Shown one piece after another: positions 1 to 64,000 of a stretch of DNA of 64,000 nt (positions within the stretch are counted from its first letter, which is position 1; every line of letters begins with the position of its first letter). Position numbers and translations under genes: made by a program. The stretch comes from Thiorhodovibrio frisius (GTDB lineage: Bacteria > Pseudomonadota > Gammaproteobacteria > Chromatiales > Chromatiaceae), in the NCBI RefSeq assembly GCF_033954835.1, contig NZ_CP121471.1, forward strand, positions 4,954,501 through 5,018,500. Reading direction: 5' to 3'. The notes under the pieces were generated by a model. It was not told where the DNA came from. It did not search any database and saw only the letters and a list, made by a program, of their open reading frames with translations.

Positions 1-132
1 TACAGAGCGCGGCACTTGCCACCTGGCGTTCTTGCGCCGAGGTGGGGCTGGCTCGCTTCGGACTGGCTGGGACTCTGTCTGGGTCTCGGGCTGGGTCTCG
101 GCCTCTGATACTGGTACGGTGTTTTGCTTCAT
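1..132 (-). CDS. HlyD-family membrane fusion protein, N-terminal fragment
   Basis: Forty-four codons are readable from an ATG at 132 to the window edge, so the gene is truncated by the window and not by mutation. The visible part is a polar, Pro/Glu/Gln-rich cytoplasmic leader (PVSEAETQPETQ) ending in a basic stretch (RRKNARWQVPRS), as is usual before the single membrane anchor of HlyD/EmrA-type periplasmic adaptors. No fold-specific residue is visible. The call rests mainly on position: it lies 15 bp after a DUF1656 gene, and DUF1656, HlyD and FUSC proteins form the AaeXAB-type efflux module. It could be another membrane protein. Confidence 0.5.
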   Translation of the reverse strand, partial: MKQNTVPVSEAETQPETQTESQPVRSEPAPPRRKNARWQVPRSV

Positions 133-147
133 TGGTCAGCCGAAGAT

Positions 148-405
148 TTAGCCGAAGAAAGGGATAACAGTGGCGCCGACCAGCACCGAACAGGCAATGA
201 CCAGCGCCAGCAAAAACAGCGGAGGATGCCAGACAAAACGGCTCAGCCCAAAGTCATTGGCCAAGCGACTCAGCGCCCAGGCCAGCAGCCAGCCGACCAG
301 CACCGCCGGCAGCCAGGGCGGGATGAAGACACCGTTTAAGCTGATTTCTGCGGGCACACTTGGCATGATCAACACGGGGTGCGCAAATTCAAGCCAAGCG
401 CTCAA
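148..405 (-). CDS. DUF1656 small inner-membrane protein (AaeX-like)
   Basis: A short, very hydrophobic protein with two predicted membrane helices (about residues 30-45 and 63-83) and the GVFIPPWLPAVLVGW pattern typical of DUF1656. Family members accompany HlyD and FUSC components of aromatic-acid or drug efflux pumps; their own role is not established. The longest reading starts at a TTG (405) overlapping the stop of the diguanylate cyclase gene, with a GGAG seven bases upstream, which suggests translational coupling. An internal ATG at 366 would give 72 residues, closer to the usual family length, but has no clear ribosome binding site. Confidence 0.8.
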   Translation of the reverse strand: MSAWLEFAHPVLIMPSVPAEISLNGVFIPPWLPAVLVGWLLAWALSRLANDFGLSRFVWHPPLFLLALVIACSVLVGATVIPFFG

Positions 406-2687
406 ACCGCCAGCTCCACCTGATCGCGGCCCGCCTGCTTGGCGCGATACAGCGCCTCATCGGCGCGCATCATCAGGGTGTTCGGGTCCGCGACTGGCTC
501 AGGGTAGCTGGCGATGCCGGCCGACAGGGTGACGGGCCCGAGCATGAGGCCCTCGACCTGAATCGGCTCGGCGGCAACCAAGCTACGCAATGCCTCACTG
601 CGCTCGCGGGCCGAATCGATGCCGGCGGCAGGCATGAGTGCGACAAATTCCTCGCCGCCATAGCGACAGACTAGATCGGTCTCGCGAAACACCCGGCGAA
701 GCTGCCCGGCAACCTGCTTGAGCGCGGCATCCCCGGCGGCATGGCCGTGGCTGTCGTTGAAGCGCTTGAAGTGATCGACATCGCAGATCACCAGCGACAG
801 CGGTGTGCGTTGGCGCTCGGCCACGGCGATCTCTCGTGACAGTATCTCATCGAGAAAGCGGCGATTTTTCAGTCCGGTCAGGCCGTCTTCATAGGAGAGC
901 ACGCGCAACTCGTCTTGCAGCGCGAGCAACGACAGGCTCAGGTTAATTTTTTCTACCGCGCGCTCGAGGAATCGCCACCAGAGCAAGGTCTCTTCGGGCA
1001 GCTCCCCGCCAGCCTTGCTGCTTGTTTGATCGCTTGCCTCGCCGGCGGGTGCGCGCAGCAACAACAGGCCAAAGTCGGTACGCCCGAATTGCGGGTGCTC
1101 GTAATGCAACCGAAACGGCCAGATGCGGCTACTGGCGGTCGTGTCGGTGCTGCGGTCTGTCTCCTCGCCGCTGCCCGACCTAGGCACGGGAGCAGCCAGG
1201 CTCTCATCCAGCGTGGGAGGCGGATCGCCCCAGGTGACGCGCGGCGCGCGACCCTCGCCAGCCGCGCCGACGCGATAGAACGCGCCGGGCAGAGGCTCGC
1301 ACAATCCAGGCAAGCTATCGTTGAGCACCTGTTCTGTGGCACACAGGCGTTCGCAGTTCTGTAAACGCGCGATCAGAACTTCGAGTTGGGCGCCCTTGCG
1401 GTTTTCCATCTCCAGCAAACAGACGCGAGCCGCCTCGCGCTCGACCAAGCGCTCAAGCTCGGCGGTACGCGTGGCGACCTGCGTCTCCAATGAGGTATTC
1501 AACACCGCCAATTCGCGCTGGGTGCTGGCAAAGTGCCGCACCGAGATCACGACAATGGCCAGCGAGAACGACAGCACGCCCCAGGCTAGTGGCACTTGGG
1601 TCCAGGGCAGCAGGTTGTGCGCCACGGCCATATCCAGCATCAACAGCAGCCCAAGCAGGGCCACTGCGGCCAGGATGAGCTTTTGCTCCAGAGTGCCAGC
1701 GCGCACCAGCGGTAGCGCCGGCAGCATCATGATGGGCAGGGTAATGGCAAAGAGTGCGTCGAACACCGGATAGGTGTTGGCTACTGAGACCCACCCGAGT
1801 CCGGCAAGCGCGAGCGCACCAAATAGATACGCCAGATGCAGCCGGCGAATGACAACCAGCAGCCAACTGCGATCCGGGCGCAGCCACTGCTCAAGCAGCA
1901 ACGCGATGGCGACGGGAATCAGATAATAGCCGCCGGCGCCAATGAATTCCCACAGCAACGGATGATTGAAAATCAGCAGTGCGGCCTGGGCGCCGCTGAG
2001 CAACATGCCGCCGGAGGCGAAGGCGAAGAGCGCAATGGCGCCAAAACCCCGGCGGTCACGCTCAAGCGGCGCGAATATCAGCGCCAGAATGGCAATCAGC
2101 AACGAAAAGCTGCTGGTAATCAGTCGCTCGACGGATTGCGTCAGAACCCGTTGCAACAGGGCGATGCGCTCTCCAAGTAGGAGTTCACCCCACAGACCGA
2201 TGTCTATATAGTCGGAAAACACACGAAAATAGAGCAGCTTGCCGCCAGCATCCTGCGGTAGCGGGATCATGTGCCAGGGCCAGCCGGCAAATTCACCCTT
2301 GCCCTCGGCGCTGAATGTCCCGAAGCGGTAGAGCGGCTGACCGTCGAGATAGACCTCGACGATGGTATCGACGCTAAAGATGAAAAGCGCCGGATCACGC
2401 CAGTCGAGCGGCGGCAACGTGACTCGGTACCAGATGTTCTCACGCCCACCGCGACCGGGTGGGTTGGATGGGAAATCGATGGCAATCCATGCATCGTCTT
2501 CGGTTGTCTGCGTCCACAGTGGTGTTTCGTTTGGCCCGAAGGGCGAATCGCCCCAGCGGTAGCTCCAGTTCTGCTCGAGTGGGACGATCTCCGCACCGGC
2601 GGCTTGCAGACCAAGCCCGAAAAGCCCCGCCAGGGCAAACAGCAGCGCAAGTAAGACGCCCAGCAGCCGCGCAGGCCGGCTAAACAC
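402..2687 (-). CDS. Membrane diguanylate cyclase with 7TMR-DISM sensor
   Basis: Predicted to make cyclic di-GMP from two GTP at the inner membrane. The 761-residue protein has an N-terminal hydrophobic signal/anchor (about 5-30), a periplasmic beta-rich 7TMR-DISM extracellular domain (about 35-180), a block of seven hydrophobic helices (about 190-385), a coiled coil (about 390-440), a poorly conserved middle and a C-terminal GGDEF domain (about 600-755). The active loop reads GGEEF and is preceded at the normal five-residue distance by RETD, an intact product-inhibition I-site, so it should be active and feedback-controlled. Translation starts at a GTG with a GAGG six bases upstream; the first 8 bases overlap the end of relA. 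No EAL domain is present. The signal sensed is unknown, although DISM domains often bind carbohydrates or related small ligands. Confidence 0.9.
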   Translation of the reverse strand: MFSRPARLLGVLLALLFALAGLFGLGLQAAGAEIVPLEQNWSYRWGDSPFGPNETPLWTQTTEDDAWIAIDFPSNPPGRGGRENIWYRVTLPPLDWRDPALFIFSVDTIVEVYLDGQPLYRFGTFSAEGKGEFAGWPWHMIPLPQDAGGKLLYFRVFSDYIDIGLWGELLLGERIALLQRVLTQSVERLITSSFSLLIAILALIFAPLERDRRGFGAIALFAFASGGMLLSGAQAALLIFNHPLLWEFIGAGGYYLIPVAIALLLEQWLRPDRSWLLVVIRRLHLAYLFGALALAGLGWVSVANTYPVFDALFAITLPIMMLPALPLVRAGTLEQKLILAAVALLGLLLMLDMAVAHNLLPWTQVPLAWGVLSFSLAIVVISVRHFASTQRELAVLNTSLETQVATRTAELERLVEREAARVCLLEMENRKGAQLEVLIARLQNCERLCATEQVLNDSLPGLCEPLPGAFYRVGAAGEGRAPRVTWGDPPPTLDESLAAPVPRSGSGEETDRSTDTTASSRIWPFRLHYEHPQFGRTDFGLLLLRAPAGEASDQTSSKAGGELPEETLLWWRFLERAVEKINLSLSLLALQDELRVLSYEDGLTGLKNRRFLDEILSREIAVAERQRTPLSLVICDVDHFKRFNDSHGHAAGDAALKQVAGQLRRVFRETDLVCRYGGEEFVALMPAAGIDSARERSEALRSLVAAEPIQVEGLMLGPVTLSAGIASYPEPVADPNTLMMRADEALYRAKQAGRDQVELAV

Positions 2688-4932
2688 GCTTCACCTCAAA
2701 GATGTCGGGCACTTGCCGCAGCTTGGCGAGCAGGCGTTCAAGCTCGTCGATACCGGCAATGCGCAGCGTAAAGCGCATGCTGGCGACATCGGCACGCCGG
2801 TCGCTGTGCGTGGTCACGCCAGCAACATCGGCATTGGCATCGGCGAGGACGGCGGAGACGTCGCGTAGCAGTCCGCGACGGTCACTAGCCAGCAGCCGGA
2901 CATCAACCGCGAAGCGGCTATCGGCCGACTGCTCGGCCCAGTGGGCTTCGACCAGACGCTCGCAATCGCTGGGCGGCAGATGGGCGATGTTACGGCAGTT
3001 CTGGCGGTGAATGCGGATGCCGCGCCCGCGGGTGACGAAGCCGACGATGGGATCGCGCGGAACCGGCTTGCAACAACTGGCGATCTGGGTCATCAAATCG
3101 CCGACTCCTTGCACGATAATGTCCGGCTCGCGGTTGCTGCTATTTGTCGCGCCCGTTCTGGCCTGCCGCGACTTGAAGGTGAACTGTTGTGCCTGCTCGG
3201 CCTGGCTGGCTTGTGCGTTCTCCCCCGCTGGCGCGCGCGGCTCACCGACCTGGCGCGCGATTTGGCCGACGCTCAGATCGCCCCGACCGATGGCGGCAAG
3301 CACATCCTCGCCGCGTTGCAGATTGTAGCGCGACGCGACCTGATCGAGCATGGGCTTGGCATCGATTGTCAGGCGCGCAAGTTCCCTGTCGAGCGCCGTG
3401 CGCCCCTCGGCGAGATGGCGGTCGAAGTCCTGCGACTTAAACCACTGGCGCACCCGGTGGCGCGCGCGCGAGGTCACCATATAATGGTGATGGGGGCTGA
3501 GCCAGTCGCGGCTCGGGCTGGCATTCTTTTGGGTGAGAATCTCCACCGACTCGCCGCTCGCGAGCTGATGGGTCAGGGGCACGATGCGCCCATTGACCCG
3601 CGCGCCCCGGCAGCGGTGGCCGATCTCCGAATGAATGGCGTAGGCAAAATCAAGCGGTGTGGCGCCCTTGGGCAATTCGATCACCTTGGCCTGGGGCGTG
3701 AGCACATAGACATGCGCGGGCTCACACTCGGCCTTGAAGCGCGCCAGCAGCTCGCCACTTTGATCGCAGTCATTCTGCAGCTCGAGCCAGTTACGCATCC
3801 ACACCACCCGGCGGTGAAAATCCGCATCATGGCCTGCGGCTTCCTTGTAAGCCCAGTGCGCGGCAACGCCGAGTTCGGCATGCTCGTGCATCTCTTGAGT
3901 GCGAATCTGAACCTCGAGCGGCTTGTCTTCGGGGCCAATCACCGCCGTGTGCAAAGAGCGATAGAGATTCCCTTTGGGCGTGGCGATGTAATCATCGAAC
4001 TCGCGCGGGATGTGCTTCCACAGCCCATGCACCACGCCAAGGGCCGCATAGCAGGCGGGAATGTCGGCGACGATGACGCGCAGCGCGCGCAGATCGAAAA
4101 TCTGTTCAATATCCACCCGCTTGCGCTGCATCTTGCGCCAGATGCTGTAGATATGCTTCGGCCGCCCGCTGATCTGGGCCTCAATGCCGGCGCGCGCGAA
4201 CTCCTCGCGCAGCCGCTCGATCACTCGGGCGATATAGTCTTGGCGCTCGGCGCGGCGCTCGCGCAGCGCGCTGGCCACCCGCTTGTAATCCTTCGGATGC
4301 CGATAGCGCAGCGCCAGATCTTCAAGCTCCCATTTGATCTGCCACACGCCAAGCCGGTTAGCCAGGGGCGCGTAGACGCGCTCGGTGTCCTCGGCCAGAG
4401 CCGTCTGGCGGGCGGGTTCGAGCAGCTTGGCGGCGCGCATTAGCTGCAAGCGCTCGGCCAGCACCACCAGCACCACGCGCACATCCTCAGCGATACCGAG
4501 CAGCAGACGGCGCAGGTTCTCTTCATGCTCGTGCTGGTCTTTCTCGGCGATGATGCGCGCGACATTGGTCAGGGCGCCGATGCGCCCAAGATCGGCAACC
4601 ATACGCGCGATGCCGGGACCAAAGCGTTCGGCCAGTCTATCCTCGGTCACTTGCTCGCGGCCGAGGCAGCCATTGAGGAGAGCTGCGCACAGGGTATCGG
4701 CATCCATGCGCAGATTAAACAGAATGTCGGCAGTGGCGAGGCGATGGCGTGCTTCGCTCTCACCGGTATCGAGCCGCGACTCGCCACGGCAGTCGATCAT
4801 GAGCGTGCAGGCAGCGGCAATGCGCTCACACTCCAGAGCTTCGTAATGGCTGTCTAACTCGCGCAGCCACACCTCGGCCGCCGGGCGATCCTCCAGCGTC
4901 GAATCAGGAAGGGTGGAGACAGACTGAACCAT
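2680..4932 (-). CDS. relA: (p)ppGpp synthetase RelA
   Basis: Makes the stringent-response alarmone (p)ppGpp on ribosomes carrying uncharged tRNA. Domains in order: a degenerate HD hydrolase domain (about 70-200), the synthetase domain (about 240-370, with RALRVIV and the YRSLHTAV and EVQIRTQEMHEHAE motifs), a TGS domain (about 405-465), a conserved cysteine region (CCKPVPRD, about 610-640) and a C-terminal ACT domain (about 675-750). Where bifunctional SpoT enzymes carry the metal-binding HDxxED, this protein has LNGCLG, so hydrolysis should be lost; this distinguishes RelA from SpoT. Length (750) is normal for RelA. The downstream diguanylate cyclase overlaps its stop, which links two nucleotide second-messenger enzymes in one transcript. 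Confidence 0.95.
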   Translation of the reverse strand: MVQSVSTLPDSTLEDRPAAEVWLRELDSHYEALECERIAAACTLMIDCRGESRLDTGESEARHRLATADILFNLRMDADTLCAALLNGCLGREQVTEDRLAERFGPGIARMVADLGRIGALTNVARIIAEKDQHEHEENLRRLLLGIAEDVRVVLVVLAERLQLMRAAKLLEPARQTALAEDTERVYAPLANRLGVWQIKWELEDLALRYRHPKDYKRVASALRERRAERQDYIARVIERLREEFARAGIEAQISGRPKHIYSIWRKMQRKRVDIEQIFDLRALRVIVADIPACYAALGVVHGLWKHIPREFDDYIATPKGNLYRSLHTAVIGPEDKPLEVQIRTQEMHEHAELGVAAHWAYKEAAGHDADFHRRVVWMRNWLELQNDCDQSGELLARFKAECEPAHVYVLTPQAKVIELPKGATPLDFAYAIHSEIGHRCRGARVNGRIVPLTHQLASGESVEILTQKNASPSRDWLSPHHHYMVTSRARHRVRQWFKSQDFDRHLAEGRTALDRELARLTIDAKPMLDQVASRYNLQRGEDVLAAIGRGDLSVGQIARQVGEPRAPAGENAQASQAEQAQQFTFKSRQARTGATNSSNREPDIIVQGVGDLMTQIASCCKPVPRDPIVGFVTRGRGIRIHRQNCRNIAHLPPSDCERLVEAHWAEQSADSRFAVDVRLLASDRRGLLRDVSAVLADANADVAGVTTHSDRRADVASMRFTLRIAGIDELERLLAKLRQVPDIFEVKRV

Positions 4933-5152
4933 TAGATGCAGGCAAAATGGCGGACGCGGGCAGCATGAGCAGTGGATTGATGGAAGGAACGAATCCAGCG
5001 CTCAGACTATACCAATTCAAAGCGCGCTTGGGTGCTCGCGCATCCGATAGAGCAAACCCGAAAGGAACACAGGGCGCACCACAAAATCATCTTATCGGCG
5101 GTGAGTTCCGCAAGGAAGCGCGCAATCTGGTGGGCTTTGAGGTGCTGGCTTG

Positions 5153-5170
5153 CAGGCAGACAGCTGCCTG
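5153..5170. repeat. Small hairpin between fccB and relA
   Basis: Seven-base arms CAGGCAG/CTGCCTG around a four-base loop. It lies beyond the fccB stop and next to a stronger hairpin at 5182-5213. No T-run follows on either strand, so it may only assist termination. Confidence 0.4.
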
Positions 5171-5181
5171 AGAAGGGGGGG

Positions 5182-5213
5182 AGCCCGACGCGGCCGGGGT
5201 GCCGCGCCGGGCT
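5182..5213 (-). terminator. GC-rich hairpin downstream of fccB
   Basis: Thirteen-base arms with one mismatch (AGCCCGACGCGGC against GCCGCGCCGGGCT) enclose a six-base loop, 18 bp past the fccB stop. On the minus strand the stem is followed by a C-rich then TTCT stretch and not a clean T-run, so it is a probable 3'-end or terminator structure and not a classic intrinsic terminator. Confidence 0.5.
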
Positions 5214-5230
5214 GCGGAGGGCTGATCCGC

Positions 5231-6523
5231 TTAGCTGAAGATGTCGTGAACGATGTTGTTATACCAGCTATGCGCGTACTGGACTTCACGCGCCAACGCC
5301 CATTCGGGGGCATCCATGGGTGTCAGGCCGCCGGCACCCTCGACACCGGCGATGGTTGAGCCGTCCTCGCTCAGACGATAGACCGCGGCAACCGAGATGC
5401 CATAGTCCTTGCCGACAATGGAATAGCAGGTATTCACATAGGCCGGGATGCCGGGCTCGTCGCCATTGAGCATGGCGATGATGGCGGCGGCTGTGACCTT
5501 GGCCTGGCTGTTGGCAGAGTAGCCGGACTTGGGCATTTTGGTGGCAATGCAGGCATCGCCAATCACATGAATACCGGCATGGAGGCTTGATTCAAAGGTC
5601 TTCTTATCCACCGGGCACCAGCCGCTGTCGTCCGCCAGTCCGGCCTCTTGGGCGATCTTTCCAGCCTGTTGGGGTGGGATGAGGTTAATCACATTACCCT
5701 TGACCGAGTCGCCGAAGCTAGTCTCGACCGACATCTCGTCCGGATTCACGCTGACCACGGCTGCCTCCGGACCGGGCTGCCATTCGATCATTGCGTTTTC
5801 GGTGCCAAAGCCGTAAAGACGTTCCCAACCCTGGGTGAACAGGCCCTGCTTGGAGAACTTCTGCTTGGAATCGAGAATCAGTACCTTGGACTTGGGCTTG
5901 GCCTCCTTGAGATACATGGCGATCTGACTGGCGCGCTCATAGGGGCCGGGAGGGCAGCGGAAGGGGTTCGGCGGGGCGACGATCACCACGGTTCCGCCGT
6001 CATCCATGGCTTCGAGTTGGCCGCGCAGGATTTTGGTCTGACTGCCTGCTTTCCAGGCATGCGGAATCTTCTCGGCGGCCTCCTTGCTATAGCCCTCAAT
6101 CTTGTCGTAGAGCAGCGAAATGCCAGGGGCAACGATGCAGCGGTCGTAGGGAAATTCATCTCCGCCGGCCGTCTTGACGACTTTTTTGTCCGGATCGATG
6201 CCGGCGGCAGTATCGTGCACCACCTTGACGCCGTGACCTTTCAGCCCTTCGTAGCCGTGCTCGATGGAGTCGAGCGAGCGTTCCCCGCTCAGTACTTCGT
6301 TGCTCATATAGCAGGTAAAGTAGCTCTTGTTCGGCTCGATCAGGGTCACATCAATGCTCGGATCACCGAGCTTCAGATACTTAGCCGCAGTGGCACCGCC
6401 AGTGCCGCCGCCGACCACGACGACTTTTTTGCTCTCGGCACGCGCAATGTGCGGAAAGCTCAGGGTGCTGACGGCGGCCAGCGCCCCGGTGGTCTTGACG
6501 AAATCACGTCGATTCATACTCAT
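5231..6523 (-). CDS. fccB: Flavocytochrome c sulfide dehydrogenase, flavoprotein subunit
   Basis: Oxidises sulfide in the periplasm and passes electrons through its FAD to the diheme subunit FccA. A Tat signal with NRRDFVK opens the protein, followed by a dinucleotide-binding [16 protein letters not shown]. The FTCYMSNEV segment holds the cysteine that binds FAD covalently in the Allochromatium enzyme (about residue 71), and [12 protein letters not shown] and YVNTCYSIV carry the two redox cysteines. The C-terminal [14 protein letters not shown] is also typical. Similarity to the Chromatium protein is close over the full length. An upstream in-frame ATG at 6529 lies only one base from GGGAGGAG; the ATG at 6523 has the proper seven-base spacing and is preferred. 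It follows fccA by about 20 bases, so the two are co-transcribed. Confidence 0.95.
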
Positions 6524-6544
6524 AGCCATTCTCCTCCCAGATCC

Positions 6545-7150
6545 TTATTGTTGGCTCGCATAGTAGGCCCAGAGCGCGGCCAGCCCATCCTCGCCATTCG
6601 ACTCGAGCATGGACTCGAGCTTGCTTTTCATTTTCTTGGTCAGTTCGCGGCGACCATCGCGGAAGTCGCTCATGGCGTACTTGAGGTAGGGCGTCCACTG
6701 ACCGGCTAGGATGTAGTAGTCCTCTTCCTCTGGCACTGGCTTGCCGCCCTCGATATGGCATTTTTCGCAGTACTGCTCATGTAAATCGGCGCCCTTGTCG
6801 ACCAGAGCCTGATCGAAGTCCTGCTTGGCGGGTGCGAATTCCTGCTGATGGAAATACTCGGCCATTTTCTCGAGTTCTTCGTCGCTGTAGCCACGCGCGA
6901 TCCGGCCCATGATGGTCGAGTAGGTTTCATCATCGCGGAAATACTGCATGGTTTCGACAAAGACAACCGGGTCCATCGCGGAGATGGTCGGGGTGGCAGG
7001 CCCCTGGCTGTTGCCGTAAGTGCCATGACATCCGGCACAGGTGTTGGCGAGCATGGTGCCGGTGGCGGTTTCGGCTGCGGCCATGCCGGAGCCGAGCCCA
7101 AGGGCCAGGGCGGCGCCGATCAGGGCGTGGGTTGGGGGTTGCTTGGTCAT
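6545..7150 (-). CDS. fccA: Flavocytochrome c sulfide dehydrogenase, diheme cytochrome subunit
   Basis: Periplasmic diheme cytochrome c that accepts electrons from FccB and passes them to a soluble carrier. A Sec signal peptide ends near residue 26 (SGMAAAE). Two heme-binding sites are visible, CAGCH (38-42) and CEKCH (128-132), in two homologous halves. The segment [21 protein letters not shown] near the second heme and the C-terminal [10 protein letters not shown] closely follow the Allochromatium FccA. Length (201 with signal) is normal for the diheme form. The start has a strong AGGAGGAGG four bases upstream. The gene precedes fccB, the usual order. Confidence 0.95.
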
Positions 7151-7459
7151 GGTTCCTCCTCCTAGTTTTCAAGATTGGTCGATGTCGCCGACCTTTGGTT
7201 GTGCGGGAGACCGGACTCCCTGTTGCTAATAGTCTGCGAGCTTGCTGGTGCGCAATGGGCGTCACTGCAAGGCGGTCTGTGGGGGACTTGGCGTCATAGC
7301 TGTCTTGCTGGCTGCCCCTCCTACAAAGCTGATCCCGGAGTCTCAGTAAAGATGGCTAATTCCTTTCAGTCACTGGGGTAATTGGGACGAGCCCGAGGTT
7401 TCCGGGGCGCGTCTTGATCCATTAATGGAGCACCTCAAAGGTGATTTCCTCCAAAATCG
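7151..7459. other. Intergenic region upstream of fccA
   Basis: This 309-bp stretch lies between the ankyrin-repeat gene and fccA, both on minus, and should hold the fccA promoter. I see a five-base hairpin (CACCT/AGGTG, around 7424-7436) and a CCATTAATGG palindrome just past the ankyrin stop, but no convincing coding frame and no promoter I can defend. Confidence 0.4.
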
Positions 7460-8452
7460 CTAGCGAGCCGTTCCACTCAGCGCTTGCGCCACCCCTTCAT
7501 GCCCGGCGGCCTGCGCCAGCTCAAGCGCCGAGCGACCATCCTGGTCCCGAGCTTCAGGGTCGGCCCCATGCTTAAGCAGCACGCGCACTAGCCTGCCATC
7601 TCCCTCTTTGGCAGCCGCCATCAGCGGCGTTACACCATCGACATCGGCCAAATTGGGGTTGGCCCCAGCAATCAGCAGCCGGCGCGCGATGGGCGCGAAG
7701 CCGTCGGTCACCGCCCAGGACAGTGCCGTCATGCCAAGCTGGTCGCGCGCGTTCACATCGGCGCCGGCCATCAGCAGCAAGTCCAGGACGGCCTGGTGGC
7801 CATTATCAGCGGCCATGATCAGCGGGGTGTCGCCTTCGTTGTCGCGGCTATTGATCTCCGCGCCAGCCTGCAGCAACAGCTGCGCGGTTTCCAGATGACC
7901 GGCAGCAACGGCGTTCATAAAAGCGGTGCGCCCGTCTTTGTCAGCGGCGCGCGGGTCGGCACCGCGAAACAGCAGTTGCCGCACCATCTCGGCAATGCCG
8001 TGGCGGCTGGCGATCATCAGCGCATCCCAGCCGGCACGGGTGCGGTCATGAACATGGGCGCCGCGCTCGATCAGGAGCGCGGAGATGCCGATGTGGCCAT
8101 TCTCGGCGGCAAAAGTAAGCGCCGTGCAGCCAGCAACTGTGCGCTCGTTGATATCCGCGCCCCGGCTAACCAAGAGGGCAACCGTATCCATGCTGTCGCT
8201 TTCGACCGCCATCATCAGCGCCGTTTTGCCGAACTGATTGGCAGCATTCGCTTCGGCGCCTTGGTCGAGCAGCGCAGCGATGGTGTCGGTATCGCCAATC
8301 ATCGCCGAGAGGCGTAACTCGCGATCAAGGTCTGTCTCGGTAGCACTGCCTGCACCAGCAGTGCTCGCGAGTAACAGCAGCGCTGCCAGCGCCCAACCGC
8401 AGCGCAGGGTCAGCCGGGCTTGGAGTGAAGTCTTGAGCTGGGAGCTAGCCAT
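7460..8452 (-). CDS. Exported ankyrin-repeat protein
   Basis: From the ATG at 8452 this is a 330-residue protein with a signal peptide (about 1-35, hydrophobic core [17 protein letters not shown]) followed by eight or nine ankyrin repeats that run to the C-terminus, with repeated patterns such as GxTALMxAxxxGH and LLxxGAxxN. Ankyrin repeats bind proteins, and this one should do so in the periplasm. The frame stays open upstream of 8452, but that part only shadows the cytochrome gene. The ATG overlaps the last 8 bases of the NapC/NirT-type cytochrome gene, so the two are translationally coupled. Substrate or partner is unknown; context suggests assembly or docking of the neighbouring cytochromes. 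Confidence 0.85.
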
Positions 8453-8999
8453 CGTCTTCCCCCCTCGGCTTGCTCGGCATCTGATGCACCACGGCCTGGT
8501 GGCATTCGATACAAGTCTGGCCCTTGTCCTCGGCGCGCGCATGGCGGCTGCGCGCAGAGCGGCCCTGCTCTGACAAATCCATGTTGTTGAAATCATGGCA
8601 AGTGCGGCACTCGCGCGAGTCACTGCGCTCCATCTTCTTCCACACCCGTGACGCCATGGCCCAGCGATGCTCCTCGAACTTCTCCGGGGTGTCGATGGTG
8701 CCCATAATCTCGTGATACACATCCTTGGCCGCGATCACCTTGGTCGCGATCTTAGGGAAAAAGGCCTTGGGTACATGACAGTCGGCACAGGTTGCCTGCA
8801 CGCCGGACTGGTTCTTGAAGTGCAAGCTGTCCTGATATTCCAGATAATTGGTCTGCATCGTGTGGCAGGAGACGCAGAACTCCATCTCGTTAGTGGCACT
8901 CAAGCCGGCACTAAATAAACCCGCAAAGCTGATGCCGGCGACGAAGATAATGACAACAAAAAGGATTAGGCGGCGGGACTTGCCCTTGGCGTCAGCCAT
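8445..8999 (-). CDS. NapC/NirT-type membrane-anchored tetraheme cytochrome c
   Basis: A 184-residue cytochrome with one N-terminal membrane helix (about 10-33) and four heme sites: CVSCH (42-46), CADCH (71-75), CRTCH (131-135) and CIECH (163-167). NapC/NirT proteins usually carry electrons between the quinone pool and periplasmic redox partners. A GAGG six bases before the ATG supports the start. It is the first gene of the cluster with the ankyrin protein, fccA and fccB, so it may connect sulfide-derived electrons to the membrane; that direction of flow is inference. Confidence 0.92.
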
Positions 9000-9729
9000 G
9001 CGAAACCTCGCTTACATCAGGCGCCGTGGAAGGGGCTACCAATAGTCAAACAAAACCAGTTCTTGTCCTGGCGCGCGAACACCAATGCCGAATCTCGCGC
9101 GCCAGACCGACTTGGCGCGGGACGCCCATACAGTGCGTCAGTGGAGCAAACCCCAAATCTTGCAGTGCTTAGTTCGAGCGCCGAATCGATCAGGACGCGC
9201 TCAAGCGACAGGGCGAACGCCGAGGCGATGGTGGTTGGTCGCCTACTTGAGCCCCTTGTCCGGCTTCGTGATTATGAATTATCAATGACAGATGCTAATG
9301 GATTCGTTCGCGCTTGCCAAGGACCGGCTGCATCCAGGCGCGTCTTGGACCGACTAACAGACCTGTGTTTGAGCAGCGCCACCAGCGCCATCCACTGGAT
9401 GCACGATCATGCCGAGGTCATAGAACAGCGCCCTGAGCGGATGAAGCGGTCGCTGGCAGAACTGCCTGCGAGAAACTCAGGCAGCCGCAGGGTGGGGGAA
9501 TGTTTGACGTTGCGCGAAGGCGGGGCAGCGCGCGCCCCGGCCAGCAGGCTGGAGCAATCGCCTATTTGAAGGCGCGCGCGGGGCTTAACGAGATGCCAAC
9601 TTGCGACAAGTAAAGTTGATATCCAGCTGACATGGATTATCGGCTTGTTTCGGACCGGGCAGCGGTCACTGGCGACGCTGCAGACCCTTCTGGAGGGCGC
9701 ATCTGGAGGGACGCCGACAGAGCGCCTCC
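9000..9729. other. Long stretch without a supported gene
   Basis: About 730 bp separates the NapC-type gene from the serine hydrolase gene, both on minus. Open frames exist on both strands (for example plus 9063-9569), but their products are low-complexity, match no family I recognise, and lack ribosome binding sites. I see no tRNA, array or insertion sequence. The part near 9000 should contain the promoter of the cytochrome cluster. Confidence 0.4.
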
Positions 9730-10716
9730 TCAGACCAACTGATGGCGATCTTTCATGTAGAGGTAGACCAGATTCGAGACGGACCTTATCGCGTTGCTGC
9801 GTGCCGAGATCCAACTGGTGTAGGACTCGGTACGGCTGTCGCGCTCAATGATTCCAATGAAGGTATAGGGCATTGGCCGTCCACGGCTGTCCCGACACTC
9901 GATAATGCCCATGTTTCCACACAGACGCGCGGTAGAGCCGGTTTTGTCGTAGACGCGCACATTGGCGGGAATGCTGCTGACACGACGGGTAATGCGGTCG
10001 TGATTGGGAAGGCCCATGATTTCGCGCAACTCTTGTGCTTGCGGTAGCCGGCTGTGCCAGAGCGCGAACAGGAAGCGACTGTAGTCGTGCGCCGATGCTT
10101 GGTTGCGATAAGTGCGTCCGCCAGCCGGGATGTATTCGACAATACTGGTCTCGCGAAAGACGCCTGGCGCCTGCCTTTTCAGCACGGTTTCGACATCCCC
10201 CGGCCCGTGGTTCCCGTTACCGCGGCTCACCATGTGCATGAGTTCATTGGTGGCACTGTTACTGCTGCGCCGGATGCTTTGCTCCATGATATCGCGCACC
10301 GAACTTGTGTATTTCAGCCCGGAACCGCGCCGCTCGGTGGTGTAGAAAAAGGCTTGCGCCACAAAGGGCTTGATCATGCTCGCCGCCTGACGCGGAATGT
10401 CCTCGTTGATGGCGACGAGTTTCTGCCGGGAGGAGAAGTCGTAGATCGACCAAGAGGTGCGCTCATTCGACGAGATGCGCCCCTCGGCTCGCATGCGATT
10501 GACTAGCGCCGATACCTGCGCTTGCAGGGAACCTGGTGCGGCGGCGAGTACGTCAGGCAGGCCGCCGAGCAGCAGACCGCCCGTGGCCAGAGTCAGGTTG
10601 CCGAGGAAAGCGCGCCGCGACAGATGCGCGCTGGCATCGACGCCTCCGGGAGGCGCATCCGGGGCGGTCTCGACGGTATTGTTCTGGATGGACGAAGGGA
10701 GAAAAAGCTTGTTCAT
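9730..10716 (-). CDS. Serine hydrolase with class A beta-lactamase-type fold
   Basis: A 328-residue exported protein. The N-terminus carries SRRAFLGN and a hydrophobic stretch (about 36-60), suggesting Tat export. The penicillin-recognising signature is present: SMIK (Ser113, Lys116), SSN followed by SATN (151-157), and DKTGS near the C-terminus. These are the three active-site motifs of beta-lactamases and D-Ala-D-Ala carboxypeptidases. I see no clear equivalent of the class A Glu166 deacylation motif, so a cell-wall peptidase role is as likely as antibiotic hydrolysis. The ATG at 10716 has a GGAG six bases upstream and is preferred over an in-frame ATG ten codons earlier. Confidence 0.75.
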   Translation of the reverse strand: MNKLFLPSSIQNNTVETAPDAPPGGVDASAHLSRRAFLGNLTLATGGLLLGGLPDVLAAAPGSLQAQVSALVNRMRAEGRISSNERTSWSIYDFSSRQKLVAINEDIPRQAASMIKPFVAQAFFYTTERRGSGLKYTSSVRDIMEQSIRRSSNSATNELMHMVSRGNGNHGPGDVETVLKRQAPGVFRETSIVEYIPAGGRTYRNQASAHDYSRFLFALWHSRLPQAQELREIMGLPNHDRITRRVSSIPANVRVYDKTGSTARLCGNMGIIECRDSRGRPMPYTFIGIIERDSRTESYTSWISARSNAIRSVSNLVYLYMKDRHQLV

Positions 10717-10874
10717 GGCATGCTCCGCTCGCAGGCGTGGCGGCAAAACAACGGACTCATGCTGTCAAGCTTAATCAAAAAAAACCAAAAAGCAAGTCGA
10801 CGATGAAAAATATTTTGCTTATTAGTCAGCCTGTTTCGCTAACTTCTTAATCTTGCAATTAAGTATTGCATCGA

Positions 10875-10895
10875 GGCGCCCCGAGCCGGGGCGCC
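10875..10895 (-). terminator. Perfect 9-bp GC hairpin after the SPFH genes
   Basis: GGCGCCCCG and CGGGGCGCC flank a three-base loop, seven bases past the stop of the second SPFH gene. No T-run follows on minus, so it is a likely 3'-end structure and not a textbook terminator. Confidence 0.5.
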
Positions 10896-10902
10896 AACAA
10901 CC

Positions 10903-11832
10903 TCAGGAAAATGCGTCACTATCGAGCGCCAACGGCGCCGGCCCACTGGCCCCGCCAAGCTCGACCAGCATCTGCGCATCGGCCGGCAGCACATCAACCT
11001 CGGCGCGCGATGCAATGAGTTGGTCGGTTTCCATCACATCCAGCACGGCGGCCAGCACGTCCGGATCTTTCTGGCGCAGATCGTTGAGTGCGGCACCCAC
11101 CACCGCCGGGCGGGTGGCGGCCGCTTCGGCCATTTTCTGCGAGACCTTGTAAGCCGTCTGGCTCTTAATCAGGCCGACGCGGTTCTCGCCGTCTTGTTTC
11201 ATGGCGCTGGTCACCTGGACTAGGCGCTTGACCACTTTCTCCGTGATATTGTCCACCATCTGACGGTCGGTGAAGGCGACCTTGCGGATATAGACCGAAC
11301 CCAGCTTGTAACCCCATTTTTCCGATAGCGGGGAGACGGTCGCGCGCACTTTTCGGCTAAGCTGATGGCGGTCCTCAAGCATTTTGTCCATTTCCAGATT
11401 GGACAGGGTCGAGATGGTCGAACTGGCGACATTGGCCTGGAGCGAGCCCTCGGGGTTGGCGTTGACGAATAGATAGGAGACCGGATTGCTGACCTGCATC
11501 TCGTACCAAATACCCACACCCATGGGCGTGCCTTCCTCGGAATTGACCATCTGATCGCGCAGGTAATACTGCTTAAGCGCGGTGCTAACCAGATAACGCT
11601 TGCCAAAAAAGGGCAGCAACAACGCTTTGAGTCCAAAGTGGCTGACGGGAAAGCGCAGGCCGGCATCGTCCAGAGTGCCGATGACCTTGCCAAACAGGGT
11701 GAAGACTTGCGCCTCGCGTTCCTGCACGACGGCATAAAGCCCCAGGGAGCGCGACAGGCCGAGTACCAGCGGAATAAAGAACAGGCCGAAGAAAAACGCG
11801 ATGGCCGCGCCGTAACCTTGATCGATGAACAT
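10903..11832 (-). CDS. SPFH/band-7 domain membrane protein (second of pair)
   Basis: A 309-residue stomatin-type protein with an N-terminal membrane helix (about 8-32), an SPFH domain (about 35-210: VVQEREAQVFTLFGK near its start) and a C-terminal helical segment with Ala/Glu-rich coiled coil (about 205-245). SPFH proteins form membrane-associated rings or scaffolds that influence proteases, lipids or transporters; this one cannot be assigned a partner. It follows the other SPFH gene after 14 bp, as hflK/hflC do, but its sequence and neighbourhood do not look like HflKC. Confidence 0.85.
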   Translation of the reverse strand: MFIDQGYGAAIAFFFGLFFIPLVLGLSRSLGLYAVVQEREAQVFTLFGKVIGTLDDAGLRFPVSHFGLKALLLPFFGKRYLVSTALKQYYLRDQMVNSEEGTPMGVGIWYEMQVSNPVSYLFVNANPEGSLQANVASSTISTLSNLEMDKMLEDRHQLSRKVRATVSPLSEKWGYKLGSVYIRKVAFTDRQMVDNITEKVVKRLVQVTSAMKQDGENRVGLIKSQTAYKVSQKMAEAAATRPAVVGAALNDLRQKDPDVLAAVLDVMETDQLIASRAEVDVLPADAQMLVELGGASGPAPLALDSDAFS

Positions 11833-11846
11833 GACAGTGTCCTCCT

Positions 11847-12839
11847 TCAGCGACTCGGGGCGGTGACTTGGACAATGCGCCGCGCCTGTTTCAGCAGCGG
11901 AATGCGCATGTTCCGCAGATAGGCACGCAGAGACTCGGGACCGCCGGTCGCCTTGATTTTGATCAGCGTCTCGCCCAACTCGCGCAGTGGCGCCACCTCA
12001 GCCTGAGCATTGTTGCTGGCAATCTCTACTGCGCGTTTGCTCATTGTGATCTGCTGCTCGGCATCAGCACGTGCGGTACTGATGTCCGCAGCCACCTGGT
12101 TGCGGGTGGAGTTAATGGCCGACAGCGCGCGGTCGACTTCGGTCGGCGGGTCAATCTGGGTGATCAGGGCCGCGTCCAGTTCAATGCCATAGCGGGTGCC
12201 GGTAGAACGGCATTGCTGCTCCATGTAGTCGTTCAGCAGCGGCAGGTTTTTGCGCAAATCGTTAATCGATACCCCTTCGGACAAATCGACTGCCGGACCA
12301 CCACCCTCCTCGCCTTGCATTTCGCTCTGGCCCACCAGACTCTGGCCTTTGGGGTCAACAAAATTGGCGATGCGCTCGCGCAGTACCGAGACGAAGTAGC
12401 CCATCACATGCTCAAGCGGGCTGTCGATGCCAAACAGGTAGGCGTAAAGATTGGTTTCGGAGGCACGAAAGCGAATCTGGCCATTCACGCCCGTAGTCAG
12501 ATTATCTTTAGTGACTGCCTCAATGGTGGATTGGCGCTTAGTTGGATCCCAGGTCACATCCAGTGCCTGAGTCGCGACGTCGACCTTGTGCACTTCCTGC
12601 CAGGGCCATTTGAAGTAAGGCCCACCGGGGCCGATGGTATGCAGCACCGGGAATTGATAGCGTTTCTTTTCCTCTTCGTTCAAACTGTCATCGGTGACCA
12701 TAGCGTCGCCGATCCGTTGGGCGCGACCAAAAGACGTCAGCACCGCACGCTCGTTCGGCTTGACGGTATAGAGCGCGCGGGCAAACACACGAAAGCCCAT
12801 ATAAACGAGCACTCCAAAAATAAAGGCGGTAATAGCCAT
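11847..12839 (-). CDS. SPFH/band-7 domain membrane protein (first of pair)
   Basis: From the ATG at 12839 (GGAG nine bases upstream) this is a 330-residue protein with an N-terminal membrane helix (about 2-18), then TVKPNERAVLTSFGR, the usual entry into an SPFH domain, and a C-terminal coiled coil rich in Ala/Gln/Glu (about 235-285, STRNQVAADISTARADAEQQ). The open frame extends 30 codons further upstream, without family similarity. It shares an operon with the SPFH gene at 10903-11832, and the two probably form a hetero-oligomer. Confidence 0.85.
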   Translation of the reverse strand: MAITAFIFGVLVYMGFRVFARALYTVKPNERAVLTSFGRAQRIGDAMVTDDSLNEEEKKRYQFPVLHTIGPGGPYFKWPWQEVHKVDVATQALDVTWDPTKRQSTIEAVTKDNLTTGVNGQIRFRASETNLYAYLFGIDSPLEHVMGYFVSVLRERIANFVDPKGQSLVGQSEMQGEEGGGPAVDLSEGVSINDLRKNLPLLNDYMEQQCRSTGTRYGIELDAALITQIDPPTEVDRALSAINSTRNQVAADISTARADAEQQITMSKRAVEIASNNAQAEVAPLRELGETLIKIKATGGPESLRAYLRNMRIPLLKQARRIVQVTAPSR

Positions 12840-13015
12840 AGAGGGGATCTCCAGCAGGTGGATGGGCGAGCGGCTGCTCGAAAATCGAGCAGGCTGTCCC
12901 AAGCATAGCCCCTTAAAACTCGCTGGCAAGCGCTAAGGTGAGTAATGCCGAGTCTAGGCCACCAAACTGAGCAAGAGCGCAATCAATGACCAGCGAAATC
13001 AATGCCGCAAGGGAT

Positions 13016-13804
13016 TCAGATCGCGCGCAGCTCGAAATGCGCGAAAGGCATCGCGTCCGGGATGGCAAGCTGGGTGGGCAGACGCTCGCGCAGTTCGGCT
13101 TCAAGCAGGGAATGCGGGCGACATTGTTGCAGGGCGTAGCGTGAGACGCCAACTGCCGCGAGTTCTTGCATCAGGTGCTCAAGATAGGCGGGGGAGTCGA
13201 GCCCTGGCAAGGGGGTCGTGCGGACTTCGAGCGCGATGCCGGATTCCACTGCCAGTGCGAGACTGTCCCAGGCATTTTCACCCGAGCCGGGTACGCCCGT
13301 GACCAGCGAATAGTCACTAGGCAGGGCCTTGATATCCAGCCCGACCCAGTCAACCAGCGGCAGAACCTCAGCGAGGCGCCGGGGATAAGGCCCACCGGTG
13401 TGCAGGCCAATTTTATAGCCGAGTTCGCGCAACTCGGCAATGGCGGCAGGCAGTGCCGACTGGGCTGTGGGCTCGCCACCGCTGAAAACGACTGCATCGA
13501 GCAGGCCACGGCGCCGGACGAGAAACTCCCGCGCCTCCGACCAGTCGAGCGCCGGCTCATCTGCAGCATCCACCAGATGGGCATTGTGACAGTAGGCACA
13601 GCGCCAGGGGCAGCCCTGGCAAAAGAGGGTCGCTGCCAACTCGCCGGGATAGTCGGCGGTAGTCATTGGAGTCAGGCCACCAAGGCGCAGGGCTTGGGCA
13701 GCGGCGGCCTTTGAAACCGCGCCCCGAGGCTGAAACGATGGCCTTTGCACCGGATTCGGCACATGCATCGGAGTGGTTTCAGCGGCTTGAACGGCGAAGG
13801 TCAT
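13016..13804 (-). CDS. nrdG: Anaerobic ribonucleotide reductase activating protein (radical SAM)
   Basis: Generates the glycyl radical on the class III ribonucleotide reductase using S-adenosylmethionine and a [4Fe-4S] cluster. The cluster motif is CPWRCAYC (about 65-72), followed by the SAM-binding VFSGGEPTAQ (about 107-116). At 262 residues it is longer than E. coli NrdG and resembles the NrdG2-type subfamily. A GGAG five bases before the ATG supports the start. It is the last gene of the group nrdD, glycyl-radical module, nrdG, separated from the small module by about 90 bp. Confidence 0.92.
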   Translation of the reverse strand: MTFAVQAAETTPMHVPNPVQRPSFQPRGAVSKAAAAQALRLGGLTPMTTADYPGELAATLFCQGCPWRCAYCHNAHLVDAADEPALDWSEAREFLVRRRGLLDAVVFSGGEPTAQSALPAAIAELRELGYKIGLHTGGPYPRRLAEVLPLVDWVGLDIKALPSDYSLVTGVPGSGENAWDSLALAVESGIALEVRTTPLPGLDSPAYLEHLMQELAAVGVSRYALQQCRPHSLLEAELRERLPTQLAIPDAMPFAHFELRAI

Positions 13805-13895
13805 GGTGGCTCCGGATACGGCAATGAGCCCAATTCTGCACCCAGCAATGAACTGCGGCTGCGCACAGAAAAGAATGCTCGGTACAGGCAGGTCT

Positions 13896-14138
13896 TCAGG
13901 CAGCTTCGAGCTGGCGGATTTGCTCGACTGGACGCTCAGTGGCGCGCCGGGTTGTGCATTGGCTCCGACGCTGCTCGCAACCCTGGGGCTGCTCGCTGAA
14001 CATCAGCCTGTCGCGATGCTCTGATTGTTTCCCTGCGTTGAAGGCCGAAACCGGACGATGGTAGCCCATGACCCGGGTCCAAACCTCGCAGGGGGTTCTT
14101 TCTTCGTCGCGGAGTTCGATGGTGTCGTCAGTCAGCAT
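13896..14138 (-). CDS. Separate glycyl-radical module of class III ribonucleotide reductase
   Basis: An 80-residue protein whose residues 16-50 (CEVWTRVMGYHRPVSAFN, then GKQSEHRDRLMF) match the extreme C-terminus of NrdD-type reductases, including the RVxGY glycyl-radical loop; the predicted radical residue is the Gly in RVMGY (about 25). The large NrdD protein encoded 178 bp upstream ends before this segment. The rest of the small protein (51-80) is basic and not recognised. The start has GGAG seven bases upstream, so it is translated on its own. It presumably binds the large subunit and is activated by NrdG. Confidence 0.8.
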   Translation of the reverse strand: MLTDDTIELRDEERTPCEVWTRVMGYHRPVSAFNAGKQSEHRDRLMFSEQPQGCEQRRSQCTTRRATERPVEQIRQLEAA

Positions 14139-14159
14139 GAGTTTTCTCCGATCGGTAAA

Positions 14160-14175
14160 GGCGAATTAATTCGCC
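14160..14175. repeat. Perfect palindrome GGCGAATTAATTCGCC
   Basis: A perfect 16-bp palindrome 22 bp upstream of the small glycyl-radical gene, in the gap separating it from nrdD. The same GGCGAAT and ATTCGCC arms with a different central dinucleotide recur at 14300-14315 and 60427-60442, and decayed versions lie at 14241-14254 and 14270-14284. Function unknown. Confidence 0.7.
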
Positions 14176-14298
14176 TAATAATTTAGTCACTTAGCGCAGG
14201 ATTTCTGAAAAATATTTTTCTGCTTAACTATCTGAACAAGCACATAAATTCGCCAGCTCTTTTTGAACGGGAGAATAAATTTGCAGCCTGTTTTCAAT

Positions 14299-14316
14299 GG
14301 GCGAATAAATTCGCCC
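14299..14316. repeat. Palindrome directly after the nrdD stop codon
   Basis: GGGCGAATAAATTCGCCC has eight-base arms and an AA centre, and ends on the base next to the nrdD stop. It is one of the GGCGAAT-N2-ATTCGCC family. It could form a small 3'-end hairpin in the nrdD message, but no T-run follows. Confidence 0.7.
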
Positions 14317-16395
14317 TTAGGAATTCGCGGCCATTGCCGGGTCGCCGCCAGTAACGGCCAGTTCGGCGGACTGAGCCTCGGCGCGCTTGCGGGCGATGAG
14401 TTCCTGATCGCACTTGGGGCAGAACTTGTGCTCGCCAGCGATGTAGCCGTGATGCGGACAAATAGAGAACACCGGCGTCACCGTGATGTAAGGGAGGCGG
14501 AAGTTCTCAAGTGCTCGGCGTACCAGGCGCTTACAGGCCTCGGTCGAGCTGATCTTCTCGCTCATGTAAAGATGCAGCACGGTGCCGCCGGTGTATTTCG
14601 ACTGGAGCGCTTCCTGCAGGGCCAAAGCCTCGAAGGGATCATCGGTAAAACCGGCTGGAAGCTGGGATGAGTTGGTGTAGTAGGGGGTTTCCTCGCTGCC
14701 GGCCTGGAGGATGTCCGGGTAGCGCTTTTTGTCCTCGCGCGCAAAGCGATAAGTGGTGCCCTCGGCCGGCGTGGCCTCCAGGTTGTACATGTGGCCGGTT
14801 TCTTCCTGGAAAGCCACCATGCGCGCACGCACATGATCGAGAAACTCACTGGCGAAGGCACGACCCCATTCGGTGCTGACATCCTCGGCATCATCGGTAA
14901 AGTTGCGAATCATCTCATTTAAGCCATTGACGCCAATGGTCGAGAAATGATTGCGCAGGGTGCCAAGGTAGCGTTTGGTGTAAGGAAAGAGTCCGGCGTC
15001 TAGGTGGCGCTGAATCACCTTGCGCTTCAACTCCAGGCTCTTGCGCGCCAGATTCAGCAGGCGGTCAAGCGCAGCAAAGAGTTCTTTCTCGCGTCCCCGG
15101 TTCAGATAGCCAAGGCGCGCGCAGTTGATAGTCACCACACCCAGGGAGCCCGTCTGCTCGGCCGAGCCAAAGAGCCCGTTGCCGCGCTTGAGCAACTCGC
15201 GCAGGTCGAGCTGCAGCCGGCAGCACATAGAGCGGACCATGTTCGGCGTCAACTCTGAGTTAATAAAGTTTTGAAAGTAGGGCAAGCCGTACTTGGCTGT
15301 CATTTCAAACAGCCGTTCGGCATTCTCGCTCTCCCAGGGAAAATCCGGCGTAATGTTGTAGGTCGGAATGGGGAAGGTGAAAATCCGCCCTTTGGCATCG
15401 CCTGCGGTCATCACCTCAATGTAGGCGCGGTTGATCATGTCCATCTCGTCTTGCAGTTCACCATAGGTGAAAGACTGCTCGACGCCGCCGACCAGGGGGA
15501 CTTGGTCGCGCAAATCCTCGGGGCAAACCCAGTCGAAGGTCAGGTTAGTGAAGGGCGTCTGGGTGCCCCAGCGCGAGGGGACATTGAGGTTATAGATGAG
15601 TTCCTGGATATACTGGCGCACGTGGGTGTAATCGAGCTGATCTACGCGCACGAAGGGCGCCAGATAGGTGTCGAAGCTCGAAAATGCCTGGGCACCGGCC
15701 CATTCGTTTTGCAAGGTGCCGAGAAAATTGACGATCTGCCCGATGGCCGAGGACAGATGCTTGGGCGCGCCGGCCTCGACCCGACCGGGAACGCCGTTTA
15801 AGCCCTCGTTCAACAGAGTGCGCAGCGACCAACCGGCGCAGTAGCCCGAAAGCATGTCAAGATCATGAATGTGATAATCGCCCTCACGATGCGCCTCGCC
15901 AATTTCAGGCGTATAGACGTGACTCAGCCAGTAGTTGGCGATCATCTTGCCTGAGGTGTTGAGGATGAGCCCGCCGAGGGAGTAGCCCTGATTGGCATTG
16001 GCCGAGACGCGCCAGTCGGAGCGATCAAGATACTCATTGATGGAGCCGGCGACATCCACCAGGGTGCGCTGGTCGTGGCGTAGCTTGCGGTGCTGCTCCC
16101 GATAGACGATATAGGAGCGCGCAGTCTCAAAATGATTGGCGCTAATCAGCGTCTGCTCGACCACATCCTGGATGTCTTCGATATCCGGGATGCGTCCACT
16201 ATCAAAGCGATGCGCCAGCACCTTGACCACCTGCGCGGTCAGCAGGCCGGCTTCGAGTTCGTCGAATTCGCCACTCGCGCGTCCGGCGCTCAGGATGGCT
16301 GCCTCAATGCGTGCGGCGGCGAATGGCACTTCCTCCCCGTCGCGCTTGCGAACGCGCCGCGGTAGGCTGGCGAGGCTGGAGTGAGCGTGGGACAT
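14317..16395 (-). CDS. nrdD: Anaerobic ribonucleoside-triphosphate reductase, catalytic body
   Basis: Reduces ribonucleotides to deoxyribonucleotides without oxygen. The 692-residue protein has an N-terminal ATP-cone (about 10-100, PRRVRKRDGEEVPFAAARIE), the ten-stranded barrel body, active-site cysteines in SMCCRLQLD, and a C-terminal zinc-type segment CPHHGYIAGEHKFCPKC. It stops about 25 residues later, without the RVxGY glycyl-radical loop that fused NrdD proteins carry there; that loop is encoded separately at 13896-14138. The frame stays open to 16473, but the extension would run through the promoter and NrdR boxes, so the ATG at 16395 is chosen even though its ribosome binding site is weak. 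Confidence 0.93.
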   Translation of the reverse strand: MSHAHSSLASLPRRVRKRDGEEVPFAAARIEAAILSAGRASGEFDELEAGLLTAQVVKVLAHRFDSGRIPDIEDIQDVVEQTLISANHFETARSYIVYREQHRKLRHDQRTLVDVAGSINEYLDRSDWRVSANANQGYSLGGLILNTSGKMIANYWLSHVYTPEIGEAHREGDYHIHDLDMLSGYCAGWSLRTLLNEGLNGVPGRVEAGAPKHLSSAIGQIVNFLGTLQNEWAGAQAFSSFDTYLAPFVRVDQLDYTHVRQYIQELIYNLNVPSRWGTQTPFTNLTFDWVCPEDLRDQVPLVGGVEQSFTYGELQDEMDMINRAYIEVMTAGDAKGRIFTFPIPTYNITPDFPWESENAERLFEMTAKYGLPYFQNFINSELTPNMVRSMCCRLQLDLRELLKRGNGLFGSAEQTGSLGVVTINCARLGYLNRGREKELFAALDRLLNLARKSLELKRKVIQRHLDAGLFPYTKRYLGTLRNHFSTIGVNGLNEMIRNFTDDAEDVSTEWGRAFASEFLDHVRARMVAFQEETGHMYNLEATPAEGTTYRFAREDKKRYPDILQAGSEETPYYTNSSQLPAGFTDDPFEALALQEALQSKYTGGTVLHLYMSEKISSTEACKRLVRRALENFRLPYITVTPVFSICPHHGYIAGEHKFCPKCDQELIARKRAEAQSAELAVTGGDPAMAANS

Positions 16396-16417
16396 GGGAG
16401 GGCTTCGGGGGATAACG

Positions 16418-16433
16418 ACACAAGATATTGTGG
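16418..16433. promoter_or_regulatory. NrdR box, downstream copy
   Basis: ACACAAGATATTGTGG matches the NrdR operator pattern acaCwAtATaTwGtgt. It starts 31 bp (three helical turns) from the second copy, the spacing usual for tandem NrdR boxes, and lies just upstream of the nrdD start. NrdR should repress nrdD when dATP is plentiful. Confidence 0.8.
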
Positions 16434-16438
16434 TAAAG

Positions 16439-16444
16439 ATTATA
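16439..16444 (-). promoter_or_regulatory. Candidate -10 box of nrdD
   Basis: Minus strand reads TATAAT, between the two NrdR boxes, which would let NrdR block polymerase. Seventeen bases upstream the -35 position reads TATTCA, a poor match, as expected for an activator-dependent promoter with the FNR-like site about 59 bp upstream of the expected start. Confidence 0.55.
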
Positions 16445-16448
16445 GAAG

Positions 16449-16464
16449 ACACTAGATATTGTGA
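16449..16464. promoter_or_regulatory. NrdR box, upstream copy
   Basis: ACACTAGATATTGTGA is the second NrdR-type operator, in phase with the copy at 16418-16433 and covering the region just upstream of the TATAAT box. Confidence 0.8.
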
Positions 16465-16484
16465 ATATCCCATTTTGCATAAAA

Positions 16485-16498
16485 CTGACCTGGATCAA
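16485..16498. promoter_or_regulatory. FNR/ANR-type binding site
   Basis: CTGACCTGGATCAA fits the oxygen-regulator consensus TTGAT-N4-ATCAA with substitutions at positions 1 and 5 only. It lies 90 bp before the nrdD start, near the -60 activator position relative to the candidate -10. This suggests that anaerobiosis activates the anaerobic reductase. Confidence 0.6.
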
Positions 16499-16676
16499 TT
16501 AATGCCTCCGGAAAACTTCCTCTCCCGTCGCCTCGCTCAGCGCGCGCAACCCTCGAGAGCCTGATTGACAACCTCAATCGTGCCTACGAACTGGCCGGAG
16601 ACTCGCTCTGGCCGCAACCCAATACCGGAATTTTGTTGCGCCGGACAACACGCACGCTCGACCTGAGCATCTGCTG

Positions 16677-16868
16677 ATGCCGGACTGGACCCAGGAGCTA
16701 CTGGAGCGCGAGCGCGTGCTGACCGAGATTTTGAATCTGGCCGAACATCTTGGCGTGAGCTTTGCTTTCCCGACCCAAACCCTCGAGCTGGACCGCTGGC
16801 CAGCGACTGGCGAACCGTCCCTGTCCACCATGCCGCCGCAAGAGGACCTGGCGTCGCCAGCCAGCTAA
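16677..16868 (+). pseudogene. Remnant of an MscS-type mechanosensitive channel C-terminus
   Basis: The frame reads LLERERVLTEILNLAEHLGVSFAFPTQTLEL, which has the pattern of the C-terminal tail of MscS-family channels (ILxLAExLGVxFAFPTxTLxL). Nothing of the membrane helices or beta domain is present upstream, where the DNA instead holds the nrdD regulatory region. The adjacent part (about 16538-16676) is readable in another frame and ends in a stop. This is best read as the eroded end of a deleted gene. Family assignment is from memory of the motif. Confidence 0.5.
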
Positions 16869-16918
16869 GCTGGCGGGGCGGCCAGTCTCTTGCGCTTGCC
16901 GAGCTTTGCACGAAGATT

Positions 16919-18034
16919 TCAGTCGCTCGCCGCCTCGACATAGCGCAACGGCACCCGGCGCGACAGGCCGGTCAGGAGTTCGTAGCTGATGGTGCCGCTG
17001 GCCGCAGCCACGGCATTGGCACTGACCTGAGTACCCCAAAGCTCGACTGGATCGCCGGGTTGAGCCTGCGGCTGCTCGCTCAGGTCAACCATCAGCATGT
17101 CCATGGAGACGCGCCCAATCAAGCGTGTGAGCTGCCCATTCACGGCCACCGGCGTGCCATCGGGCGCATGACGCGGGTAGCCGTCAGCATAGCCGGTGGC
17201 CACCACCCCGACACGGGTCGGGCGCTCGCAGACAAAGCGCCCGCCATAACCAATGGCCTCGCCGGCAGCGAGTTCCCGCACCGCCGTCAGCTCGGAAACG
17301 AAGCACAGGGCTGGGCGCAGCAAGGCGGCATGCGGGTGAGGATGGTCAAGCGGATCGAGCCCGTAGAGCATAATGCCCGGGCGCACCCACTCGGCATGCG
17401 TATCTGGCCGGGTCAGGATGGCGGCGGAATTGGCCAGACTGCGCGCGACTTCTCTGGTAGCCGGTCTGACAGTCGGGATGGAACCCGCAAGGGTCGCAAA
17501 ATCTGCCAACTGACGATCCGTCGGCCCCGGATCGGCCTCATCGGCGCGGGCGAAATGCGTCATCAGCACCAGCTCGCCAACATGGGGACAGGCGGCTAGC
17601 CTGGCATAGGCCGCGCGACCGTCCTCGGGTGTCAGTCCGAGGCGGTGCATGCCGGTGTCGATCTTCAACCAGACGCTAAGCGGCTGTTGCGGACGCGCAC
17701 CCAGCACCCAGTCGAGCTGGCGCGCGTCATGCACCACAGTCATCAGCCCCACCTGATCCACCAGTTCCAGCTCCGCAGTCTCAAAGGGGCCTTCAAGCAA
17801 CAAAATTGGCGTGTGAATGCCAGACTCGCGCAGTTCCAGCGCCTCTTCAACACAGGCCACGCCAAAGGCCGCAGCCTCAGCGACTAAGGCGCGAGCAACC
17901 GCCACGGCGCCATGCCCGTAGGCATTGGCCTTAATGACCGCCAGCGCCCGTGCACCGCCGGCGCAGGCCCGGGCGAGACGATAATTGTGCTGAATCGCCG
18001 CGAGATCGACGCAGGCTTGGAGCGGACGTGACAT
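16919..18034 (-). CDS. alr: Alanine racemase
   Basis: PLP enzyme converting L-alanine to D-alanine for peptidoglycan. The N-terminal barrel carries the PLP lysine in VIKANAYGHG (about 34-43). The C-terminal domain contains the catalytic tyrosine region GYGGRF (about 255) and the substrate-site segment RVSMDMLMVDL (about 305). Length 371 is normal. The gene stands alone between the MscS remnant and a tRNA gene. Confidence 0.95.
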   Translation of the reverse strand: MSRPLQACVDLAAIQHNYRLARACAGGARALAVIKANAYGHGAVAVARALVAEAAAFGVACVEEALELRESGIHTPILLLEGPFETAELELVDQVGLMTVVHDARQLDWVLGARPQQPLSVWLKIDTGMHRLGLTPEDGRAAYARLAACPHVGELVLMTHFARADEADPGPTDRQLADFATLAGSIPTVRPATREVARSLANSAAILTRPDTHAEWVRPGIMLYGLDPLDHPHPHAALLRPALCFVSELTAVRELAAGEAIGYGGRFVCERPTRVGVVATGYADGYPRHAPDGTPVAVNGQLTRLIGRVSMDMLMVDLSEQPQAQPGDPVELWGTQVSANAVAAASGTISYELLTGLSRRVPLRYVEAASD

Positions 18035-18367
18035 ACAGCCTGATAACAGAAGTCAAGTGCTGATGGAACGCGAACCCGGTCTAGCAGCGGCCGTGTTTGG
18101 CTTTACTGCGAATCACATGGATTCATTTTCCGGATGGTCGGGACTGTGAACGGAAGGATGAGGTGAGTAAGGATGGAATCAGCAAGTGCCTGGCAAACCA
18201 GCTTTTTTAGATGGCGCTCCCTAGGGGATTCGAACCCCTGTTACCGACGTGAGAGGCCAGCGTCCTAACCGCTAGACGAAGGGAGCGGGACGAGCGATGA
18301 AGAGTCGCGTATTATACGGGATTCGTCCTTAGGCTCAAGCTGATGACAAAGATTCATCGCTCGCCGG
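18035..18367. other. Intergenic region around the tRNA gene
   Basis: These 333 bp between alr (minus) and pcnB (plus) hold the tRNA-Glu gene at 18212-18286. A small CTGG-CAAA-CCAG hairpin followed by C and six T (about 18191-18209, plus strand) resembles a weak plus-strand terminator, although nothing on plus obviously needs one. Nothing else is supported. Confidence 0.4.
18212..18286 (-). tRNA. tRNA-Glu (anticodon CUC)
   Basis: Seventy-five bases including an encoded CCA fold as a tRNA: acceptor GCTCCCT with GGGAGC, a D-arm with TAGCGGTTAGGA, an anticodon loop CCTCTCA (anticodon CTC) and a T-arm containing GGTTCGAATCC. The body resembles E. coli tRNA-Glu, which has UUC; this is therefore a second isoacceptor reading GAG. 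Confidence 0.93.
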
Positions 18368-19867
18368 ATGTTGCCCGCCAGACGTTTCTGGCCGGACGTT
18401 TCCCGCAGGGCAAGGCGCGAGCCCTTCATGTGCGCTCATCCAGGCATCGCTTTACAGAGCCACTTTATTCGTAGACAGGCGTTTTCACATATTGGGGTAT
18501 TTTTAGTTTCCTTGTCTTCCTTGACCGAACCCACACCAAGCATTGTGCCTCGTCCGGAGCACAGCATTTCGCGCGCCAATATCAGCGCGAATGCGGTCAG
18601 GGTGCTCAATCGCTTGAAGCAGAGCGGCTATCAGGCTTATCTGGTCGGCGGCGGTGTGCGCGACTTGTTGCTTGGCCACGAGCCGAAGGATTTTGACGTT
18701 GCCACGGACGCGCGGCCCGAGGATGTGCGGCGGGTGTTTCGCAACTGCCGGCTGATCGGGCGACGGTTTCGCTTGGCGCATGTGTTCTTTGGTGCTGAGA
18801 TCGTCGAGGTCGCAACATTCCGGGCGGCAAATGTCGATCTTGGTGACGAGGATGCGCGCCAAATCGAAAACGGCATGATCCTACGCGACAATGTATTTGG
18901 CTCTATCGCCGAGGATGCCTTGCGACGAGATTTCACCGTCAATGCGCTCTACTACAACATCGCGGATTTCTCGCTCGTCGATTATGTCGAGGGACTTGCC
19001 GACATTGCCGCCGGGAGGCTGCGGCTGATCGGCGATGACCCGATCGCCCGCTATCGCGAAGACCCGGTGCGCATGCTGCGCGCGGTGCGCTTTGCCTGCA
19101 AGCTGGGTTTTGTGATCGAACCGCGCTGCGAGACGCCCTTGGTCGAGCTGGCACCTTTGTTGCGCGATGTTCCGCCAGCGCGGCTGTTTGAAGAGATTCT
19201 CAAATTGTTCCAGGCCGGCTTCGCCCTGCCGGCGTTCGAGAAGCTGCGCCATTATGGGCTGTTTGCCGAGCTCTTCCCTGAGACCGAAGACTGCCTCGCA
19301 ATGCAGGAGGAGGATTTCCCCATCACGTTCGTGAACCGGGGGCTGGACAACACCGACCGCCGCGTTCAGGAAGGCAAGCCTATAGCGCCCTTTTTTCTGT
19401 TTGCGGTGCTCTTGTGGGAGCCAGTACGCCGTCAGTACTTACAATTGCTTGAGGCTGGCCATGGCTGGTCGGAGGCCATGACCACTGCCTCGAGTATGAT
19501 CGCCGGGCGTCAGCAGGCGTATGTGGCCATCCCCAAGCGATTTGGCTTGCCGATGCGCGAGATCTGGGCTTTGCAGCCGGCGCTCGAACGCCGTCGGGGC
19601 AAGCGGCCCTTGGCCTTAATTGGGCATCCGCGCTTCCGCGCCGCCTATGATTTTCTGCTGCTGCGGGCTGAGTCCGGCGAGGTCGACCCGGAGCTGGCTG
19701 CCTGGTGGACGCAGTTCCAGGAGGTCAACCCATCAGAGCGCGCGGCCATGGCAACGGAGCGCAAGCCCAGCCGCAAGAGCCGGCGCAGACGTCGACGCAA
19801 GGCACCAGCCGAGAAGACCGATCAGCCGGCGACCGATCCCTCCGGTCAAACAGCACCTCCGGCCTAA
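18368..19867 (+). CDS. pcnB: Poly(A) polymerase
   Basis: Adds A tails to RNA 3' ends and so promotes RNA decay. The nucleotidyltransferase head shows LVGGGVRDLLLG and KDFDVATDA with its catalytic aspartates (about 95-115), then RRFRLAHV and the RRDFTVNALYY helix. A Lys/Arg-rich tail near the C-terminus (about 465-485) is typical of PcnB and separates it from CCA-adding enzymes. The first 50 residues are not conserved; the true start may be an internal ATG at 18428 or a TTG near 18512. pcnB is followed by panB and panC; the folK gene often found between them in other bacteria is absent here. Confidence 0.92.
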   Translation: MLPARRFWPDVSRRARREPFMCAHPGIALQSHFIRRQAFSHIGVFLVSLSSLTEPTPSIVPRPEHSISRANISANAVRVLNRLKQSGYQAYLVGGGVRDLLLGHEPKDFDVATDARPEDVRRVFRNCRLIGRRFRLAHVFFGAEIVEVATFRAANVDLGDEDARQIENGMILRDNVFGSIAEDALRRDFTVNALYYNIADFSLVDYVEGLADIAAGRLRLIGDDPIARYREDPVRMLRAVRFACKLGFVIEPRCETPLVELAPLLRDVPPARLFEEILKLFQAGFALPAFEKLRHYGLFAELFPETEDCLAMQEEDFPITFVNRGLDNTDRRVQEGKPIAPFFLFAVLLWEPVRRQYLQLLEAGHGWSEAMTTASSMIAGRQQAYVAIPKRFGLPMREIWALQPALERRRGKRPLALIGHPRFRAAYDFLLLRAESGEVDPELAAWWTQFQEVNPSERAAMATERKPSRKSRRRRRRKAPAEKTDQPATDPSGQTAPPA

Positions 19868-19966
19868 TATCGGTTGTGCTCTCGGGTGCCGCCCCATTCG
19901 CACCCAGCCAAGCACATCAGGCACCAAGGTTAGCCATTTCGCCCCCCGCCAACCGCTCGCAAGACG

Positions 19967-20767
19967 ATGGACAGCATCACCCTAAAACGACTCGCACGGA
20001 TGAAGCGTGAGCACCAGCGCATCGCCTGCCTGACTTGTTATGACGCGACCTTTGCCCGGCTGCTAGAAAGCGCCGGTGTTGAGGTCTTGCTCGTCGGCGA
20101 TTCCCTGGGCAATGTGATTCAGGGACATGGCAGCACCCTTGCCGTCACGCTCGATGACATGGTCTATCACAGCGCCTGCGTGGCGCGTGCCATCTCGGCT
20201 CCGCTGCTGATTGCTGATCTACCCTTCTTGAGCTACGCCACGCCGGCGCAGGCAATCGAAAGCGCGCGCCAGCTGATGGGCGACGGCGGGGCGCGGATGA
20301 TCAAACTCGAGGGCGGTAGTCAAGTGCTAGACACTATCAGGCTGCTGAGCGATTTCGGCGTCCCGGTGTGCGCCCATCTGGGTCTGCTGCCGCAGTCGGT
20401 CCATCGCCTTGGCGGCTATCGCTATCAGGGACGCGATGCTGCCGCGGCCGAGCGCATCCGCGCCGACGCGCTCGCGCTACAGCAGGCGGGCGCTGAATTG
20501 CTCGTGCTCGAATGCGTGCCGGCGGCGCTGGCCACCGAACTGAGCCAAAGTCTCAGCCTGCCGGTGATTGGCATCGGTGCCGGTGCCGACTGCGATGGCC
20601 AGGTTCTGGTGCTGCACGACCTGCTCGGTGCCAGTGTGACCGGGCAACCGCGTTTTAGCCGGGATTTTCTCACAGGGCAAAGCCATGGGCTGCGCGGCGC
20701 GGTCGATGCCTATGTCACTGCGGTCAAAACCGGAACCTTTCCAGGACCTGAGCAAATTCTGTTCTGA
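19967..20767 (+). CDS. panB: 3-methyl-2-oxobutanoate hydroxymethyltransferase
   Basis: First committed step to pantothenate: transfers a hydroxymethyl group from methylene-tetrahydrofolate to ketoisovalerate, giving ketopantoate. The barrel enzyme shows CYDATFARLLESAGV, the metal-site VGDSLGNVIQGH, MIKLEGG, CAHLGLLPQSV and VIGIGAG in order. Length 266 is normal. It lies directly before panC. Confidence 0.96.
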   Translation: MDSITLKRLARMKREHQRIACLTCYDATFARLLESAGVEVLLVGDSLGNVIQGHGSTLAVTLDDMVYHSACVARAISAPLLIADLPFLSYATPAQAIESARQLMGDGGARMIKLEGGSQVLDTIRLLSDFGVPVCAHLGLLPQSVHRLGGYRYQGRDAAAAERIRADALALQQAGAELLVLECVPAALATELSQSLSLPVIGIGAGADCDGQVLVLHDLLGASVTGQPRFSRDFLTGQSHGLRGAVDAYVTAVKTGTFPGPEQILF

Positions 20768-20793
20768 TGTTATTCAGCTCCTGGGATTCAAGC

Positions 20794-21645
20794 ATGCAAA
20801 TTTTCACCGAGATCGCCACCGCCCGGGCCCAGATAGCCGACTGGCGCCATGCTGGCTTGCGCATTGCTCTGGTGCCAACCATGGGCGCCCTGCACGCCGG
20901 ACATCTATCGCTCGTGGACTTGGCGCGGCAGAGCAGTGACAGGGTGGTTGTTAGCCTGTTCGTCAACCCCTTGCAGTTCGGCCCCAATGAAGATTTTGAC
21001 CGCTACCCGCGCACCTTCGCGCGTGATTGCGAGCAGCTTGAGGCGCAAGGCGCGCATGCCCTGTTCGCGCCCCCGGATGCCCAGATGTATCCCGAGGGTC
21101 GCGAGGGCCAGACGCGAGTGCATGTGCCCGGGCTCTCGGAGATGCTCTGTGGCCAAAGCCGCCCTGGATTTTTTGACGGCGTGGCAACAGTGGTCACCAA
21201 GCTATTCAATACAGTCCAGCCGGATGCGGCCATCTTTGGCGAGAAGGATTTTCAGCAACTGGTGGTGATCCGGCGCCTAGTCAGGGATCTCAACCTGCCG
21301 GTCGAGGTTCTCGCTGGCCCCACAGTGCGCGAGCCCGATGGACTGGCAATGAGCTCCCGCAATGCTTATCTGTCCGCCGAAGAACGCGCCATCGCGCCGC
21401 ACCTGCAACTGCAACTGCAAAAAGCGGCCCAGGCTCTGCGGCAGGGAGCCGAGGTGGCTGGAGTTGAAGCCGGAGGACTGGCGCGCCTGAATGCCATCGG
21501 CTTGCGCGTCGATTATTTCAGCGTGCGGCGGGCGGAGGATCTGGCCTCACCCCGTCCCAGCGACAGTGCGCTGGTGATTCTCGCGGCGGCTTATCTTGGC
21601 CACACGCGCTTGATTGATAATCTGAGTGTCGAGCGAGCGGTGTAA
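20794..21645 (+). CDS. panC: Pantothenate synthetase
   Basis: Joins pantoate and beta-alanine with ATP to make pantothenate. The HIGH-type motif PTMGALHAGH (about 31-40 from this start), FVNPLQFGPNEDFDRYPR, the FGEKDFQQL segment and MSSRNAYLS (KMSKS-like loop) are all present. The frame extends to an ATG at 20767 that overlaps the panB stop (TGATG), but alignment with the family and a GGGA at proper distance favour the ATG at 20794. Whichever start is used, panB and panC are coupled. Confidence 0.95.
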   Translation: MQIFTEIATARAQIADWRHAGLRIALVPTMGALHAGHLSLVDLARQSSDRVVVSLFVNPLQFGPNEDFDRYPRTFARDCEQLEAQGAHALFAPPDAQMYPEGREGQTRVHVPGLSEMLCGQSRPGFFDGVATVVTKLFNTVQPDAAIFGEKDFQQLVVIRRLVRDLNLPVEVLAGPTVREPDGLAMSSRNAYLSAEERAIAPHLQLQLQKAAQALRQGAEVAGVEAGGLARLNAIGLRVDYFSVRRAEDLASPRPSDSALVILAAAYLGHTRLIDNLSVERAV

Positions 21646-21670
21646 CCTAGCCTCAATCGACGACAACATC

Positions 21671-21716
21671 CGTTTGACAACGGCCAATTGACAACAATGC
21701 CAATTGACAAAAATGG
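21671..21716 (+). repeat. Three short tandem repeats carrying TTGACAA
   Basis: Consecutive units CGTTTGACAACGGC, CAATTGACAACAATGC and CAATTGACAAAAATGG each contain TTGACAA at 16-17 bp intervals, just upstream of the ribosome binding site of the HdeD-like gene. They look like a small slipped-strand duplication; each copy also resembles a -35 box. Confidence 0.6.
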
Positions 21717-21728
21717 GAGAGATGCAAG

Positions 21729-22325
21729 ATGACGACTGACAATCAAGCCGCGCCGACAGGTGCCACGCTTCCGCTCGGGCTCTTTGGTGAACTCGAAAAG
21801 AACTGGGGTTGGCTGATGGCGTTTGGAATTTTTTCGATCCTGCTTGGCACCGTCGGCCTTGGCATGACCTTCCTGCTGACTGAGGCGAGCCTGAGCTTTT
21901 TTGCCGCGCTGCTGATTCTAGGCGGGGTATTTCAAATCATGCAGGCAATCAAGTGCCACGGCTGGCGCGGTATTCTGCTGCATGTCCTCATTGCCTTGTT
22001 CTATGTTATCGCTGGCCTATTGATTGTCCTCAATCCCATCCTCACGGCCATCACCCTGACCTTGACACTAGGTGCCGTGCTCATTGTGGTCGGCATCGCC
22101 CGAATCATGCTTGGTATTCAGATGCGCCCATCGCCGGGTTGGTACTGGCCGCTGATCTCCGGCCTGATCTCGCTGCTGCTAGGCGGTCTCATCATCGCCC
22201 AATGGCCTCAGTCCGGTTTCTGGGTAATCGGTCTGTTCGTGGCCGTTGAGCTGATTTTTAACGGCTGGTCTTACTTGTTCATCGCCCTAGCGGCACGGGC
22301 AGCAGGTAAGGCCAAAAGCGCCTGA
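21729..22325 (+). CDS. HdeD/DUF308-family membrane protein
   Basis: A 198-residue protein with six predicted membrane helices arranged as three repeated hairpins, the layout of HdeD (DUF308) proteins, named for acid resistance in E. coli. Typical elements are WGWLMAFGIFSILLG near the N-terminus and the internal repeats GLLIVLNPILTAITL and LLGGLIIAQWP. Biochemical function is not established. GGGAGAG lies seven bases before the ATG. Confidence 0.8.
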   Translation: MTTDNQAAPTGATLPLGLFGELEKNWGWLMAFGIFSILLGTVGLGMTFLLTEASLSFFAALLILGGVFQIMQAIKCHGWRGILLHVLIALFYVIAGLLIVLNPILTAITLTLTLGAVLIVVGIARIMLGIQMRPSPGWYWPLISGLISLLLGGLIIAQWPQSGFWVIGLFVAVELIFNGWSYLFIALAARAAGKAKSA

Positions 22326-22350
22326 GGAAACTATTCCTGGCAGACAGGGA

Positions 22351-22412
22351 TTTTCGGCTTCTTTTGGGCCGGGCAGCGCCCCCAAGAGCGCTGCCCGGCC
22401 CAAAACCGAAAA
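22351..22412. repeat. Long GC-rich inverted repeat
   Basis: Perfect 18-base arms (22362-22379 and 22388-22405; core GGGCCGGGCAGCGC) enclose an eight-base loop, and outer TTTTCGG/CCGAAAA extend the stem past a four-base bulge. It sits between the convergent HdeD-like and AI-2E-family genes. It probably ends transcription from both sides, although the T and A tracts pair within the stem instead of trailing it. Confidence 0.65.
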
Positions 22413-22424
22413 CGCAGTTGCTAA

Positions 22425-22523
22425 GGAACCGCTGATTTATTCGAATTCTTGGCTTTGACCGCCAGGTAAGCGGCTGATTCGCCGATGCCTCAAATTTCAA
22501 ATGATGAATAAATCAGCGCTCCC
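22425..22523. mobile_element. MITE-like element with 18-bp terminal inverted repeats
   Basis: GGAACCGCTGATTTATTC at the left end and its inverted counterpart GGGAGCGCTGATTTATTC at the right end match at 16 of 18 positions and bound 99 bp with no coding capacity. Size and ends resemble a non-autonomous transposable element. A target-site duplication is not clear, so this is a candidate only. Confidence 0.45.
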
Positions 22524-22568
22524 ATAAAGCTTCGGTTGGCGCTGCCACCGAGACCGTCAGCTCCCATC

Positions 22569-23849
22569 TCAGGCATGTCCAGGCTCCCGCGCTGAGTCGG
22601 CTGCGTCTGATTCCACGGCAGGCGCTTGTGTCACTTGGGGGTCGGGCGCGTCTGCGGTATCTGTTGCATTGGTGTCGGTATCGGCTGCGGGTTCAGGCTG
22701 GCCAAGCGGCCGCGCGGTCGGGGTCCACTCCACCGCCGGCAGCAAATACTTGAAAGTGGTTCCGTACATTTCCCAGATAGTGATGAACAGCGAGGCGATC
22801 AGCGGGCCGATGAAAATCCCGGGAATACCGAACATCATAATGCCGCCCAGGGTGCTGAAAAAAATCATCAGCTCGTGCATTTTTATGTCCTTACCGACCA
22901 GAATCGGGCGCAGTACATTATCCAGGCTGCCGACGATCAGGCCGCAGAAAAGGGCCAGCAGGACAGCATTGGCCATTTGTCCCTGCACCATCAGAATGAT
23001 CACTGCCGGAATCCACACCAGCGCCGAGCCCACACTGGGAATGACCGACAGCACAGCCATCACAGTGCCCCAAAATACCGCGTTGTTGATGCCAGCCACA
23101 GCAAAGGCGATGCCGGCCAGAGTGCCCTGCATGGCGCCGATCAGCATGGTGCCTTTCAGGGTAGCGCGGGTCACCGAGGTGAATTTATCGAGCATCAGAT
23201 GCTCGTCACTGCTTTTGAGCGGCAGATAGTAGAGAATCCGCTCGACCAACTTGTCGCCGTCCATTTGCAGGAAATACATGGTGTAAAGCATCACAAAGGC
23301 CATGAAAACCACATTGGCCGTGCCCAATGTGAGAGACGACAGCCCGCCCACCAAAAATTTGCTCACCATGCTGACGGCTTCGCCGGCTTTTGAAATCAGT
23401 AAATCGCGGTAAGGCAGCAGGTCGTCATAGAAGGGCAGATGGGTGATTTCTGCGGCGAACACGCCTGGTTCGCTCAGCTTTTTTACCCATGGGGTAACCG
23501 ACTGGCTGACATCAATGGCCTGCGCGACCACAATACCGATCAGGCTGACCAGCGGGATCAGAATAATGAACACCATCGCCAGCAGAGTCACCAGGGAGGC
23601 CAGGTGATGCCGCCCGCCCAACCAGAGATCAAGGCGCAGATAAAACGGCCGGGCCAGAGCGCTGAACAGCCCGGAGAGGAACATGACCATCAGAAACTGA
23701 TGGATCATGCTAAAAAACAGCGCGCTAATGCCGAGCGTCATCAGCAGGATAGTCAGGTTATTGATCTGGTCTTTGTTCATGGTCGCCAATTTGTCGCTAA
23801 TCGATGTCGGAGTGGACCGCAGCTTCGCGATAGGATTTGCAACGGCCAT
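22569..23849 (-). CDS. AI-2E family transporter (PerM-type permease)
   Basis: A 426-residue membrane protein with about eight hydrophobic helices, and the family pattern of a double helix near the N-terminus, a soluble middle portion (about 105-190) and a C-terminal block with GSLDNVLRPILVGKDIKMHELMI-type sequence just before the last helices (PGIFIGPLIASLF). The C-terminal tail (about 375-426) is acidic and Ala/Pro/Thr-rich. Members export small molecules; substrates are mostly unproven. A second possible start is the ATG at 23780, and neither start has a clear ribosome binding site. Confidence 0.85.
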   Translation of the reverse strand: MAVANPIAKLRSTPTSISDKLATMNKDQINNLTILLMTLGISALFFSMIHQFLMVMFLSGLFSALARPFYLRLDLWLGGRHHLASLVTLLAMVFIILIPLVSLIGIVVAQAIDVSQSVTPWVKKLSEPGVFAAEITHLPFYDDLLPYRDLLISKAGEAVSMVSKFLVGGLSSLTLGTANVVFMAFVMLYTMYFLQMDGDKLVERILYYLPLKSSDEHLMLDKFTSVTRATLKGTMLIGAMQGTLAGIAFAVAGINNAVFWGTVMAVLSVIPSVGSALVWIPAVIILMVQGQMANAVLLALFCGLIVGSLDNVLRPILVGKDIKMHELMIFFSTLGGIMMFGIPGIFIGPLIASLFITIWEMYGTTFKYLLPAVEWTPTARPLGQPEPAADTDTNATDTADAPDPQVTQAPAVESDAADSAREPGHA

Positions 23850-23965
23850 GGATGGCGTTACATCGCCAGCCCGAATTCTATACCGAAACCCTGTGAGATT
23901 TCGGCTCGTTCTGGCGCTACCCTAGTGTGGCTGCGGGCTGGGTGTCGCGAAAATCGGTTGTACCT

Positions 23966-23991
23966 TGCATCCTGTTGGATGCAGGTTTGCT
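23966..23991 (+). promoter_or_regulatory. Candidate sigma-54 promoter and hairpin before fliL
   Basis: TGGATGCAGGTTTGCT (23976-23991) keeps the GG and GC pairs of a -24/-12 promoter at the right distance and an exact TTGCT, but only TGG of the -24 element. It overlaps an inverted repeat TGCATCC-TGTT-GGATGCA (23966-23983). It lies 72 bp before fliL, where a flagellar class II promoter would be expected. Confidence 0.35.
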
Positions 23992-24062
23992 AAACTCCAC
24001 GCCAAAGACAATCTGACCCAAAGACAACCCGATCCAGAGATCATCCGACAGGACAATCGCGC

Positions 24063-24560
24063 ATGGCAAAGAAACCGGCAAAAAAAGACGAGGCAGCGGC
24101 CAAAGGTGGCAGCAACAAAACCAAGCTGATTGTGATGATTCTTCTGGCGCTCATCCTGCTCGGCGGCGGTGGTGCGGCGGCCTGGTTTTTCCTGCTGAGC
24201 GGAAGCGATGAGCCGGTCGTTGAGCAGGAACTTGGCCCCTCGCCTTTGATCTACTTTCGACTGGCCAAACCCATCACTGCGACTCTGCCCCCCGATGAAC
24301 CGGCCAACCACCTGCGGGTCAATGTGGTCTTAGCTAGCCGGAATCAGGCCGTCATTGATGCACTTGAGCTGCATACCCCCATTATCCGCAATGATCTGCT
24401 TGCCCTTTTTGGCAATCAAACCTTTGCTGAATTGAACACCCCGGAAGGAAAAGAAGCCCTGCGCGAGCAGGTCCACGAAACTGTCACCGCAATCCTGGTC
24501 CGCACCGGCTCCCCGGCCGGTATCGAGAATGTCTTTTTTGACGAGATCGTGATGCAGTAG
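24063..24560 (+). CDS. fliL: Flagellar basal-body protein FliL
   Basis: Single-pass inner-membrane protein that surrounds or supports the stator at the motor. A Lys/Ala-rich cytoplasmic leader (1-20) is followed by one membrane helix (about 22-45) and a periplasmic domain with the family pattern LRVNVVLASRNQAVIDAL and a C-terminal FFDEIVMQ. Length 165 is normal. It opens the fliLMNOPQR-flhBA series. Confidence 0.92.
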   Translation: MAKKPAKKDEAAAKGGSNKTKLIVMILLALILLGGGGAAAWFFLLSGSDEPVVEQELGPSPLIYFRLAKPITATLPPDEPANHLRVNVVLASRNQAVIDALELHTPIIRNDLLALFGNQTFAELNTPEGKEALREQVHETVTAILVRTGSPAGIENVFFDEIVMQ

Positions 24561-24592
24561 CCCCCTGCATCTAACGAAAGGAAGCACGCGCC

Positions 24593-25570
24593 ATGGCCCA
24601 GCAGACCGATATCCTCAGCCAAGACGAAATTGACGCCCTTTTACACGGTGTCGATGGCGGCGATATCGATACAGAGACTGACCCCTTTCCCGCCGATGGC
24701 GAGGCACGGGAATTTAACTTTGCGACCCAGGAGCGCATCGTGCGCGGGCGCATGCCCACGCTCGAGATGATCAACGAGCGTTTTGCCCGCTACTTGCGGG
24801 TGCATCTGTTCAATCTGCTGCGTCGTTCGGCCGAGATTTCGGTGGTGGGCACCCGGCTGACCAAGTTTGCGGACTATGTGCATTCGCTGTTCGTACCCAC
24901 CAGCCTGAATCTGGTGCGGGTAGCGCCCCTGCATGGGACTGCTCTTTTCGTGTTCGATCCCAAGCTGGTGTTCGTACTGGTCGACAATTTCTTCGGCGGA
25001 GACGGGCGCTTCTACACCCGCATCGAAGGGCGCGATTTCACGCCGATGGAATTGCGCGTCATCCAGAATCTTCTCAACACCGCCTTTCGCGACATGGAGA
25101 AAGCCTGGGAGCCGGTAATGGAGCTGAAATTCGAGTTCATCAACTCGGAGGTCAATCCGCAGTTCGCCAACATCGTCAGCCCCACCGAGATCGTGGTGAT
25201 CAACGACTTCCACGTCGATCTCGATGGCGGCGGTGGCAATCTGCATGTGACCCTGCCCTACTCGATGATCGAGCCCATCCGCGAGCATCTCGATACCGGC
25301 CTACAGTCGGACCGCTCAGGGGTCGACCAGCGCTGGCTGCACGCCCTGCAGGATGAAGTTCAGCTCGCGGAGGTGGAGATCAGCTCCATGCTGACCGAGG
25401 CGACGCTGAGCGTCGAGGAATTGCTCAGAGTGCGGCCAGGCGACATTATTCCGATAGAGTTACCCGATCACGTTGTGCTGAATGTTGAGGATGTGCCGCT
25501 TTTCCGTGGAAAATACGGAACACTCAACGGACAAAACGCGATCAAAATCGAAGAAATTCTGCATCGTTGA
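24593..25570 (+). CDS. fliM: Flagellar motor switch protein FliM
   Basis: C-ring component that binds CheY-P and changes rotation direction. The N-terminal docking peptide is clear (LSQDEIDALLHGV, residues 8-20). The middle CheC-like domain follows (about 45-235) and the C-terminal SpoA domain (about 250-320, PGDIIPIELPDHV). Length 325 is normal. AAGGAAG lies eight bases before the ATG. Confidence 0.97.
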   Translation: MAQQTDILSQDEIDALLHGVDGGDIDTETDPFPADGEAREFNFATQERIVRGRMPTLEMINERFARYLRVHLFNLLRRSAEISVVGTRLTKFADYVHSLFVPTSLNLVRVAPLHGTALFVFDPKLVFVLVDNFFGGDGRFYTRIEGRDFTPMELRVIQNLLNTAFRDMEKAWEPVMELKFEFINSEVNPQFANIVSPTEIVVINDFHVDLDGGGGNLHVTLPYSMIEPIREHLDTGLQSDRSGVDQRWLHALQDEVQLAEVEISSMLTEATLSVEELLRVRPGDIIPIELPDHVVLNVEDVPLFRGKYGTLNGQNAIKIEEILHR

Positions 25571-25636
25571 TCTGGACCAGCGGCGCGCTCCCCGGCGGGG
25601 AGTCAAGACAGCAATTCAACCCAAAGAGCCCCACCC

Positions 25637-26182
25637 ATGAGCGAGGACAACGAGAACCCAGCCGAGGATGATGCGCAGGATGCCGAGGACGGCCAATCCG
25701 CCGCTGACGACTGGGCGGCAGCGCTTGAAGAACAGCGTCATGAAGAGCAGAAGGATGGCGCCGACCCGCAGGCCGATGTCGATGCCGCCATGGCAGCAGC
25801 CGGCGAACCGGCTTCTGGCGTCCGACAGCCCGAGTGGCTCGGCGGTGGTATCGACCCTGGCGCGGCACAACCCATGCAGCCCGAGGAGTTTTCCGAAGCA
25901 ATGCCCTCCGGGGTGGATTCGGTTAATCTCGACATGGTGCTGGATGTTCCTGTCACCATCTCCATGGAAATCGGCCGCACCAAAATTCCAATTCGCAATC
26001 TGCTGCAGCTCAACCAGGGCTCGGTGGTCGAACTCGACCGTCTTGCCGGCGAACCTCTGAATGTGCTGGTCAACAACACCCTGATCGCCCACGGCGAGGT
26101 GGTGGTGGTCAATGAAAAATTCGGCATTCGCCTGACCGATGTCATCAGCCCCAGCGAGCGCATCAGGAAGATTAACAAGTGA
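25637..26182 (+). CDS. fliN: Flagellar motor switch protein FliN
   Basis: Lowest ring of the flagellar switch. The conserved SpoA domain is at residues 100-180 (MVLDVPVTISMEIGRTKIPI, LNQGSVVELDRLAGEPL, VNEKFGIRLTDVI). It is preceded by an unusually long, acidic, low-complexity leader of about 95 residues rich in Asp, Glu and Ala; E. coli FliN (137 residues) has a shorter one. The stop overlaps the start of fliO. Confidence 0.96.
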   Translation: MSEDNENPAEDDAQDAEDGQSAADDWAAALEEQRHEEQKDGADPQADVDAAMAAAGEPASGVRQPEWLGGGIDPGAAQPMQPEEFSEAMPSGVDSVNLDMVLDVPVTISMEIGRTKIPIRNLLQLNQGSVVELDRLAGEPLNVLVNNTLIAHGEVVVVNEKFGIRLTDVISPSERIRKINK

Positions 26183-26727
26183 TGCGCACTCGCGGTGGAT
26201 GGCACCGGTTTGGCTTCCTGCCGCTGGCTGCCTTGCTGTGCGCACTTGTGGCGCAGACGCTGCAAGCGAGTGAACCGGCAACTGGCTCGGCACCTCCGGC
26301 CACCGGTGGCTATGTGACCGGCAGTTATGGCGCCGGTGGGTATCTGGCGCAACTCATTGGCGGGCTGACCTTTGTGGTCATAGCCATCCTGGTCTTTGCC
26401 TGGTTCATGCGTCGGTTTTCTGGCACCTCCAGCGCTGGCATCCCCCGAGCCATCGAAATTCTGGCAGTTCGCTCTGTTGGTACCCGCGAGCGTCTGATGC
26501 TAGTCAAGGTTGGCGAGGAACAAGTGCTGATCGGCGTTTCCCCGGCCGGCATGCGCACCCTGCACCGGCTCGAAACGCCTCTTCAACCCCCTCCATCGAA
26601 AGCCTCATCACGAGCCAGATCGCAAAACCCAGAAGAAACCCCAGCGGGGGACAAAGCTGAACCCAAAACTGGCGTCGATTTTGCATCACTGCTGCGCAAG
26701 CAGATGAGTAAAATCACAGACGCATGA
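26182..26727 (+). CDS. fliO: Flagellar export scaffold FliO
   Basis: Small membrane protein that helps assemble the FliP ring of the export gate. It has an N-terminal signal-like segment (about 10-30), a membrane helix (about 55-75, [17 protein letters not shown]) and a cytoplasmic FliO domain with [14 protein letters not shown] and [19 protein letters not shown]. The tail is variable. The ATG at 26182 overlaps the fliN stop (TGATG); a GTG one codon earlier is possible. Confidence 0.9.
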
Positions 26728-27488
26728 GCCCGAAACCATCGACCTTCCTCCTCGCCGCATTTCTTGTGCCGGCCGGCGTGCTGTTCGCACCCGAGGCTTG
26801 GGCGCAGGCGGGCGGCCTACCGGCGCTGACGGTGACCACCGGCCCCAATGGCGGCGAGACCTACTCGCTCACCCTGCAGGTGCTGATCATCACCACCTTG
26901 CTGACCCTGCTGCCGTCAGCCCTGGTGATGATGACCTCCTTTACCCGTATTGTGATCGTACTTGGCATTTTGCGGCAGGGCCTGGGCACCTCCCAGACGC
27001 CCTCGAATCAGGTGCTACTCGGGCTCGCGCTTTTTCTGACGCTGTTCATCATGGGCCCGGTATTTCAGGACATCTACAGCGAGGCCATCGTGCCTTACCA
27101 GAACGAAGAGATTGGCACCGAGGAGGCGCTCAGCGCGGGCCTCGGTCCATTGCGCACCTTCATGCTGGCGCAAACGCGCGAGACCGATCTCGCCATGTTT
27201 GCCAGCATCAATGGCGTTGATGGCTTCGACGGACCGGACGCCATCCCGCTCAATCTGTTGGTGCCGGCCTTTATGACCAGCGAACTAAAAACCGGCTTTC
27301 AAATGGCCTTTCTGATTCTGATTCCCTTCTTGATCATCGACATGGTCGTGGCCAGCGTGCTCATGTCCATGGGTATGATGATGCTCTCGCCCATGATTAT
27401 CTCCTTACCGTTTAAAATCATGCTCTTTGTGCTGATCGACGGCTGGTCGCTGATCATGGGCACCCTGGCGCGCAGCTTTTACAGCTAA
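26724..27488 (+). CDS. fliP: Flagellar type III export gate protein FliP
   Basis: Forms the core of the export channel with FliQ and FliR. A cleavable signal peptide (about 1-28) precedes four membrane helices. Family hallmarks include [40 protein letters not shown] and [20 protein letters not shown]. Length 254 is normal. ATGA overlap with fliO indicates coupling. Confidence 0.97.
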
Positions 27489-27530
27489 GCGGCGGCAATT
27501 CGATAACAAACACCACTGGAGTGCGCAACA

Positions 27531-27800
27531 ATGACGCCTGAAATGGTCTTAGATATCGGCAAAGAGGCAGGGACCGTACTGGTCCTGCTGGCCACCCCGC
27601 CGCTGCTCACGGGCCTGGCTATCGGCGTGCTGGTTGGCATGATCCAGGCCGCGACCTCGGTACAGGAAATGACCCTGACCTTCATCCCCAAGCTGCTCGG
27701 GGTCTTCACCGCCATGCTCATTTCCGGTCACTGGATGCTGGCGACCATTACCGACTACACCACCGGTCTCTACGACAGTATTCCAACGCTGGTGGGCTGA
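27531..27800 (+). CDS. fliQ: Flagellar export gate protein FliQ
   Basis: Two-helix component of the export channel. The 89-residue protein shows MVLDIGKEA at the start, a first helix with LLATPPLLTGLAIGVLVGMIQAATSVQEMTL-type sequence and a second helix (about 50-75). Length and pattern match the family along the whole protein. Confidence 0.95.
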   Translation: MTPEMVLDIGKEAGTVLVLLATPPLLTGLAIGVLVGMIQAATSVQEMTLTFIPKLLGVFTAMLISGHWMLATITDYTTGLYDSIPTLVG

Positions 27801-27840
27801 TGCGGCGGCGACTGGGTCATGACAGGAACGCGCGGGCGCG

Positions 27841-28617
27841 ATGATCAGCATCTCGGCCGATCAAATCATGACCTGGGTGCTGTCTCTGATCTGGCCCTTT
27901 GTGCGCATCAGCGCCATGCTGCTGGTGGCGCCCATCTTCGGTGCTCGCGGCGTCAACGCCAGAATGCGCATGGGGATGGGACTGCTGATTGCCATGGTCA
28001 TCGCACCTCAGTTGCCGGCGCCGCCGTTGATCGATGTGCTCAGCATGCAGGGGTTGGTGGTGGCAATGCAGCAGGTGCTCATCGGTATCGCCATGGGCTT
28101 TGTGCTGCAGATGGTGTTTTCGGCGCTCACCCAGGCGGGCGAAAGCGTCGCCCTGTCCATGGGGCTCGGCTTTGCCTCCGTGGTTGATCCGGCCGCCGGG
28201 GTTCAAGTGCCCATTGTGTCGCAGTTTTTTGTCATTATCGCCACCCTGCTGTTCCTGGCCATGAACGGCCACCTGGTGCTCCTCGAGATGCTGCTGCTGA
28301 GTTTTTCCTCCATGCCGATCGGCGACGGGGGTTTGACTCCGGACGATTTCTGGACGCTGCTTAACTTTGGCACCACCATGTTTGGCGGCGCCCTGCTGAT
28401 TGCGCTGCCAGCGGTAGCCGGGTTGCTGATGGTGAATCTCGCCATGGGGGTTGTCGCGCGCACCGCCCCGCAACTCAATATCTTCGCGGTCGGTTTTCCG
28501 GTCATGATGTTGGCCGGTTTCGTGCTACTGAGTATTCTGCTGCCGAGCGTTTTTGCTCGACTTGGCGAATTAATGACACTGGGCTTTGAGTTGATTCAGC
28601 GTTTGATCAGACTCTGA
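27841..28617 (+). CDS. fliR: Flagellar export gate protein FliR
   Basis: Third channel component of the flagellar export gate. It is 258 residues and strongly hydrophobic, with about six helices; recognisable segments are FVRISAMLLVAPIFG near the N-terminus, GFVLQMVFSALTQAGE in the middle and TAPQLNIFAVGFPVM near the C-terminus. It sits between fliQ and flhB as usual. Confidence 0.95.
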   Translation: MISISADQIMTWVLSLIWPFVRISAMLLVAPIFGARGVNARMRMGMGLLIAMVIAPQLPAPPLIDVLSMQGLVVAMQQVLIGIAMGFVLQMVFSALTQAGESVALSMGLGFASVVDPAAGVQVPIVSQFFVIIATLLFLAMNGHLVLLEMLLLSFSSMPIGDGGLTPDDFWTLLNFGTTMFGGALLIALPAVAGLLMVNLAMGVVARTAPQLNIFAVGFPVMMLAGFVLLSILLPSVFARLGELMTLGFELIQRLIRL

Positions 28618-28672
28618 CTCACAGCTGTATCGGACCACCCGCTCCCTGCGGAGAATCGACCGGAGAATCAAG

Positions 28673-29824
28673 ATGGCCGAAAACGAAAACGGCCAAGAAA
28701 AATCCGAAGAACCCACTGGCAAACGCGTCCGCGAATCCCGCGAGAAAGGCCAGGTTCCGCGCTCAAAAGAGCTAAACACCGTTATTGAGCTGATCGTGGC
28801 CAGCACCTTCATGCTGCTGTTCGGCTCCTATATCGGCATCGGAATGGCCAATCAGTTCGCCGACGGACTAACACTGGAGCGCGAGCTGCTGTTCGACCCG
28901 GCGGCGATTCCGGGCTATTTCGGCGCCCAGTTCGGCCGTGCGTTGCTGAACCTCGCCCCCCTGCTGGGGCTGCTCACGGCGGCAGCCATGATCGGCCCGG
29001 TCATTATTGGCGGTGCCAATTTTTCGTCAAAAGCGCTGGCGCCCAAGTTCAGCAAGCTCAACCCTATCAAGGGAATGAAGCGCTTCGTCTCACCGACCGG
29101 GCTGATGGAGCTTGGCAAGGCGCTAGGCAAGTTTGTGCTGGTGGGCGGTGTGGCCGCGCTGGTGCTCTCGACCATTGTCGATGAGGTGCTGACGCTTGGC
29201 GATGAACCGGTCAAGCAGGCCATTGTGCATGCCGCCCATCTGGCCGCCTGGGTGTTTCTGATGGTCTCCGCAGTGCTGATTCTGATCGCGCTAATCGATG
29301 TGCCCTATCAGCTGTGGAACCACAACAAGCAGCTCAAGATGACGTTGCAGGAGGTCAAGGACGAGCACAAGGAGACCGAGGGCAAGCCCGAGGTAAAGGG
29401 TCGCATCCGCCAGATGCAGATGGAAATGGCGCAACGGCGCATGATGTCGGAAGTGCCCAAGGCCGATGTGATCATCACCAACCCAACGCACTACGCCGTG
29501 GCCATTTCCTATAAGCCAGGTGTCATGGGTGCGCCGCGACTGCTGGCCAAGGGTGTTGATGAGGTGGCCTTTAAGATTCGCGAGCTGGCCGGCGAGCATC
29601 TGATCACTGCGGTCGAGGCGCCCAGGGTGGCACGCGCGATTTACTTTACCACTGAGCTGGAGCAGGAAATTCCCGGTGGACTCTTCGTCGCCGTGGCGCG
29701 CATCCTCGCCTATGTCTATCAGCTCAAGCGTCCGGATGCGCGCCCGACCATGCCGCGCGACTTGCCGGTGCCGGACGAGTATCTTGACCCGGCCGCCGCG
29801 CGCCAGGCTCGCAAGGCTCGCTAA
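28673..29824 (+). CDS. flhB: Flagellar export switch protein FlhB
   Basis: Controls the change from rod/hook to filament export. The basic N-terminus (GQEKSEEPTGKRVRESREKGQ) is followed by four membrane helices (about 30-215) and a cytoplasmic domain with the self-cleavage motif NPTH (about 265). Because the motif is intact, hook-length-dependent switching with FliK should work. Length 383 is normal. TAATG overlap with flhA. Confidence 0.97.
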   Translation: MAENENGQEKSEEPTGKRVRESREKGQVPRSKELNTVIELIVASTFMLLFGSYIGIGMANQFADGLTLERELLFDPAAIPGYFGAQFGRALLNLAPLLGLLTAAAMIGPVIIGGANFSSKALAPKFSKLNPIKGMKRFVSPTGLMELGKALGKFVLVGGVAALVLSTIVDEVLTLGDEPVKQAIVHAAHLAAWVFLMVSAVLILIALIDVPYQLWNHNKQLKMTLQEVKDEHKETEGKPEVKGRIRQMQMEMAQRRMMSEVPKADVIITNPTHYAVAISYKPGVMGAPRLLAKGVDEVAFKIRELAGEHLITAVEAPRVARAIYFTTELEQEIPGGLFVAVARILAYVYQLKRPDARPTMPRDLPVPDEYLDPAAARQARKAR

Positions 29825-31926
29825 TGCCCACCATCGCCGAACGCCTCCAATCCCTGCGCGGCTTCGGGCTCGGAGCGCCGATACTATTGATGGCGCTGCT
29901 GTCAATGCTGGTGCTGCCGCTGCCGCCCTTTGTTCTGGATATTCTCTTCACCTTCAACATCGCCCTGTCGCTGGTCGTGATCATGGTCGCGATCTACACC
30001 CCGCGACCCTTGGACTTTGCCATTTTCCCAACTGTTATCCTGATCGCCACGCTGTTGCGTCTGGCGCTCAATGTGGCCTCGACCCGGGTGATTCTGCTCA
30101 ACGGCGCCGATGGCACGGGCGCAGCTGGACGGGTGGTGCAGGCCTTTGGCGACTTTGTCATCGGCGGCAACTTCGCCGCCGGCCTGGTGGTTTTCTCCAT
30201 TCTGGTCATCATTAACTTTGTGGTGGTCACCAAGGGCGCCGGTCGTGTATCAGAGGTCAGCGCCCGCTTCACTCTGGATGCCATGCCCGGCAAGCAGATG
30301 GCCATTGATGCGGACATGAATGCGGGTCTGATTGATCAGGAAACCGCCCGCACCAGGCGCGAAGAAATCGCCCAAGAGGCAGACTTTTACGGCTCCATGG
30401 ACGGTGCGAGCAAGTTCGTGCGCGGCGATGCGGTGGCTGGCATTCTGATTTTGTTTATTAACATTATTGGCGGGCTCATCATCGGCACGACGCAGCACGG
30501 CATGAGCTTCAACGATGCGGCGTCGAACTTCGTCCTGCTGACCATTGGCGACGGTCTGGTCGCACAGTTGCCATCGCTGCTGCTGTCCTCGGCCACCGCG
30601 CTCATTGTCACCCGCGTGTCTACCTCGCAGGACATGGGCAGCCAGGTGAGCAAGCAGTTGTTCGAAAACCCCAAGGTACTCTATGTATCCTCCGGGGTCA
30701 TCGGCATCTTGGGTTTGATTCCCGGCATGCCAAACCTGGTGTTCCTGGGGCTGGCCAGCATGCTCGGCGGCGCCGGCTATCAGATCAGCCGGCGCGCACG
30801 CGAGTTGGAGGTCGAGGAAGCCCAGCAGGCGCTACCACCTGGGGTTGAGGTGCCCACGGAGGAGACGCGCGATCTGTCATGGGACGATGTGCCAGCGGTG
30901 GACCTGGTCGCGCTCGAGGTCGGCTACCGGCTGATTCCGCTGGTCGACCGCAGCCAGGACGGACAGCTCATGGGCCGCATCAAGGGCGTGCGCCGCAAGC
31001 TGTCGCAGGAACTGGGTTTTCTCATTCAGCCAGTGCATATTCGCGACAACCTGGAGCTTGGCCCCAATCAATATCGTCTTGCGCTTCTTGGGGTGAATGT
31101 GGCCAATGCCGAGGTGTTCCCGGATCGCGAGCTGGCCATCAACCCCGGACAAGTGTTTGGCAAGGTACCTGGCACCCCAACCAAAGACCCAACCTTTAAT
31201 CTCGATGCACTCTGGATCGACCCCTCTGATCGCGACGCGGCTCAGGGTGCGGGCTACACCGTGGTGGACGCCGCCACCGTCATCGCCACCCATCTATCAC
31301 AGGTACTGCGCGAGAACGCCTACCGGCTCATCGGCTATGAAGAAGTCCAGCATCTGCTCGATCAGCTCGGACGGCGCTCACCAAAGCTGGTCGAGAACCT
31401 GTTCTCCAAGCAGCTCTCGCTCGGCGCGGTGCTCAAGGTGCTGCAGAATCTGCTCGCCGAGCAGGTGTCCATCCGCGATATCCGCACCATCGCCGAAACT
31501 TTGGCGGAACGCTCCCAGACCAGTCAAGATCCCGACACTTTAACCGCCACCGTGCGGGTCGCGCTGGCGCGCTCCATCGTGCAGGACCTGGTCGGCCCCA
31601 GTGATGAGCTGCCTCTGATTGCGCTCGACCCATCCTTGGAACAGCTCTTGCATAAGTCCCTTCAAGCCAGTCAGGGCGAGACTATCGGGATCGAACCCAG
31701 CCTGGCCGAGCGAGTGCAGCGTGCGGTAGCCGACGCGGCCCGCCGCCAGGAAGTAGAAGGCGCGCCGGCAGTGCTGGTGGTGGCACCGGAAATTCGCTCC
31801 TGGATCTCGAGCTGGCTGCGCGGTGCGGTGCGCAATTTAACCGTGATCGCCTTCACCGAGATCCCGGACAACAGACGCATTCGAGTGGTCGCGACCGTCG
31901 GACAAAACGATGCCCGCGCCGCCTGA
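29824..31926 (+). CDS. flhA: Flagellar export gate platform FlhA
   Basis: Large export-gate protein that uses proton motive force and docks substrate-chaperone complexes. It has about eight N-terminal membrane helices (about 15-310), with the FHIPEP-type loop region (VSARFTLDAMPGKQMAIDAD), and a cytoplasmic domain (about 340-695) containing YRLIGYEEVQHLLDQL. Length 700 is normal. Confidence 0.97.
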   Translation: MPTIAERLQSLRGFGLGAPILLMALLSMLVLPLPPFVLDILFTFNIALSLVVIMVAIYTPRPLDFAIFPTVILIATLLRLALNVASTRVILLNGADGTGAAGRVVQAFGDFVIGGNFAAGLVVFSILVIINFVVVTKGAGRVSEVSARFTLDAMPGKQMAIDADMNAGLIDQETARTRREEIAQEADFYGSMDGASKFVRGDAVAGILILFINIIGGLIIGTTQHGMSFNDAASNFVLLTIGDGLVAQLPSLLLSSATALIVTRVSTSQDMGSQVSKQLFENPKVLYVSSGVIGILGLIPGMPNLVFLGLASMLGGAGYQISRRARELEVEEAQQALPPGVEVPTEETRDLSWDDVPAVDLVALEVGYRLIPLVDRSQDGQLMGRIKGVRRKLSQELGFLIQPVHIRDNLELGPNQYRLALLGVNVANAEVFPDRELAINPGQVFGKVPGTPTKDPTFNLDALWIDPSDRDAAQGAGYTVVDAATVIATHLSQVLRENAYRLIGYEEVQHLLDQLGRRSPKLVENLFSKQLSLGAVLKVLQNLLAEQVSIRDIRTIAETLAERSQTSQDPDTLTATVRVALARSIVQDLVGPSDELPLIALDPSLEQLLHKSLQASQGETIGIEPSLAERVQRAVADAARRQEVEGAPAVLVVAPEIRSWISSWLRGAVRNLTVIAFTEIPDNRRIRVVATVGQNDARAA

Positions 31927-32003
31927 AAGCGAGGAAACATTAGCGATGGGCTTTAACCGGCCCTGGTGAGATTCACCCCCTTGGAGCTTGATGGAGAGCA
32001 CAA

Positions 32004-33251
32004 ATGAATGTCAGGCGATATCGAGCGAAGGATATGAGCGATGCCATGCGGCAGGTGCGCGAGCAACAGGGGGCGGACGCTGTGATCCTCTCCAGTCGCC
32101 GGGTGGAGGGGATGCTCGAGATCGTGGCGGCGCTTGACACTGAGGACGCGCCGAGCGCGCATTCGGCGCCGGCACGCTCTGCCGGGCGCTCAAGCGCAGC
32201 CCGGTCCGCAGGCGGACGCGGCCAGGTTTCGGTCGATTCGGACCTTGACGCCATGCGTCGCGAACTCACCGATCTGCGCCATCTGCTGGTCCAGCAAAAT
32301 GGCGCCAGCGAGAGCGCCCAGTGGGCCGCACGTCATCCGCTGGCAGCTGAGCTAGTGGCGGGTCTGAATGAGTGCGGCTTCAATGAAAAACTCGCGCGCA
32401 GCGTTGCTGGCGGCATTCCCGAGGACACCAACATCGAAACCGCCTGGTCGCGGGTACGTGCGCGCCTGTCATCGGCGTTGGTCACCGAGCAACCCGACAT
32501 CCTCGAGCGCGGCGGCATGCTGGCCCTGGTTGGACCCACAGGCGTTGGCAAAACCACCACCATCAGCCGTCTGGCACTGCGCCAGATTCGCCGCATGGGA
32601 CGCGACGCCATCAGCCTGGTGACCCTTGATCGCCAGCGCCTGGGCGCCTATAAGCAGCTCCAGGCTTTCGGCCAAATGGCCGGAGTGCCGGTGATGCTGC
32701 TAGAAAACGAGCGCGAACTGGCCGATCTGGCAGTGCGCGCCGGCGACGGGCGCCTAGTGCTGGTCGATACCGCCGGGCAGGCCGCGCGCGATGTGGCCGA
32801 GCAACGCCTGTTCGCCCAGATTCGCTCCGAAATCGATCTGGAAACCTGGCTGGTCATCGCGGCCACCCATCAGGGGCGGGTGCTGCGCCAGGTCTTGCAT
32901 GCCTTTCAGGGCAGCGACCCGAGCGCGCTGGTGCTGACCAAGGTCGACGAGGCCGAGCAGCTCGGCGAGACCCTGTCAGTCCTGCTCGAACAGCGCCTGG
33001 GACTGGCCTTTTATAGCGACGGTCAGGGGCTGGCCGAGCACTTGCACGCCATCGACACCCTGTACCTGACGCGCCTGGCACTGCGCGAAACACCGCTGAC
33101 GCGCAGCGCTCCCATCCGTGCACCAGCACAGCAATCGCCGGCCCGCCCGCTGGGCTCGGCCGCCATCGCTGATCGCCTTGGCCCGTTGGATCAGGGTATG
33201 ATTCTCGAGTCCGTGGTTCCATTCAGGAAGAGCGCTCATGTCGGCCTATGA
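32004..33251 (+). CDS. flhF: Flagellar placement GTPase FlhF
   Basis: SRP-type GTPase that marks the cell pole for flagellar assembly. The N-terminal B domain (YRAKDMSDAMRQVREQQGADAVILS) precedes a linker, the helical N domain and the G domain with P-loop GPTGVGKTTT (about 175-184), VDTAGQ and LTKVDEAEQLG. Length 415 is normal. Presence together with fleN indicates polar flagellation. Its end overlaps the fleN start. Confidence 0.96.
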   Translation: MNVRRYRAKDMSDAMRQVREQQGADAVILSSRRVEGMLEIVAALDTEDAPSAHSAPARSAGRSSAARSAGGRGQVSVDSDLDAMRRELTDLRHLLVQQNGASESAQWAARHPLAAELVAGLNECGFNEKLARSVAGGIPEDTNIETAWSRVRARLSSALVTEQPDILERGGMLALVGPTGVGKTTTISRLALRQIRRMGRDAISLVTLDRQRLGAYKQLQAFGQMAGVPVMLLENERELADLAVRAGDGRLVLVDTAGQAARDVAEQRLFAQIRSEIDLETWLVIAATHQGRVLRQVLHAFQGSDPSALVLTKVDEAEQLGETLSVLLEQRLGLAFYSDGQGLAEHLHAIDTLYLTRLALRETPLTRSAPIRAPAQQSPARPLGSAAIADRLGPLDQGMILESVVPFRKSAHVGL

Positions 33252-34062
33252 GTCAGGGCTGAAAATTCTCGCCATCGCCAGCGGCAAAGGTGGCGTTGGC
33301 AAAACCAATGTATCGGTCAATCTAGCCGTGTCTCTGGCCCGGCTGGGCCGGCGCGTCATGTTGTTCGATGCCGATCTGGGGCTAGCCAATGCCGATCTGC
33401 TGCTTGGCCTGCGCCCCGAGCGCACCCTGCATCATCTGGTCAGTGGCGAGGTCGAGGAGCTGAAAGACGTCCTGATCGAGGGGCCTGAGGGCATTCTGCT
33501 GATCCCCTCGGCCTCGGGTATCGCCTCCATGGCTAACCTGACCCCGGCCGAGCATGCCGGACTGATTCGTGCCTTCAGCTCCTATCGCGACCCTCTTGAC
33601 GTGCTCATCGTCGATACCGCTGCCGGCCTGCAAGAATCCGTCACCAGTTTTTGCAAGGCGGTACAGGAGGTGCTGGTGGTGGTCTGTGACGAGCCGGCAT
33701 CCATGACCGACGCCTACGCGCTGATGAAGGTGCTGCATCAGGATCACGGCCTGCGCCGCTTCCATCTGGTCTGCAACATGATGGCGAACGCCGATGCCGC
33801 GCGCCGCCTGGCGCAAAAACTTTCAGCTGTTCTGACGCAATATTTGCCCGAGGTCGTGGTGGATGTCTCTGCGACCATCCCGCTTGATGAGCATCTGCGC
33901 CGCGCGGTACAAAAGCGCGTGCCGGTGGTAAGCCTGTATCCTGGCAGCCCTGCGGCGCGCGCCTTTGGCGAGCTGGCAAGGCGCGTCGACGGATGGAAGA
34001 CCGCGCGCGGGGTAAGCGGCGGCCTTGGTTTCTTTGTTGAGCGCATGCTTGAACAGGCATAA
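33238..34062 (+). CDS. fleN: Flagellar number regulator FleN (FlhG), MinD-type ATPase
   Basis: Limits flagellar number in polar flagellates, by restraining FlhF and, in Pseudomonas, the activator FleQ. The deviant Walker A KGGVGKTNVSVNLA lies near residues 17-30, with DADLGLANADLLLGL and VDTAAGLQ following. Length 274 is typical. The first 14 bases overlap flhF. Confidence 0.95.
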   Translation: MSAYESGLKILAIASGKGGVGKTNVSVNLAVSLARLGRRVMLFDADLGLANADLLLGLRPERTLHHLVSGEVEELKDVLIEGPEGILLIPSASGIASMANLTPAEHAGLIRAFSSYRDPLDVLIVDTAAGLQESVTSFCKAVQEVLVVVCDEPASMTDAYALMKVLHQDHGLRRFHLVCNMMANADAARRLAQKLSAVLTQYLPEVVVDVSATIPLDEHLRRAVQKRVPVVSLYPGSPAARAFGELARRVDGWKTARGVSGGLGFFVERMLEQA

Positions 34063-34235
34063 GTGACTGGCGCGACCATAGCGTGAAACAGCCGATTGAT
34101 CATTCGGAGTGGGAGGGAGGCATCAGCGTCAGCCTAACTGTTACCCTTGCGCTTGTGACCTTGGTTCCGAGCGACAATAATTGAGGCTGGCGCTCGATCA
34201 AGTCGATCACTGGGAGGCGTGACCTTGCATCCGTC

Positions 34236-34988
34236 ATGACTGCGAAGCGACCCCTTCAGGGCTATCAAAGCGATGCGGACGCGCAGTCGCCTGAGCAGCT
34301 CATTACCGAACATATTGACCTCGTGCGGCGCATTGCGCACCACCTGATGGCGCGGTTGCCGGCGTCCGTGCAGGTCGACGATCTGATTCAATCAGGTATG
34401 ATTGGCCTGATTGAAGCGGCGCGTCAGTTTCAGGGTGGGCAGGGAGCCACCTTTGCCACCTACGCCGGTATTCGGATTCGCGGTGCCATGATCGACGAAC
34501 TGCGCCGCTCGGACTGGGCACCGCGTTCGGTACATCGCAACAGTCGCCGGATTGCCGAGGCCATTCAGACAATCGAGGCGCGCGAGGGGCGCGGCGCGCG
34601 CGACCGAGAAATCGCAGCTGAGCTTGATGTCAGTCTCAATGACTTCCATGCCATGCTGCAAGACAACGCCGGCGTGCATTTGCTTGGGCTTGATGAGCTT
34701 TTCGGTCAGGATCGCGATCCGGATCGACTACTGCCGGCCGATGGTTCGACCCCGGTCGAGGCACTCGAGCGCGACGACTTTCGCGAGGCGCTGGCTAAGG
34801 CTCTGGAAAGTCTGCCAGAAAAGGAACGGCTGGTGCTGGCGCTCTACTACAATGAAGAGCTGAATTTGCGCGAGATAGGCGCCGTGATGGGGATTACCGA
34901 GTCCCGCGTGTGCCAGATCCGGAGTCAATCCGTTCACCGGCTGCGGGCGCGTCTGCAGGAGTGGATCGGCTCAGGCACTGAGACCTAA
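34236..34988 (+). CDS. fliA: RNA polymerase sigma-28 factor FliA
   Basis: Directs transcription of late flagellar and chemotaxis genes. Regions 2 to 4 are recognisable: DLVRRIAHHLMARLP, DDLIQSGMIGLIEAARQ, TYAGIRIRGAMIDELR and the C-terminal helix-turn-helix LNLREIGAVMGITESRVCQI. Length 250 is normal. It is held by FlgM, encoded at 43204-43542. A 173-bp gap after fleN may hold its own promoter, but I could not identify one. Confidence 0.97.
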   Translation: MTAKRPLQGYQSDADAQSPEQLITEHIDLVRRIAHHLMARLPASVQVDDLIQSGMIGLIEAARQFQGGQGATFATYAGIRIRGAMIDELRRSDWAPRSVHRNSRRIAEAIQTIEAREGRGARDREIAAELDVSLNDFHAMLQDNAGVHLLGLDELFGQDRDPDRLLPADGSTPVEALERDDFREALAKALESLPEKERLVLALYYNEELNLREIGAVMGITESRVCQIRSQSVHRLRARLQEWIGSGTET

Positions 34989-35053
34989 GCTTGCGCACAA
35001 CGATTTTTTAAGTCGCGGTTCTGATCGCTAACTGGGCTGATAGGGAGCTGAAA

Positions 35054-35440
35054 GTGGACAAAGGCATGAAAATTCTCATCGTGGATGACTTCTCCACGAT
35101 GCGGCGTATCATTAAAAATCTTTTGCGCGAGCTGGGATTCAACAACACCATGGAGGCCGACGACGGCAGCACTGCGCTACCCATGTTGAAAAACGGGGAT
35201 TTCGACTTTCTGGTCACTGACTGGAACATGCCGATCATGCAGGGCATTGAACTCCTCAAGGCGATTCGCGCCGACGAACGGCTCAAAGAATTGCCGGTAC
35301 TGATGGTGACGGCCGAGGCCAAGCGCGAGCAGATCATGGAGGCGGCCCAGGCTGGCGTAAACGGTTATATCGTCAAGCCCTTCACGGCCGAAACGCTGAA
35401 AGAAAAGATCGAAAAAATCTTCGAACGGCTCAAAGGCTGA
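35054..35440 (+). CDS. cheY: Chemotaxis response regulator CheY
   Basis: Phosphorylated by CheA, binds FliM to alter rotation and is dephosphorylated by CheZ. Receiver-domain residues are visible: [13 protein letters not shown] (acidic pair), FLVTDWNMP (phosphorylated Asp about 59), MVTAEA and YIVKPF (Lys). Starts at GTG with GGGAG six bases upstream. Length 128 is normal. Confidence 0.97.
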
Positions 35441-35500
35441 TCGTCGCGCCACGCGGGCGCCTTGGTGTCACTGGTCGTGCCGACGTGAGACAATCAATCT

Positions 35501-36295
35501 ATGTCAACACAACAAGATGCAGAGCAGACGCTACAGCTTGAACTGGCGCGGTTGCTAATCGAACAGCTCGAATCGGGGCAAATCGACGCGGCAGGTCTGA
35601 CCATTCAGCGCTTGGGCGCGCCCTATGAACGCGAGTTGTTCGAGGAACTCGGGCGTCTGACGCGCGAACTCCATGACACCCTGCGCAGCTTCCGCGACGA
35701 CTCGCGGCTGCTTGAGCTGACGCGCGCCGATTTTCCGGATGCCAAGGAGCGCCTGAATCACGTCATCACCATGACCGAACAGGCAACGCACCGCACCCTG
35801 AATGCCGTCGAAGAAGGCCTGCCCATTGCCGAGGCACTGCACGCGAAATCGGCGCGCTTTGCCGAGAGCTGGGCCAAGTTCCGCGGTCGCGAACTCGACG
35901 TGACCCAATTTCGCGAACTCACTTTAGAGCTTGATGAATTCCTGCGCGACGCCACCGATGAAACCAAGCGCATGGGCCATCTGATGTCAGAGATCATGAT
36001 GGCGCAAGATTTTCAGGATCTGACCGGCCAGATTATCGCCCGTGTCATCCGCCTGGTGCAGGAGGTCGAGGATAGCCTGGTCGGACTGGTGCGACTCTCC
36101 GGCGAGCGCCTGGAGCCGGAGAAAATCCAGTCGGCAGACGCTGCCGCAAGTGCCAAGAGTGCCGCAAGCGCCAAAACCGCTGACGACCAGCTAGCGGCGC
36201 AAGGGCCTGCCGTGCCCAACACCAAAGATACAGAAGCCGACGTGGTTGCCAGTCAGGACGATGTCGATGCCCTGCTCTCGAGCCTCGGATTCTGA
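35501..36295 (+). CDS. cheZ: CheY-P phosphatase CheZ
   Basis: Speeds CheY-P hydrolysis. It is mainly a long helical hairpin; the catalytic segment is MMAQDFQDLTGQ (about 166-177, Gln in QDLTGQ). After an Ala/Lys-rich linker the last 14 residues, SQDDVDALLSSLGF (251-264), form the CheY-docking helix, nearly the same as in E. coli CheZ. It lies between cheY and cheA as usual. Confidence 0.96.
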   Translation: MSTQQDAEQTLQLELARLLIEQLESGQIDAAGLTIQRLGAPYERELFEELGRLTRELHDTLRSFRDDSRLLELTRADFPDAKERLNHVITMTEQATHRTLNAVEEGLPIAEALHAKSARFAESWAKFRGRELDVTQFRELTLELDEFLRDATDETKRMGHLMSEIMMAQDFQDLTGQIIARVIRLVQEVEDSLVGLVRLSGERLEPEKIQSADAAASAKSAASAKTADDQLAAQGPAVPNTKDTEADVVASQDDVDALLSSLGF

Positions 36296-36358
36296 GCCTG
36301 CGTTCAGCCGGATGCCGCTTGAAACCGCTAGCCTGCATGAGCTTCACCAGCAAGAGTA

Positions 36359-38527
36359 ATGGTCATGGCCATCGACCCGAATGACGAAATTCTCCAGGAT
36401 TTTCTTGTCGAAGCCGGCGAGCTGCTTGAGGGTCTCAACGAGCAGTTGATCGACCTAGAGCAGGATCCCGACAACAAGGAGCTGCTCAACGCCGTTTTTC
36501 GCAGTTTTCACACCATCAAAGGGGGTGCGGGGTTTCTTAGCCTCGATCCCATGGTGTCGGTCTGCCATCGTGCCGAGGATATTTTTAATCTGCTGCGCAA
36601 CGGCGAAAAGCGCATTGACGGCTTTTTGATGGACTCCATCCTGCGCGTGCTTGATGTATTGAACGTCATGTTCAACGACATCAAGTCCGGGCAGGACCCC
36701 GAGCCGCCGCCTGCGGCCTTGCTCACCGATCTCGACACACTTGCCGTGCCGGGCAATGCCAGCCCGCCCGCAGCCGCGACAGCGCCAACTCCGGAACCGG
36801 AAGCAGACCCCGAACCTGCCCCCGAACCCACCCCCGAACCCACTAGGCAAACAGCCACAAAGGCCGAGGCCGCTGGTAACACGGGTGAGGTCACAGACGC
36901 GGAGTACGACAACCTGCTGGCCGCCATCAGTGGTGAGCCCGGCAGCGAGGCGACGCCTGAGGCAACCGCACCCGCTGCCGAAACGCCTGCTCCGGTGGCC
37001 GCACCCGGCAACAGCGATGAGATTTCGGACGACGAATTCGAGGCACTGCTCGATCAATTACACGGTTCCGGTGGAGCGCCCAAGCCGGTCGAGGCGCCCC
37101 CGCCCGCTAAAGAGCCCGAGAAGCCGGCGGAAACGCCATCCGCATCCGCGCCATCCGCATCCGAGCCGGCACCCCCGCCCAAAGCTGAACCAAAGCCAGA
37201 GCCTAAACCAGAACCGACGCCAGCGCCCGTCAAGCCAGCCGAGGAGCAAAAGTCTGCCCCGGGCGACAGTGCGGCGGCTGCCAAAGCACCCGCGCGCAAC
37301 CAAACCAATGCACAGGTAGAAACCTCGGTGCGCGTCGACACCCATCGCCTCGACGAGATCATGAACCTGGTCGGCGAACTGGTGCTGGTGCGCAACCGGC
37401 TCAGCATGCTGCGCTCCCAGATGGGCGATGACGAGGTGTCCAAGGCCATAGGTTCCTTGGCGCTGGTCACGGCCGATCTGCAAACTGCGGTAATGAAAAC
37501 CCGCATGCAGCCAGTCAAGAAAGTCTTCGGCCGCTTCCCGCGTGTGATCCGCGATCTGGCGCGCAACCTGGGTAAGGAAATTGACCTCGAGACCTTCGGC
37601 GAGGAGACCGACCTGGACAAAAACCTGGTCGAGGCCCTGGCCGACCCCCTGGTGCATCTGGTGCGCAACGCTGTGGACCACGGCATCGAGTCCCCCGAGG
37701 ATCGTGTGGCCCATGGCAAACCGCGCAAGGGCAAGGTGGTACTCGGCGCCGCGCAGGAAGGCGACCATATCGCACTCATCATCGAGGATGACGGCCGCGG
37801 CATGGACCCGAACGTGCTGCGCGCGAAAGCCGTCTCTAAGGGCCTGCTCGAGCCGATGATGGCCGAACGCCTGTCTGATCGTGATGCCTTCAACCTGATC
37901 TTCATGGCCGGTTTCTCCACCAAGGAGGTCATCTCCGATGTCTCCGGTCGCGGCGTCGGCATGGATGTGGTCAAGACCCGCATCGGACAGCTCAACGGCA
38001 CGGTCGAAATCGACTCCGAACTCGGTCGTGGCACCAGCCTGCAAGTGCGCCTGCCGCTGACGCTGGCGATTCTTCCCGCGCTGATGGTAATTCTCGACCA
38101 CAGGCGCTTTGCCATTCCGCTGGCCTCAGTGTCCGAGATTCTGGATCTTGATCTGACCAAAAGTCATTTCGTTGATGACCAGGAAACAATCATGGTGCGC
38201 AATCACGCACTGCCGCTGGTTTACGTGGGGCGTTGGATTCGCCCGGATGTCCCCATTGATCCCCGCGAAGAGGCGCATGTGGTGGTGGTCCATTTTGGCC
38301 AGCGCAAGGTCGGGCTGGTGGTGGACGGGCTCGTCGGCCAAGAGGAAGTCGTCATCAAGCCGCTGGGGCTTGGTTTAACCAATGTACCCGGTCTGGCTGG
38401 TGCCACCATCACTGGAGATGGTGGCATTGCCTTGATACTGGATGTTCCCGAACTCATGCGCACCATGGGCAAGGGTGGATTGATCAGCCGCGGCGCGCAC
38501 AGCCGGGCAGTAGCTGCGGGGGTTTAA
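36359..38527 (+). CDS. cheA: Chemotaxis sensor histidine kinase CheA
   Basis: Receives receptor signals and phosphorylates CheY and CheB. The P1 HPt domain has the phosphorylated His51 in SFHTIKGGAGF. A long Pro/Ala/Glu-rich linker (about 130-320) follows, then P3 dimerisation (VDTHRLDEIMNLVGELVLVRN), P4 kinase with HLVRNAVDHGIE, DDGRGMD and GRGVGMDVVK boxes, and P5 CheW-like domain. A standard P2 domain is not recognisable; in its place the linker has two copies of a short motif, VTDAEYDNLLAAISG (178-192) and ISDDEFEALLDQLHG (222-236), resembling the CheY-docking peptides of FliM and CheZ. Confidence 0.96.
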   Translation: MVMAIDPNDEILQDFLVEAGELLEGLNEQLIDLEQDPDNKELLNAVFRSFHTIKGGAGFLSLDPMVSVCHRAEDIFNLLRNGEKRIDGFLMDSILRVLDVLNVMFNDIKSGQDPEPPPAALLTDLDTLAVPGNASPPAAATAPTPEPEADPEPAPEPTPEPTRQTATKAEAAGNTGEVTDAEYDNLLAAISGEPGSEATPEATAPAAETPAPVAAPGNSDEISDDEFEALLDQLHGSGGAPKPVEAPPPAKEPEKPAETPSASAPSASEPAPPPKAEPKPEPKPEPTPAPVKPAEEQKSAPGDSAAAAKAPARNQTNAQVETSVRVDTHRLDEIMNLVGELVLVRNRLSMLRSQMGDDEVSKAIGSLALVTADLQTAVMKTRMQPVKKVFGRFPRVIRDLARNLGKEIDLETFGEETDLDKNLVEALADPLVHLVRNAVDHGIESPEDRVAHGKPRKGKVVLGAAQEGDHIALIIEDDGRGMDPNVLRAKAVSKGLLEPMMAERLSDRDAFNLIFMAGFSTKEVISDVSGRGVGMDVVKTRIGQLNGTVEIDSELGRGTSLQVRLPLTLAILPALMVILDHRRFAIPLASVSEILDLDLTKSHFVDDQETIMVRNHALPLVYVGRWIRPDVPIDPREEAHVVVVHFGQRKVGLVVDGLVGQEEVVIKPLGLGLTNVPGLAGATITGDGGIALILDVPELMRTMGKGGLISRGAHSRAVAAGV

Positions 38528-38530
38528 ATA

Positions 38531-39652
38531 ATGGCGTGTCGTGTGGTTGTAGTTGACGATTCCGGCTTTTTTCGCCGACGTATTGCCGAGATCCTCAATG
38601 CCGATGTCGGCATTGAGGTGGTAGGGACGGCGGCGAACGGGCAGGAGGCGATCAAGCTCGCCAAGGAACTCAAGCCGGATGTCATCACCATGGATATCGA
38701 GATGCCAGTCATGGACGGCATCACCGCAGTACGGCACATTATGGCGGACACTCCCTGCCCGATCCTGATGTTCTCCACCCTGACCACCGATGGTGCTCAG
38801 GCCACGCTCGATGCGCTCGATGCCGGTGCGATGGATTTTCTGCCTAAGCGCTTCAACGAGATGGCCGGCGACGAGGAGAGCGCCAAAGCAATGCTGCGCC
38901 GGCGCGTGCGCACCCTGGCGCGAAGCCGCGTGCGTGCATCCACCCCAGGCACCACAGCCAGACCCGCACCGGGGGGAACGCCCGCGCGCCCATCAGGCCC
39001 GTCCGCCACGCCTCCGCCCGCCAGCGGGGCACGTCCGGCAGAGCAAGTATCCAAAGCTTCGGACATCAATCCAGGCAAGCTGAAATCCGCGCGCGCTGTA
39101 CTGATTGGAACCTCCACCGGCGGCCCGGTGGCGCTCCAGGAAGTGCTCAAGCATCTGCCCAAAACTTTTCCGCTGCCCATCGTGCTGATTCAACACATGC
39201 CGGCCAGCTTCACGCCCGCTTTCGCCGAGCGGTTGAACAAACTCTGCCAGATCGAAGTGCGCGAGGCCGCCAATGGCGACATGCTCAAACCCGGCTTGGC
39301 GCTGCTGGCCCCGGGCGGCATGCAGATGCTGCTTGAGGGCGGTTCAGCCACCCGAATCAAGATCACCGACAGCGAGCCCGGCACCATCTACAAACCCAGT
39401 GTCGATATCAGCTTTCAGTCGGCGGTAGCGGCGCTGCGCGGCCAGGTGCTGGCGGTGGTGCTGACCGGCATGGGCGCGGACGGTCGCGAGGGCGCCCGCG
39501 CGCTGAAAGGGCTGGGCGCGAAAATCTGGGCGCAGGATGCGGCCTCCTGTGTGGTTTATGGGATGCCGGCAGCAGTTGCCGAAGCCGGTCTGGCGGATGA
39601 TATTCTGACACTCACAGAGGTCGGGCCAGCACTGGTCAAGGGCTTCTGCTGA
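38531..39652 (+). CDS. cheB: Chemotaxis receptor methylesterase CheB
   Basis: Removes methyl groups from chemoreceptors when phosphorylated. The receiver domain ([14 protein letters not shown], phosphorylated Asp in [11 protein letters not shown]) is joined by a Pro/Ala-rich linker (about 135-180) to the esterase domain with [10 protein letters not shown] (catalytic Ser), [10 protein letters not shown] (His) and [10 protein letters not shown] (Asp). Length 373 is normal. Four bases separate it from cheA. Confidence 0.96.
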
Positions 39653-39680
39653 TTTGGCCACTTGGCGTAACGACCTAAGG

Positions 39681-39780
39681 TCCATAGCCCCGGCTAAACT
39701 GGAGAATGAATCTGCTGTGCCACGGTAAGCTTCATAGCCCCGGCTACCCCGGAGAATGAATCTGCCGTTTCACAGTAACA
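39681..39780 (+). repeat. Two tandem 50-bp repeats between cheB and cheW
   Basis: Units 39681-39730 and 39731-39780 share CATAGCCCCGGCTA and GGAGAATGAATCTGC at the same offsets. A third, diverged piece (CCCGGCCACCCCAGAGAATGA) lies at 43040-43069 next to flgN. No frame or strong hairpin explains them. Confidence 0.7.
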
Positions 39781-39820
39781 ATCCGCATAATGCCGCAGCC
39801 TTAAACAAGAGTAACAAGAC

Positions 39821-40306
39821 ATGACCGCACCACAACAAGGGCCGGATGGCGCGTCCAACAATTCCTCGTCCTTCGTCACCTTCAGCCTGGCTGAAGAGAC
39901 CTACGCCATTGATGTGCTTCAGGTCCAAGAGGTGCTGAAGGTGACCGAAATCGCCCCGGTGCCCGGGGTGCCGAATTACATCCTTGGCATCATCAACCTG
40001 CGCGGCGATGTGGTAACCGTCATCGACGGGCGTCGCCGTATGGGCCTGCCGGATCATGCCGCGACTGAGCAGTCACGCATTGTCATCATCGACGTCGACA
40101 AGCAGAATGTCGGCATCCTGGTCGACTCGGTCGCCGAGGTCGTCCAGATCGCGGCGAAAGACATTGATCCGGCGCCAGCCGTTGGCAATGATCAAAGCAG
40201 CCGATTTATCCTTGGCGTGTATAGCAGTCCAGATGGACTCACCATTCTGATCAGCCTGGAAAAACTGCTTTCCGACGAGGAATGGGAGTTGGTGCGCAGC
40301 ATCTAG
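39821..40306 (+). CDS. cheW: Chemotaxis coupling protein CheW
   Basis: Links chemoreceptors to CheA. The 161-residue protein is a single CheW domain (FVTFSLAEETYAIDVLQVQEVL, then GIINLRGDVVTVIDGR and ILVDSVAEVVQI) after a short polar leader. In Pseudomonas-type loci motor and ParA-like genes lie between cheB and cheW; here only the 50-bp repeats do. Confidence 0.95.
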   Translation: MTAPQQGPDGASNNSSSFVTFSLAEETYAIDVLQVQEVLKVTEIAPVPGVPNYILGIINLRGDVVTVIDGRRRMGLPDHAATEQSRIVIIDVDKQNVGILVDSVAEVVQIAAKDIDPAPAVGNDQSSRFILGVYSSPDGLTILISLEKLLSDEEWELVRSI

Positions 40307-40366
40307 CGCCAATGCGCCCAAGTCTATTCTCAATCAGCTTCTGTTAAACCGAACCGACGCGAACGG

Positions 40367-40804
40367 GTGTTCATCACCACCGCCGATATCCTGTCCCTGC
40401 TAGCCGCCGGGATTGCCTTGCTGGCGCTGCTGGCGCTAATGCAGTTGCGCCGGCGCCTGGCGCAGATGCAGCTGGTCATGGAGCAGCAGACACAGACATT
40501 GCTGGCCATTCAGGGCGGGGTCAAGGTGCTCTCGGGTGAGGCTGTGACCCATCGCGAGGATCTTGCCGGTGTGCGCCGGGCGGTTGAGCGGCTCGGCGAA
40601 CTCAATCAGCAAACGCGCATGGAAATGCGTCTGCGCGACGCCGACGGCAGTCCCTACACCCAGGCCATCCAGTTGATTCGCCACGGCCAGCCACGCGCCG
40701 AGGTGCGTAAGCTTTGCTCGCTAACCGAGTCCGAAGTCGATCTGCTGTTTAATCTACACGGACAAGGCATCGCCCTGGGCCAGAACAACGGTCAAGATGA
40801 CTGA
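40367..40804 (+). CDS. DUF2802 protein linked to flagellar/chemotaxis loci
   Basis: A 145-residue protein with one N-terminal membrane helix (about 8-27), a coiled coil (about 30-85) and the DUF2802 C-terminal segment YTQAIQLIRHGQPRAEVRKL followed by LTESEVDLLFNLHG. Such genes commonly follow cheW in polar flagellates. Function not established. Starts at GTG. It overlaps the convergent flhX gene by 13 bp. Confidence 0.8.
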   Translation: MFITTADILSLLAAGIALLALLALMQLRRRLAQMQLVMEQQTQTLLAIQGGVKVLSGEAVTHREDLAGVRRAVERLGELNQQTRMEMRLRDADGSPYTQAIQLIRHGQPRAEVRKLCSLTESEVDLLFNLHGQGIALGQNNGQDD

Positions 40805-41124
40805 CTCTTGACGCTCTCGGTAACAACCGAGCTATCTTCAGATTGATCCCGACGCGGATCGATACCGGCCAGCATGAAAACAAAGGCCAGCACTTCGGCG
40901 ACGGCGACATAGAGCGCGGGCGGAATTTCCTCGCCTAGGGGAATTTGCGCCAGCGCCTCAGTCAGCGCCGGATCCTGCTGTAAAGGAATGTCATGCTCGT
41001 CGGCAATGCGCAGGATTTCCTCGGCGGTCATGCCGGTGCCGGTGGCAGCGATGCGCGGCGCATGCGCGCGATCCCAGCGCAAGGCGACGGCCTTGCGGTG
41101 CTCGCGCCCGCGCTTTTCGCTCAT
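40792..41124 (-). CDS. FlhB C-terminal-domain homologue (FlhX/YlqH type)
   Basis: A 110-residue soluble protein resembling only the cytoplasmic domain of FlhB: KAVALRWD, AAEEIL-like helix, EHDIPLQQDPALTEAL and IPPALYVAVAEVLAFVF. It lacks membrane helices and the NPTH cleavage motif, as usual in this group, which can substitute for the cleaved FlhB fragment. The start overlaps the end of fliK (ATGA), so it is coupled to the hook-length gene. Confidence 0.88.
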   Translation of the reverse strand: MSEKRGREHRKAVALRWDRAHAPRIAATGTGMTAEEILRIADEHDIPLQQDPALTEALAQIPLGEEIPPALYVAVAEVLAFVFMLAGIDPRRDQSEDSSVVTESVKSQSS

Positions 41125-42374
41125 GCCTGCTCTCGCAGCAGGGGCGCACGCGCCGGCGGCTTGCGTTCAGTGCGGCCTTCGCGAGCATGCAGGCTAGCGA
41201 TCTCAATATCGCGACCTTCTAGCTGCGCCCGAAGCTCTGGCAGGCGCTCACGCAGCAGCGCGGCGCTGGCACCCTGCTCGGCCACCAGGCTCGCGTGCAG
41301 ACGGTTGTCTCTGAGGCCAAGGCGAATCAGCAAGGGGCCAAGCACTGGCAGATCGAGGCGAATCTGCATGCTCCAGTGCTCGCCTTGGTCGGCCTCCTGT
41401 TCGGCTTCGCGCTGAATGTCGGCATCGAGTGTCAACAATCCGGCACTGGTCTGAAAAGGCAACTCCACCGTCCAGCGCTGCTGATCGGGGCCGTTCTCTG
41501 CGTTTTGCAGTTGCAGTGTGACCAGTTGCTTGAGCATGCCATCAACCTCGCGCGAAAGGCTTGCGGAGAGATGCGCAAGACGATCCGCCCCTGCCGCAGG
41601 AAGGTCGGGGCCTTGCTGCAACCGCACCTTGCCGGCCAGACGCAGGAGTTGCGCTTTCAGGTCCGCGTCCAACGATAGGCCTTGCTGAGAGCCGGCTCGG
41701 GCCAGCAGGGCCTCTAGCCAGATGCCGGAATTGCGCAGGCTCTCGGCCAGGCGGGCAGGATCGGTCAGCTCACGCGGGCTGGCGAGGCGCTCAAGCACTT
41801 GCTTAACCAACTGGGTCAGTTCCCGCTGGTGCGCGAGTGGCGACGGTGCGCCGCGATCAACCCCGGCCTCGCGCAACCCGCGAGTCCAGTCAGCAAAGGT
41901 AGTGCTGAGTTGCCGCGCACCAGGCAGGTGGTTGCGCAACTGCGCGTTAAACCAAGCTTTGGTTCCAGGCGCGCCTTCGCCATCGGAATGCATCAGGCGC
42001 AGCATGACCCGTGGCGTTAAAGAGACCACCTCGGCGCTCAACATACCTCCCCGTCCTTGGCCTGCAGCGAGTGTGCGCAGCGCATCAAGCAGCGCCGGGC
42101 GCAGGCTGTCGGTCACCCCTACTCGCATGGTCTGGGACCATTGGCCGCGCTGGGTGCCCTCGCCCTGAGTCCGCAGGCGGACCTCAAGATCGCCGGATTG
42201 TTGCACCGCTTTCACCTGCACATCGACCCGCGAGCCGGTCGTCAGGCGAGTGGTGGTCTCGCGCGCCTGCTCCGATGCCGCGCGCGCGGTCTGCGCGGCG
42301 CCCGAAGTATCGGGAACCCGCGCCGGCAGAGAACCGGTGTTAACGCGGGCGTTGACCTGGCTTGGATCCGTCAT
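41121..42374 (-). CDS. fliK: Flagellar hook-length control protein FliK
   Basis: Measures hook length and triggers the FlhB switch. The 417-residue protein has a low-conservation N-terminal ruler part and a C-terminal FliK domain (about 325-400: LPVLGPLLIRLGLRDNRLHA, then ALLRERLPELRAQLEGRDIEI). Assignment rests on this domain, the place beside flhX and the flagellar context. Confidence 0.85.
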   Translation of the reverse strand: MTDPSQVNARVNTGSLPARVPDTSGAAQTARAASEQARETTTRLTTGSRVDVQVKAVQQSGDLEVRLRTQGEGTQRGQWSQTMRVGVTDSLRPALLDALRTLAAGQGRGGMLSAEVVSLTPRVMLRLMHSDGEGAPGTKAWFNAQLRNHLPGARQLSTTFADWTRGLREAGVDRGAPSPLAHQRELTQLVKQVLERLASPRELTDPARLAESLRNSGIWLEALLARAGSQQGLSLDADLKAQLLRLAGKVRLQQGPDLPAAGADRLAHLSASLSREVDGMLKQLVTLQLQNAENGPDQQRWTVELPFQTSAGLLTLDADIQREAEQEADQGEHWSMQIRLDLPVLGPLLIRLGLRDNRLHASLVAEQGASAALLRERLPELRAQLEGRDIEIASLHAREGRTERKPPARAPLLREQA

Positions 42375-42391
42375 CGCGCGGCCTGGGTGTG

Positions 42392-42409
42392 ACCGGAGCA
42401 GACTCCGGT
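42392..42409. repeat. Hairpin upstream of fliK
   Basis: ACCGGAG-CAGA-CTCCGGT, seven-base perfect arms, lies between flgN and fliK (both minus). No T-run; may weaken read-through or only stabilise mRNA. Confidence 0.35.
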
Positions 42410-42488
42410 GGGGTTTGGTTTGGCGCCAGCATCCGAGACTTTGGCAAACTGACCGACAGGCAAAGCGCCGGCGGGCCAGAGAGCCAAA

Positions 42489-42977
42489 TCAGGCCTGGGT
42501 CAGGGTGCGCCCCAGCACGGTGCTGGACTGGGAATACCCCTGCGCCGAGTAGGTGTTGCCGTTGTCATCTTCGCCACGGATAATTTTCAGCGCGGTCGTG
42601 ACGCGCAGGCGGCTGCGTTCGACCGCCTCGGCATTGGCGCGGTTCATGATTTCGCAACTGGCGGCCAGCTCGCGCAGGCGCTTCCAGCGCGCGCTGGCGT
42701 GATCCCGTTCCTCGGTGGTCCCGTCACTGGCGCGCAAAAAGACTTCCAGCCCGTCCGGGGTGAAAGCCTGGCCAGCCTCTTCAACGCTGCGCTGCAAGGT
42801 CGCGGTGGCTTGTTCGATCTGCTCAAGAACTTGCTGCTTGTTTTCCACCAAGGCATTCAGATGCTCGGGGTCGCGGCCGTCGACGGCGGCGGTTTCCTCA
42901 AGCAGCAAGGTTTCCAGCTGGCTGGTGAGATCAATCGCCTGCTCCAGAGCCAACGCAAAGGCTTGATGCTGTGACAT
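42489..42977 (-). CDS. flgN: FlgN export chaperone for hook-associated proteins
   Basis: Cytoplasmic chaperone for FlgK and FlgL. The 162-residue protein is almost wholly helical; the FlgN pattern includes a central ALVENKQQVLEQIEQ and a C-terminal NRANAEAVERSRLRVTTALKII followed by a serine-rich tail. Its partners flgK and flgL are at the end of this cluster. Next gene upstream is flgM, the usual pairing. Confidence 0.9.
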   Translation of the reverse strand: MSQHQAFALALEQAIDLTSQLETLLLEETAAVDGRDPEHLNALVENKQQVLEQIEQATATLQRSVEEAGQAFTPDGLEVFLRASDGTTEERDHASARWKRLRELAASCEIMNRANAEAVERSRLRVTTALKIIRGEDDNGNTYSAQGYSQSSTVLGRTLTQA

Positions 42978-43039
42978 CTTGACACTCCTGTCAGGTCCAC
43001 CCCGGCAGGTGGAAGCCTTGTTTGATGGTAAGGCTAACG

Positions 43040-43069
43040 CTCATGGTCCCGGCCACCCCAGAGAATGAG
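43040..43069 (+). repeat. Diverged third copy of the cheB-cheW repeat
   Basis: CTCATGGTCCCGGCCACCCC followed by AGAGAATGAG parallels the core of the 50-bp units at 39681-39780. It lies in the 226-bp flgM-flgN gap. Confidence 0.45.
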
Positions 43070-43203
43070 GCGGTAATTTCTAGGCTAATGGCCACATCCC
43101 CCGGACGACAAGGCTGCTGTTTCATGCCTCAAACCTCCAGTGACGCTGGACAACTCCGGTTCCAGTTACAGTTCCGGCTTAGGCTTTCGTCCACACCAGT
43201 GCT

Positions 43204-43542
43204 TTAGTCTAACAGCCCCTCAAGTTCGATCAGCTTGTCCGCGAGGCGGCGATTATCGATGGGATAGCGGCCCTCGGAGATGGCGTCGCGAATCTCCTGC
43301 ACCCGTTCGGCATCGAAAGGCGGATTGGCAGCATCAGCCTGAGCCGCGCTCAGCGCACGCGCAATGGCTGTCAGCTCAATGGACTCACCCTGGCCTGCGC
43401 CAGCAGACTGAGCCGCTGCCTTGCCCGCAGCGCCGCTCTTGCCAGCGGAACTGGTGCCAGCGGAACTGGAGGATCGCGAAGCCGAACTTGACCCCGTGCG
43501 CTCCGCGCGTCCTTTGTTAACTCCCAGGTTTTTGATGTCCAT
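43204..43542 (-). CDS. flgM: Anti-sigma-28 factor FlgM
   Basis: Binds FliA until the hook is complete, then is exported. The 112-residue protein has a disordered Ser/Ala/Gly-rich N-terminal half (about 10-55) and the conserved C-terminal helices FDAERVQEIRDAISEGRYPID and ADKLIELEGLL. The starting MDIKNLG is a form typical of the family. Confidence 0.93.
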   Translation of the reverse strand: MDIKNLGVNKGRAERTGSSSASRSSSSAGTSSAGKSGAAGKAAAQSAGAGQGESIELTAIARALSAAQADAANPPFDAERVQEIRDAISEGRYPIDNRRLADKLIELEGLLD

Positions 43543-43614
43543 CGGTCATCATGCGATCAAAACGCTAGAACCTTCTACCGAATCTTAGCCTAACGGCGAA
43601 GGCAAGGGTAACTG

Positions 43615-43630
43615 AAAAGCCCCTCGGGGC
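43615..43630 (-). terminator. Possible intrinsic terminator after flgA
   Basis: On minus, GCCCC-GA-GGGGC is followed by TTTT, about 90 bp past the flgA stop and upstream of flgM. The stem is short, so termination would be partial. Confidence 0.4.
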
Positions 43631-43722
43631 AGAGCATCGGCATCCTGGCCCCGGCGGCGCAAACCTGAGAGGCTTGGTTCTGACCACCTCGGAGGATGAC
43701 ATCCTGGTTTCAGGCTGCCCCC

Positions 43723-44502
43723 TCAGTTGGGAACCCGCACCACCCCGGGGGATTCGATGATTCCTTCCAGCACCCGCTGGCTCGAGCGGTTGCGCACGCG
43801 GATGCGATCACCTGCGCCGCCATCCTCGAGCGCTTCGCCGCTCATGCTAACGCGAATGCTGGGATTTTCGGACAAGATCCGTACCAACTGACCGCGCTCA
43901 ACCCACAACGGCGTTTTTAGGTGCGAGTCGGTCACTACATCACCGGGGCGCAGCGAACGGCGCACCTGCATGCCAACAGCATCGCTCAGGTCGTCAAAAT
44001 AGCTGCTCAGCAATCCGCCGGTCTCACGTCGTTCAAGTTTGACATCCGCCGGCGTCACCATACTGCCCCGGCTCATGGGGCTCGCGGCCACAACAACCTC
44101 GCCAAAGCGCTCGACTCGGGCGGAAACAAACAACGACCAGCGCACCGGCCCCTGGCACTGAATTTTGACGCTGGTGTTACCCGTTTTGTTCGCGCCCGGG
44201 GCAAAGCTCGCTTGAAGATCATGATCGCAAAGCTTGAGGCGCAGGCGCGGGTCAACCGGATCAACACTAATCTTGACTGTTGCGCCGTTCTCGCCGCCAG
44301 CCTCGCGATGCAGAAAAGTCTTGGCCGCGCGCTGAATGTTAGTCACGGGCTCAATCTCCTCGGTGGCGGCGACATTGGCCGCTTCAGCCTCGGCGAATAG
44401 TCCCTGATTGAGGACTGCCGGGCTCACGCACAGGCACAGCAGGCCGGCAAGACGTCGCCAGTAGGGCGCCGGGCGTGAGATTTCTTGATGACTTGTCAGC
44501 AT
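43723..44502 (-). CDS. flgA: P-ring assembly chaperone FlgA
   Basis: Periplasmic chaperone needed for FlgI P-ring assembly. A signal peptide (about 15-40) is followed by a SAF-type C-terminal domain (about 150-255: MSRGSMVTPADVKLERRETG, LRPGDVVTDSHL and the ending VLEGIIESPGVVRVP). Length 259 is normal. AGGAGG lies five bases before the ATG. Divergent from cheV. Confidence 0.93.
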   Translation of the reverse strand: MLTSHQEISRPAPYWRRLAGLLCLCVSPAVLNQGLFAEAEAANVAATEEIEPVTNIQRAAKTFLHREAGGENGATVKISVDPVDPRLRLKLCDHDLQASFAPGANKTGNTSVKIQCQGPVRWSLFVSARVERFGEVVVAASPMSRGSMVTPADVKLERRETGGLLSSYFDDLSDAVGMQVRRSLRPGDVVTDSHLKTPLWVERGQLVRILSENPSIRVSMSGEALEDGGAGDRIRVRNRSSQRVLEGIIESPGVVRVPN

Positions 44503-44873
44503 GCTTGCCTCCTGGGGACTGCGTGGCTCCGGCCGTTCAAGATGTTCAGGTTCCCAAGCACTCCAAAGTCATGAATCTTCGTGATTCAAGGCTAAGGAGC
44601 ATCTCGGACATCATCGGCGCTAGCGATCAGCCCGCGCGCCCGAGCCGGATCTTCATCTGCTGCATGGGGAAGCAATACCTAGACCAGCTTTCTCACACCG
44701 CTTATCGCGCTCACTGACCAGATGCCCCGACGCTTGGGGGCGAAAGGAGCGCCGGCTATCCTGTAGGGCAATCTTCTAGAAAACCCATCAATGGCTTCAG
44801 CCTTTTCGTCGCTTTTAGGCTATGATCCTAAAAATGACAGTGAGGTGCTGAAGGCTGCCCGTCTGGAGGGTAA
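44503..44873. other. flgA-cheV divergent regulatory region
   Basis: This 371-bp gap should carry both promoters. On minus, TGGTCTAGGTATTGCT (44671-44686) has the GG/GC spacing and exact TTGCT of a sigma-54 promoter but a poor -24 half. Close to cheV, TTTTAGG-N7-CCTAAAA (44813-44833) is a seven-base inverted repeat that may be an operator. I found no sigma-28 match. Confidence 0.4.
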
Positions 44874-45818
44874 ATGAGTCAATTTATTGACGATATCGAT
44901 CAACGCACGCAGATGGTCGGGCAGAACCGGATGGAACTGCTGCTGTTCCATCTCGGCAGCAAGCAGACTTTCGGCATTAATGTATTCAAGGTGCGCGAGG
45001 TCATCGCGCGGCCGGAGTTGCGCCAGCTTCCGGGATCAGCGGCCATCGTCTGCGGTGTCGCCCACATTCGCGGCAAGACAGTGTCCATCATTGATCTTGC
45101 CCTAGCCATTGGTTTTGGCGCCCAGAAGATTGAACCGGATGCGAATGCCAAAGTCATTGTGACCGAGTTCAATCGTTCGGTGCAGGGCTTCTGGGTCTCG
45201 GATGTGGATCGCATCGTGAATGTCAGCTGGGAGAAAGTAAAACCCCCGCCACGCGGAACCGAACGCGAGAGCTTTCTGGTGGCGGTCACTGAAATCGACA
45301 ACCGCTGGGTTGAGATCATTGATGTCGAGCGGGTGTTCGTGCAGATTAATCCGCTGACACCCGAGGTATCACCAGAGCTCAAACACCAAGCGGAAGATAC
45401 CCAGGGCGAGGGCGCATCACGCGTGCTGGTAGTCGATGACTCCATGGTCGCCCGCCGACAGATTGAGCGCAGTGTCGCCGATCTCGGCTTCGCCGTCGAG
45501 GCGCGTTCGGACGGACTCGAAGCACTGAATTATCTTGAAAGCCTGGACCCTGCGCTGCCCGCAAAAGAGCAGATCGCGCTGGTGATTTCCGATATCGAGA
45601 TGCCCCGCATGGATGGCTACACACTCACGCGAAAAATTCGCGAAAACAAGCATCTGCAATCTCTCAATGTGATTCTGCATTCCTCGCTCAGCGGTCAGTT
45701 CAACGCCGATCTGGTCAAGCGCGCCGGCGCCGATCATTTTCTGCCAAAATTCGACCCCAACGAGCTTGCCGCCGCCATCTTGCACTATACTCGCGACCAG
45801 GCTTCGCATCAGGCCTGA
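44874..45818 (+). CDS. cheV: CheV, CheW-receiver coupling protein
   Basis: Couples receptors to CheA and may act as a phosphate sink or adaptation device. An N-terminal CheW domain (about 15-160, LLLFHLGSKQTFGINVFKVR) is joined to a receiver domain (about 180-305) with VLVVDDSMVARRQIE, phosphorylated Asp in LVISDIEMPRMDG and a switch region near HSSLSG. GGAGG lies four bases before the ATG. Followed by cheR. Confidence 0.95.
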   Translation: MSQFIDDIDQRTQMVGQNRMELLLFHLGSKQTFGINVFKVREVIARPELRQLPGSAAIVCGVAHIRGKTVSIIDLALAIGFGAQKIEPDANAKVIVTEFNRSVQGFWVSDVDRIVNVSWEKVKPPPRGTERESFLVAVTEIDNRWVEIIDVERVFVQINPLTPEVSPELKHQAEDTQGEGASRVLVVDDSMVARRQIERSVADLGFAVEARSDGLEALNYLESLDPALPAKEQIALVISDIEMPRMDGYTLTRKIRENKHLQSLNVILHSSLSGQFNADLVKRAGADHFLPKFDPNELAAAILHYTRDQASHQA

Positions 45819-45863
45819 CGCGCCAGACTCTAAAGTACCCAGACTCCAACGTGCCAGAACAAA

Positions 45864-46676
45864 GTGATCGACCCCCAGGACTATACTGAATTTTCCCGCT
45901 TCCTGAGCGAATGCTGCGGCCTGGTGCTGGGATCGAACCGCCAGTATCTGGTCTCGAGCCGCCTGTCACGTCTGCTTGAGGAATTCGGCTTTGCCAGCGT
46001 CGAGGAGCTACTGCGCGCCCTGCGCAGCTCGGCGCAGCCCAAGCTCAAGTCGCGCGTCATCGATGCGATGACCACCAATGAAACCTCCTGGTTTCGCGAC
46101 GCCTATCCCTTCGAAATGCTCCAGCACATCATCCTGCCGGATCTGGCGGCCAGCAAACGCTCCATCCGCATCTGGTCAGCCGCCGCCTCCACCGGACAGG
46201 AGGCGTACAGCATCGCCATGGTGCTGAGCGAATACGCCAGCGCCAATCCGCTCAAGGCACCCAGTGCCAATATCATCGGCACCGACCTGTCAGAGTCCGC
46301 CCTGGCCGAGGCCCGCACCGGCATCTACGACGGCCTGAGCATTGTGCGCGGCCTAAGCCAGCAAAGGCGCGACCGCTTTTTCGAGACAGTCGAGAACGGG
46401 CACAAAATCAAGCCCGAAATCCAGCGTCAGGTACGCTTCCAGAAACTCAATCTGCTCGACTCCTACGCCACGCTGGGCAAGTTCGACATTGTCTTCTGCC
46501 GCAATGTGCTGATCTACTTCTCCGCCGAAACCAAGAGTCGGGTTTTTGACGGTATCGCCCGGCAGATGGACCCGGGCGGCTATCTCTTTATCGGCGCCTC
46601 CGAGTCGGTCTCCCCCTACACCAAAGCCTTCGAGGTTCAGCGCACGCCGCGCGGCTCGGTCCTGCGCCGGGTCTGA
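45864..46676 (+). CDS. cheR: Chemoreceptor methyltransferase CheR
   Basis: Methylates chemoreceptors with S-adenosylmethionine. N-terminal helical domain (about 1-75) then the methyltransferase domain with NETSWFRDAYPFE, RIWSAAASTGQEAYSIAM (SAM site), ANIIGTDLSESAL and FDIVFCRNVLIYF. Starts at GTG without a good ribosome binding site. Length 270 is normal. Confidence 0.95.
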   Translation: MIDPQDYTEFSRFLSECCGLVLGSNRQYLVSSRLSRLLEEFGFASVEELLRALRSSAQPKLKSRVIDAMTTNETSWFRDAYPFEMLQHIILPDLAASKRSIRIWSAAASTGQEAYSIAMVLSEYASANPLKAPSANIIGTDLSESALAEARTGIYDGLSIVRGLSQQRRDRFFETVENGHKIKPEIQRQVRFQKLNLLDSYATLGKFDIVFCRNVLIYFSAETKSRVFDGIARQMDPGGYLFIGASESVSPYTKAFEVQRTPRGSVLRRV

Positions 46677-46742
46677 CCTGCTCTGATCGCGCCCACGCGC
46701 GATTTCCCATCGACCTCCCCGGGTTCTCCGCCCTGCCTAGCC

Positions 46743-46758
46743 TGGCACGGGCATTGCT
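46743..46758 (+). promoter_or_regulatory. Sigma-54 promoter of the flgB operon
   Basis: TGGCACGGGCATTGCT matches the RpoN consensus TGGCACG-N4-TTGCT at every fixed position. It lies 42 bp before the flgB start. It implies that the hook-basal-body operon is under RpoN and an enhancer-binding activator such as FleQ, not encoded in this window. Confidence 0.88.
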
Positions 46759-46800
46759 TGTTCACGGCCAAGACATTGGATCAGCCATGCAGGACAAGCC

Positions 46801-47214
46801 ATGAGCCTCTCACTCGACAAAGCATTAGGCATCTCGCCGCAAGCCCTTCTGGTCAGAGCGGATCGCACCGAACTCTTAGCGTCCAATCTCGCCAACGCGG
46901 AAACCCCCAATTACAAGGCGCGCGACATCGACTTTCGCGACGCGCTCTCACAGGCGGCTGGACGCGGCAATAATTTGCCGCTCAAACGCACCAACGACCA
47001 GCACTTGCCACCCCGCAATGCCGGCGCGATCGACATGCCGCCAGAACGCCTTTATCGCGTGCCCGCTCAGCCGGCACTGGACGGCAATACCGTCGATCCG
47101 CAGCTTGAGCACGCCGCCTTTGCCGAGAATGCCATGCAGTTTCAAAGCAGCGTCGAATTCCTCAACCGCAAGGTATCTGGTCTGAAAGCCGCCTTGCAAT
47201 CCGGAGGCAGCTAA
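46801..47214 (+). CDS. flgB: Flagellar rod protein FlgB
   Basis: Proximal rod subunit. The 137-residue protein shows the N-terminal axial motif ELLASNLANAETPNYKARDIDF and a C-terminal helix with FQSSVEFLNRKVSGLK. No cysteine. Stop overlaps flgC start (TAATG). Confidence 0.95.
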   Translation: MSLSLDKALGISPQALLVRADRTELLASNLANAETPNYKARDIDFRDALSQAAGRGNNLPLKRTNDQHLPPRNAGAIDMPPERLYRVPAQPALDGNTVDPQLEHAAFAENAMQFQSSVEFLNRKVSGLKAALQSGGS

Positions 47215-47636
47215 TGAGCAACTTTTTCAGCATCTTTAATACCTCGGGCTCAGCGCTGACCGCACAGTCGGTACGGCTCAACACCGTGGCGTCTAACCTG
47301 GCCAATTCTAGTGTCGGCGCCCCGACCCCCGAGGAAACCTATCAACCCAAGGAAGTGGTCTTCCAGACGGTACTTGATCGTAACAACCCGGAGCGAGCAG
47401 ATACGCCGGTGCGAGTCGCCGGTATCGTCGACAGACCAGACGAGCCCATCATTACCTATGAGCCACACCACCCACAGGCAAACGCGGAGGGCTATGTGTT
47501 TCGGCCCGCAGTCAATGTGGTCCAGGAAATGGCCAACATGATGTCGGCCTCGCGCAGTTTTGAGGCCAATGTCGAAGTCATGAACACCACGCGCCAGTTG
47601 CTGCAGCGCACGCTGCAGATTGGCGGGCAGCAATAA
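47214..47636 (+). CDS. flgC: Flagellar rod protein FlgC
   Basis: Proximal rod subunit; N-terminal GSALTAQSVRLNTVASNLAN and C-terminal RPAVNVVQEMANMMSASRSFEANVEV-type sequence are diagnostic. Length 140 is normal; no cysteine. Confidence 0.95.
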   Translation: MSNFFSIFNTSGSALTAQSVRLNTVASNLANSSVGAPTPEETYQPKEVVFQTVLDRNNPERADTPVRVAGIVDRPDEPIITYEPHHPQANAEGYVFRPAVNVVQEMANMMSASRSFEANVEVMNTTRQLLQRTLQIGGQQ

Positions 47637-47648
47637 GGAATCCGAACC

Positions 47649-48320
47649 ATGTCAGATTTTTCTACAGAGAGCTTGCAGTCACTTGGCCTCGCACCGACTC
47701 CCCAGGTCAATACTGAACAGCGCGGTGAATTAGGCCAGGAGGATTTCCTGAAACTCCTGAGCGTCCAGCTTTCGACTCAGGACCCGATGAAGCCCGTCGA
47801 GAACACCGACTTTATCGGTCAAATGGCACAGTTTTCGACCTTAACCGGCATTGAAAGCTTAACCCAGTCTTTCGAAACCCTGTCGCAGTCCCTGAGTCAG
47901 GGTCAGGCACTCCAGGCGGCGACTCTCGTAGGCCATGACGTTTTGATCCCGGCAGAGTTTAGTCAACTCGCCGAGGGAGGAACAATTTCCGGCGCCATTG
48001 ACCTTCAAACCTCTGCCACATCCGCCTCGATAGAAGTTTTGGATGCGAGCGGAGCGACTGTAAGCACCTTAGCACTTGAAAATACCGGTGCGGGTTTGCA
48101 GCAGTTCGAATGGGATGGCCTTCTCAGCAATGGAGTTCCCGCGCCTCCGGGTGTCTATCAATTCCGCGCAACTGTGGTTGGAAATGAGGGCACCGAGGCT
48201 GCGGAAACCTTTCTGAACAAGCGCGTTGAGACCGTCGCTATAAGCGAGGACGGAACCCTAGAGCTTAGTGTTCCAGGTATGGAATCAATCGGGTTTTCAG
48301 ACGTGCGACGGATTAGCTAA
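47649..48320 (+). CDS. flgD: Hook cap protein FlgD
   Basis: Caps the growing hook. The conserved N-terminus ([20 protein letters not shown], then [17 protein letters not shown]) is followed by the FlgD Ig/tudor-like region with [20 protein letters not shown]. Length 223 is normal. From here through flgE, base composition is visibly lower in GC than in the neighbours. Confidence 0.95.
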
Positions 48321-48350
48321 CCTCGATATTTAAAGAAAACGGAGTAAAAA

Positions 48351-49772
48351 ATGAGCGCTTTTAATATAGGTCTCAGCGGACTGAACGCTGCATCCAAAGA
48401 TCTTGATGTAACGGGAAACAATATAGCCAACGTGAACACCACGGGATTTAAACAGTCTCGTGCGGAATTTGGTGATCTCTTTGCGCGCAGCGCTGCTTCG
48501 TGCGGTAACTGCTCGGGCATGGGGGTGGGTGTCCTTGATGTCGCTCAGCAGCATACGCAGGGGACTATCGAGTTTACGGATAATCCAATGGACCTAGCTG
48601 TCAGTGGCGAAGGTTTTTTTGTCATGAGGGATTCGGGAAGTGAGGGGCTCGAATACACCAGAAACGGGGAGTTTAAGGTAAACCGTGAAGGCTATGTAGT
48701 AAACTCAAATGGTCAGTTTCTGCAGGGTTTTTTGCCAGATGAACCCGGCAATATTGATACGGGTTTCAGAACTGGCGAGTTATCGGACTTGCAGTTAGAA
48801 ACCGGCAACGCTGTCCCGAAGGCGACTGAAGAAATCGACGTTGTGGTGAACTTACCGTCTGATGCAGAACTACCCACAACTCCATGGGCATGGCCAGATC
48901 CCACTGTTGCCGGAGGTGATACGAGGCCAGATCCGGATTCATATAACTACTCCACTGCGGTTACAGTCTACGACTCACTTGGCACTCCGCGCACGCTGAC
49001 GATGTATTTTGTCAAACCTGATGATGGAGCTGGTGCGCCATCACCTTTGCAATGGGATGTTTATATGGGGATGGAAGTACCAGGTGACGATGGACGAATG
49101 TATATGCGAAACGCGTACGGTGGAGACCCGACTGCTCGTCCGCCAGTGCCAGCCTGGGCCGATGCAGCTGCCAGGCTACAATTTACGCCTGAGGGTTACC
49201 TGGCTATGCCCAACCCGGAGCCCATTCCTCTAGATAACAACGCTTTCGTTTGGACTGTAACCAATCCGGATGGAACTCCCTTTCCTAATGGGGCGAATGA
49301 TTTGGCGGCAGTTATTAATTTTGGAGCGACCAATCCGCAAAATGCGGGCGAGGGGACAACACAGTATGGAACTCAGTTCGATATTAACGATCTCACACAG
49401 GATGGCTACACAACAGGTCGGATTTCCACAATCGATGTTGACGCGGAAGGCCGTGTGTTTGCCCGTTATACGAATGGCACGTCTTCGGTATTGGGGCAGG
49501 TCGCTCTGACCAGCTTCACCAACAAGCAGGGCTTGCAGCCGTTGGGGGACAATAATTGGGCTGCGACCTTCGCGGCAGGTGATCCAGTATACTCCGCTGC
49601 CGGGACGGGGAACCTTGGGCTTATCGAATCGAGCGCGTTAGAGACATCGAATGTTGATCTTGCTGCTGAGTTGGTCAACCTGATAGTAGCCCAGCGAAAT
49701 TTTGAGGCTAATTCCAAGACAATCTCTACATCGGATCAGATGACTCAAACGTTAATTCAGATCATCAGGTAA
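48351..49772 (+). CDS. flgE: Flagellar hook protein FlgE
   Basis: Main subunit of the hook. N-terminal NIGLSGLNAASKDLDVTGNN and C-terminal LETSNVDLAAELVNLIVAQR with EANSKTIST are the axial-family ends; the middle (about 150-390) is variable and exposed. Unusual features are a CxxC pair at residues 51 and 54 (SCGNCSG), in a protein class normally free of cysteine, and AT-richer codon use than the flanking rod genes. Length 473 is moderately long. Confidence 0.95.
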   Translation: MSAFNIGLSGLNAASKDLDVTGNNIANVNTTGFKQSRAEFGDLFARSAASCGNCSGMGVGVLDVAQQHTQGTIEFTDNPMDLAVSGEGFFVMRDSGSEGLEYTRNGEFKVNREGYVVNSNGQFLQGFLPDEPGNIDTGFRTGELSDLQLETGNAVPKATEEIDVVVNLPSDAELPTTPWAWPDPTVAGGDTRPDPDSYNYSTAVTVYDSLGTPRTLTMYFVKPDDGAGAPSPLQWDVYMGMEVPGDDGRMYMRNAYGGDPTARPPVPAWADAAARLQFTPEGYLAMPNPEPIPLDNNAFVWTVTNPDGTPFPNGANDLAAVINFGATNPQNAGEGTTQYGTQFDINDLTQDGYTTGRISTIDVDAEGRVFARYTNGTSSVLGQVALTSFTNKQGLQPLGDNNWAATFAAGDPVYSAAGTGNLGLIESSALETSNVDLAAELVNLIVAQRNFEANSKTISTSDQMTQTLIQIIR

Positions 49773-49805
49773 AGCTTAATGTTGAAGAAATGTGGAGTTA
49801 AGCTT
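49772..49805. repeat. Inverted repeat between flgE and flgF
   Basis: AAGCTTAA (49772-49779) and TTAAGCTT (49798-49805) can pair across an 18-base loop, immediately after the flgE stop and followed by A-rich sequence. It could slow decay of, or attenuate beyond, the abundant hook message. Confidence 0.4.
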
Positions 49806-49834
49806 AAAAAAGACTTTCCGGCTCGAGGTGCTAA

Positions 49835-50575
49835 ATGGACCGCATGCTTTATGTGGCAATGACCGGTGCCAAGCAGACAATGTATGCGCAGGCGGTCAAT
49901 AACAACAATCTGGCCAATGCGAATACCCATGGCTTTCGCCAATCCTTGGCTTATGCTTACACGGAACCATTGCGCGGACCGGTCTACGACTCGCGTGACT
50001 ATGTTCAAGTAGCGGATGAAGTCATCGATTTTTGCAAGGGCGCCATGCAGGCGACCGGACGGGATCTGGACATTGCAATTCAAGGTGACGGACTTCTGGC
50101 GGTGCAAGCCGAGGACGGCACCGAAGGCTATACCCGCGCTGGAGATCTGCACATCGACGCCCAGGGCATCATGCGACTGGGCAATGGCTTGACAGTACTC
50201 GGAGATGGTGGACCGATTTCGATACCGCCTGCCGAAAGCATCCTGATCGGAGCCGACGGCACCGTCACCATCCGCCCGTTGGGGGGCGCCCCGCAAGGTC
50301 TCGCCGCCATCGAGCGACTGCGCCTGGTGAATCCGCCAACCCAGGACCTGATTCGCAGCGAGGATGGACTGTTCCGCAGGCGCGATGGCGATCCGGCTCC
50401 GGCGGACGCGAATGTTCGCGTAGCATCGGGCATGCTCGAAACCAGTAACGTCAACACAGTCGGCGCGCTCACGCGGATGATGGAGCTGACCCGACATTAC
50501 GAGACCCAGGTCAAGATGATGAGCACCGCAGACAATCTGGGCAAAACCAACAATCGTTTGCTTGGAATCAGCTAG
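49835..50575 (+). CDS. flgF: Flagellar rod protein FlgF
   Basis: Proximal rod protein. N-terminal MLYVAMTGAKQTMYAQAVNNNNLANANTHGF-type axial motif, LDIAIQGDGLLAVQ and C-terminal MLETSNVNTVGALTRMMELTRHYE are typical. Length 246 is normal. One cysteine at residue 67. Confidence 0.95.
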   Translation: MDRMLYVAMTGAKQTMYAQAVNNNNLANANTHGFRQSLAYAYTEPLRGPVYDSRDYVQVADEVIDFCKGAMQATGRDLDIAIQGDGLLAVQAEDGTEGYTRAGDLHIDAQGIMRLGNGLTVLGDGGPISIPPAESILIGADGTVTIRPLGGAPQGLAAIERLRLVNPPTQDLIRSEDGLFRRRDGDPAPADANVRVASGMLETSNVNTVGALTRMMELTRHYETQVKMMSTADNLGKTNNRLLGIS

Positions 50576-50661
50576 GCGCGAGTCGTGTCGTGCATGCTTC
50601 CAGGCCAGAACCATAGAGCGAATTCTCGCGGCACGCATTGCCCGCAGGGAGGGAATAGATC

Positions 50662-51453
50662 ATGAATCAAGCACTCTGGGTCGCGAAAACCGGCCTCGAT
50701 GCGCAGCAGACACGGATGAGTGTGGTTTCCAATAACCTCGCCAACGTCAATACCACCGGGTTTAAAAAAGGGCGCGCGGTTTTCGAGGATCTGATCTACC
50801 AGACCTGCCGCCAGCCTGGGGCGCAATCCACGCAGGACACCCAATTGCCGTCCGGTTTGATGATCGGTACTGGTGTGCGCACTGTGGCGACCGAGAAACT
50901 CTTCCAGCAGGGCAACCTCGTTCAAACCCATAACTCCATGGATATGGCCATCGAAGGGCGCGGATTCTTTCAGATTCTGATGCCCAATGGCGACATGGGT
51001 TACACCCGTGACGGTAGCTTTCAGATCAATTCCGAGGGTGAAGTAGTAATGTCAAATGGGTATCCACTGCAGCCAGGAGTGGTCATTCCAGAAGAAGCCC
51101 AGACAATTGGCATCAGTCAAGATGGCATTATCACAGTGCAACTGCCAGGCCAGGTGGACCCGCAGGAGCTTGGGCAAATACAAACTGCCGATTTTATTAA
51201 CCCGGCTGGTTTGCAGCCAATTGGAGAGAACCTGTTTCTAGAAACGGCAGCATCCGGAGCTGCGCAGGAATCAACACCAGGGGCGAATGGCTTGGGGCAG
51301 ATTGTCCACTGCGCGCTTGAAACCAGCAACGTCAATATCGCTGAGGAATTAGTCAATATGATCGAGACCCAGCGCTCTTATGAGGCCAACTCCAAGGCGC
51401 TGTCAACGGCCGATTCGATGATTCAGTTCGCGAACAACAACCTTGCCCGCTAA
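50662..51453 (+). CDS. flgG: Distal rod protein FlgG
   Basis: Drive-shaft subunit of the distal rod. N-terminal LWVAKTGLDAQQTRMSVVSN, DMAIEGRGFFQI and C-terminal ALETSNVNIAEELVNMIETQ. Length 263 is normal. Cysteines at 49 (YQTCRQPG) and 217 (VHCALETSN) are unusual for this family. GGGAGGG precedes the ATG. Confidence 0.96.
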   Translation: MNQALWVAKTGLDAQQTRMSVVSNNLANVNTTGFKKGRAVFEDLIYQTCRQPGAQSTQDTQLPSGLMIGTGVRTVATEKLFQQGNLVQTHNSMDMAIEGRGFFQILMPNGDMGYTRDGSFQINSEGEVVMSNGYPLQPGVVIPEEAQTIGISQDGIITVQLPGQVDPQELGQIQTADFINPAGLQPIGENLFLETAASGAAQESTPGANGLGQIVHCALETSNVNIAEELVNMIETQRSYEANSKALSTADSMIQFANNNLAR

Positions 51454-51483
51454 GACGAAGACTGAGCAAAAGAGTAATGCACC

Positions 51484-52170
51484 ATGATGCTTAACAGGAT
51501 ACTGACAATGACTCTGTCTGCAGCGATTCTCGCTGGTTGCGATTCCATGCCGGTTAATCGCGGGGATGATCCAGACTTTCTGGCCGCCTCCGCACCGGCT
51601 CCACTGCCGCAACAATATAATAACGGCGCCATTTTTCAGGCAGCGCAAAGCCGGGGGCTGTTCGAGGACTATAAAGCCCGGCAGGTTGGCGATCTGCTCA
51701 ATGTGATTCTGATCGAAAAGACCGACGCCAGCAAGACGGCCAAGACATCAGCAACCAAGGATTCCAACGTCGATATCGATGTCGCGCGCCTGGATTTTAA
51801 TGGCACTCCTGTCTCTCCTTTGGGCAGCCTCGTTGGTATCAATTCCGACGCGAAGCGCAGCTTTGATGGCCAGGGCGATTCCGAGCAAAGCAACAGTCTG
51901 GAGGGCAATATCTCGGTCACGGTCGCTGAAGTACTGCCCAACGGCAATCTGGTCATTCAGGGCGAGAAATGGCTTGGCTTAAATCAGGGTAAAGAATATG
52001 TCCGCCTGCGTGGCATCGTGCGGCCGGTAGATATCACAGCCGAGAACACCGTGCTTTCGACTCAGGTCGGGGATGTCCAGATTTACTACGGTGGCACCGG
52101 TGCGGTGGCCGACAGCAATGCCATGGGCTGGATCATGCGCTTCTTCATCAGCGCGATCATGCCCTTCTAG
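51484..52170 (+). CDS. flgH: L-ring lipoprotein FlgH
   Basis: Forms the outer-membrane bushing around the rod. Lipoprotein signal with lipobox LAGC (Cys near residue 19); then the family segments YKARQVGDLLNVILIEKTDASKTA, NLVIQGEKWLGLNQGKEYVRL and VRPVDITAENTV. Length 228 is normal. Confidence 0.95.
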   Translation: MMLNRILTMTLSAAILAGCDSMPVNRGDDPDFLAASAPAPLPQQYNNGAIFQAAQSRGLFEDYKARQVGDLLNVILIEKTDASKTAKTSATKDSNVDIDVARLDFNGTPVSPLGSLVGINSDAKRSFDGQGDSEQSNSLEGNISVTVAEVLPNGNLVIQGEKWLGLNQGKEYVRLRGIVRPVDITAENTVLSTQVGDVQIYYGGTGAVADSNAMGWIMRFFISAIMPF

Positions 52171-52338
52171 GTGGGCTTGCCCCGAAACAGGAGCGTTCTT
52201 GTCCGGGGTGGCCGAAGCTATGAGAGCTAGTCAGGCGCAGCAGTTTTTGTTGGTCCAAGGATTGCTTATATCGATAGAGAACCCGGCTAGCGTCTGGCAA
52301 ACCGCCAAGAAGTCGCCAAAAAATTGACGAGGTCACCC

Positions 52339-53487
52339 ATGAAACGCCGTTCCACCTTCACCACCCTCTGGCTTTCGGCCCTGATCGGCATGCTGGTCAG
52401 CCTGCCCGTACTTTCGGGTAATTCCATCCCGACAGCCGCGCCAGGGCAAGAGCGTATCAAGGACATCGCTAACTTCGCTGGAGTGCGCGACAACCAGTTG
52501 GTCGGCTATGGGCTCGTTGTGGGACTTGATGGCTCCGGCGACGGTGGTCGTACATCATACACGAGCCAGAGCATGAACAATATGCTGATCCAGCTCGGTG
52601 TCACTTTGCCGGCCGGCGAGAGTCCGCAGTCCAAGAATGTTGCGGCAGTCATGATCACGGCCGATCTGATGCCTTTTGCCAAAGCAGGCCAGCGCTTTGA
52701 CGTGACTGTCTCCTCACTCGGCAACGCGTCCAGCCTGCGCGGCGGCACCTTGCTGATGTCACCGCTAAAGGGCGCGGATGGTCAGGTCTATGCTGTTGCG
52801 CAGGGTAATTTGGTTGTTGGCGGTTTAAGCGCTGATGGCGCTGATGGCAGCAGCATCACTATCAATATTCCGAGTGTTGGGCGCATCCCACGAGGCGCCA
52901 CGGTCGAGCGCGAAGTGCCGAGTTCATTCTCACAGGGTGGCTCGCTAGTGCTGAACCTTAATCGGCCCGATTTTTCCACCGCCAATCGCATGATGAATGT
53001 CATTAACGATGCCTTTGGTGGACGAGTCGCGCAAGCGCTGGACGGAGCGTCGGTCAAGGTGCGTGCGCCAACCAGCCCAAGCGACAGAGTTGCCTTTGTC
53101 GCGGCGCTCGAAAACTTGCCGGTCGAGCCAGGTACGCCGCCAGCCAGGGTCGTCATCAACGCACGCACCGGGACCATCGTGATGGGCGCCAACGTGCGGG
53201 TGATGCCAGCAGCGGTTTCTCACGGCAACCTGACGGTCACTATTAGCGAGGATCCAACTGTCACTCAGCCCGAGGCATTCGCTGGTGGGCGGACCGTGGT
53301 GACACCCCAGACCGCTATCGACGTGACTCAGGGTGACAGCCGTATGTTCCTGTTCGATCCTGGCACCTCGCTCGATGAGATCGTGCGTGCTGTGAACAAC
53401 GTTGGCGCCGCACCCGGTGATCTGGTCGCCATTCTCCAGGCCCTGCGCGAGGCTGGCGCCTTGCGTGCAGAGCTGGTGGTGATCTGA
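52339..53487 (+). CDS. flgI: P-ring protein FlgI
   Basis: Periplasmic bushing in the peptidoglycan layer. Signal peptide (about 1-30) then [42 protein letters not shown] and the typical C-terminus [27 protein letters not shown]. The ATG at 52339 has GAGG at good distance; a TTG five codons earlier is less likely. FlgA (43723-44502) assists its assembly. Confidence 0.96.
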
Positions 53488-53521
53488 GCGCCCCTCGTCA
53501 CGGTAATACGGATCTACTGTC

Positions 53522-54553
53522 ATGCGCGAGCTCGACACTGGCATTACGGCACTGGCCGCCCATCAGGCCAGTAAAGCATTGGCAACCGACCCCGCCGGCC
53601 TGCATGACCTGCGCCGACAGGCCACCTCTGGCGACGGTGAAGGGCTGGAAGCGACTGCCCGCGCCTTCGAGGCGATGCTCGTCGGGCAGATGCTCAAGCA
53701 GATGCGTGCGACCTCGTTGGGTGATGGCCTGTTCGACTCCGCCCAGAGCGATATGTATCGCGACATGCTCGATCAGGAGATGGCACAATCTGTCAGCGAG
53801 GGTCCCGGGCTTGGCTTTCGGGATCTGCTAATGCGACAACTTGGCGGCAACAAGGCGATCAACGCGGATGCGGTTGATCCCGCTGATTTGCCCGTTCCAG
53901 AACGCAACCCTTACCTGCGTCCGATGCGCCGCATTTCTTCTGCTGCAGGGGCTGGCGACAGTGCAGAAAGCGCACAATCGTGGCAAAAAACCACCGCCTC
54001 AGTCGAGGCGCCACCACTCGACCCCAGCGACTGGCCGCCATCCTCGCCCGAGGAATTTCTGCGCGTGCTGCGCCCCCAGGCCGAGGCAGCCGCAGCCAAA
54101 CTGGGCTTCGATCCGAACGTGCTGTTGGCACAAAGCGCGCTCGAGACCGGCTGGGGGCGCCGTGTCCCGCGTCATGCCGACGGGAGCAGCAGTTACAACC
54201 TGTTTGGCATCAAGGCACATGGCGGCTGGACTGGCGACAGGGTCTCGGTCGGCACGCTCGAGTACCGCAACGGCGTGGCCCAGCGCGAGCGCTGGGCTTT
54301 TCGGGCCTACCCAAGCCCCGCAGAATCCTTTCAGGATTATGTCGAGTTTCTCCACCGCAACCCGCGCTACCGCGATGCGCTGGCCAGCCCCGACAGCCGC
54401 GAGTTCGTCCGCGGCCTGCAACGCGCCGGCTATGCCACGGACCCGAACTACGCCAACAAAATCCTGTCCATCCATAACCGGCTAAACACCATGATGGCCA
54501 AGGATTCCACTCAAGAAATCGCTTCCGCAGCCGTTCCTCTTGAACAGGGCTAG
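53522..54553 (+). CDS. flgJ: Rod-cap muramidase FlgJ
   Basis: Scaffolds rod assembly and locally opens peptidoglycan. The N-terminal rod-binding domain (about 35-105: FEAMLVGQMLKQMRATSLGDGLFDS) is linked to a C-terminal glucosaminidase domain (about 180-325) with LLAQSALETGWG (catalytic Glu), NLFGIKA and YPSPAESFQDYVEFL. Two-domain form of 343 residues as in other gammaproteobacteria. Confidence 0.95.
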   Translation: MRELDTGITALAAHQASKALATDPAGLHDLRRQATSGDGEGLEATARAFEAMLVGQMLKQMRATSLGDGLFDSAQSDMYRDMLDQEMAQSVSEGPGLGFRDLLMRQLGGNKAINADAVDPADLPVPERNPYLRPMRRISSAAGAGDSAESAQSWQKTTASVEAPPLDPSDWPPSSPEEFLRVLRPQAEAAAAKLGFDPNVLLAQSALETGWGRRVPRHADGSSSYNLFGIKAHGGWTGDRVSVGTLEYRNGVAQRERWAFRAYPSPAESFQDYVEFLHRNPRYRDALASPDSREFVRGLQRAGYATDPNYANKILSIHNRLNTMMAKDSTQEIASAAVPLEQG

Positions 54554-54604
54554 AATTAAGCGGCAAGCCATAGTCGAGCAAATCGCGCATCACAGGCAAC
54601 AAGC

Positions 54605-56749
54605 ATGGGCATTATGAGCACAGGTACATCCGGGCTGCTGGCATTTCAGCGTGCGCTCGCGACTACCTCCCATAACATTTCCAACTCCACCAAGGACGGC
54701 TACAGCCGTCAGCGCGTATCCCTTGAGGCGCGCAATCCGCAGATGCTCGGTGGAAATTTCTACGGCCAGGGAGTGCAAATTTCCTCTGTTCGACGCATGC
54801 AGGACGAGTTCGTCGATGTGCAGTTGCGCAACAGTATTTCCGACGCCGCCAACGGCGAGGTTCGCGCAGAGTATGCCGAGCGGATTGACCGCCTGCTAGG
54901 TGACGCCTCAACAGGTCTGGCGCCGGCGATGCGCACCTTTTTCAATGCGGCTAATGACGTCTCGAGTGATCCAACTTCCACGACGGCTAGGACGGTCTTT
55001 CTCGGTGAAGCCGAGTCCATGGTCCAGCGATTCGGCGAGCTGAATTCGCGAATCGAAGAACAGCGAACCATGATCAATAAGGATATCAAGCTCAATGTCG
55101 ATGAAATCAACGCCCTCGCCGAATCGCTGAAAGACTTGAACAGCCGAATCGTAGAGGGTTATGGCGCGGCTGCAAGCCAGGGAGGGGCACCGAACGATTT
55201 ATTAGATGAACGCGGTCGCGTTCTGGGCGAGTTAGCCAAACGAATCGATATCAAGACACTGGAGCAGGAAGACCGATCCGTTAATGTATTTATTGGCAAT
55301 GGCCAGCCACTAGTCATCGGCGGAGTCAACAACTCCCTGACAGTGGGAAGCATGTTAGGCGATATTCGCAACTATGGCATCGGCTTCAAGACCGCCGGGG
55401 GTCAATCCGACGACATTACCAAGTTCATGACCGGCGGGGAACTCGGCGGACTGTTAGAGATTCGCGAACAAGTGCTGGACTCCGCGCAAAATGGCATCGG
55501 GCAAATAGCCGTAGTCCTGAGTACCACAATGAACCAGCAAAACAACCTGGGACTCGACCTGAATGGCGAGACGGGCGAGGATATTTTCTCAAGCCCGGAC
55601 CTTTATGTTGGTGCCGTACCTGGAAACGGGGTTGCGGGCCATCCCACTGTAACCTTTAACGAGGGAGCAATTACTGACCTCACAGCGAGCGACTACATAC
55701 TTAAAAGAAATGCCGGCAACTTTGAACTGTTACGTTTGAGTGATAATGAAATCGTTAAGACCGGGGCGCTCGGATCGGAAATACAGGCTGATGGCTTAAT
55801 CATAGATACGACCGCAATTGCCGGAGCGGCCGACAAGGACGAATGGATCATCCAGCCAACCCGTTTCGCGGCTGAAAGAATTGGCATGGAAATGGTTAAC
55901 CCGGAAAAAGTCGCTGCGGCGGCAGGGGCGACTGTTGGACCTGACAATACTGGCAGTGCGCGGATGATGGATCTTCGACGTGACAACCCAGCGCCCGCAA
56001 ACCCTGAAAACGTCGGAGTGCCAGCGGCTGTGCTGTACACCGGCGGGAATTTCGATGTATACAGTCCAGAATATGGAGCACCAAACAACGGGAGCTCAAC
56101 TGTAGAAGGCTTCAAGATTACCGATGCCGCCAGTTTTGTTAGCGGAGCAGTCACTTATGACGGTACAAACAAGGTGTTTAATGTCGGCGCAACTGCGATA
56201 CCGCTCGACCCAAGCGGCACCACAACGATCAACGCTGATGGCTGGGAAATGAAAATACGCGGAGTACCTGTCGACACCGCATCTTTCAATATTACCCAAC
56301 AGTCCACAACAGCTCCAGCGGCTAACCAGCCGCCGCCGACAATTGTGACTGGTTACGGTTGGGAACTGGATGTTTTTGGAACCCCGGCCGAGGGCGATAC
56401 CTTTGGGGTAGAACTCAAGCGGGGCCGAGAAGGCGACAATAGGAATATGCTTTCGTTGGCTGGCCTGGCTGAGCAACCAATGATCGAAGATTCTGAATCT
56501 TTTGCCGATAGCTACAATAGCACCTTGGGGCTAGTCGGCACTCGCACGCGCCAAGCTCAGGTTTTTCGTGATTCAAGCATTGCGCTGCGTGATCAAGCCC
56601 AGGTGCAGCGCGACCAAATCTCCGGTGTTAATCTCGATGAAGAAGCCGCAAATCTTCTCAAATATCAACAGGCCTATCAGGCCGCCGCCCAGGCCATTTC
56701 GGTCGGCAACCGAATCTTCGATAGTCTGTTCGCCGCGATAGGCCGTTAA
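54605..56749 (+). CDS. flgK: Hook-filament junction protein FlgK (HAP1)
   Basis: First junction protein between hook and filament. Axial ends are clear (STGTSGLLAFQRALATTSHN at the N-terminus; ISGVNLDEEAANLLKYQQAY at the C-terminus). The central domain (about 330-620) is long, variable and encoded by AT-richer DNA. At 714 residues it is longer than E. coli FlgK (547). No cysteine. FlgN should be its chaperone. Confidence 0.95.
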   Translation: MGIMSTGTSGLLAFQRALATTSHNISNSTKDGYSRQRVSLEARNPQMLGGNFYGQGVQISSVRRMQDEFVDVQLRNSISDAANGEVRAEYAERIDRLLGDASTGLAPAMRTFFNAANDVSSDPTSTTARTVFLGEAESMVQRFGELNSRIEEQRTMINKDIKLNVDEINALAESLKDLNSRIVEGYGAAASQGGAPNDLLDERGRVLGELAKRIDIKTLEQEDRSVNVFIGNGQPLVIGGVNNSLTVGSMLGDIRNYGIGFKTAGGQSDDITKFMTGGELGGLLEIREQVLDSAQNGIGQIAVVLSTTMNQQNNLGLDLNGETGEDIFSSPDLYVGAVPGNGVAGHPTVTFNEGAITDLTASDYILKRNAGNFELLRLSDNEIVKTGALGSEIQADGLIIDTTAIAGAADKDEWIIQPTRFAAERIGMEMVNPEKVAAAAGATVGPDNTGSARMMDLRRDNPAPANPENVGVPAAVLYTGGNFDVYSPEYGAPNNGSSTVEGFKITDAASFVSGAVTYDGTNKVFNVGATAIPLDPSGTTTINADGWEMKIRGVPVDTASFNITQQSTTAPAANQPPPTIVTGYGWELDVFGTPAEGDTFGVELKRGREGDNRNMLSLAGLAEQPMIEDSESFADSYNSTLGLVGTRTRQAQVFRDSSIALRDQAQVQRDQISGVNLDEEAANLLKYQQAYQAAAQAISVGNRIFDSLFAAIGR

Positions 56750-56766
56750 CAACCGGGAGACGAGTG

Positions 56767-58017
56767 ATGCGTATCTCCACCGAACAGATATTCCGCTCCG
56801 GCACTGAGTCGATGCAGCGCGCTCAGTCAGAATTGAATCAAACGGGCATGCAGCTCTCGACCGGCAAGCGCATTCTGACCGCCTCCGATGACCCCGCTGG
56901 TGCTACTCAAAGCGCTCAGTTCCGTGAAATCATTCAATCCATTGAACAATTTCAACGCAACACTGATCTTGCTCAGCCTCGCTTGCAGCAGGAGGAATGG
57001 GCGATTGCCGGTGTTTCTGATCAACTCCAGCGAGTGCGAGAGCTGATGATCCAGGGCGCCAATGACAGCCAGACCAATGAAACGCGCGGCTTCATGGCGC
57101 GGGAAATCCGCGAGATTCGCGACTCCATTTTCGATGTCTCCAACACCAAGGACCCGAATGGCGAATATCTGTTTGCCGGGACCGAATCCCTTGCCACACC
57201 ATTCGAGATTGACGGCAATAACGTGATTTCTTACGTCGGCGCCGACGGCGAAGGTTCGGTGCGCGAGGTTGCCATCACGCCGATCAGAAAGGTTGCCATC
57301 GGGGACAATGGCGCCGATGTCTTCATGAATATCACGGAGAATGACGGACGGGTATCGGCGGATGTGAATCGGGCAGCCGCGACACCGCGCGGCTCGTTGG
57401 TCATCGAAAAAACTGAGGTCAGTAATCTAGATGATTTTTTAACTGGTACCAATGCCACAGATGAATTCGAGATCAGCTTCCAGACGGACCCGGTAACTGG
57501 GAACCTGCAATATCAGGTCGAAAATAAAACAGCCGGTGGCTTTCCCATCGCCTGGACGGATTACTCTTCCGGCAGCCCGGTCGAATTTGCCGGGCGCACC
57601 TTGGTGTTGAGCGGCGACCCCAACGTTAGTGACACCGTCACCTCCCGCCCCGCTAATAACGTTTCTCTATTTCAAACCCTCGACGCCATCGCCACTGCGT
57701 TCGAAACCCCGGTCGGTGGTTCGAGCAGCCGGGCGGATCTGACCAACGCAGTCAATCGCGGCATTGCCGATATAGACGCGAGCTTCAATCATCTGAGCGA
57801 AGTCCGCGCGACTGTGGGTACCCGCTTACAGGTGATCGATGATCAGACGGAACTGAACGAAGGCCGTAAGCTTGATCTGCGCTCCACGCTCTCGGAACTT
57901 GAAGACCTCGACTATGCCGAGGCCATTAGCCGCTTTAAATTTCAGCAGGTAGCACTTGAGGCTGCACAACAGTCCTATGTTCAGGTGAACCGCCTGTCAT
58001 TGTTTAATTTCATCTAA
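56767..58017 (+). CDS. flgL: Hook-filament junction protein FlgL (HAP3)
   Basis: Second junction protein. N-terminal MRISTEQIFRSGTESMQRAQ, LSTGKRILTASDDPAGA and the C-terminal FKFQQVALEAAQQSYVQVNRL are typical. The ATG at 56767 has GGAG seven bases upstream; the GTG directly before it is in frame but less likely. Length 416 is normal. It ends the flgB-L series. Confidence 0.95.
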   Translation: MRISTEQIFRSGTESMQRAQSELNQTGMQLSTGKRILTASDDPAGATQSAQFREIIQSIEQFQRNTDLAQPRLQQEEWAIAGVSDQLQRVRELMIQGANDSQTNETRGFMAREIREIRDSIFDVSNTKDPNGEYLFAGTESLATPFEIDGNNVISYVGADGEGSVREVAITPIRKVAIGDNGADVFMNITENDGRVSADVNRAAATPRGSLVIEKTEVSNLDDFLTGTNATDEFEISFQTDPVTGNLQYQVENKTAGGFPIAWTDYSSGSPVEFAGRTLVLSGDPNVSDTVTSRPANNVSLFQTLDAIATAFETPVGGSSSRADLTNAVNRGIADIDASFNHLSEVRATVGTRLQVIDDQTELNEGRKLDLRSTLSELEDLDYAEAISRFKFQQVALEAAQQSYVQVNRLSLFNFI

Positions 58018-58115
58018 TTCAACTCGGCTTTCCGCCGGTTTTTTCTCGGCGAGCAGTCGGCTGACACCAGCGCTCGGATAATCGCCGTCCCGGGGCCGCA
58101 TCTTTTGGTATCCAG

Positions 58116-59300
58116 GTGCATGGACGCCCGCCTTTGACCCAAACCCGCATCCCCTACGGCTGGCATCAGATTACCGAAGACGACATCGCCGCTGTCGTCT
58201 CGGTGCTGCGCCATGGCCAGCTGACCCAGGGCGAGCAGGCGGCTGGCTTCGAGCGCGAACTGGCCGCCTACTGCGGCGCGGCGCATGGCATTGCTTGCAA
58301 CTCTGGCAGTTCCGCCCTGCTGCTGGCCTGCCAGGCGCTGGGACTCAAGCCTGGCGACAGTCTCTGGACCTCGGCGCTTACCTTCGTTGCCTCGGCAAGC
58401 TGTGGTCTACATTGCGGGGCTCGCATTGAGCTGGTCGATATCGAGCCAGATACCGGCCTTCTTTCTATTTCAGCGCTTCAGGACAAGCTCTGGCAAGCCC
58501 GGCGCGCGGGTCGCCTGCCGCGCGTTCTGGTGCCCGTCCATTATGCCGGGCGCCCGTGCGACATGGAGGCCATCGGCGCGCTGGCGGCGGAGTTTGGCTT
58601 TGCGGTGATTGAAGACGCGGCTCATGCGTTAGGCGCGACCGAATTGCAAGACGCTAACAGCCGCATCGGCAACGCTCGCCATAGCGATGCGGTAGTCTTC
58701 AGCTTTCACCCGGTCAAGCTGCTGACAACCGGCGAAGGCGGCATGGTGATGACGAATGATCCGCTGCTGGCCGAGCGCCTCGCCCGGCTGCGCAGTCATG
58801 ACATTCAACGCACACATGCCAGCGAAGAGCCCGACTGGCGCTATGAGATTCAAAATCCAGGGTATAACTTCCGCCTGAGCGACATCCAGGCCGCCCTCGG
58901 GCGGAGTCAGCTCGGGCGCATCGACACTCTGCTCGAGCGCCGCCGCGCGCTGGCGTGTCGTTACCATGGGCGCCTGACCGGCACCAGGCTCAAGTTGCCG
59001 CCGACGGATGCCGATGAACACTCTGCCTGGCATTTATACTGCGTGCAATGCGCCAGCAGCGCCGAGCGACGAGCGCTGTATGATGCCTTCCAGCGCGCAT
59101 CAATTGGCGTTCAGGTCCATTACCAGCCGCTCTATCGGCTAGAACTGTTCGCCAATCGCGGCTGGCAGCCCAAGCAGTTTCCGGGGGCCGAGGCGTTTTA
59201 TGCTGGCGCCCTGTCCCTGCCGCTTTTCCCGGATCTGAGCGAGGCTGCACAGGATGAGGTCATCTCGGTGATCGAGCGCACGATGACCCGTGTTGTTTGA
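58116..59300 (+). CDS. pseC: PseC-type sugar aminotransferase (pseudaminic acid pathway)
   Basis: PLP aminotransferase of the DegT/DnrJ/EryC1 family that would aminate the 4-keto sugar made by PseB. Seen are NSGSSALLLACQALGL, EDAAHALGA and the PLP lysine in FSFHPVKLLTTGEGGM, the arrangement of PseC. Length 394 is normal. Start is uncertain: the reading begins at GTG and a TTG at 58134 is an alternative. Pairing with pseB directly downstream gives the specific assignment. Confidence 0.88.
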   Translation: MHGRPPLTQTRIPYGWHQITEDDIAAVVSVLRHGQLTQGEQAAGFERELAAYCGAAHGIACNSGSSALLLACQALGLKPGDSLWTSALTFVASASCGLHCGARIELVDIEPDTGLLSISALQDKLWQARRAGRLPRVLVPVHYAGRPCDMEAIGALAAEFGFAVIEDAAHALGATELQDANSRIGNARHSDAVVFSFHPVKLLTTGEGGMVMTNDPLLAERLARLRSHDIQRTHASEEPDWRYEIQNPGYNFRLSDIQAALGRSQLGRIDTLLERRRALACRYHGRLTGTRLKLPPTDADEHSAWHLYCVQCASSAERRALYDAFQRASIGVQVHYQPLYRLELFANRGWQPKQFPGAEAFYAGALSLPLFPDLSEAAQDEVISVIERTMTRVV

Positions 59301-59383
59301 GCCCGCATTTGAACCGCCGCAGAAAAAATCAGCAACGCGAACGATCCGCGACAGGCCAAGGACAGCACAAAGGACAAACAGCC

Positions 59384-60379
59384 ATGCTTGATGATCAGGT
59401 CATTCTCGTTACCGGTGGCACCGGCTCCTTCGGGACCGCCTTTACCCGGCGGGTGCTCAAGGATTACAAACCACGCAAGTTAATTATCTTCTCGCGTGAT
59501 GAACTCAAGCAGTACGAAATGGCCCAGGTGTTTCCCGAGCAGCGCTACCGGGCCATTCGCTATTTTTTGGGCGACGTGCGTGACAAGGAGCGCCTGCACC
59601 GAGCCTTCGATGGCGTCGATATCGTCATCCACGCCGCCGCGCTCAAGCAGGTGCCGGCTTGCGAGTACAACCCGCTTGAGGCCATCAACACCAATATCCT
59701 CGGCGCCTCTAACGTCGTCGATGCTGCGATCGACTTCCATGTCGGCAAGGTGATCGCACTCAGCACCGACAAGGCGGCCAACCCGATCAACCTCTATGGC
59801 GCAACCAAGCTTTGCTCGGATAAGCTCTTTGTGGCGGCCAATAGCCTCTCAGGTCCAAAGACCACGCGTTTTTCGGTGGTGCGCTACGGCAATGTGGTGG
59901 GCTCGCGCGGCAGTGTCATCCCCTACTTTCAGCGTCTACAGAGTGAAGGCCGCCTGCCGGTGACCGACAGGCGGATGACGCGTTTCTGGATTACGCTCGA
60001 TCAGGGCGTGGATTTTGTGCTGGCCTGCCTCGAACGCATGCAGGGCGGTGAGGTGTTCATCCCCAAAATCCCGAGTATGAATATCCTTGACTTGGCGCAG
60101 GCCATCTGCCCGGAGTGCCAGATCGAGGAAGCCGGCATTCGCCCCGGGGAGAAACTGCACGAGGTGCTGCTTCCCGAGGATGACTCCCGCAACGCCATTG
60201 AATTTCAAGATTATTTTGCGCTACATCGCCACAACGGCGGGCGTTCGGCGACTGATCCGCGCCTAACCGGCGGCGGGCGCTGGTGTGACGAGGGTTTTCG
60301 CTACGCCAGCGACAGCAATGATCGCTGGTTGTCGGTTGACGAACTCAAGGCAATGATCGCGGGGTTGGATTCGGCTTAG
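59384..60379 (+). CDS. pseB: UDP-GlcNAc 4,6-dehydratase (inverting) PseB
   Basis: First enzyme of pseudaminic acid synthesis, on UDP-N-acetylglucosamine. It is an extended SDR protein: VTGGTGSFGTAFTRRVL (NADP site), FSRDELKQYEMAQ, the active-site region ALSTDKAANPINLYGATK, and VRYGNVVGSRGSVIP. The frame extends 29 codons upstream, overlapping pseC, but the ATG at 59384 (AGGA nine bases upstream) starts right at the conserved fold. The other pse genes are not in the window. Confidence 0.93.
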   Translation: MLDDQVILVTGGTGSFGTAFTRRVLKDYKPRKLIIFSRDELKQYEMAQVFPEQRYRAIRYFLGDVRDKERLHRAFDGVDIVIHAAALKQVPACEYNPLEAINTNILGASNVVDAAIDFHVGKVIALSTDKAANPINLYGATKLCSDKLFVAANSLSGPKTTRFSVVRYGNVVGSRGSVIPYFQRLQSEGRLPVTDRRMTRFWITLDQGVDFVLACLERMQGGEVFIPKIPSMNILDLAQAICPECQIEEAGIRPGEKLHEVLLPEDDSRNAIEFQDYFALHRHNGGRSATDPRLTGGGRWCDEGFRYASDSNDRWLSVDELKAMIAGLDSA

Positions 60380-60417
60380 AGAGTTTTCCAAAAACGCTTT
60401 ATCTCCCTATCCTTAAT

Positions 60418-60451
60418 GCCGGCTTTGGCGAATCCATTCGCCGCTGCCGGC
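60418..60451. terminator. Nested hairpin between pseB and ppsA
   Basis: Core GGCGAAT-CC-ATTCGCC (60427-60442) is flanked by three unpaired bases and outer GCCGGC arms on both sides. It is nine bases from the ppsA stop and about 40 from the pseB stop, between convergent genes, so it probably ends both transcripts. The core is the same palindrome found near nrdD. Confidence 0.5.
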
Positions 60452-60459
60452 CACCCCTC

Positions 60460-62835
60460 TCACCCACCTTTCTCGGCCAGATACAGCCAGGTGTCGATCA
60501 CGGTGTCGGGATTGAGCGACACACTGCTGATGCCCTGTTTGACCAGCCAGTCAGCCAGATCGGGATGGTCCGACGGCCCCTGGCCACAGATGCCGACGTA
60601 CTTGCCCTGTGACTTGCAAGCGGTAATGGCCATCTCGAGCATTTTCTTCACCGCCGGATCGCGCTCGTCGAAAGACTCGGCCACCAGCGCGGAGTCGCGA
60701 TCCAGGCCCAGGGTGAGCTGAGTCATATCGTTGGAGCCGATGGAGAAGCCGTCGAAGTATTCCAGGAACTCATCGGCCAGCACGGCATTAGAGGGCAGCT
60801 CGCACATCATGATGAGCTTGAGTCCCTGCTCGCCGCGCTTCAGCCCCTGCGCGGCCAGGGCCTCGGTCACTCCCTTGGCCTGCGCCAGGGTGCGCACGAA
60901 GGGAATCATGATCTGCACATTGCTCAAGCCCATGGTCTCGCGCACGGTACGCAGGGCCTCGCATTCCATCGCGAAGCAGTCCTTGAAGTCTGGCGACAGA
61001 TAGCGCCCGGCGCCGCGGAAGCCGATCATGGGGTTTTCTTCGTGTGGCTCGTAGCGCGGCCCGGCGATGAGATTGGCGTATTCGTTCGATTTGAAATCCG
61101 ACATACGCACAATCACCGGATTGGGCGCGAAGGCGGCGGCCAGGGTGGAAATCCCTTCGACCAGGCGCATCACAAAAAACTCGCGCGGCCCCGGATAGGC
61201 GGCGATGCGCGGGGCGATCTCGGCTTTCAGCTCAGCGGGGAGCTGGTCATATTCCAGCAGCGCCTTGGGATGGATGCCGATCATGTTGTTGATAATGAAT
61301 TCCAGCCGCGCCAGGCCGACCCCGGCATTGGGCGTACCGGCAAAGGCGAAGGCACGCTCCGGGTTACCGACATTCATCATGACTTTCACCGGCACCTCGG
61401 GCATTTTCTCAAGCGGGATCTGCTTGTGCTCGAACTCCAGTAACCCCTGATAGACATAGCCGGTGTCGCCCTCGGCGCAGGAGACGGTCACCTCGGCGCC
61501 CTCGGCGATGCGGTCGGTTGCGTCGTTACAGCCGACCACAGCCGGCACGCCCAGCTCGCGCGCGATAATGGCAGCATGGCAGGTGCGCCCGCCGCGATTG
61601 GTGACAATGGCCGCCGCGCGCTTCATCACCGGCTCCCAGTCCGGGTCGGTCATGTCGGCGATGAGCACGTCACCCGCCTTCACCTGGTCCATGTTGGCGA
61701 GCGAGGTCACCACCCGCGCACGACCGGCACCAATGCGGTTACCGATGCTGCGCCCGCTCGCGACCACTGTACCTTGTTGTAACAGCCGGTAGCGCTCCAG
61801 CACGCCGCCGGTGCGGCTCTGCACGGTCTCCGGGCGCGCCTGGACCACATAGAGTTGGCCATCCTGCCCGTCCTTGGCCCATTCGATGTCCATCGGGCGG
61901 CCATAGTGCTGCTCAATGAGCACCGCTTGACGGGCGAGCGCCTCGACTTCCTCGTCAGAAATACAGAAAAGCCCGCGCAGATCTTCGGGCACATCCTCGG
62001 TGCGCACCGGCGGCTTGCTGCCAGGCTCTGCGTAGACCATGCGCACCGCTTTGTCGCCAACCTCGCGCCGCAGCACCGCCGGGCGCTCGGCGGCCAGCGT
62101 AGGCTTATGCACGTAGAATTCGTCCGGGTTGACTGCGCCCTGTACCACCATTTCGCCCAGGCCGAAGCTTGCGGTAATAAATACGGCATCGCGAAAGCCG
62201 GATTCGGTATCCAGGGTGAACATGACGCCACTGGCAGCCAGATCGGAGCGCACCATGCGCTGGACGCCGGCCGAGAGCGCCACCTCGGCATGGGTGAAGC
62301 CCTGATGCACGCGGTAAGAAATGGCGCGGTCGTTGTAGAGCGAGGCGAAGACTTCTTTGATGGCATGCTTGATGTGGTCAAGCCCCTGCACATTCAGAAA
62401 GGTCTCCTGCTGACCGGCAAAGGAGGCATCGGGCAAGTCTTCCGCCGTGGCCGAGGAGCGCACGGCCCAGGAAGCCTCGCCCGGACCCGAGCCGGCATCG
62501 GCGGTCAGAGTCGCATAGGCATCATCAATGGCCTGCTCCAATGCCGGCGGAAAGGGCTGATCCATGATCCAACCACGAATGCGCGGCCCGGCCTCGCTCA
62601 AGGCGGCAATGTCCTCGACATCCAGGCTCTCCAATTCGGCGGCAATTTTCCCATCCAGCCCATCGACAGCAAGAAAATCCCGATACGCCTGCGCCGTGGT
62701 GGCAAAACCACCCGGCACCCGCACCCCGACCTTGGTCAGGTGCTGAATCATCTCGCCCAGAGAGGCATTCTTGCCGCCCACCACAGGCACGTCCGACATG
62801 CCCAACTCGCTCAGCCACCGCACAGTTTCAGTCAT
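60460..62835 (-). CDS. ppsA: Phosphoenolpyruvate synthase
   Basis: Converts pyruvate and ATP to phosphoenolpyruvate, AMP and phosphate, a gluconeogenic step. The N-terminal ATP-binding domain ([35 protein letters not shown]) is followed by the phosphohistidine swivel with [20 protein letters not shown] (His about 422) and the PEP-utilising barrel with a C-terminal [17 protein letters not shown] and catalytic Cys near [11 protein letters not shown]. Length 791 is normal. GAGGTGA lies six to seven bases before the ATG. Confidence 0.97.
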
Positions 62836-63138
62836 CGACAGTCACCTCAAGCCTGGCCAGCGATCACTCGCATCCTGACCACGCCGTTGGCCCGCGCCCA
62901 AAGGCGCAGGCATCCAGTGTCATAGCGGCGACCGCAACCAGCAGCGGCATACCGCTCCCCAAAAGGTGCAATATAACGCAGAAGCGCGGGTTAAGAACCC
63001 CAGGAAGACTGCACGGATCCAAACCCGGCAGCTCCATCGCCCGAGTTCACAATGGCGCTGCGCTGGTCGATTGAGGCAAAATCGCCTTATGCATCCTGCA
63101 GCAAACCTCTCACCATCAAAAAGAGACCAACAAGAACC
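62836..63138. other. Divergent intergenic region ppsA / TrpB2
   Basis: These 303 bp separate the divergent ppsA and TrpB2-type genes and should hold both promoters. I see no recognisable operator, RNA gene or repeat; the long minus-strand open frame here (62920-63738) only shadows the TrpB2 coding sequence. Confidence 0.4.
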
Positions 63139-64000
63139 ATGAGCGACACCGTCAAATACCTGCTCGACGAACAGCACCTGCCCAAGGCCTGGTACAACAT
63201 CAACGCCGACATGCCCGAGCCCATGGCCCCGGTGCTGCATCCTGGCACCAAGCAGCCGATTGGCCCGGATGATCTGGCCGTGATCTTCCCGCGCGCGGTG
63301 ATCGAGCAGGAAATGAGCACCGAGCGGGAGATCGAAATCCCCGAACCGGTGCGCGAGGTCTACCGGCAATGGCGGCCATCGCCGCTGTTTCGCGCCCGTC
63401 GACTGGAAAAGGCGCTCGATACCCCGGCGCGTATTTATTACAAATACGAGGGCGTGAGCCCCGCTGGTAGCCACAAGCCCAACACCGCCATTCCCCAAGC
63501 GTTCTATAACAAGCAGGAAGGGGTCAAGCGCATCACCACCGAGACCGGTGCCGGGCAGTGGGGCTCGTCGCTGGCGCTGGCCGGAACTTTTTTTGGACTG
63601 GAGATCGTCGTCTACATGGTGCGGGTCAGCTTTGACCACAAACCCTATCGGCGCGCCTTCATGGAGACCTTCGGCGCCCAATGTATCGCGAGCCCCAGTA
63701 ATACGACCGAGGCTGGACGTGCCATTCTCGCCGGGCATCCCGACAGCACGGGCAGCTTAGGCATTGCCATCAGCGAGGCGGTCGAACTCGCCGCGCAGCG
63801 CGATGACACCAAGTATGCGCTCGGCAGTGTGCTCAACCATGTGCTCTTGCACCAGACAGTGACGGGCATCGAGGCAAAAGAGCAGATGGCGATGGCCGAT
63901 GATTATCCGGACATGGTCATCGGCTGCACCGGCGGCGGCAGTAACTTTGCCGGGCTGGCTTTCCCGTTTCTTGAGGAACGCCTGCGACAAGGACGTGACA
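63139..64000 (+). CDS. TrpB2-type tryptophan synthase beta chain (partial)
   Basis: Open from ATG 63139 to the window edge, 287 codons without a stop. It makes tryptophan from indole and serine in this family. The long TrpB2-type N-terminus ([39 protein letters not shown]), [12 protein letters not shown], the PLP lysine in [13 protein letters not shown] and the phosphate loop [11 protein letters not shown] separate it from TrpB1, which partners TrpA. Whether it acts without TrpA is not visible. C-terminal third lies outside the window. The ribosome binding site is weak. Confidence 0.93.

Follow-up and report, generated by a model that had tools for sequence, protein, structure and literature searches.

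A probable two-polypeptide anaerobic ribonucleotide reductase in Thiorhodovibrio frisius, and stand-alone relatives of its glycyl-radical subunit in viruses

Introduction

Can the glycyl radical of a class III (anaerobic) ribonucleotide reductase (RNR) reside on a polypeptide of its own? The question is raised by a locus of Thiorhodovibrio frisius in the 64,000-nucleotide stretch of contig NZ_CP121471.1 analysed here (the window), for which the original prediction, made from the letters alone, had described an NrdD body devoid of its radical loop, a small loop gene 178 bp downstream with a GGAG and ATG of its own, and nrdG thereafter. This arrangement was confirmed on the open reading frames (ORFs) and with profiles (Table 1).

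Table 1. Features of the divided nrdD locus, in window positions
Feature	Position	Strand	Description
nrdG-type radical SAM activase	13016..13804	-	262 aa; TIGR02495 (NrdG2), 188 bits, over cut-off
Separate glycyl-radical subunit	13896..14138	-	80 aa; loop CEVWTRVMGYHRPV, radical glycine G25
Spacer separating the two nrdD pieces	14139..14316	-	178 bp; two GGCGAATNNATTCGCC palindromes at 14160-14175 and 14300-14315
NrdD catalytic body	14317..16395	-	692 aa; ATP-cone, NRDD domain, MCCR finger loop, C-terminal CPxH...CPKC motif
Two ACACNAGATATTGTG boxes	16418-16432, 16449-16463	+	Ahead of the body; matched 2 times in the window, with 0.00 matches expected

Results and discussion

A single NrdD profile divided over two ORFs

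The large ORF bears the NRDD catalytic domain, scoring over the cut-off with PF13597 (576.9 bits), TIGR02487 (460 bits) and NF006126 (1141 bits), and an ATP-cone matched by PF03477 of Pfam; an alternative upstream start could extend it to 718 aa. It terminates in ...SICPHHGYIAGEHKFCPKCDQELIARKRAEAQSAELAVTGGDPAMAANS and a stop codon, without an RVxGY loop, as had been predicted, and 30 residues after the CPKC motif rather than the about 25 first given. The loop is found in the separate small ORF, which holds CEVWTRVMGYHRPVSAFNAGK and matches PF13597 with 34.0 bits (cut-off 26.2). Of the 562 positions of this profile, the body spans 2-529 and the small ORF 532-562; a single PF13597 profile is shared out over two ORFs, the cut falling after the zinc motif and before the radical loop. 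PF13597 was the sole Pfam match of the small protein at E-values up to 1, and no PFL-type glycyl-radical family was found. Besides the radical loop it has only a lead-in that is conserved (consensus ELxDEERTRCE) and a tail that varies. An alignment of 14 sequences of its family has 21 invariant columns, the last ~30 residues not being conserved.

The radical SAM activase expected of a class III RNR is encoded in the same locus. The one departure is that loop and barrel are encoded by separate ORFs, out of frame with each other and with 178 bp between them, rather than on one chain; since a common chain is usual but chemically not required, we assign the locus to class III as a two-chain variant. 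Since the spacer length is not a multiple of three, the small ORF is out of frame with the body and cannot be joined to it by readthrough of the stop; it is preceded by a Shine-Dalgarno of its own (GGAG-AAAACTC-ATG). A second, fused nrdD, which the original prediction had named as a possible refutation, did not turn up: in the whole single-contig genome of 5.42 Mb (98.25% complete) PF13597 matched only these two ORFs, and hence no fused copy was found. Apart from NrdD, the RNR large subunit of this genome is a single PF02867 protein, in a frame of 1027 aa. The boxes upstream of the body resemble NrdR operator boxes. An Rfam scan of positions 11000-19000 returned one tRNA, a second match at the same place that stayed below threshold, and nothing in the gap between body and small ORF, which argues against a described intron or riboswitch there.

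Spread and conservation of the split

Small proteins beside NrdD proved to be recurrent in related genomes and well beyond the Chromatiaceae, not a local feature: split NrdD was found in Chromatiaceae, the genus of genome G339, other Pseudomonadota, metagenome-assembled genomes (MAGs) of Omnitrophota and Verrucomicrobia, and on a Sulfuricurvum plasmid. NRDD is present in 133 of the 194 genomes of the Chromatiaceae sample, and among the body matches listed only those of G024 and G143 cover positions 2-562 uninterrupted. The small-protein profile matched 63 of 106 Chromatiaceae genomes; 61 of these matches begin at one of the profile positions 1-9 and lie in open frames 63-615 aa long, which are too short for a fused enzyme, and the remaining two are a fused enzyme (G024) and a fragment (G092). 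In the phylum-wide sample the NF006126 cut-off was passed by 12 of 299 genomes, ten of them split (T. frisius included) and two fused. NRDD occurs in 14 of 25 genomes of the genus of G339, as two matches in 13 and as one match broken by a TGA in G501. A split was seen in 124 of the 148 fetched loci having a body, a set enriched for splits because the small protein was the query, and an NrdG-like ORF lies in 123 of these 124.

Judged by dN/dS ratios of 0.12-0.22 between the T. frisius gene and its 8 nearest relatives in the set (37 codons; two of the relatives apparently represent one genome), the split small gene is under purifying selection. In a phylogenetic tree, from which 12 of the 17 E. 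coli-type fused sequences and 3 exact duplicates had been omitted, the fused proteins L003, L004 and L042 are nested within the split clade, and the starred branches force 5 label changes; by this topology, re-fusion appears to have taken place in three lineages within the split clade. On plasmid pHG1 of Cupriavidus necator H16 the body, a small nrdD and the activase follow each other in order, and RefSeq names the 66-aa gene nrdD. According to PMC2864759, which cites Siedow 1999, NrdDG of this strain (named there as nrdDG) is essential for complete denitrification. The literature searched, which did not cover Siedow 1999 and Wei 2014, yielded no description of a split NrdD or a phage radical subunit.

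We considered whether a single polypeptide could nevertheless arise from such loci by frameshift, readthrough or splicing. In 28 of the 124 split loci the small ORF does lie in the frame of the body past a single stop, mostly TGA, and entries resembling these single-stop loci include G035 and G079 of the Chromatiaceae sample as well as the aforementioned G501. However, the two ORFs share a frame in 33 of 124 split loci, close to the third expected by chance, with the other two frames accounting for 52 and 39. The distance from the body stop to the small-protein match varies across split loci, from an overlap up to 434 nt; no Rfam element lies in the gap, and in the window the small ORF is in another frame than the body, with a start and a Shine-Dalgarno of its own. 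A single product is therefore very improbable. Still less probable is a recent lesion by the GGCGAAT repeats that left the locus dead or silent: palindromic repeats are present in the gap, but the split also occurs in same-genus genomes without intact palindromes and in several phyla, the small gene is under purifying selection, and this is the sole NrdD of the genome. The palindromes predicted for the gap are real; there are two, and they belong to 23 sites genome-wide. In G028 and G076, genomes of the same genus, the split exists with no intact palindrome in the gap (that of G076 has one half-site), so that the palindromes are incidental to it; they are part of a scattered genome repeat and not needed for the split.

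A proposed two-chain enzyme

The reading of the locus as a working class III RNR of two polypeptides, to which we assign a probability of about 0.88, is supported by the split in most of the relatives tested, the adjoining NrdG, the purifying selection, the nested re-fusions, the single nrdD of the genome and the homologue in C. necator that is reported to be genetically required. In this enzyme the large protein would supply the ATP-cone, barrel, active-site cysteines and zinc motif, and the small protein the glycyl-radical loop. NrdG would install the radical on the glycine of the small protein, whose loop would then enter the barrel beside the finger-loop cysteines and permit catalysis, much like the attached tail of an ordinary NrdD. 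Oxygen cleaves glycyl-radical proteins at the radical glycine, and a separate damaged piece of ~9 kDa could hence be replaced without rebuilding the body of ~77 kDa (both masses estimated from protein length); the small subunit may thus be exchanged after oxygen damage. In an AlphaFold model of the natural re-fusion L004 the pLDDT is below 50 at residues 698-732, radical loop included, so that docking of the loop is not supported by a model, and phmmer retrieved no PDB match for the small protein.

Stand-alone radical subunits in viruses, prophages and plasmids

The small subunit was also found alone in prophages, plasmids and uncultivated viruses, with 127 and 513 viral stretches matched in two scans, which may overlap. 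Neither a body nor NrdG accompanied the small gene in any of the 80 loci of the first viral set; in the second set 63 of 80 were stand-alone and 16 were fused enzymes. When whole records were searched (50 of the 80 and 50 of the 63), the C-terminal piece was the only part present in 100 of 100, these records being fragments without completeness estimates, and a class I/II large subunit was found in 0 of the 50 records of the first set. The pieces consist of a bare loop, or of the loop together with a CxxC...CxxC zinc module. The radical glycine is present in all 80 first-set proteins, though the search patterns did not include that position, and it is invariant in 55 aligned viral proteins (alignment A2, covering 55 of 65 distinct ones). 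All 55 match phrog_4132, as does the small protein of the window; PF13597 was their sole Pfam match at E-values up to 0.01, with no PFL-type family found.

Profiles of A2 and of alignment A4 (28 of 30 proteins, omitting L295, a copy of L292, and L310, which is without the second cysteine pair) gave weak matches to the NrdD loop of Thermotoga maritima, with E-values of 0.068 and 0.0072 respectively, that of A2 corresponding to residues 617-645 within the single chain 4coi_A. A viral zinc-plus-loop protein was modelled by AlphaFold with a mean pLDDT of 85 and blocks of 55-82 over the loop half. At E <= 0.001 this model matched no PDB fold, and none of its VIA-align matches had a Z above 2.8, class III RNR chains being absent among the matches listed.

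Two prophage copies, L281 and L282, lie in one complete genome and adjoin tape-measure and head genes. Neighbours matching PHROG families for head, tail, terminase, replication, lysis or integrase functions were detected for L200, L201, L204, L207, L212, L219, L226, L240 and L263, and likewise for L289, L301, L304, L340 and L366, which marks the stand-alone genes on these sampled contigs as phage-borne. The neighbours of L290 match only PHROGs of unknown function, and the tested neighbour proteins of L193, L230, L234, L293 and L320 have no PHROG match. Thymidylate synthase or dUTPase is encoded on some of the viral contigs. A viral scan with the single ANMV-1 protein sequence retrieved no relative. 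The cultured-phage match MT835493 was rejected as a stand-alone copy, being a fused NrdD of 802 aa.

What the viral copies may do

We consider it rather likely that viruses of anaerobes widely encode only the C-terminal radical piece, without body, activase or class I/II large subunit, to replace the oxygen-labile part of the host enzyme and sustain dNTP synthesis, a strategy reminiscent of that of virus-borne psbA; the split host enzyme would enable its simplest form. A related reading, which we hold to be about equally likely, is that the free radical subunit serves mainly for repair: extra copies, in cells and especially in phages, would restart host NrdD after oxygen has cut its radical subunit or tail, in the manner of GrcA/YfiD. 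In its favour are the stand-alone state of the viral loci and whole records described above, the absence of a class I/II large subunit from the 50 first-set records, the two prophage copies, the five small copies accompanying one body in Thiocystis minor, and the radical glycine retained though not searched for. A proven precedent exists for PFL in YfiD and phage T4 Y06I (PMC8683613). Against it, the viral contigs are fragmentary records with no linked host, those with neighbours lacking PHROG matches among them, and none of 50,697 cultured-phage records matched the small protein of the window better than E 0.08. For the phage copies we favour a repair or replacement radical subunit as the explanation, whereas for the operon copy of the window repair is an added advantage and not the whole function. 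The stand-alone copies in prophages, plasmids and viruses lend indirect support to the suggestion in the original prediction that the radical segment may be an exchangeable subunit.

Alternatively, the phage proteins could be inhibitors or decoys that occupy the host NrdD barrel or sequester NrdG, starving the host or a rival phage of dNTPs. Carrying the loop expected to be recognised by NrdG, they would presumably bind the same partners. However, a decoy need not retain the glycine that is invariant in the 55 aligned sequences and was not demanded by the search, and the thymidylate synthase or dUTPase on some contigs points to dNTP supply, making a decoy function unlikely.

If replacement by a free radical subunit is indeed their role, the viral stand-alone proteins would be candidates for spare parts beyond PFL, a question that PMC8683613 leaves open, and phrog_4132 would gain a testable function. 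The split enzyme itself would offer a natural system with a detachable glycyl-radical cofactor of an essential enzyme, in which radical installation, docking, oxygen cleavage and replacement could be studied separately. Furthermore, any nrdDG construct or deletion in Pseudomonadota that was designed without regard to the small gene may be incomplete.

Comparison with known systems

With the single-chain class III RNRs of T4, T. maritima and E. coli, the locus shares the ATP-cone, NRDD domain, MCCR-type finger loop, zinc motif, RVxGY loop and NrdG partner (motif classes as given in PMC9669993), and differs in encoding the radical loop as a protein of its own. The PFL spare parts GrcA/YfiD and phage T4 Y06I are likewise small free-standing glycyl-radical-loop proteins, Y06I being borne by a phage (PMC8683613); however, GrcA serves PFL, whose own tail stays intact until cut by oxygen, whereas the bacterial split NrdD body never has a tail. 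That paper regards spare parts as validated only for PFL and allows that they may exist for other glycyl-radical enzymes (GREs); among 2142 sequences annotated as GrcA, it speculates, some may serve these. The NrdJa/NrdJb pair of Pseudomonas aeruginosa also distributes RNR function over two genes, but is a B12-dependent class II enzyme with no glycyl radical. Interrupted phage nrdD genes likewise comprise more than one coding piece, and nrdD, with 6 cases, was the commonest split RNR gene in that study (PMC3653736); the cases treated in its corresponding part are full genes that are fragmented or interrupted by introns or inteins, not stand-alone radical subunits. The family phrog_4132 is annotated as of 'unknown function', and its role as a radical subunit is a proposal made here. 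The NrdD, small NrdD and NrdG set of C. necator H16 pHG1 has an identical gene order, differs by sequence divergence only, and is a system of the same kind.

The split locus

On the minus strand of the window the genes run in the order NrdD body, spacer, small ORF and activase. Pfam searches recovered an ATP-cone and an NRDD domain in the body, with the NRDD profile reached to position 529 of 562; positions 532-562 came from the small ORF, which passed the Pfam cut-off by itself. A GGAG lies 7 bases 5' of the small-ORF ATG, and its frame differs from that of the body. The original prediction of a NrdD body devoid of the radical loop, accompanied by a separate 80-residue loop gene, is borne out by the two ORFs in different frames and the profile cut at 529/532. 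A second, fused nrdD elsewhere was also considered, and a Pfam profile search of the single-contig genome found no NRDD match beyond this locus; one large subunit of class I/II type is encoded elsewhere in it. The two ACACNAGATATTGTG boxes upstream of nrdD, where none is expected by chance, are presumably NrdR operator boxes, and the GGCGAATNNATTCGCC palindrome recurs at 23 sites scattered genome-wide, some as short tandem series. The finger loop of the body reads as a double-cysteine MCCR (for motif classes of this loop see PMC9669993).

Features of the split nrdD locus and its surroundings in the window
Feature	Coordinates	Strand	Length	Remark
NrdD body	14317-16395	-	692 aa	ORF reading
Spacer, body to small ORF	between 14317-16395 and 13896-14138	-	178 bp	
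Small ORF	13896-14138	-	80 aa	ORF reading
Activase	13016-13804	-	262 aa	ORF reading
Two ACACNAGATATTGTG boxes	16418-16432, 16449-16463			near-identical, 31 bp apart, upstream of nrdD body
GGCGAATNNATTCGCC palindromes	14160-14175, 14300-14315, 60427-60442			look like dispersed repeat
tRNA gene	18215-18286	-		

Distribution among bacteria

Whether the split was local or recurrent had been left undecided; it is not local, being found across Chromatiaceae, the genus of genome G339, a phylum-wide draw and plasmids. NRDD matches (Pfam profile) were present in 133 of 194 Chromatiaceae genomes, and among the body rows listed, where the domain end was reached, bodies stop at profile 528-539 save in four genomes, of which two (G024, G143) reach position 562 in an uninterrupted frame and two (G035, G079) do so across one stop. 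A profile built from 14 small proteins matched 63 of 106 Chromatiaceae genomes; in 61 the match begins within profile positions 1-9 and the open frame measures 63-615 aa, the other two being fused (G024) and a fragment (G092). The NF006126 cut-off was passed by 12 of 299 genomes in the phylum-wide draw, 10 split, including the window's own, and two fused (G220, G307). NRDD occurs in 14 of 25 genomes of the G339 genus, as two matches in 13 and through a TGA in one (G501). When named genomes were scanned, the small-protein profile turned up at least 578 relatives, and the 80 kept come from alpha-, beta- and gammaproteobacteria and from Omnitrophota and Verrucomicrobia MAGs. Further cases lie on plasmids of C. 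necator H16, Aquabacterium, Bradyrhizobium and Sulfuricurvum.

Many Chromatiaceae nrdD genes (genomes G073, G138, G188 and others) yield a pair of NRDD matches, with the break at profile 156/158 and about 930 nt between them, in a single open frame of roughly 1000 aa, an intein-like arrangement. On Bradyrhizobium japonicum pS11L-3 (L041) an IS3-type ISRj2 transposase gene stands between two pieces of the split-type body, and the small nrdD and activase follow downstream.

Gene order, reading frame and evolutionary history

Small loop proteins were indeed found beside NrdD in related genomes: among 120 small-protein hits (the loci gathered to that point, a few entered twice), 111 had a same-strand body, three were fused and six lacked a body. 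The distance from body stop to small-protein match runs from overlap up to 434 nt. The 148 body-bearing loci comprise 124 split, 22 fused (17 with E. coli-type NrdD) and two without a loop (L136, and L027 at a contig end), sets in which splits are over-represented, the small protein having often served as query. An NrdG-like ORF accompanies 123 of the 124 split loci, the exception being L073. Of these 124, 33 have body and small ORF in one frame and 91 have them in different frames; a same-frame share so near to random expectation speaks against a readthrough system. A single stop, mostly TGA (for example in loci L129, L103 and L008), separates the two in 28 of the 33, and readthrough products may arise at these 28 loci, though their counts fit chance.

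A maximum likelihood tree was computed for 133 bodies by a quick method with SH-aLRT support, after removal of 12 E. coli-type rows and 3 duplicates. In it, fused loci L132 and L135 and the E. coli type fall outside the split clade and fused L003, L004 and L042 inside it; starred branches force 5 label changes, and outer placements are unsure since the tree tool flagged long branches. We read this topology as suggesting one old fission, then three re-fusions. Between its zinc motif and its loop, fused L004 retains a lead-in of the split type, IALKDEERTRCE, as expected of a fusion of the two genes. The small gene has a dN/dS of 0.12-0.22 against its eight nearest rows (37 codons).

Probable activity of the split enzyme

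NrdDG is described as essential for complete denitrification in Cupriavidus necator (eutrophus) H16 (PMC2864759, citing Siedow 1999), and the H16 megaplasmid carries the split layout, RefSeq naming the 66-aa gene nrdD. The same source gives C. metallidurans NrdDG as Rmet_5137 and Rmet_5139, one locus number being skipped, and this locus (L040) is likewise split. A published table lists Pseudomonas aeruginosa NrdD PA1920 at 76 kDa (PMC12284477), which would fit a body alone. The H16 denitrification requirement, the split layouts and the PA1920 size together make it very likely that the split enzyme is active. The literature searched, with subscription journals mostly outside its scope, held no statement on the site of the radical in the split enzyme; the small subunit would be activated by NrdG and would then dock into the barrel. 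In a structural model of fused L004 the radical loop has a pLDDT below 50.

Stand-alone copies in cells and plasmids

At six loci the small gene stands without a body or NrdG beside it, and the genomes of five of them, searched whole, hold one body each and between 1 and 5 small copies. The five in Thiocystis minor include four within related repeated elements; in the complete genome G027 two extra copies adjoin tape-measure and head genes, and in G517 the sole copy is merely on a different contig from the body. Plasmid copies occur in Allochromatium vinosum and A. tepidum, and in Magnetospirillum fulvum a stand-alone copy lies immediately upstream of nrdA-nrdB (L279:4610-8223), another part of the genome holding an ordinary split nrdD. 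Most genomes have no extra copy, more than one being found in just 3 of the 63 matching Chromatiaceae genomes.

Stand-alone copies in viruses

The split-type profile drew 127 relatives from viral contigs, of which 80 were kept (65 distinct proteins), and neither a body (E < 1e-5) nor NrdG (E < 1e-4) was found near any of the 80. When 50 of these records, which are fragments, were searched whole, the C-terminal piece stood alone in all 50 and a class I/II large subunit was found in none. The radical glycine is present in 80/80 though absent from the search patterns; EVWTRVM and YHRP letters were partly required by those patterns, so that their presence proves nothing. Of the distinct proteins, 55 were aligned; all of these match PF13597 and phrog_4132 ('unknown function'), and 16 match an NrdD-like PHROG. 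At least three cysteines precede the loop in 11 of the 80 (L205, L217, L218, L241, L247, L259, L261, L262, L267, L268, L270), typically as PCAH...C..GR..P.DC..CAAY, a stretch that may represent another type of metal module.

A second viral scan, its queries mostly fused-type loops, gave 513 relatives, and the 80 kept comprised 63 stand-alone, 16 fused (6 with NrdG) and one separate with a body nearby (L321); C-terminal pieces were again alone in 50 of 50 stand-alone records searched whole, these too being fragments. Of 30 stand-alone fused-type proteins chosen for a CxDC or CxEC stretch, 28 align, and in these the radical glycine and two CxxC pairs are invariant; in L310 the second pair is missing. 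The alignment indicates that these proteins comprise the complete zinc-plus-loop domain in free form. The 'nrdD' of ANMV-1 virus (L287:2686-3120) is likewise a zinc-plus-radical-loop domain only, of 144 aa, whereas the ANMV-1 paper took it as a virus-encoded oxygen-sensitive ribonucleotide reductase (PMC4372165).

Phage hallmark genes were confirmed on sampled contigs; tested neighbour proteins had no PHROG match on L193, L230, L234, L293 and L320, and unknown-function matches only on L290. The window's small protein had no match better than E 0.08 among 50,697 records of cultured phages, and the viral queries found only ANMV-1, the fused enzyme of MT835493 and the class III large subunit of an Oceanotoga phage. 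A human-gut scaffold deposited as 'Bacteriophage sp.' (L286:2033-5353) encodes a fused NrdD whose C-terminal extension resembles glutaredoxin, followed closely downstream by a thioredoxin-reductase-like ORF (both domains by eye).

Comparison with known spare parts

We favour the reading that the viral copies would replace the host radical subunit or a cleaved tail, and in this they would be comparable to cyanophage psbA. Oxygen-cleaved pyruvate formate-lyase (PFL) is restored by E. coli YfiD and phage T4 Y06I, and spare parts of this kind are said to be validated for PFL only (PMC8683613). The likeness to GrcA lies in the working, a free radical part, and the difference in the sequence family, PF13597 being the sole match here; the viral protein would therefore work like GrcA, but is no GrcA.
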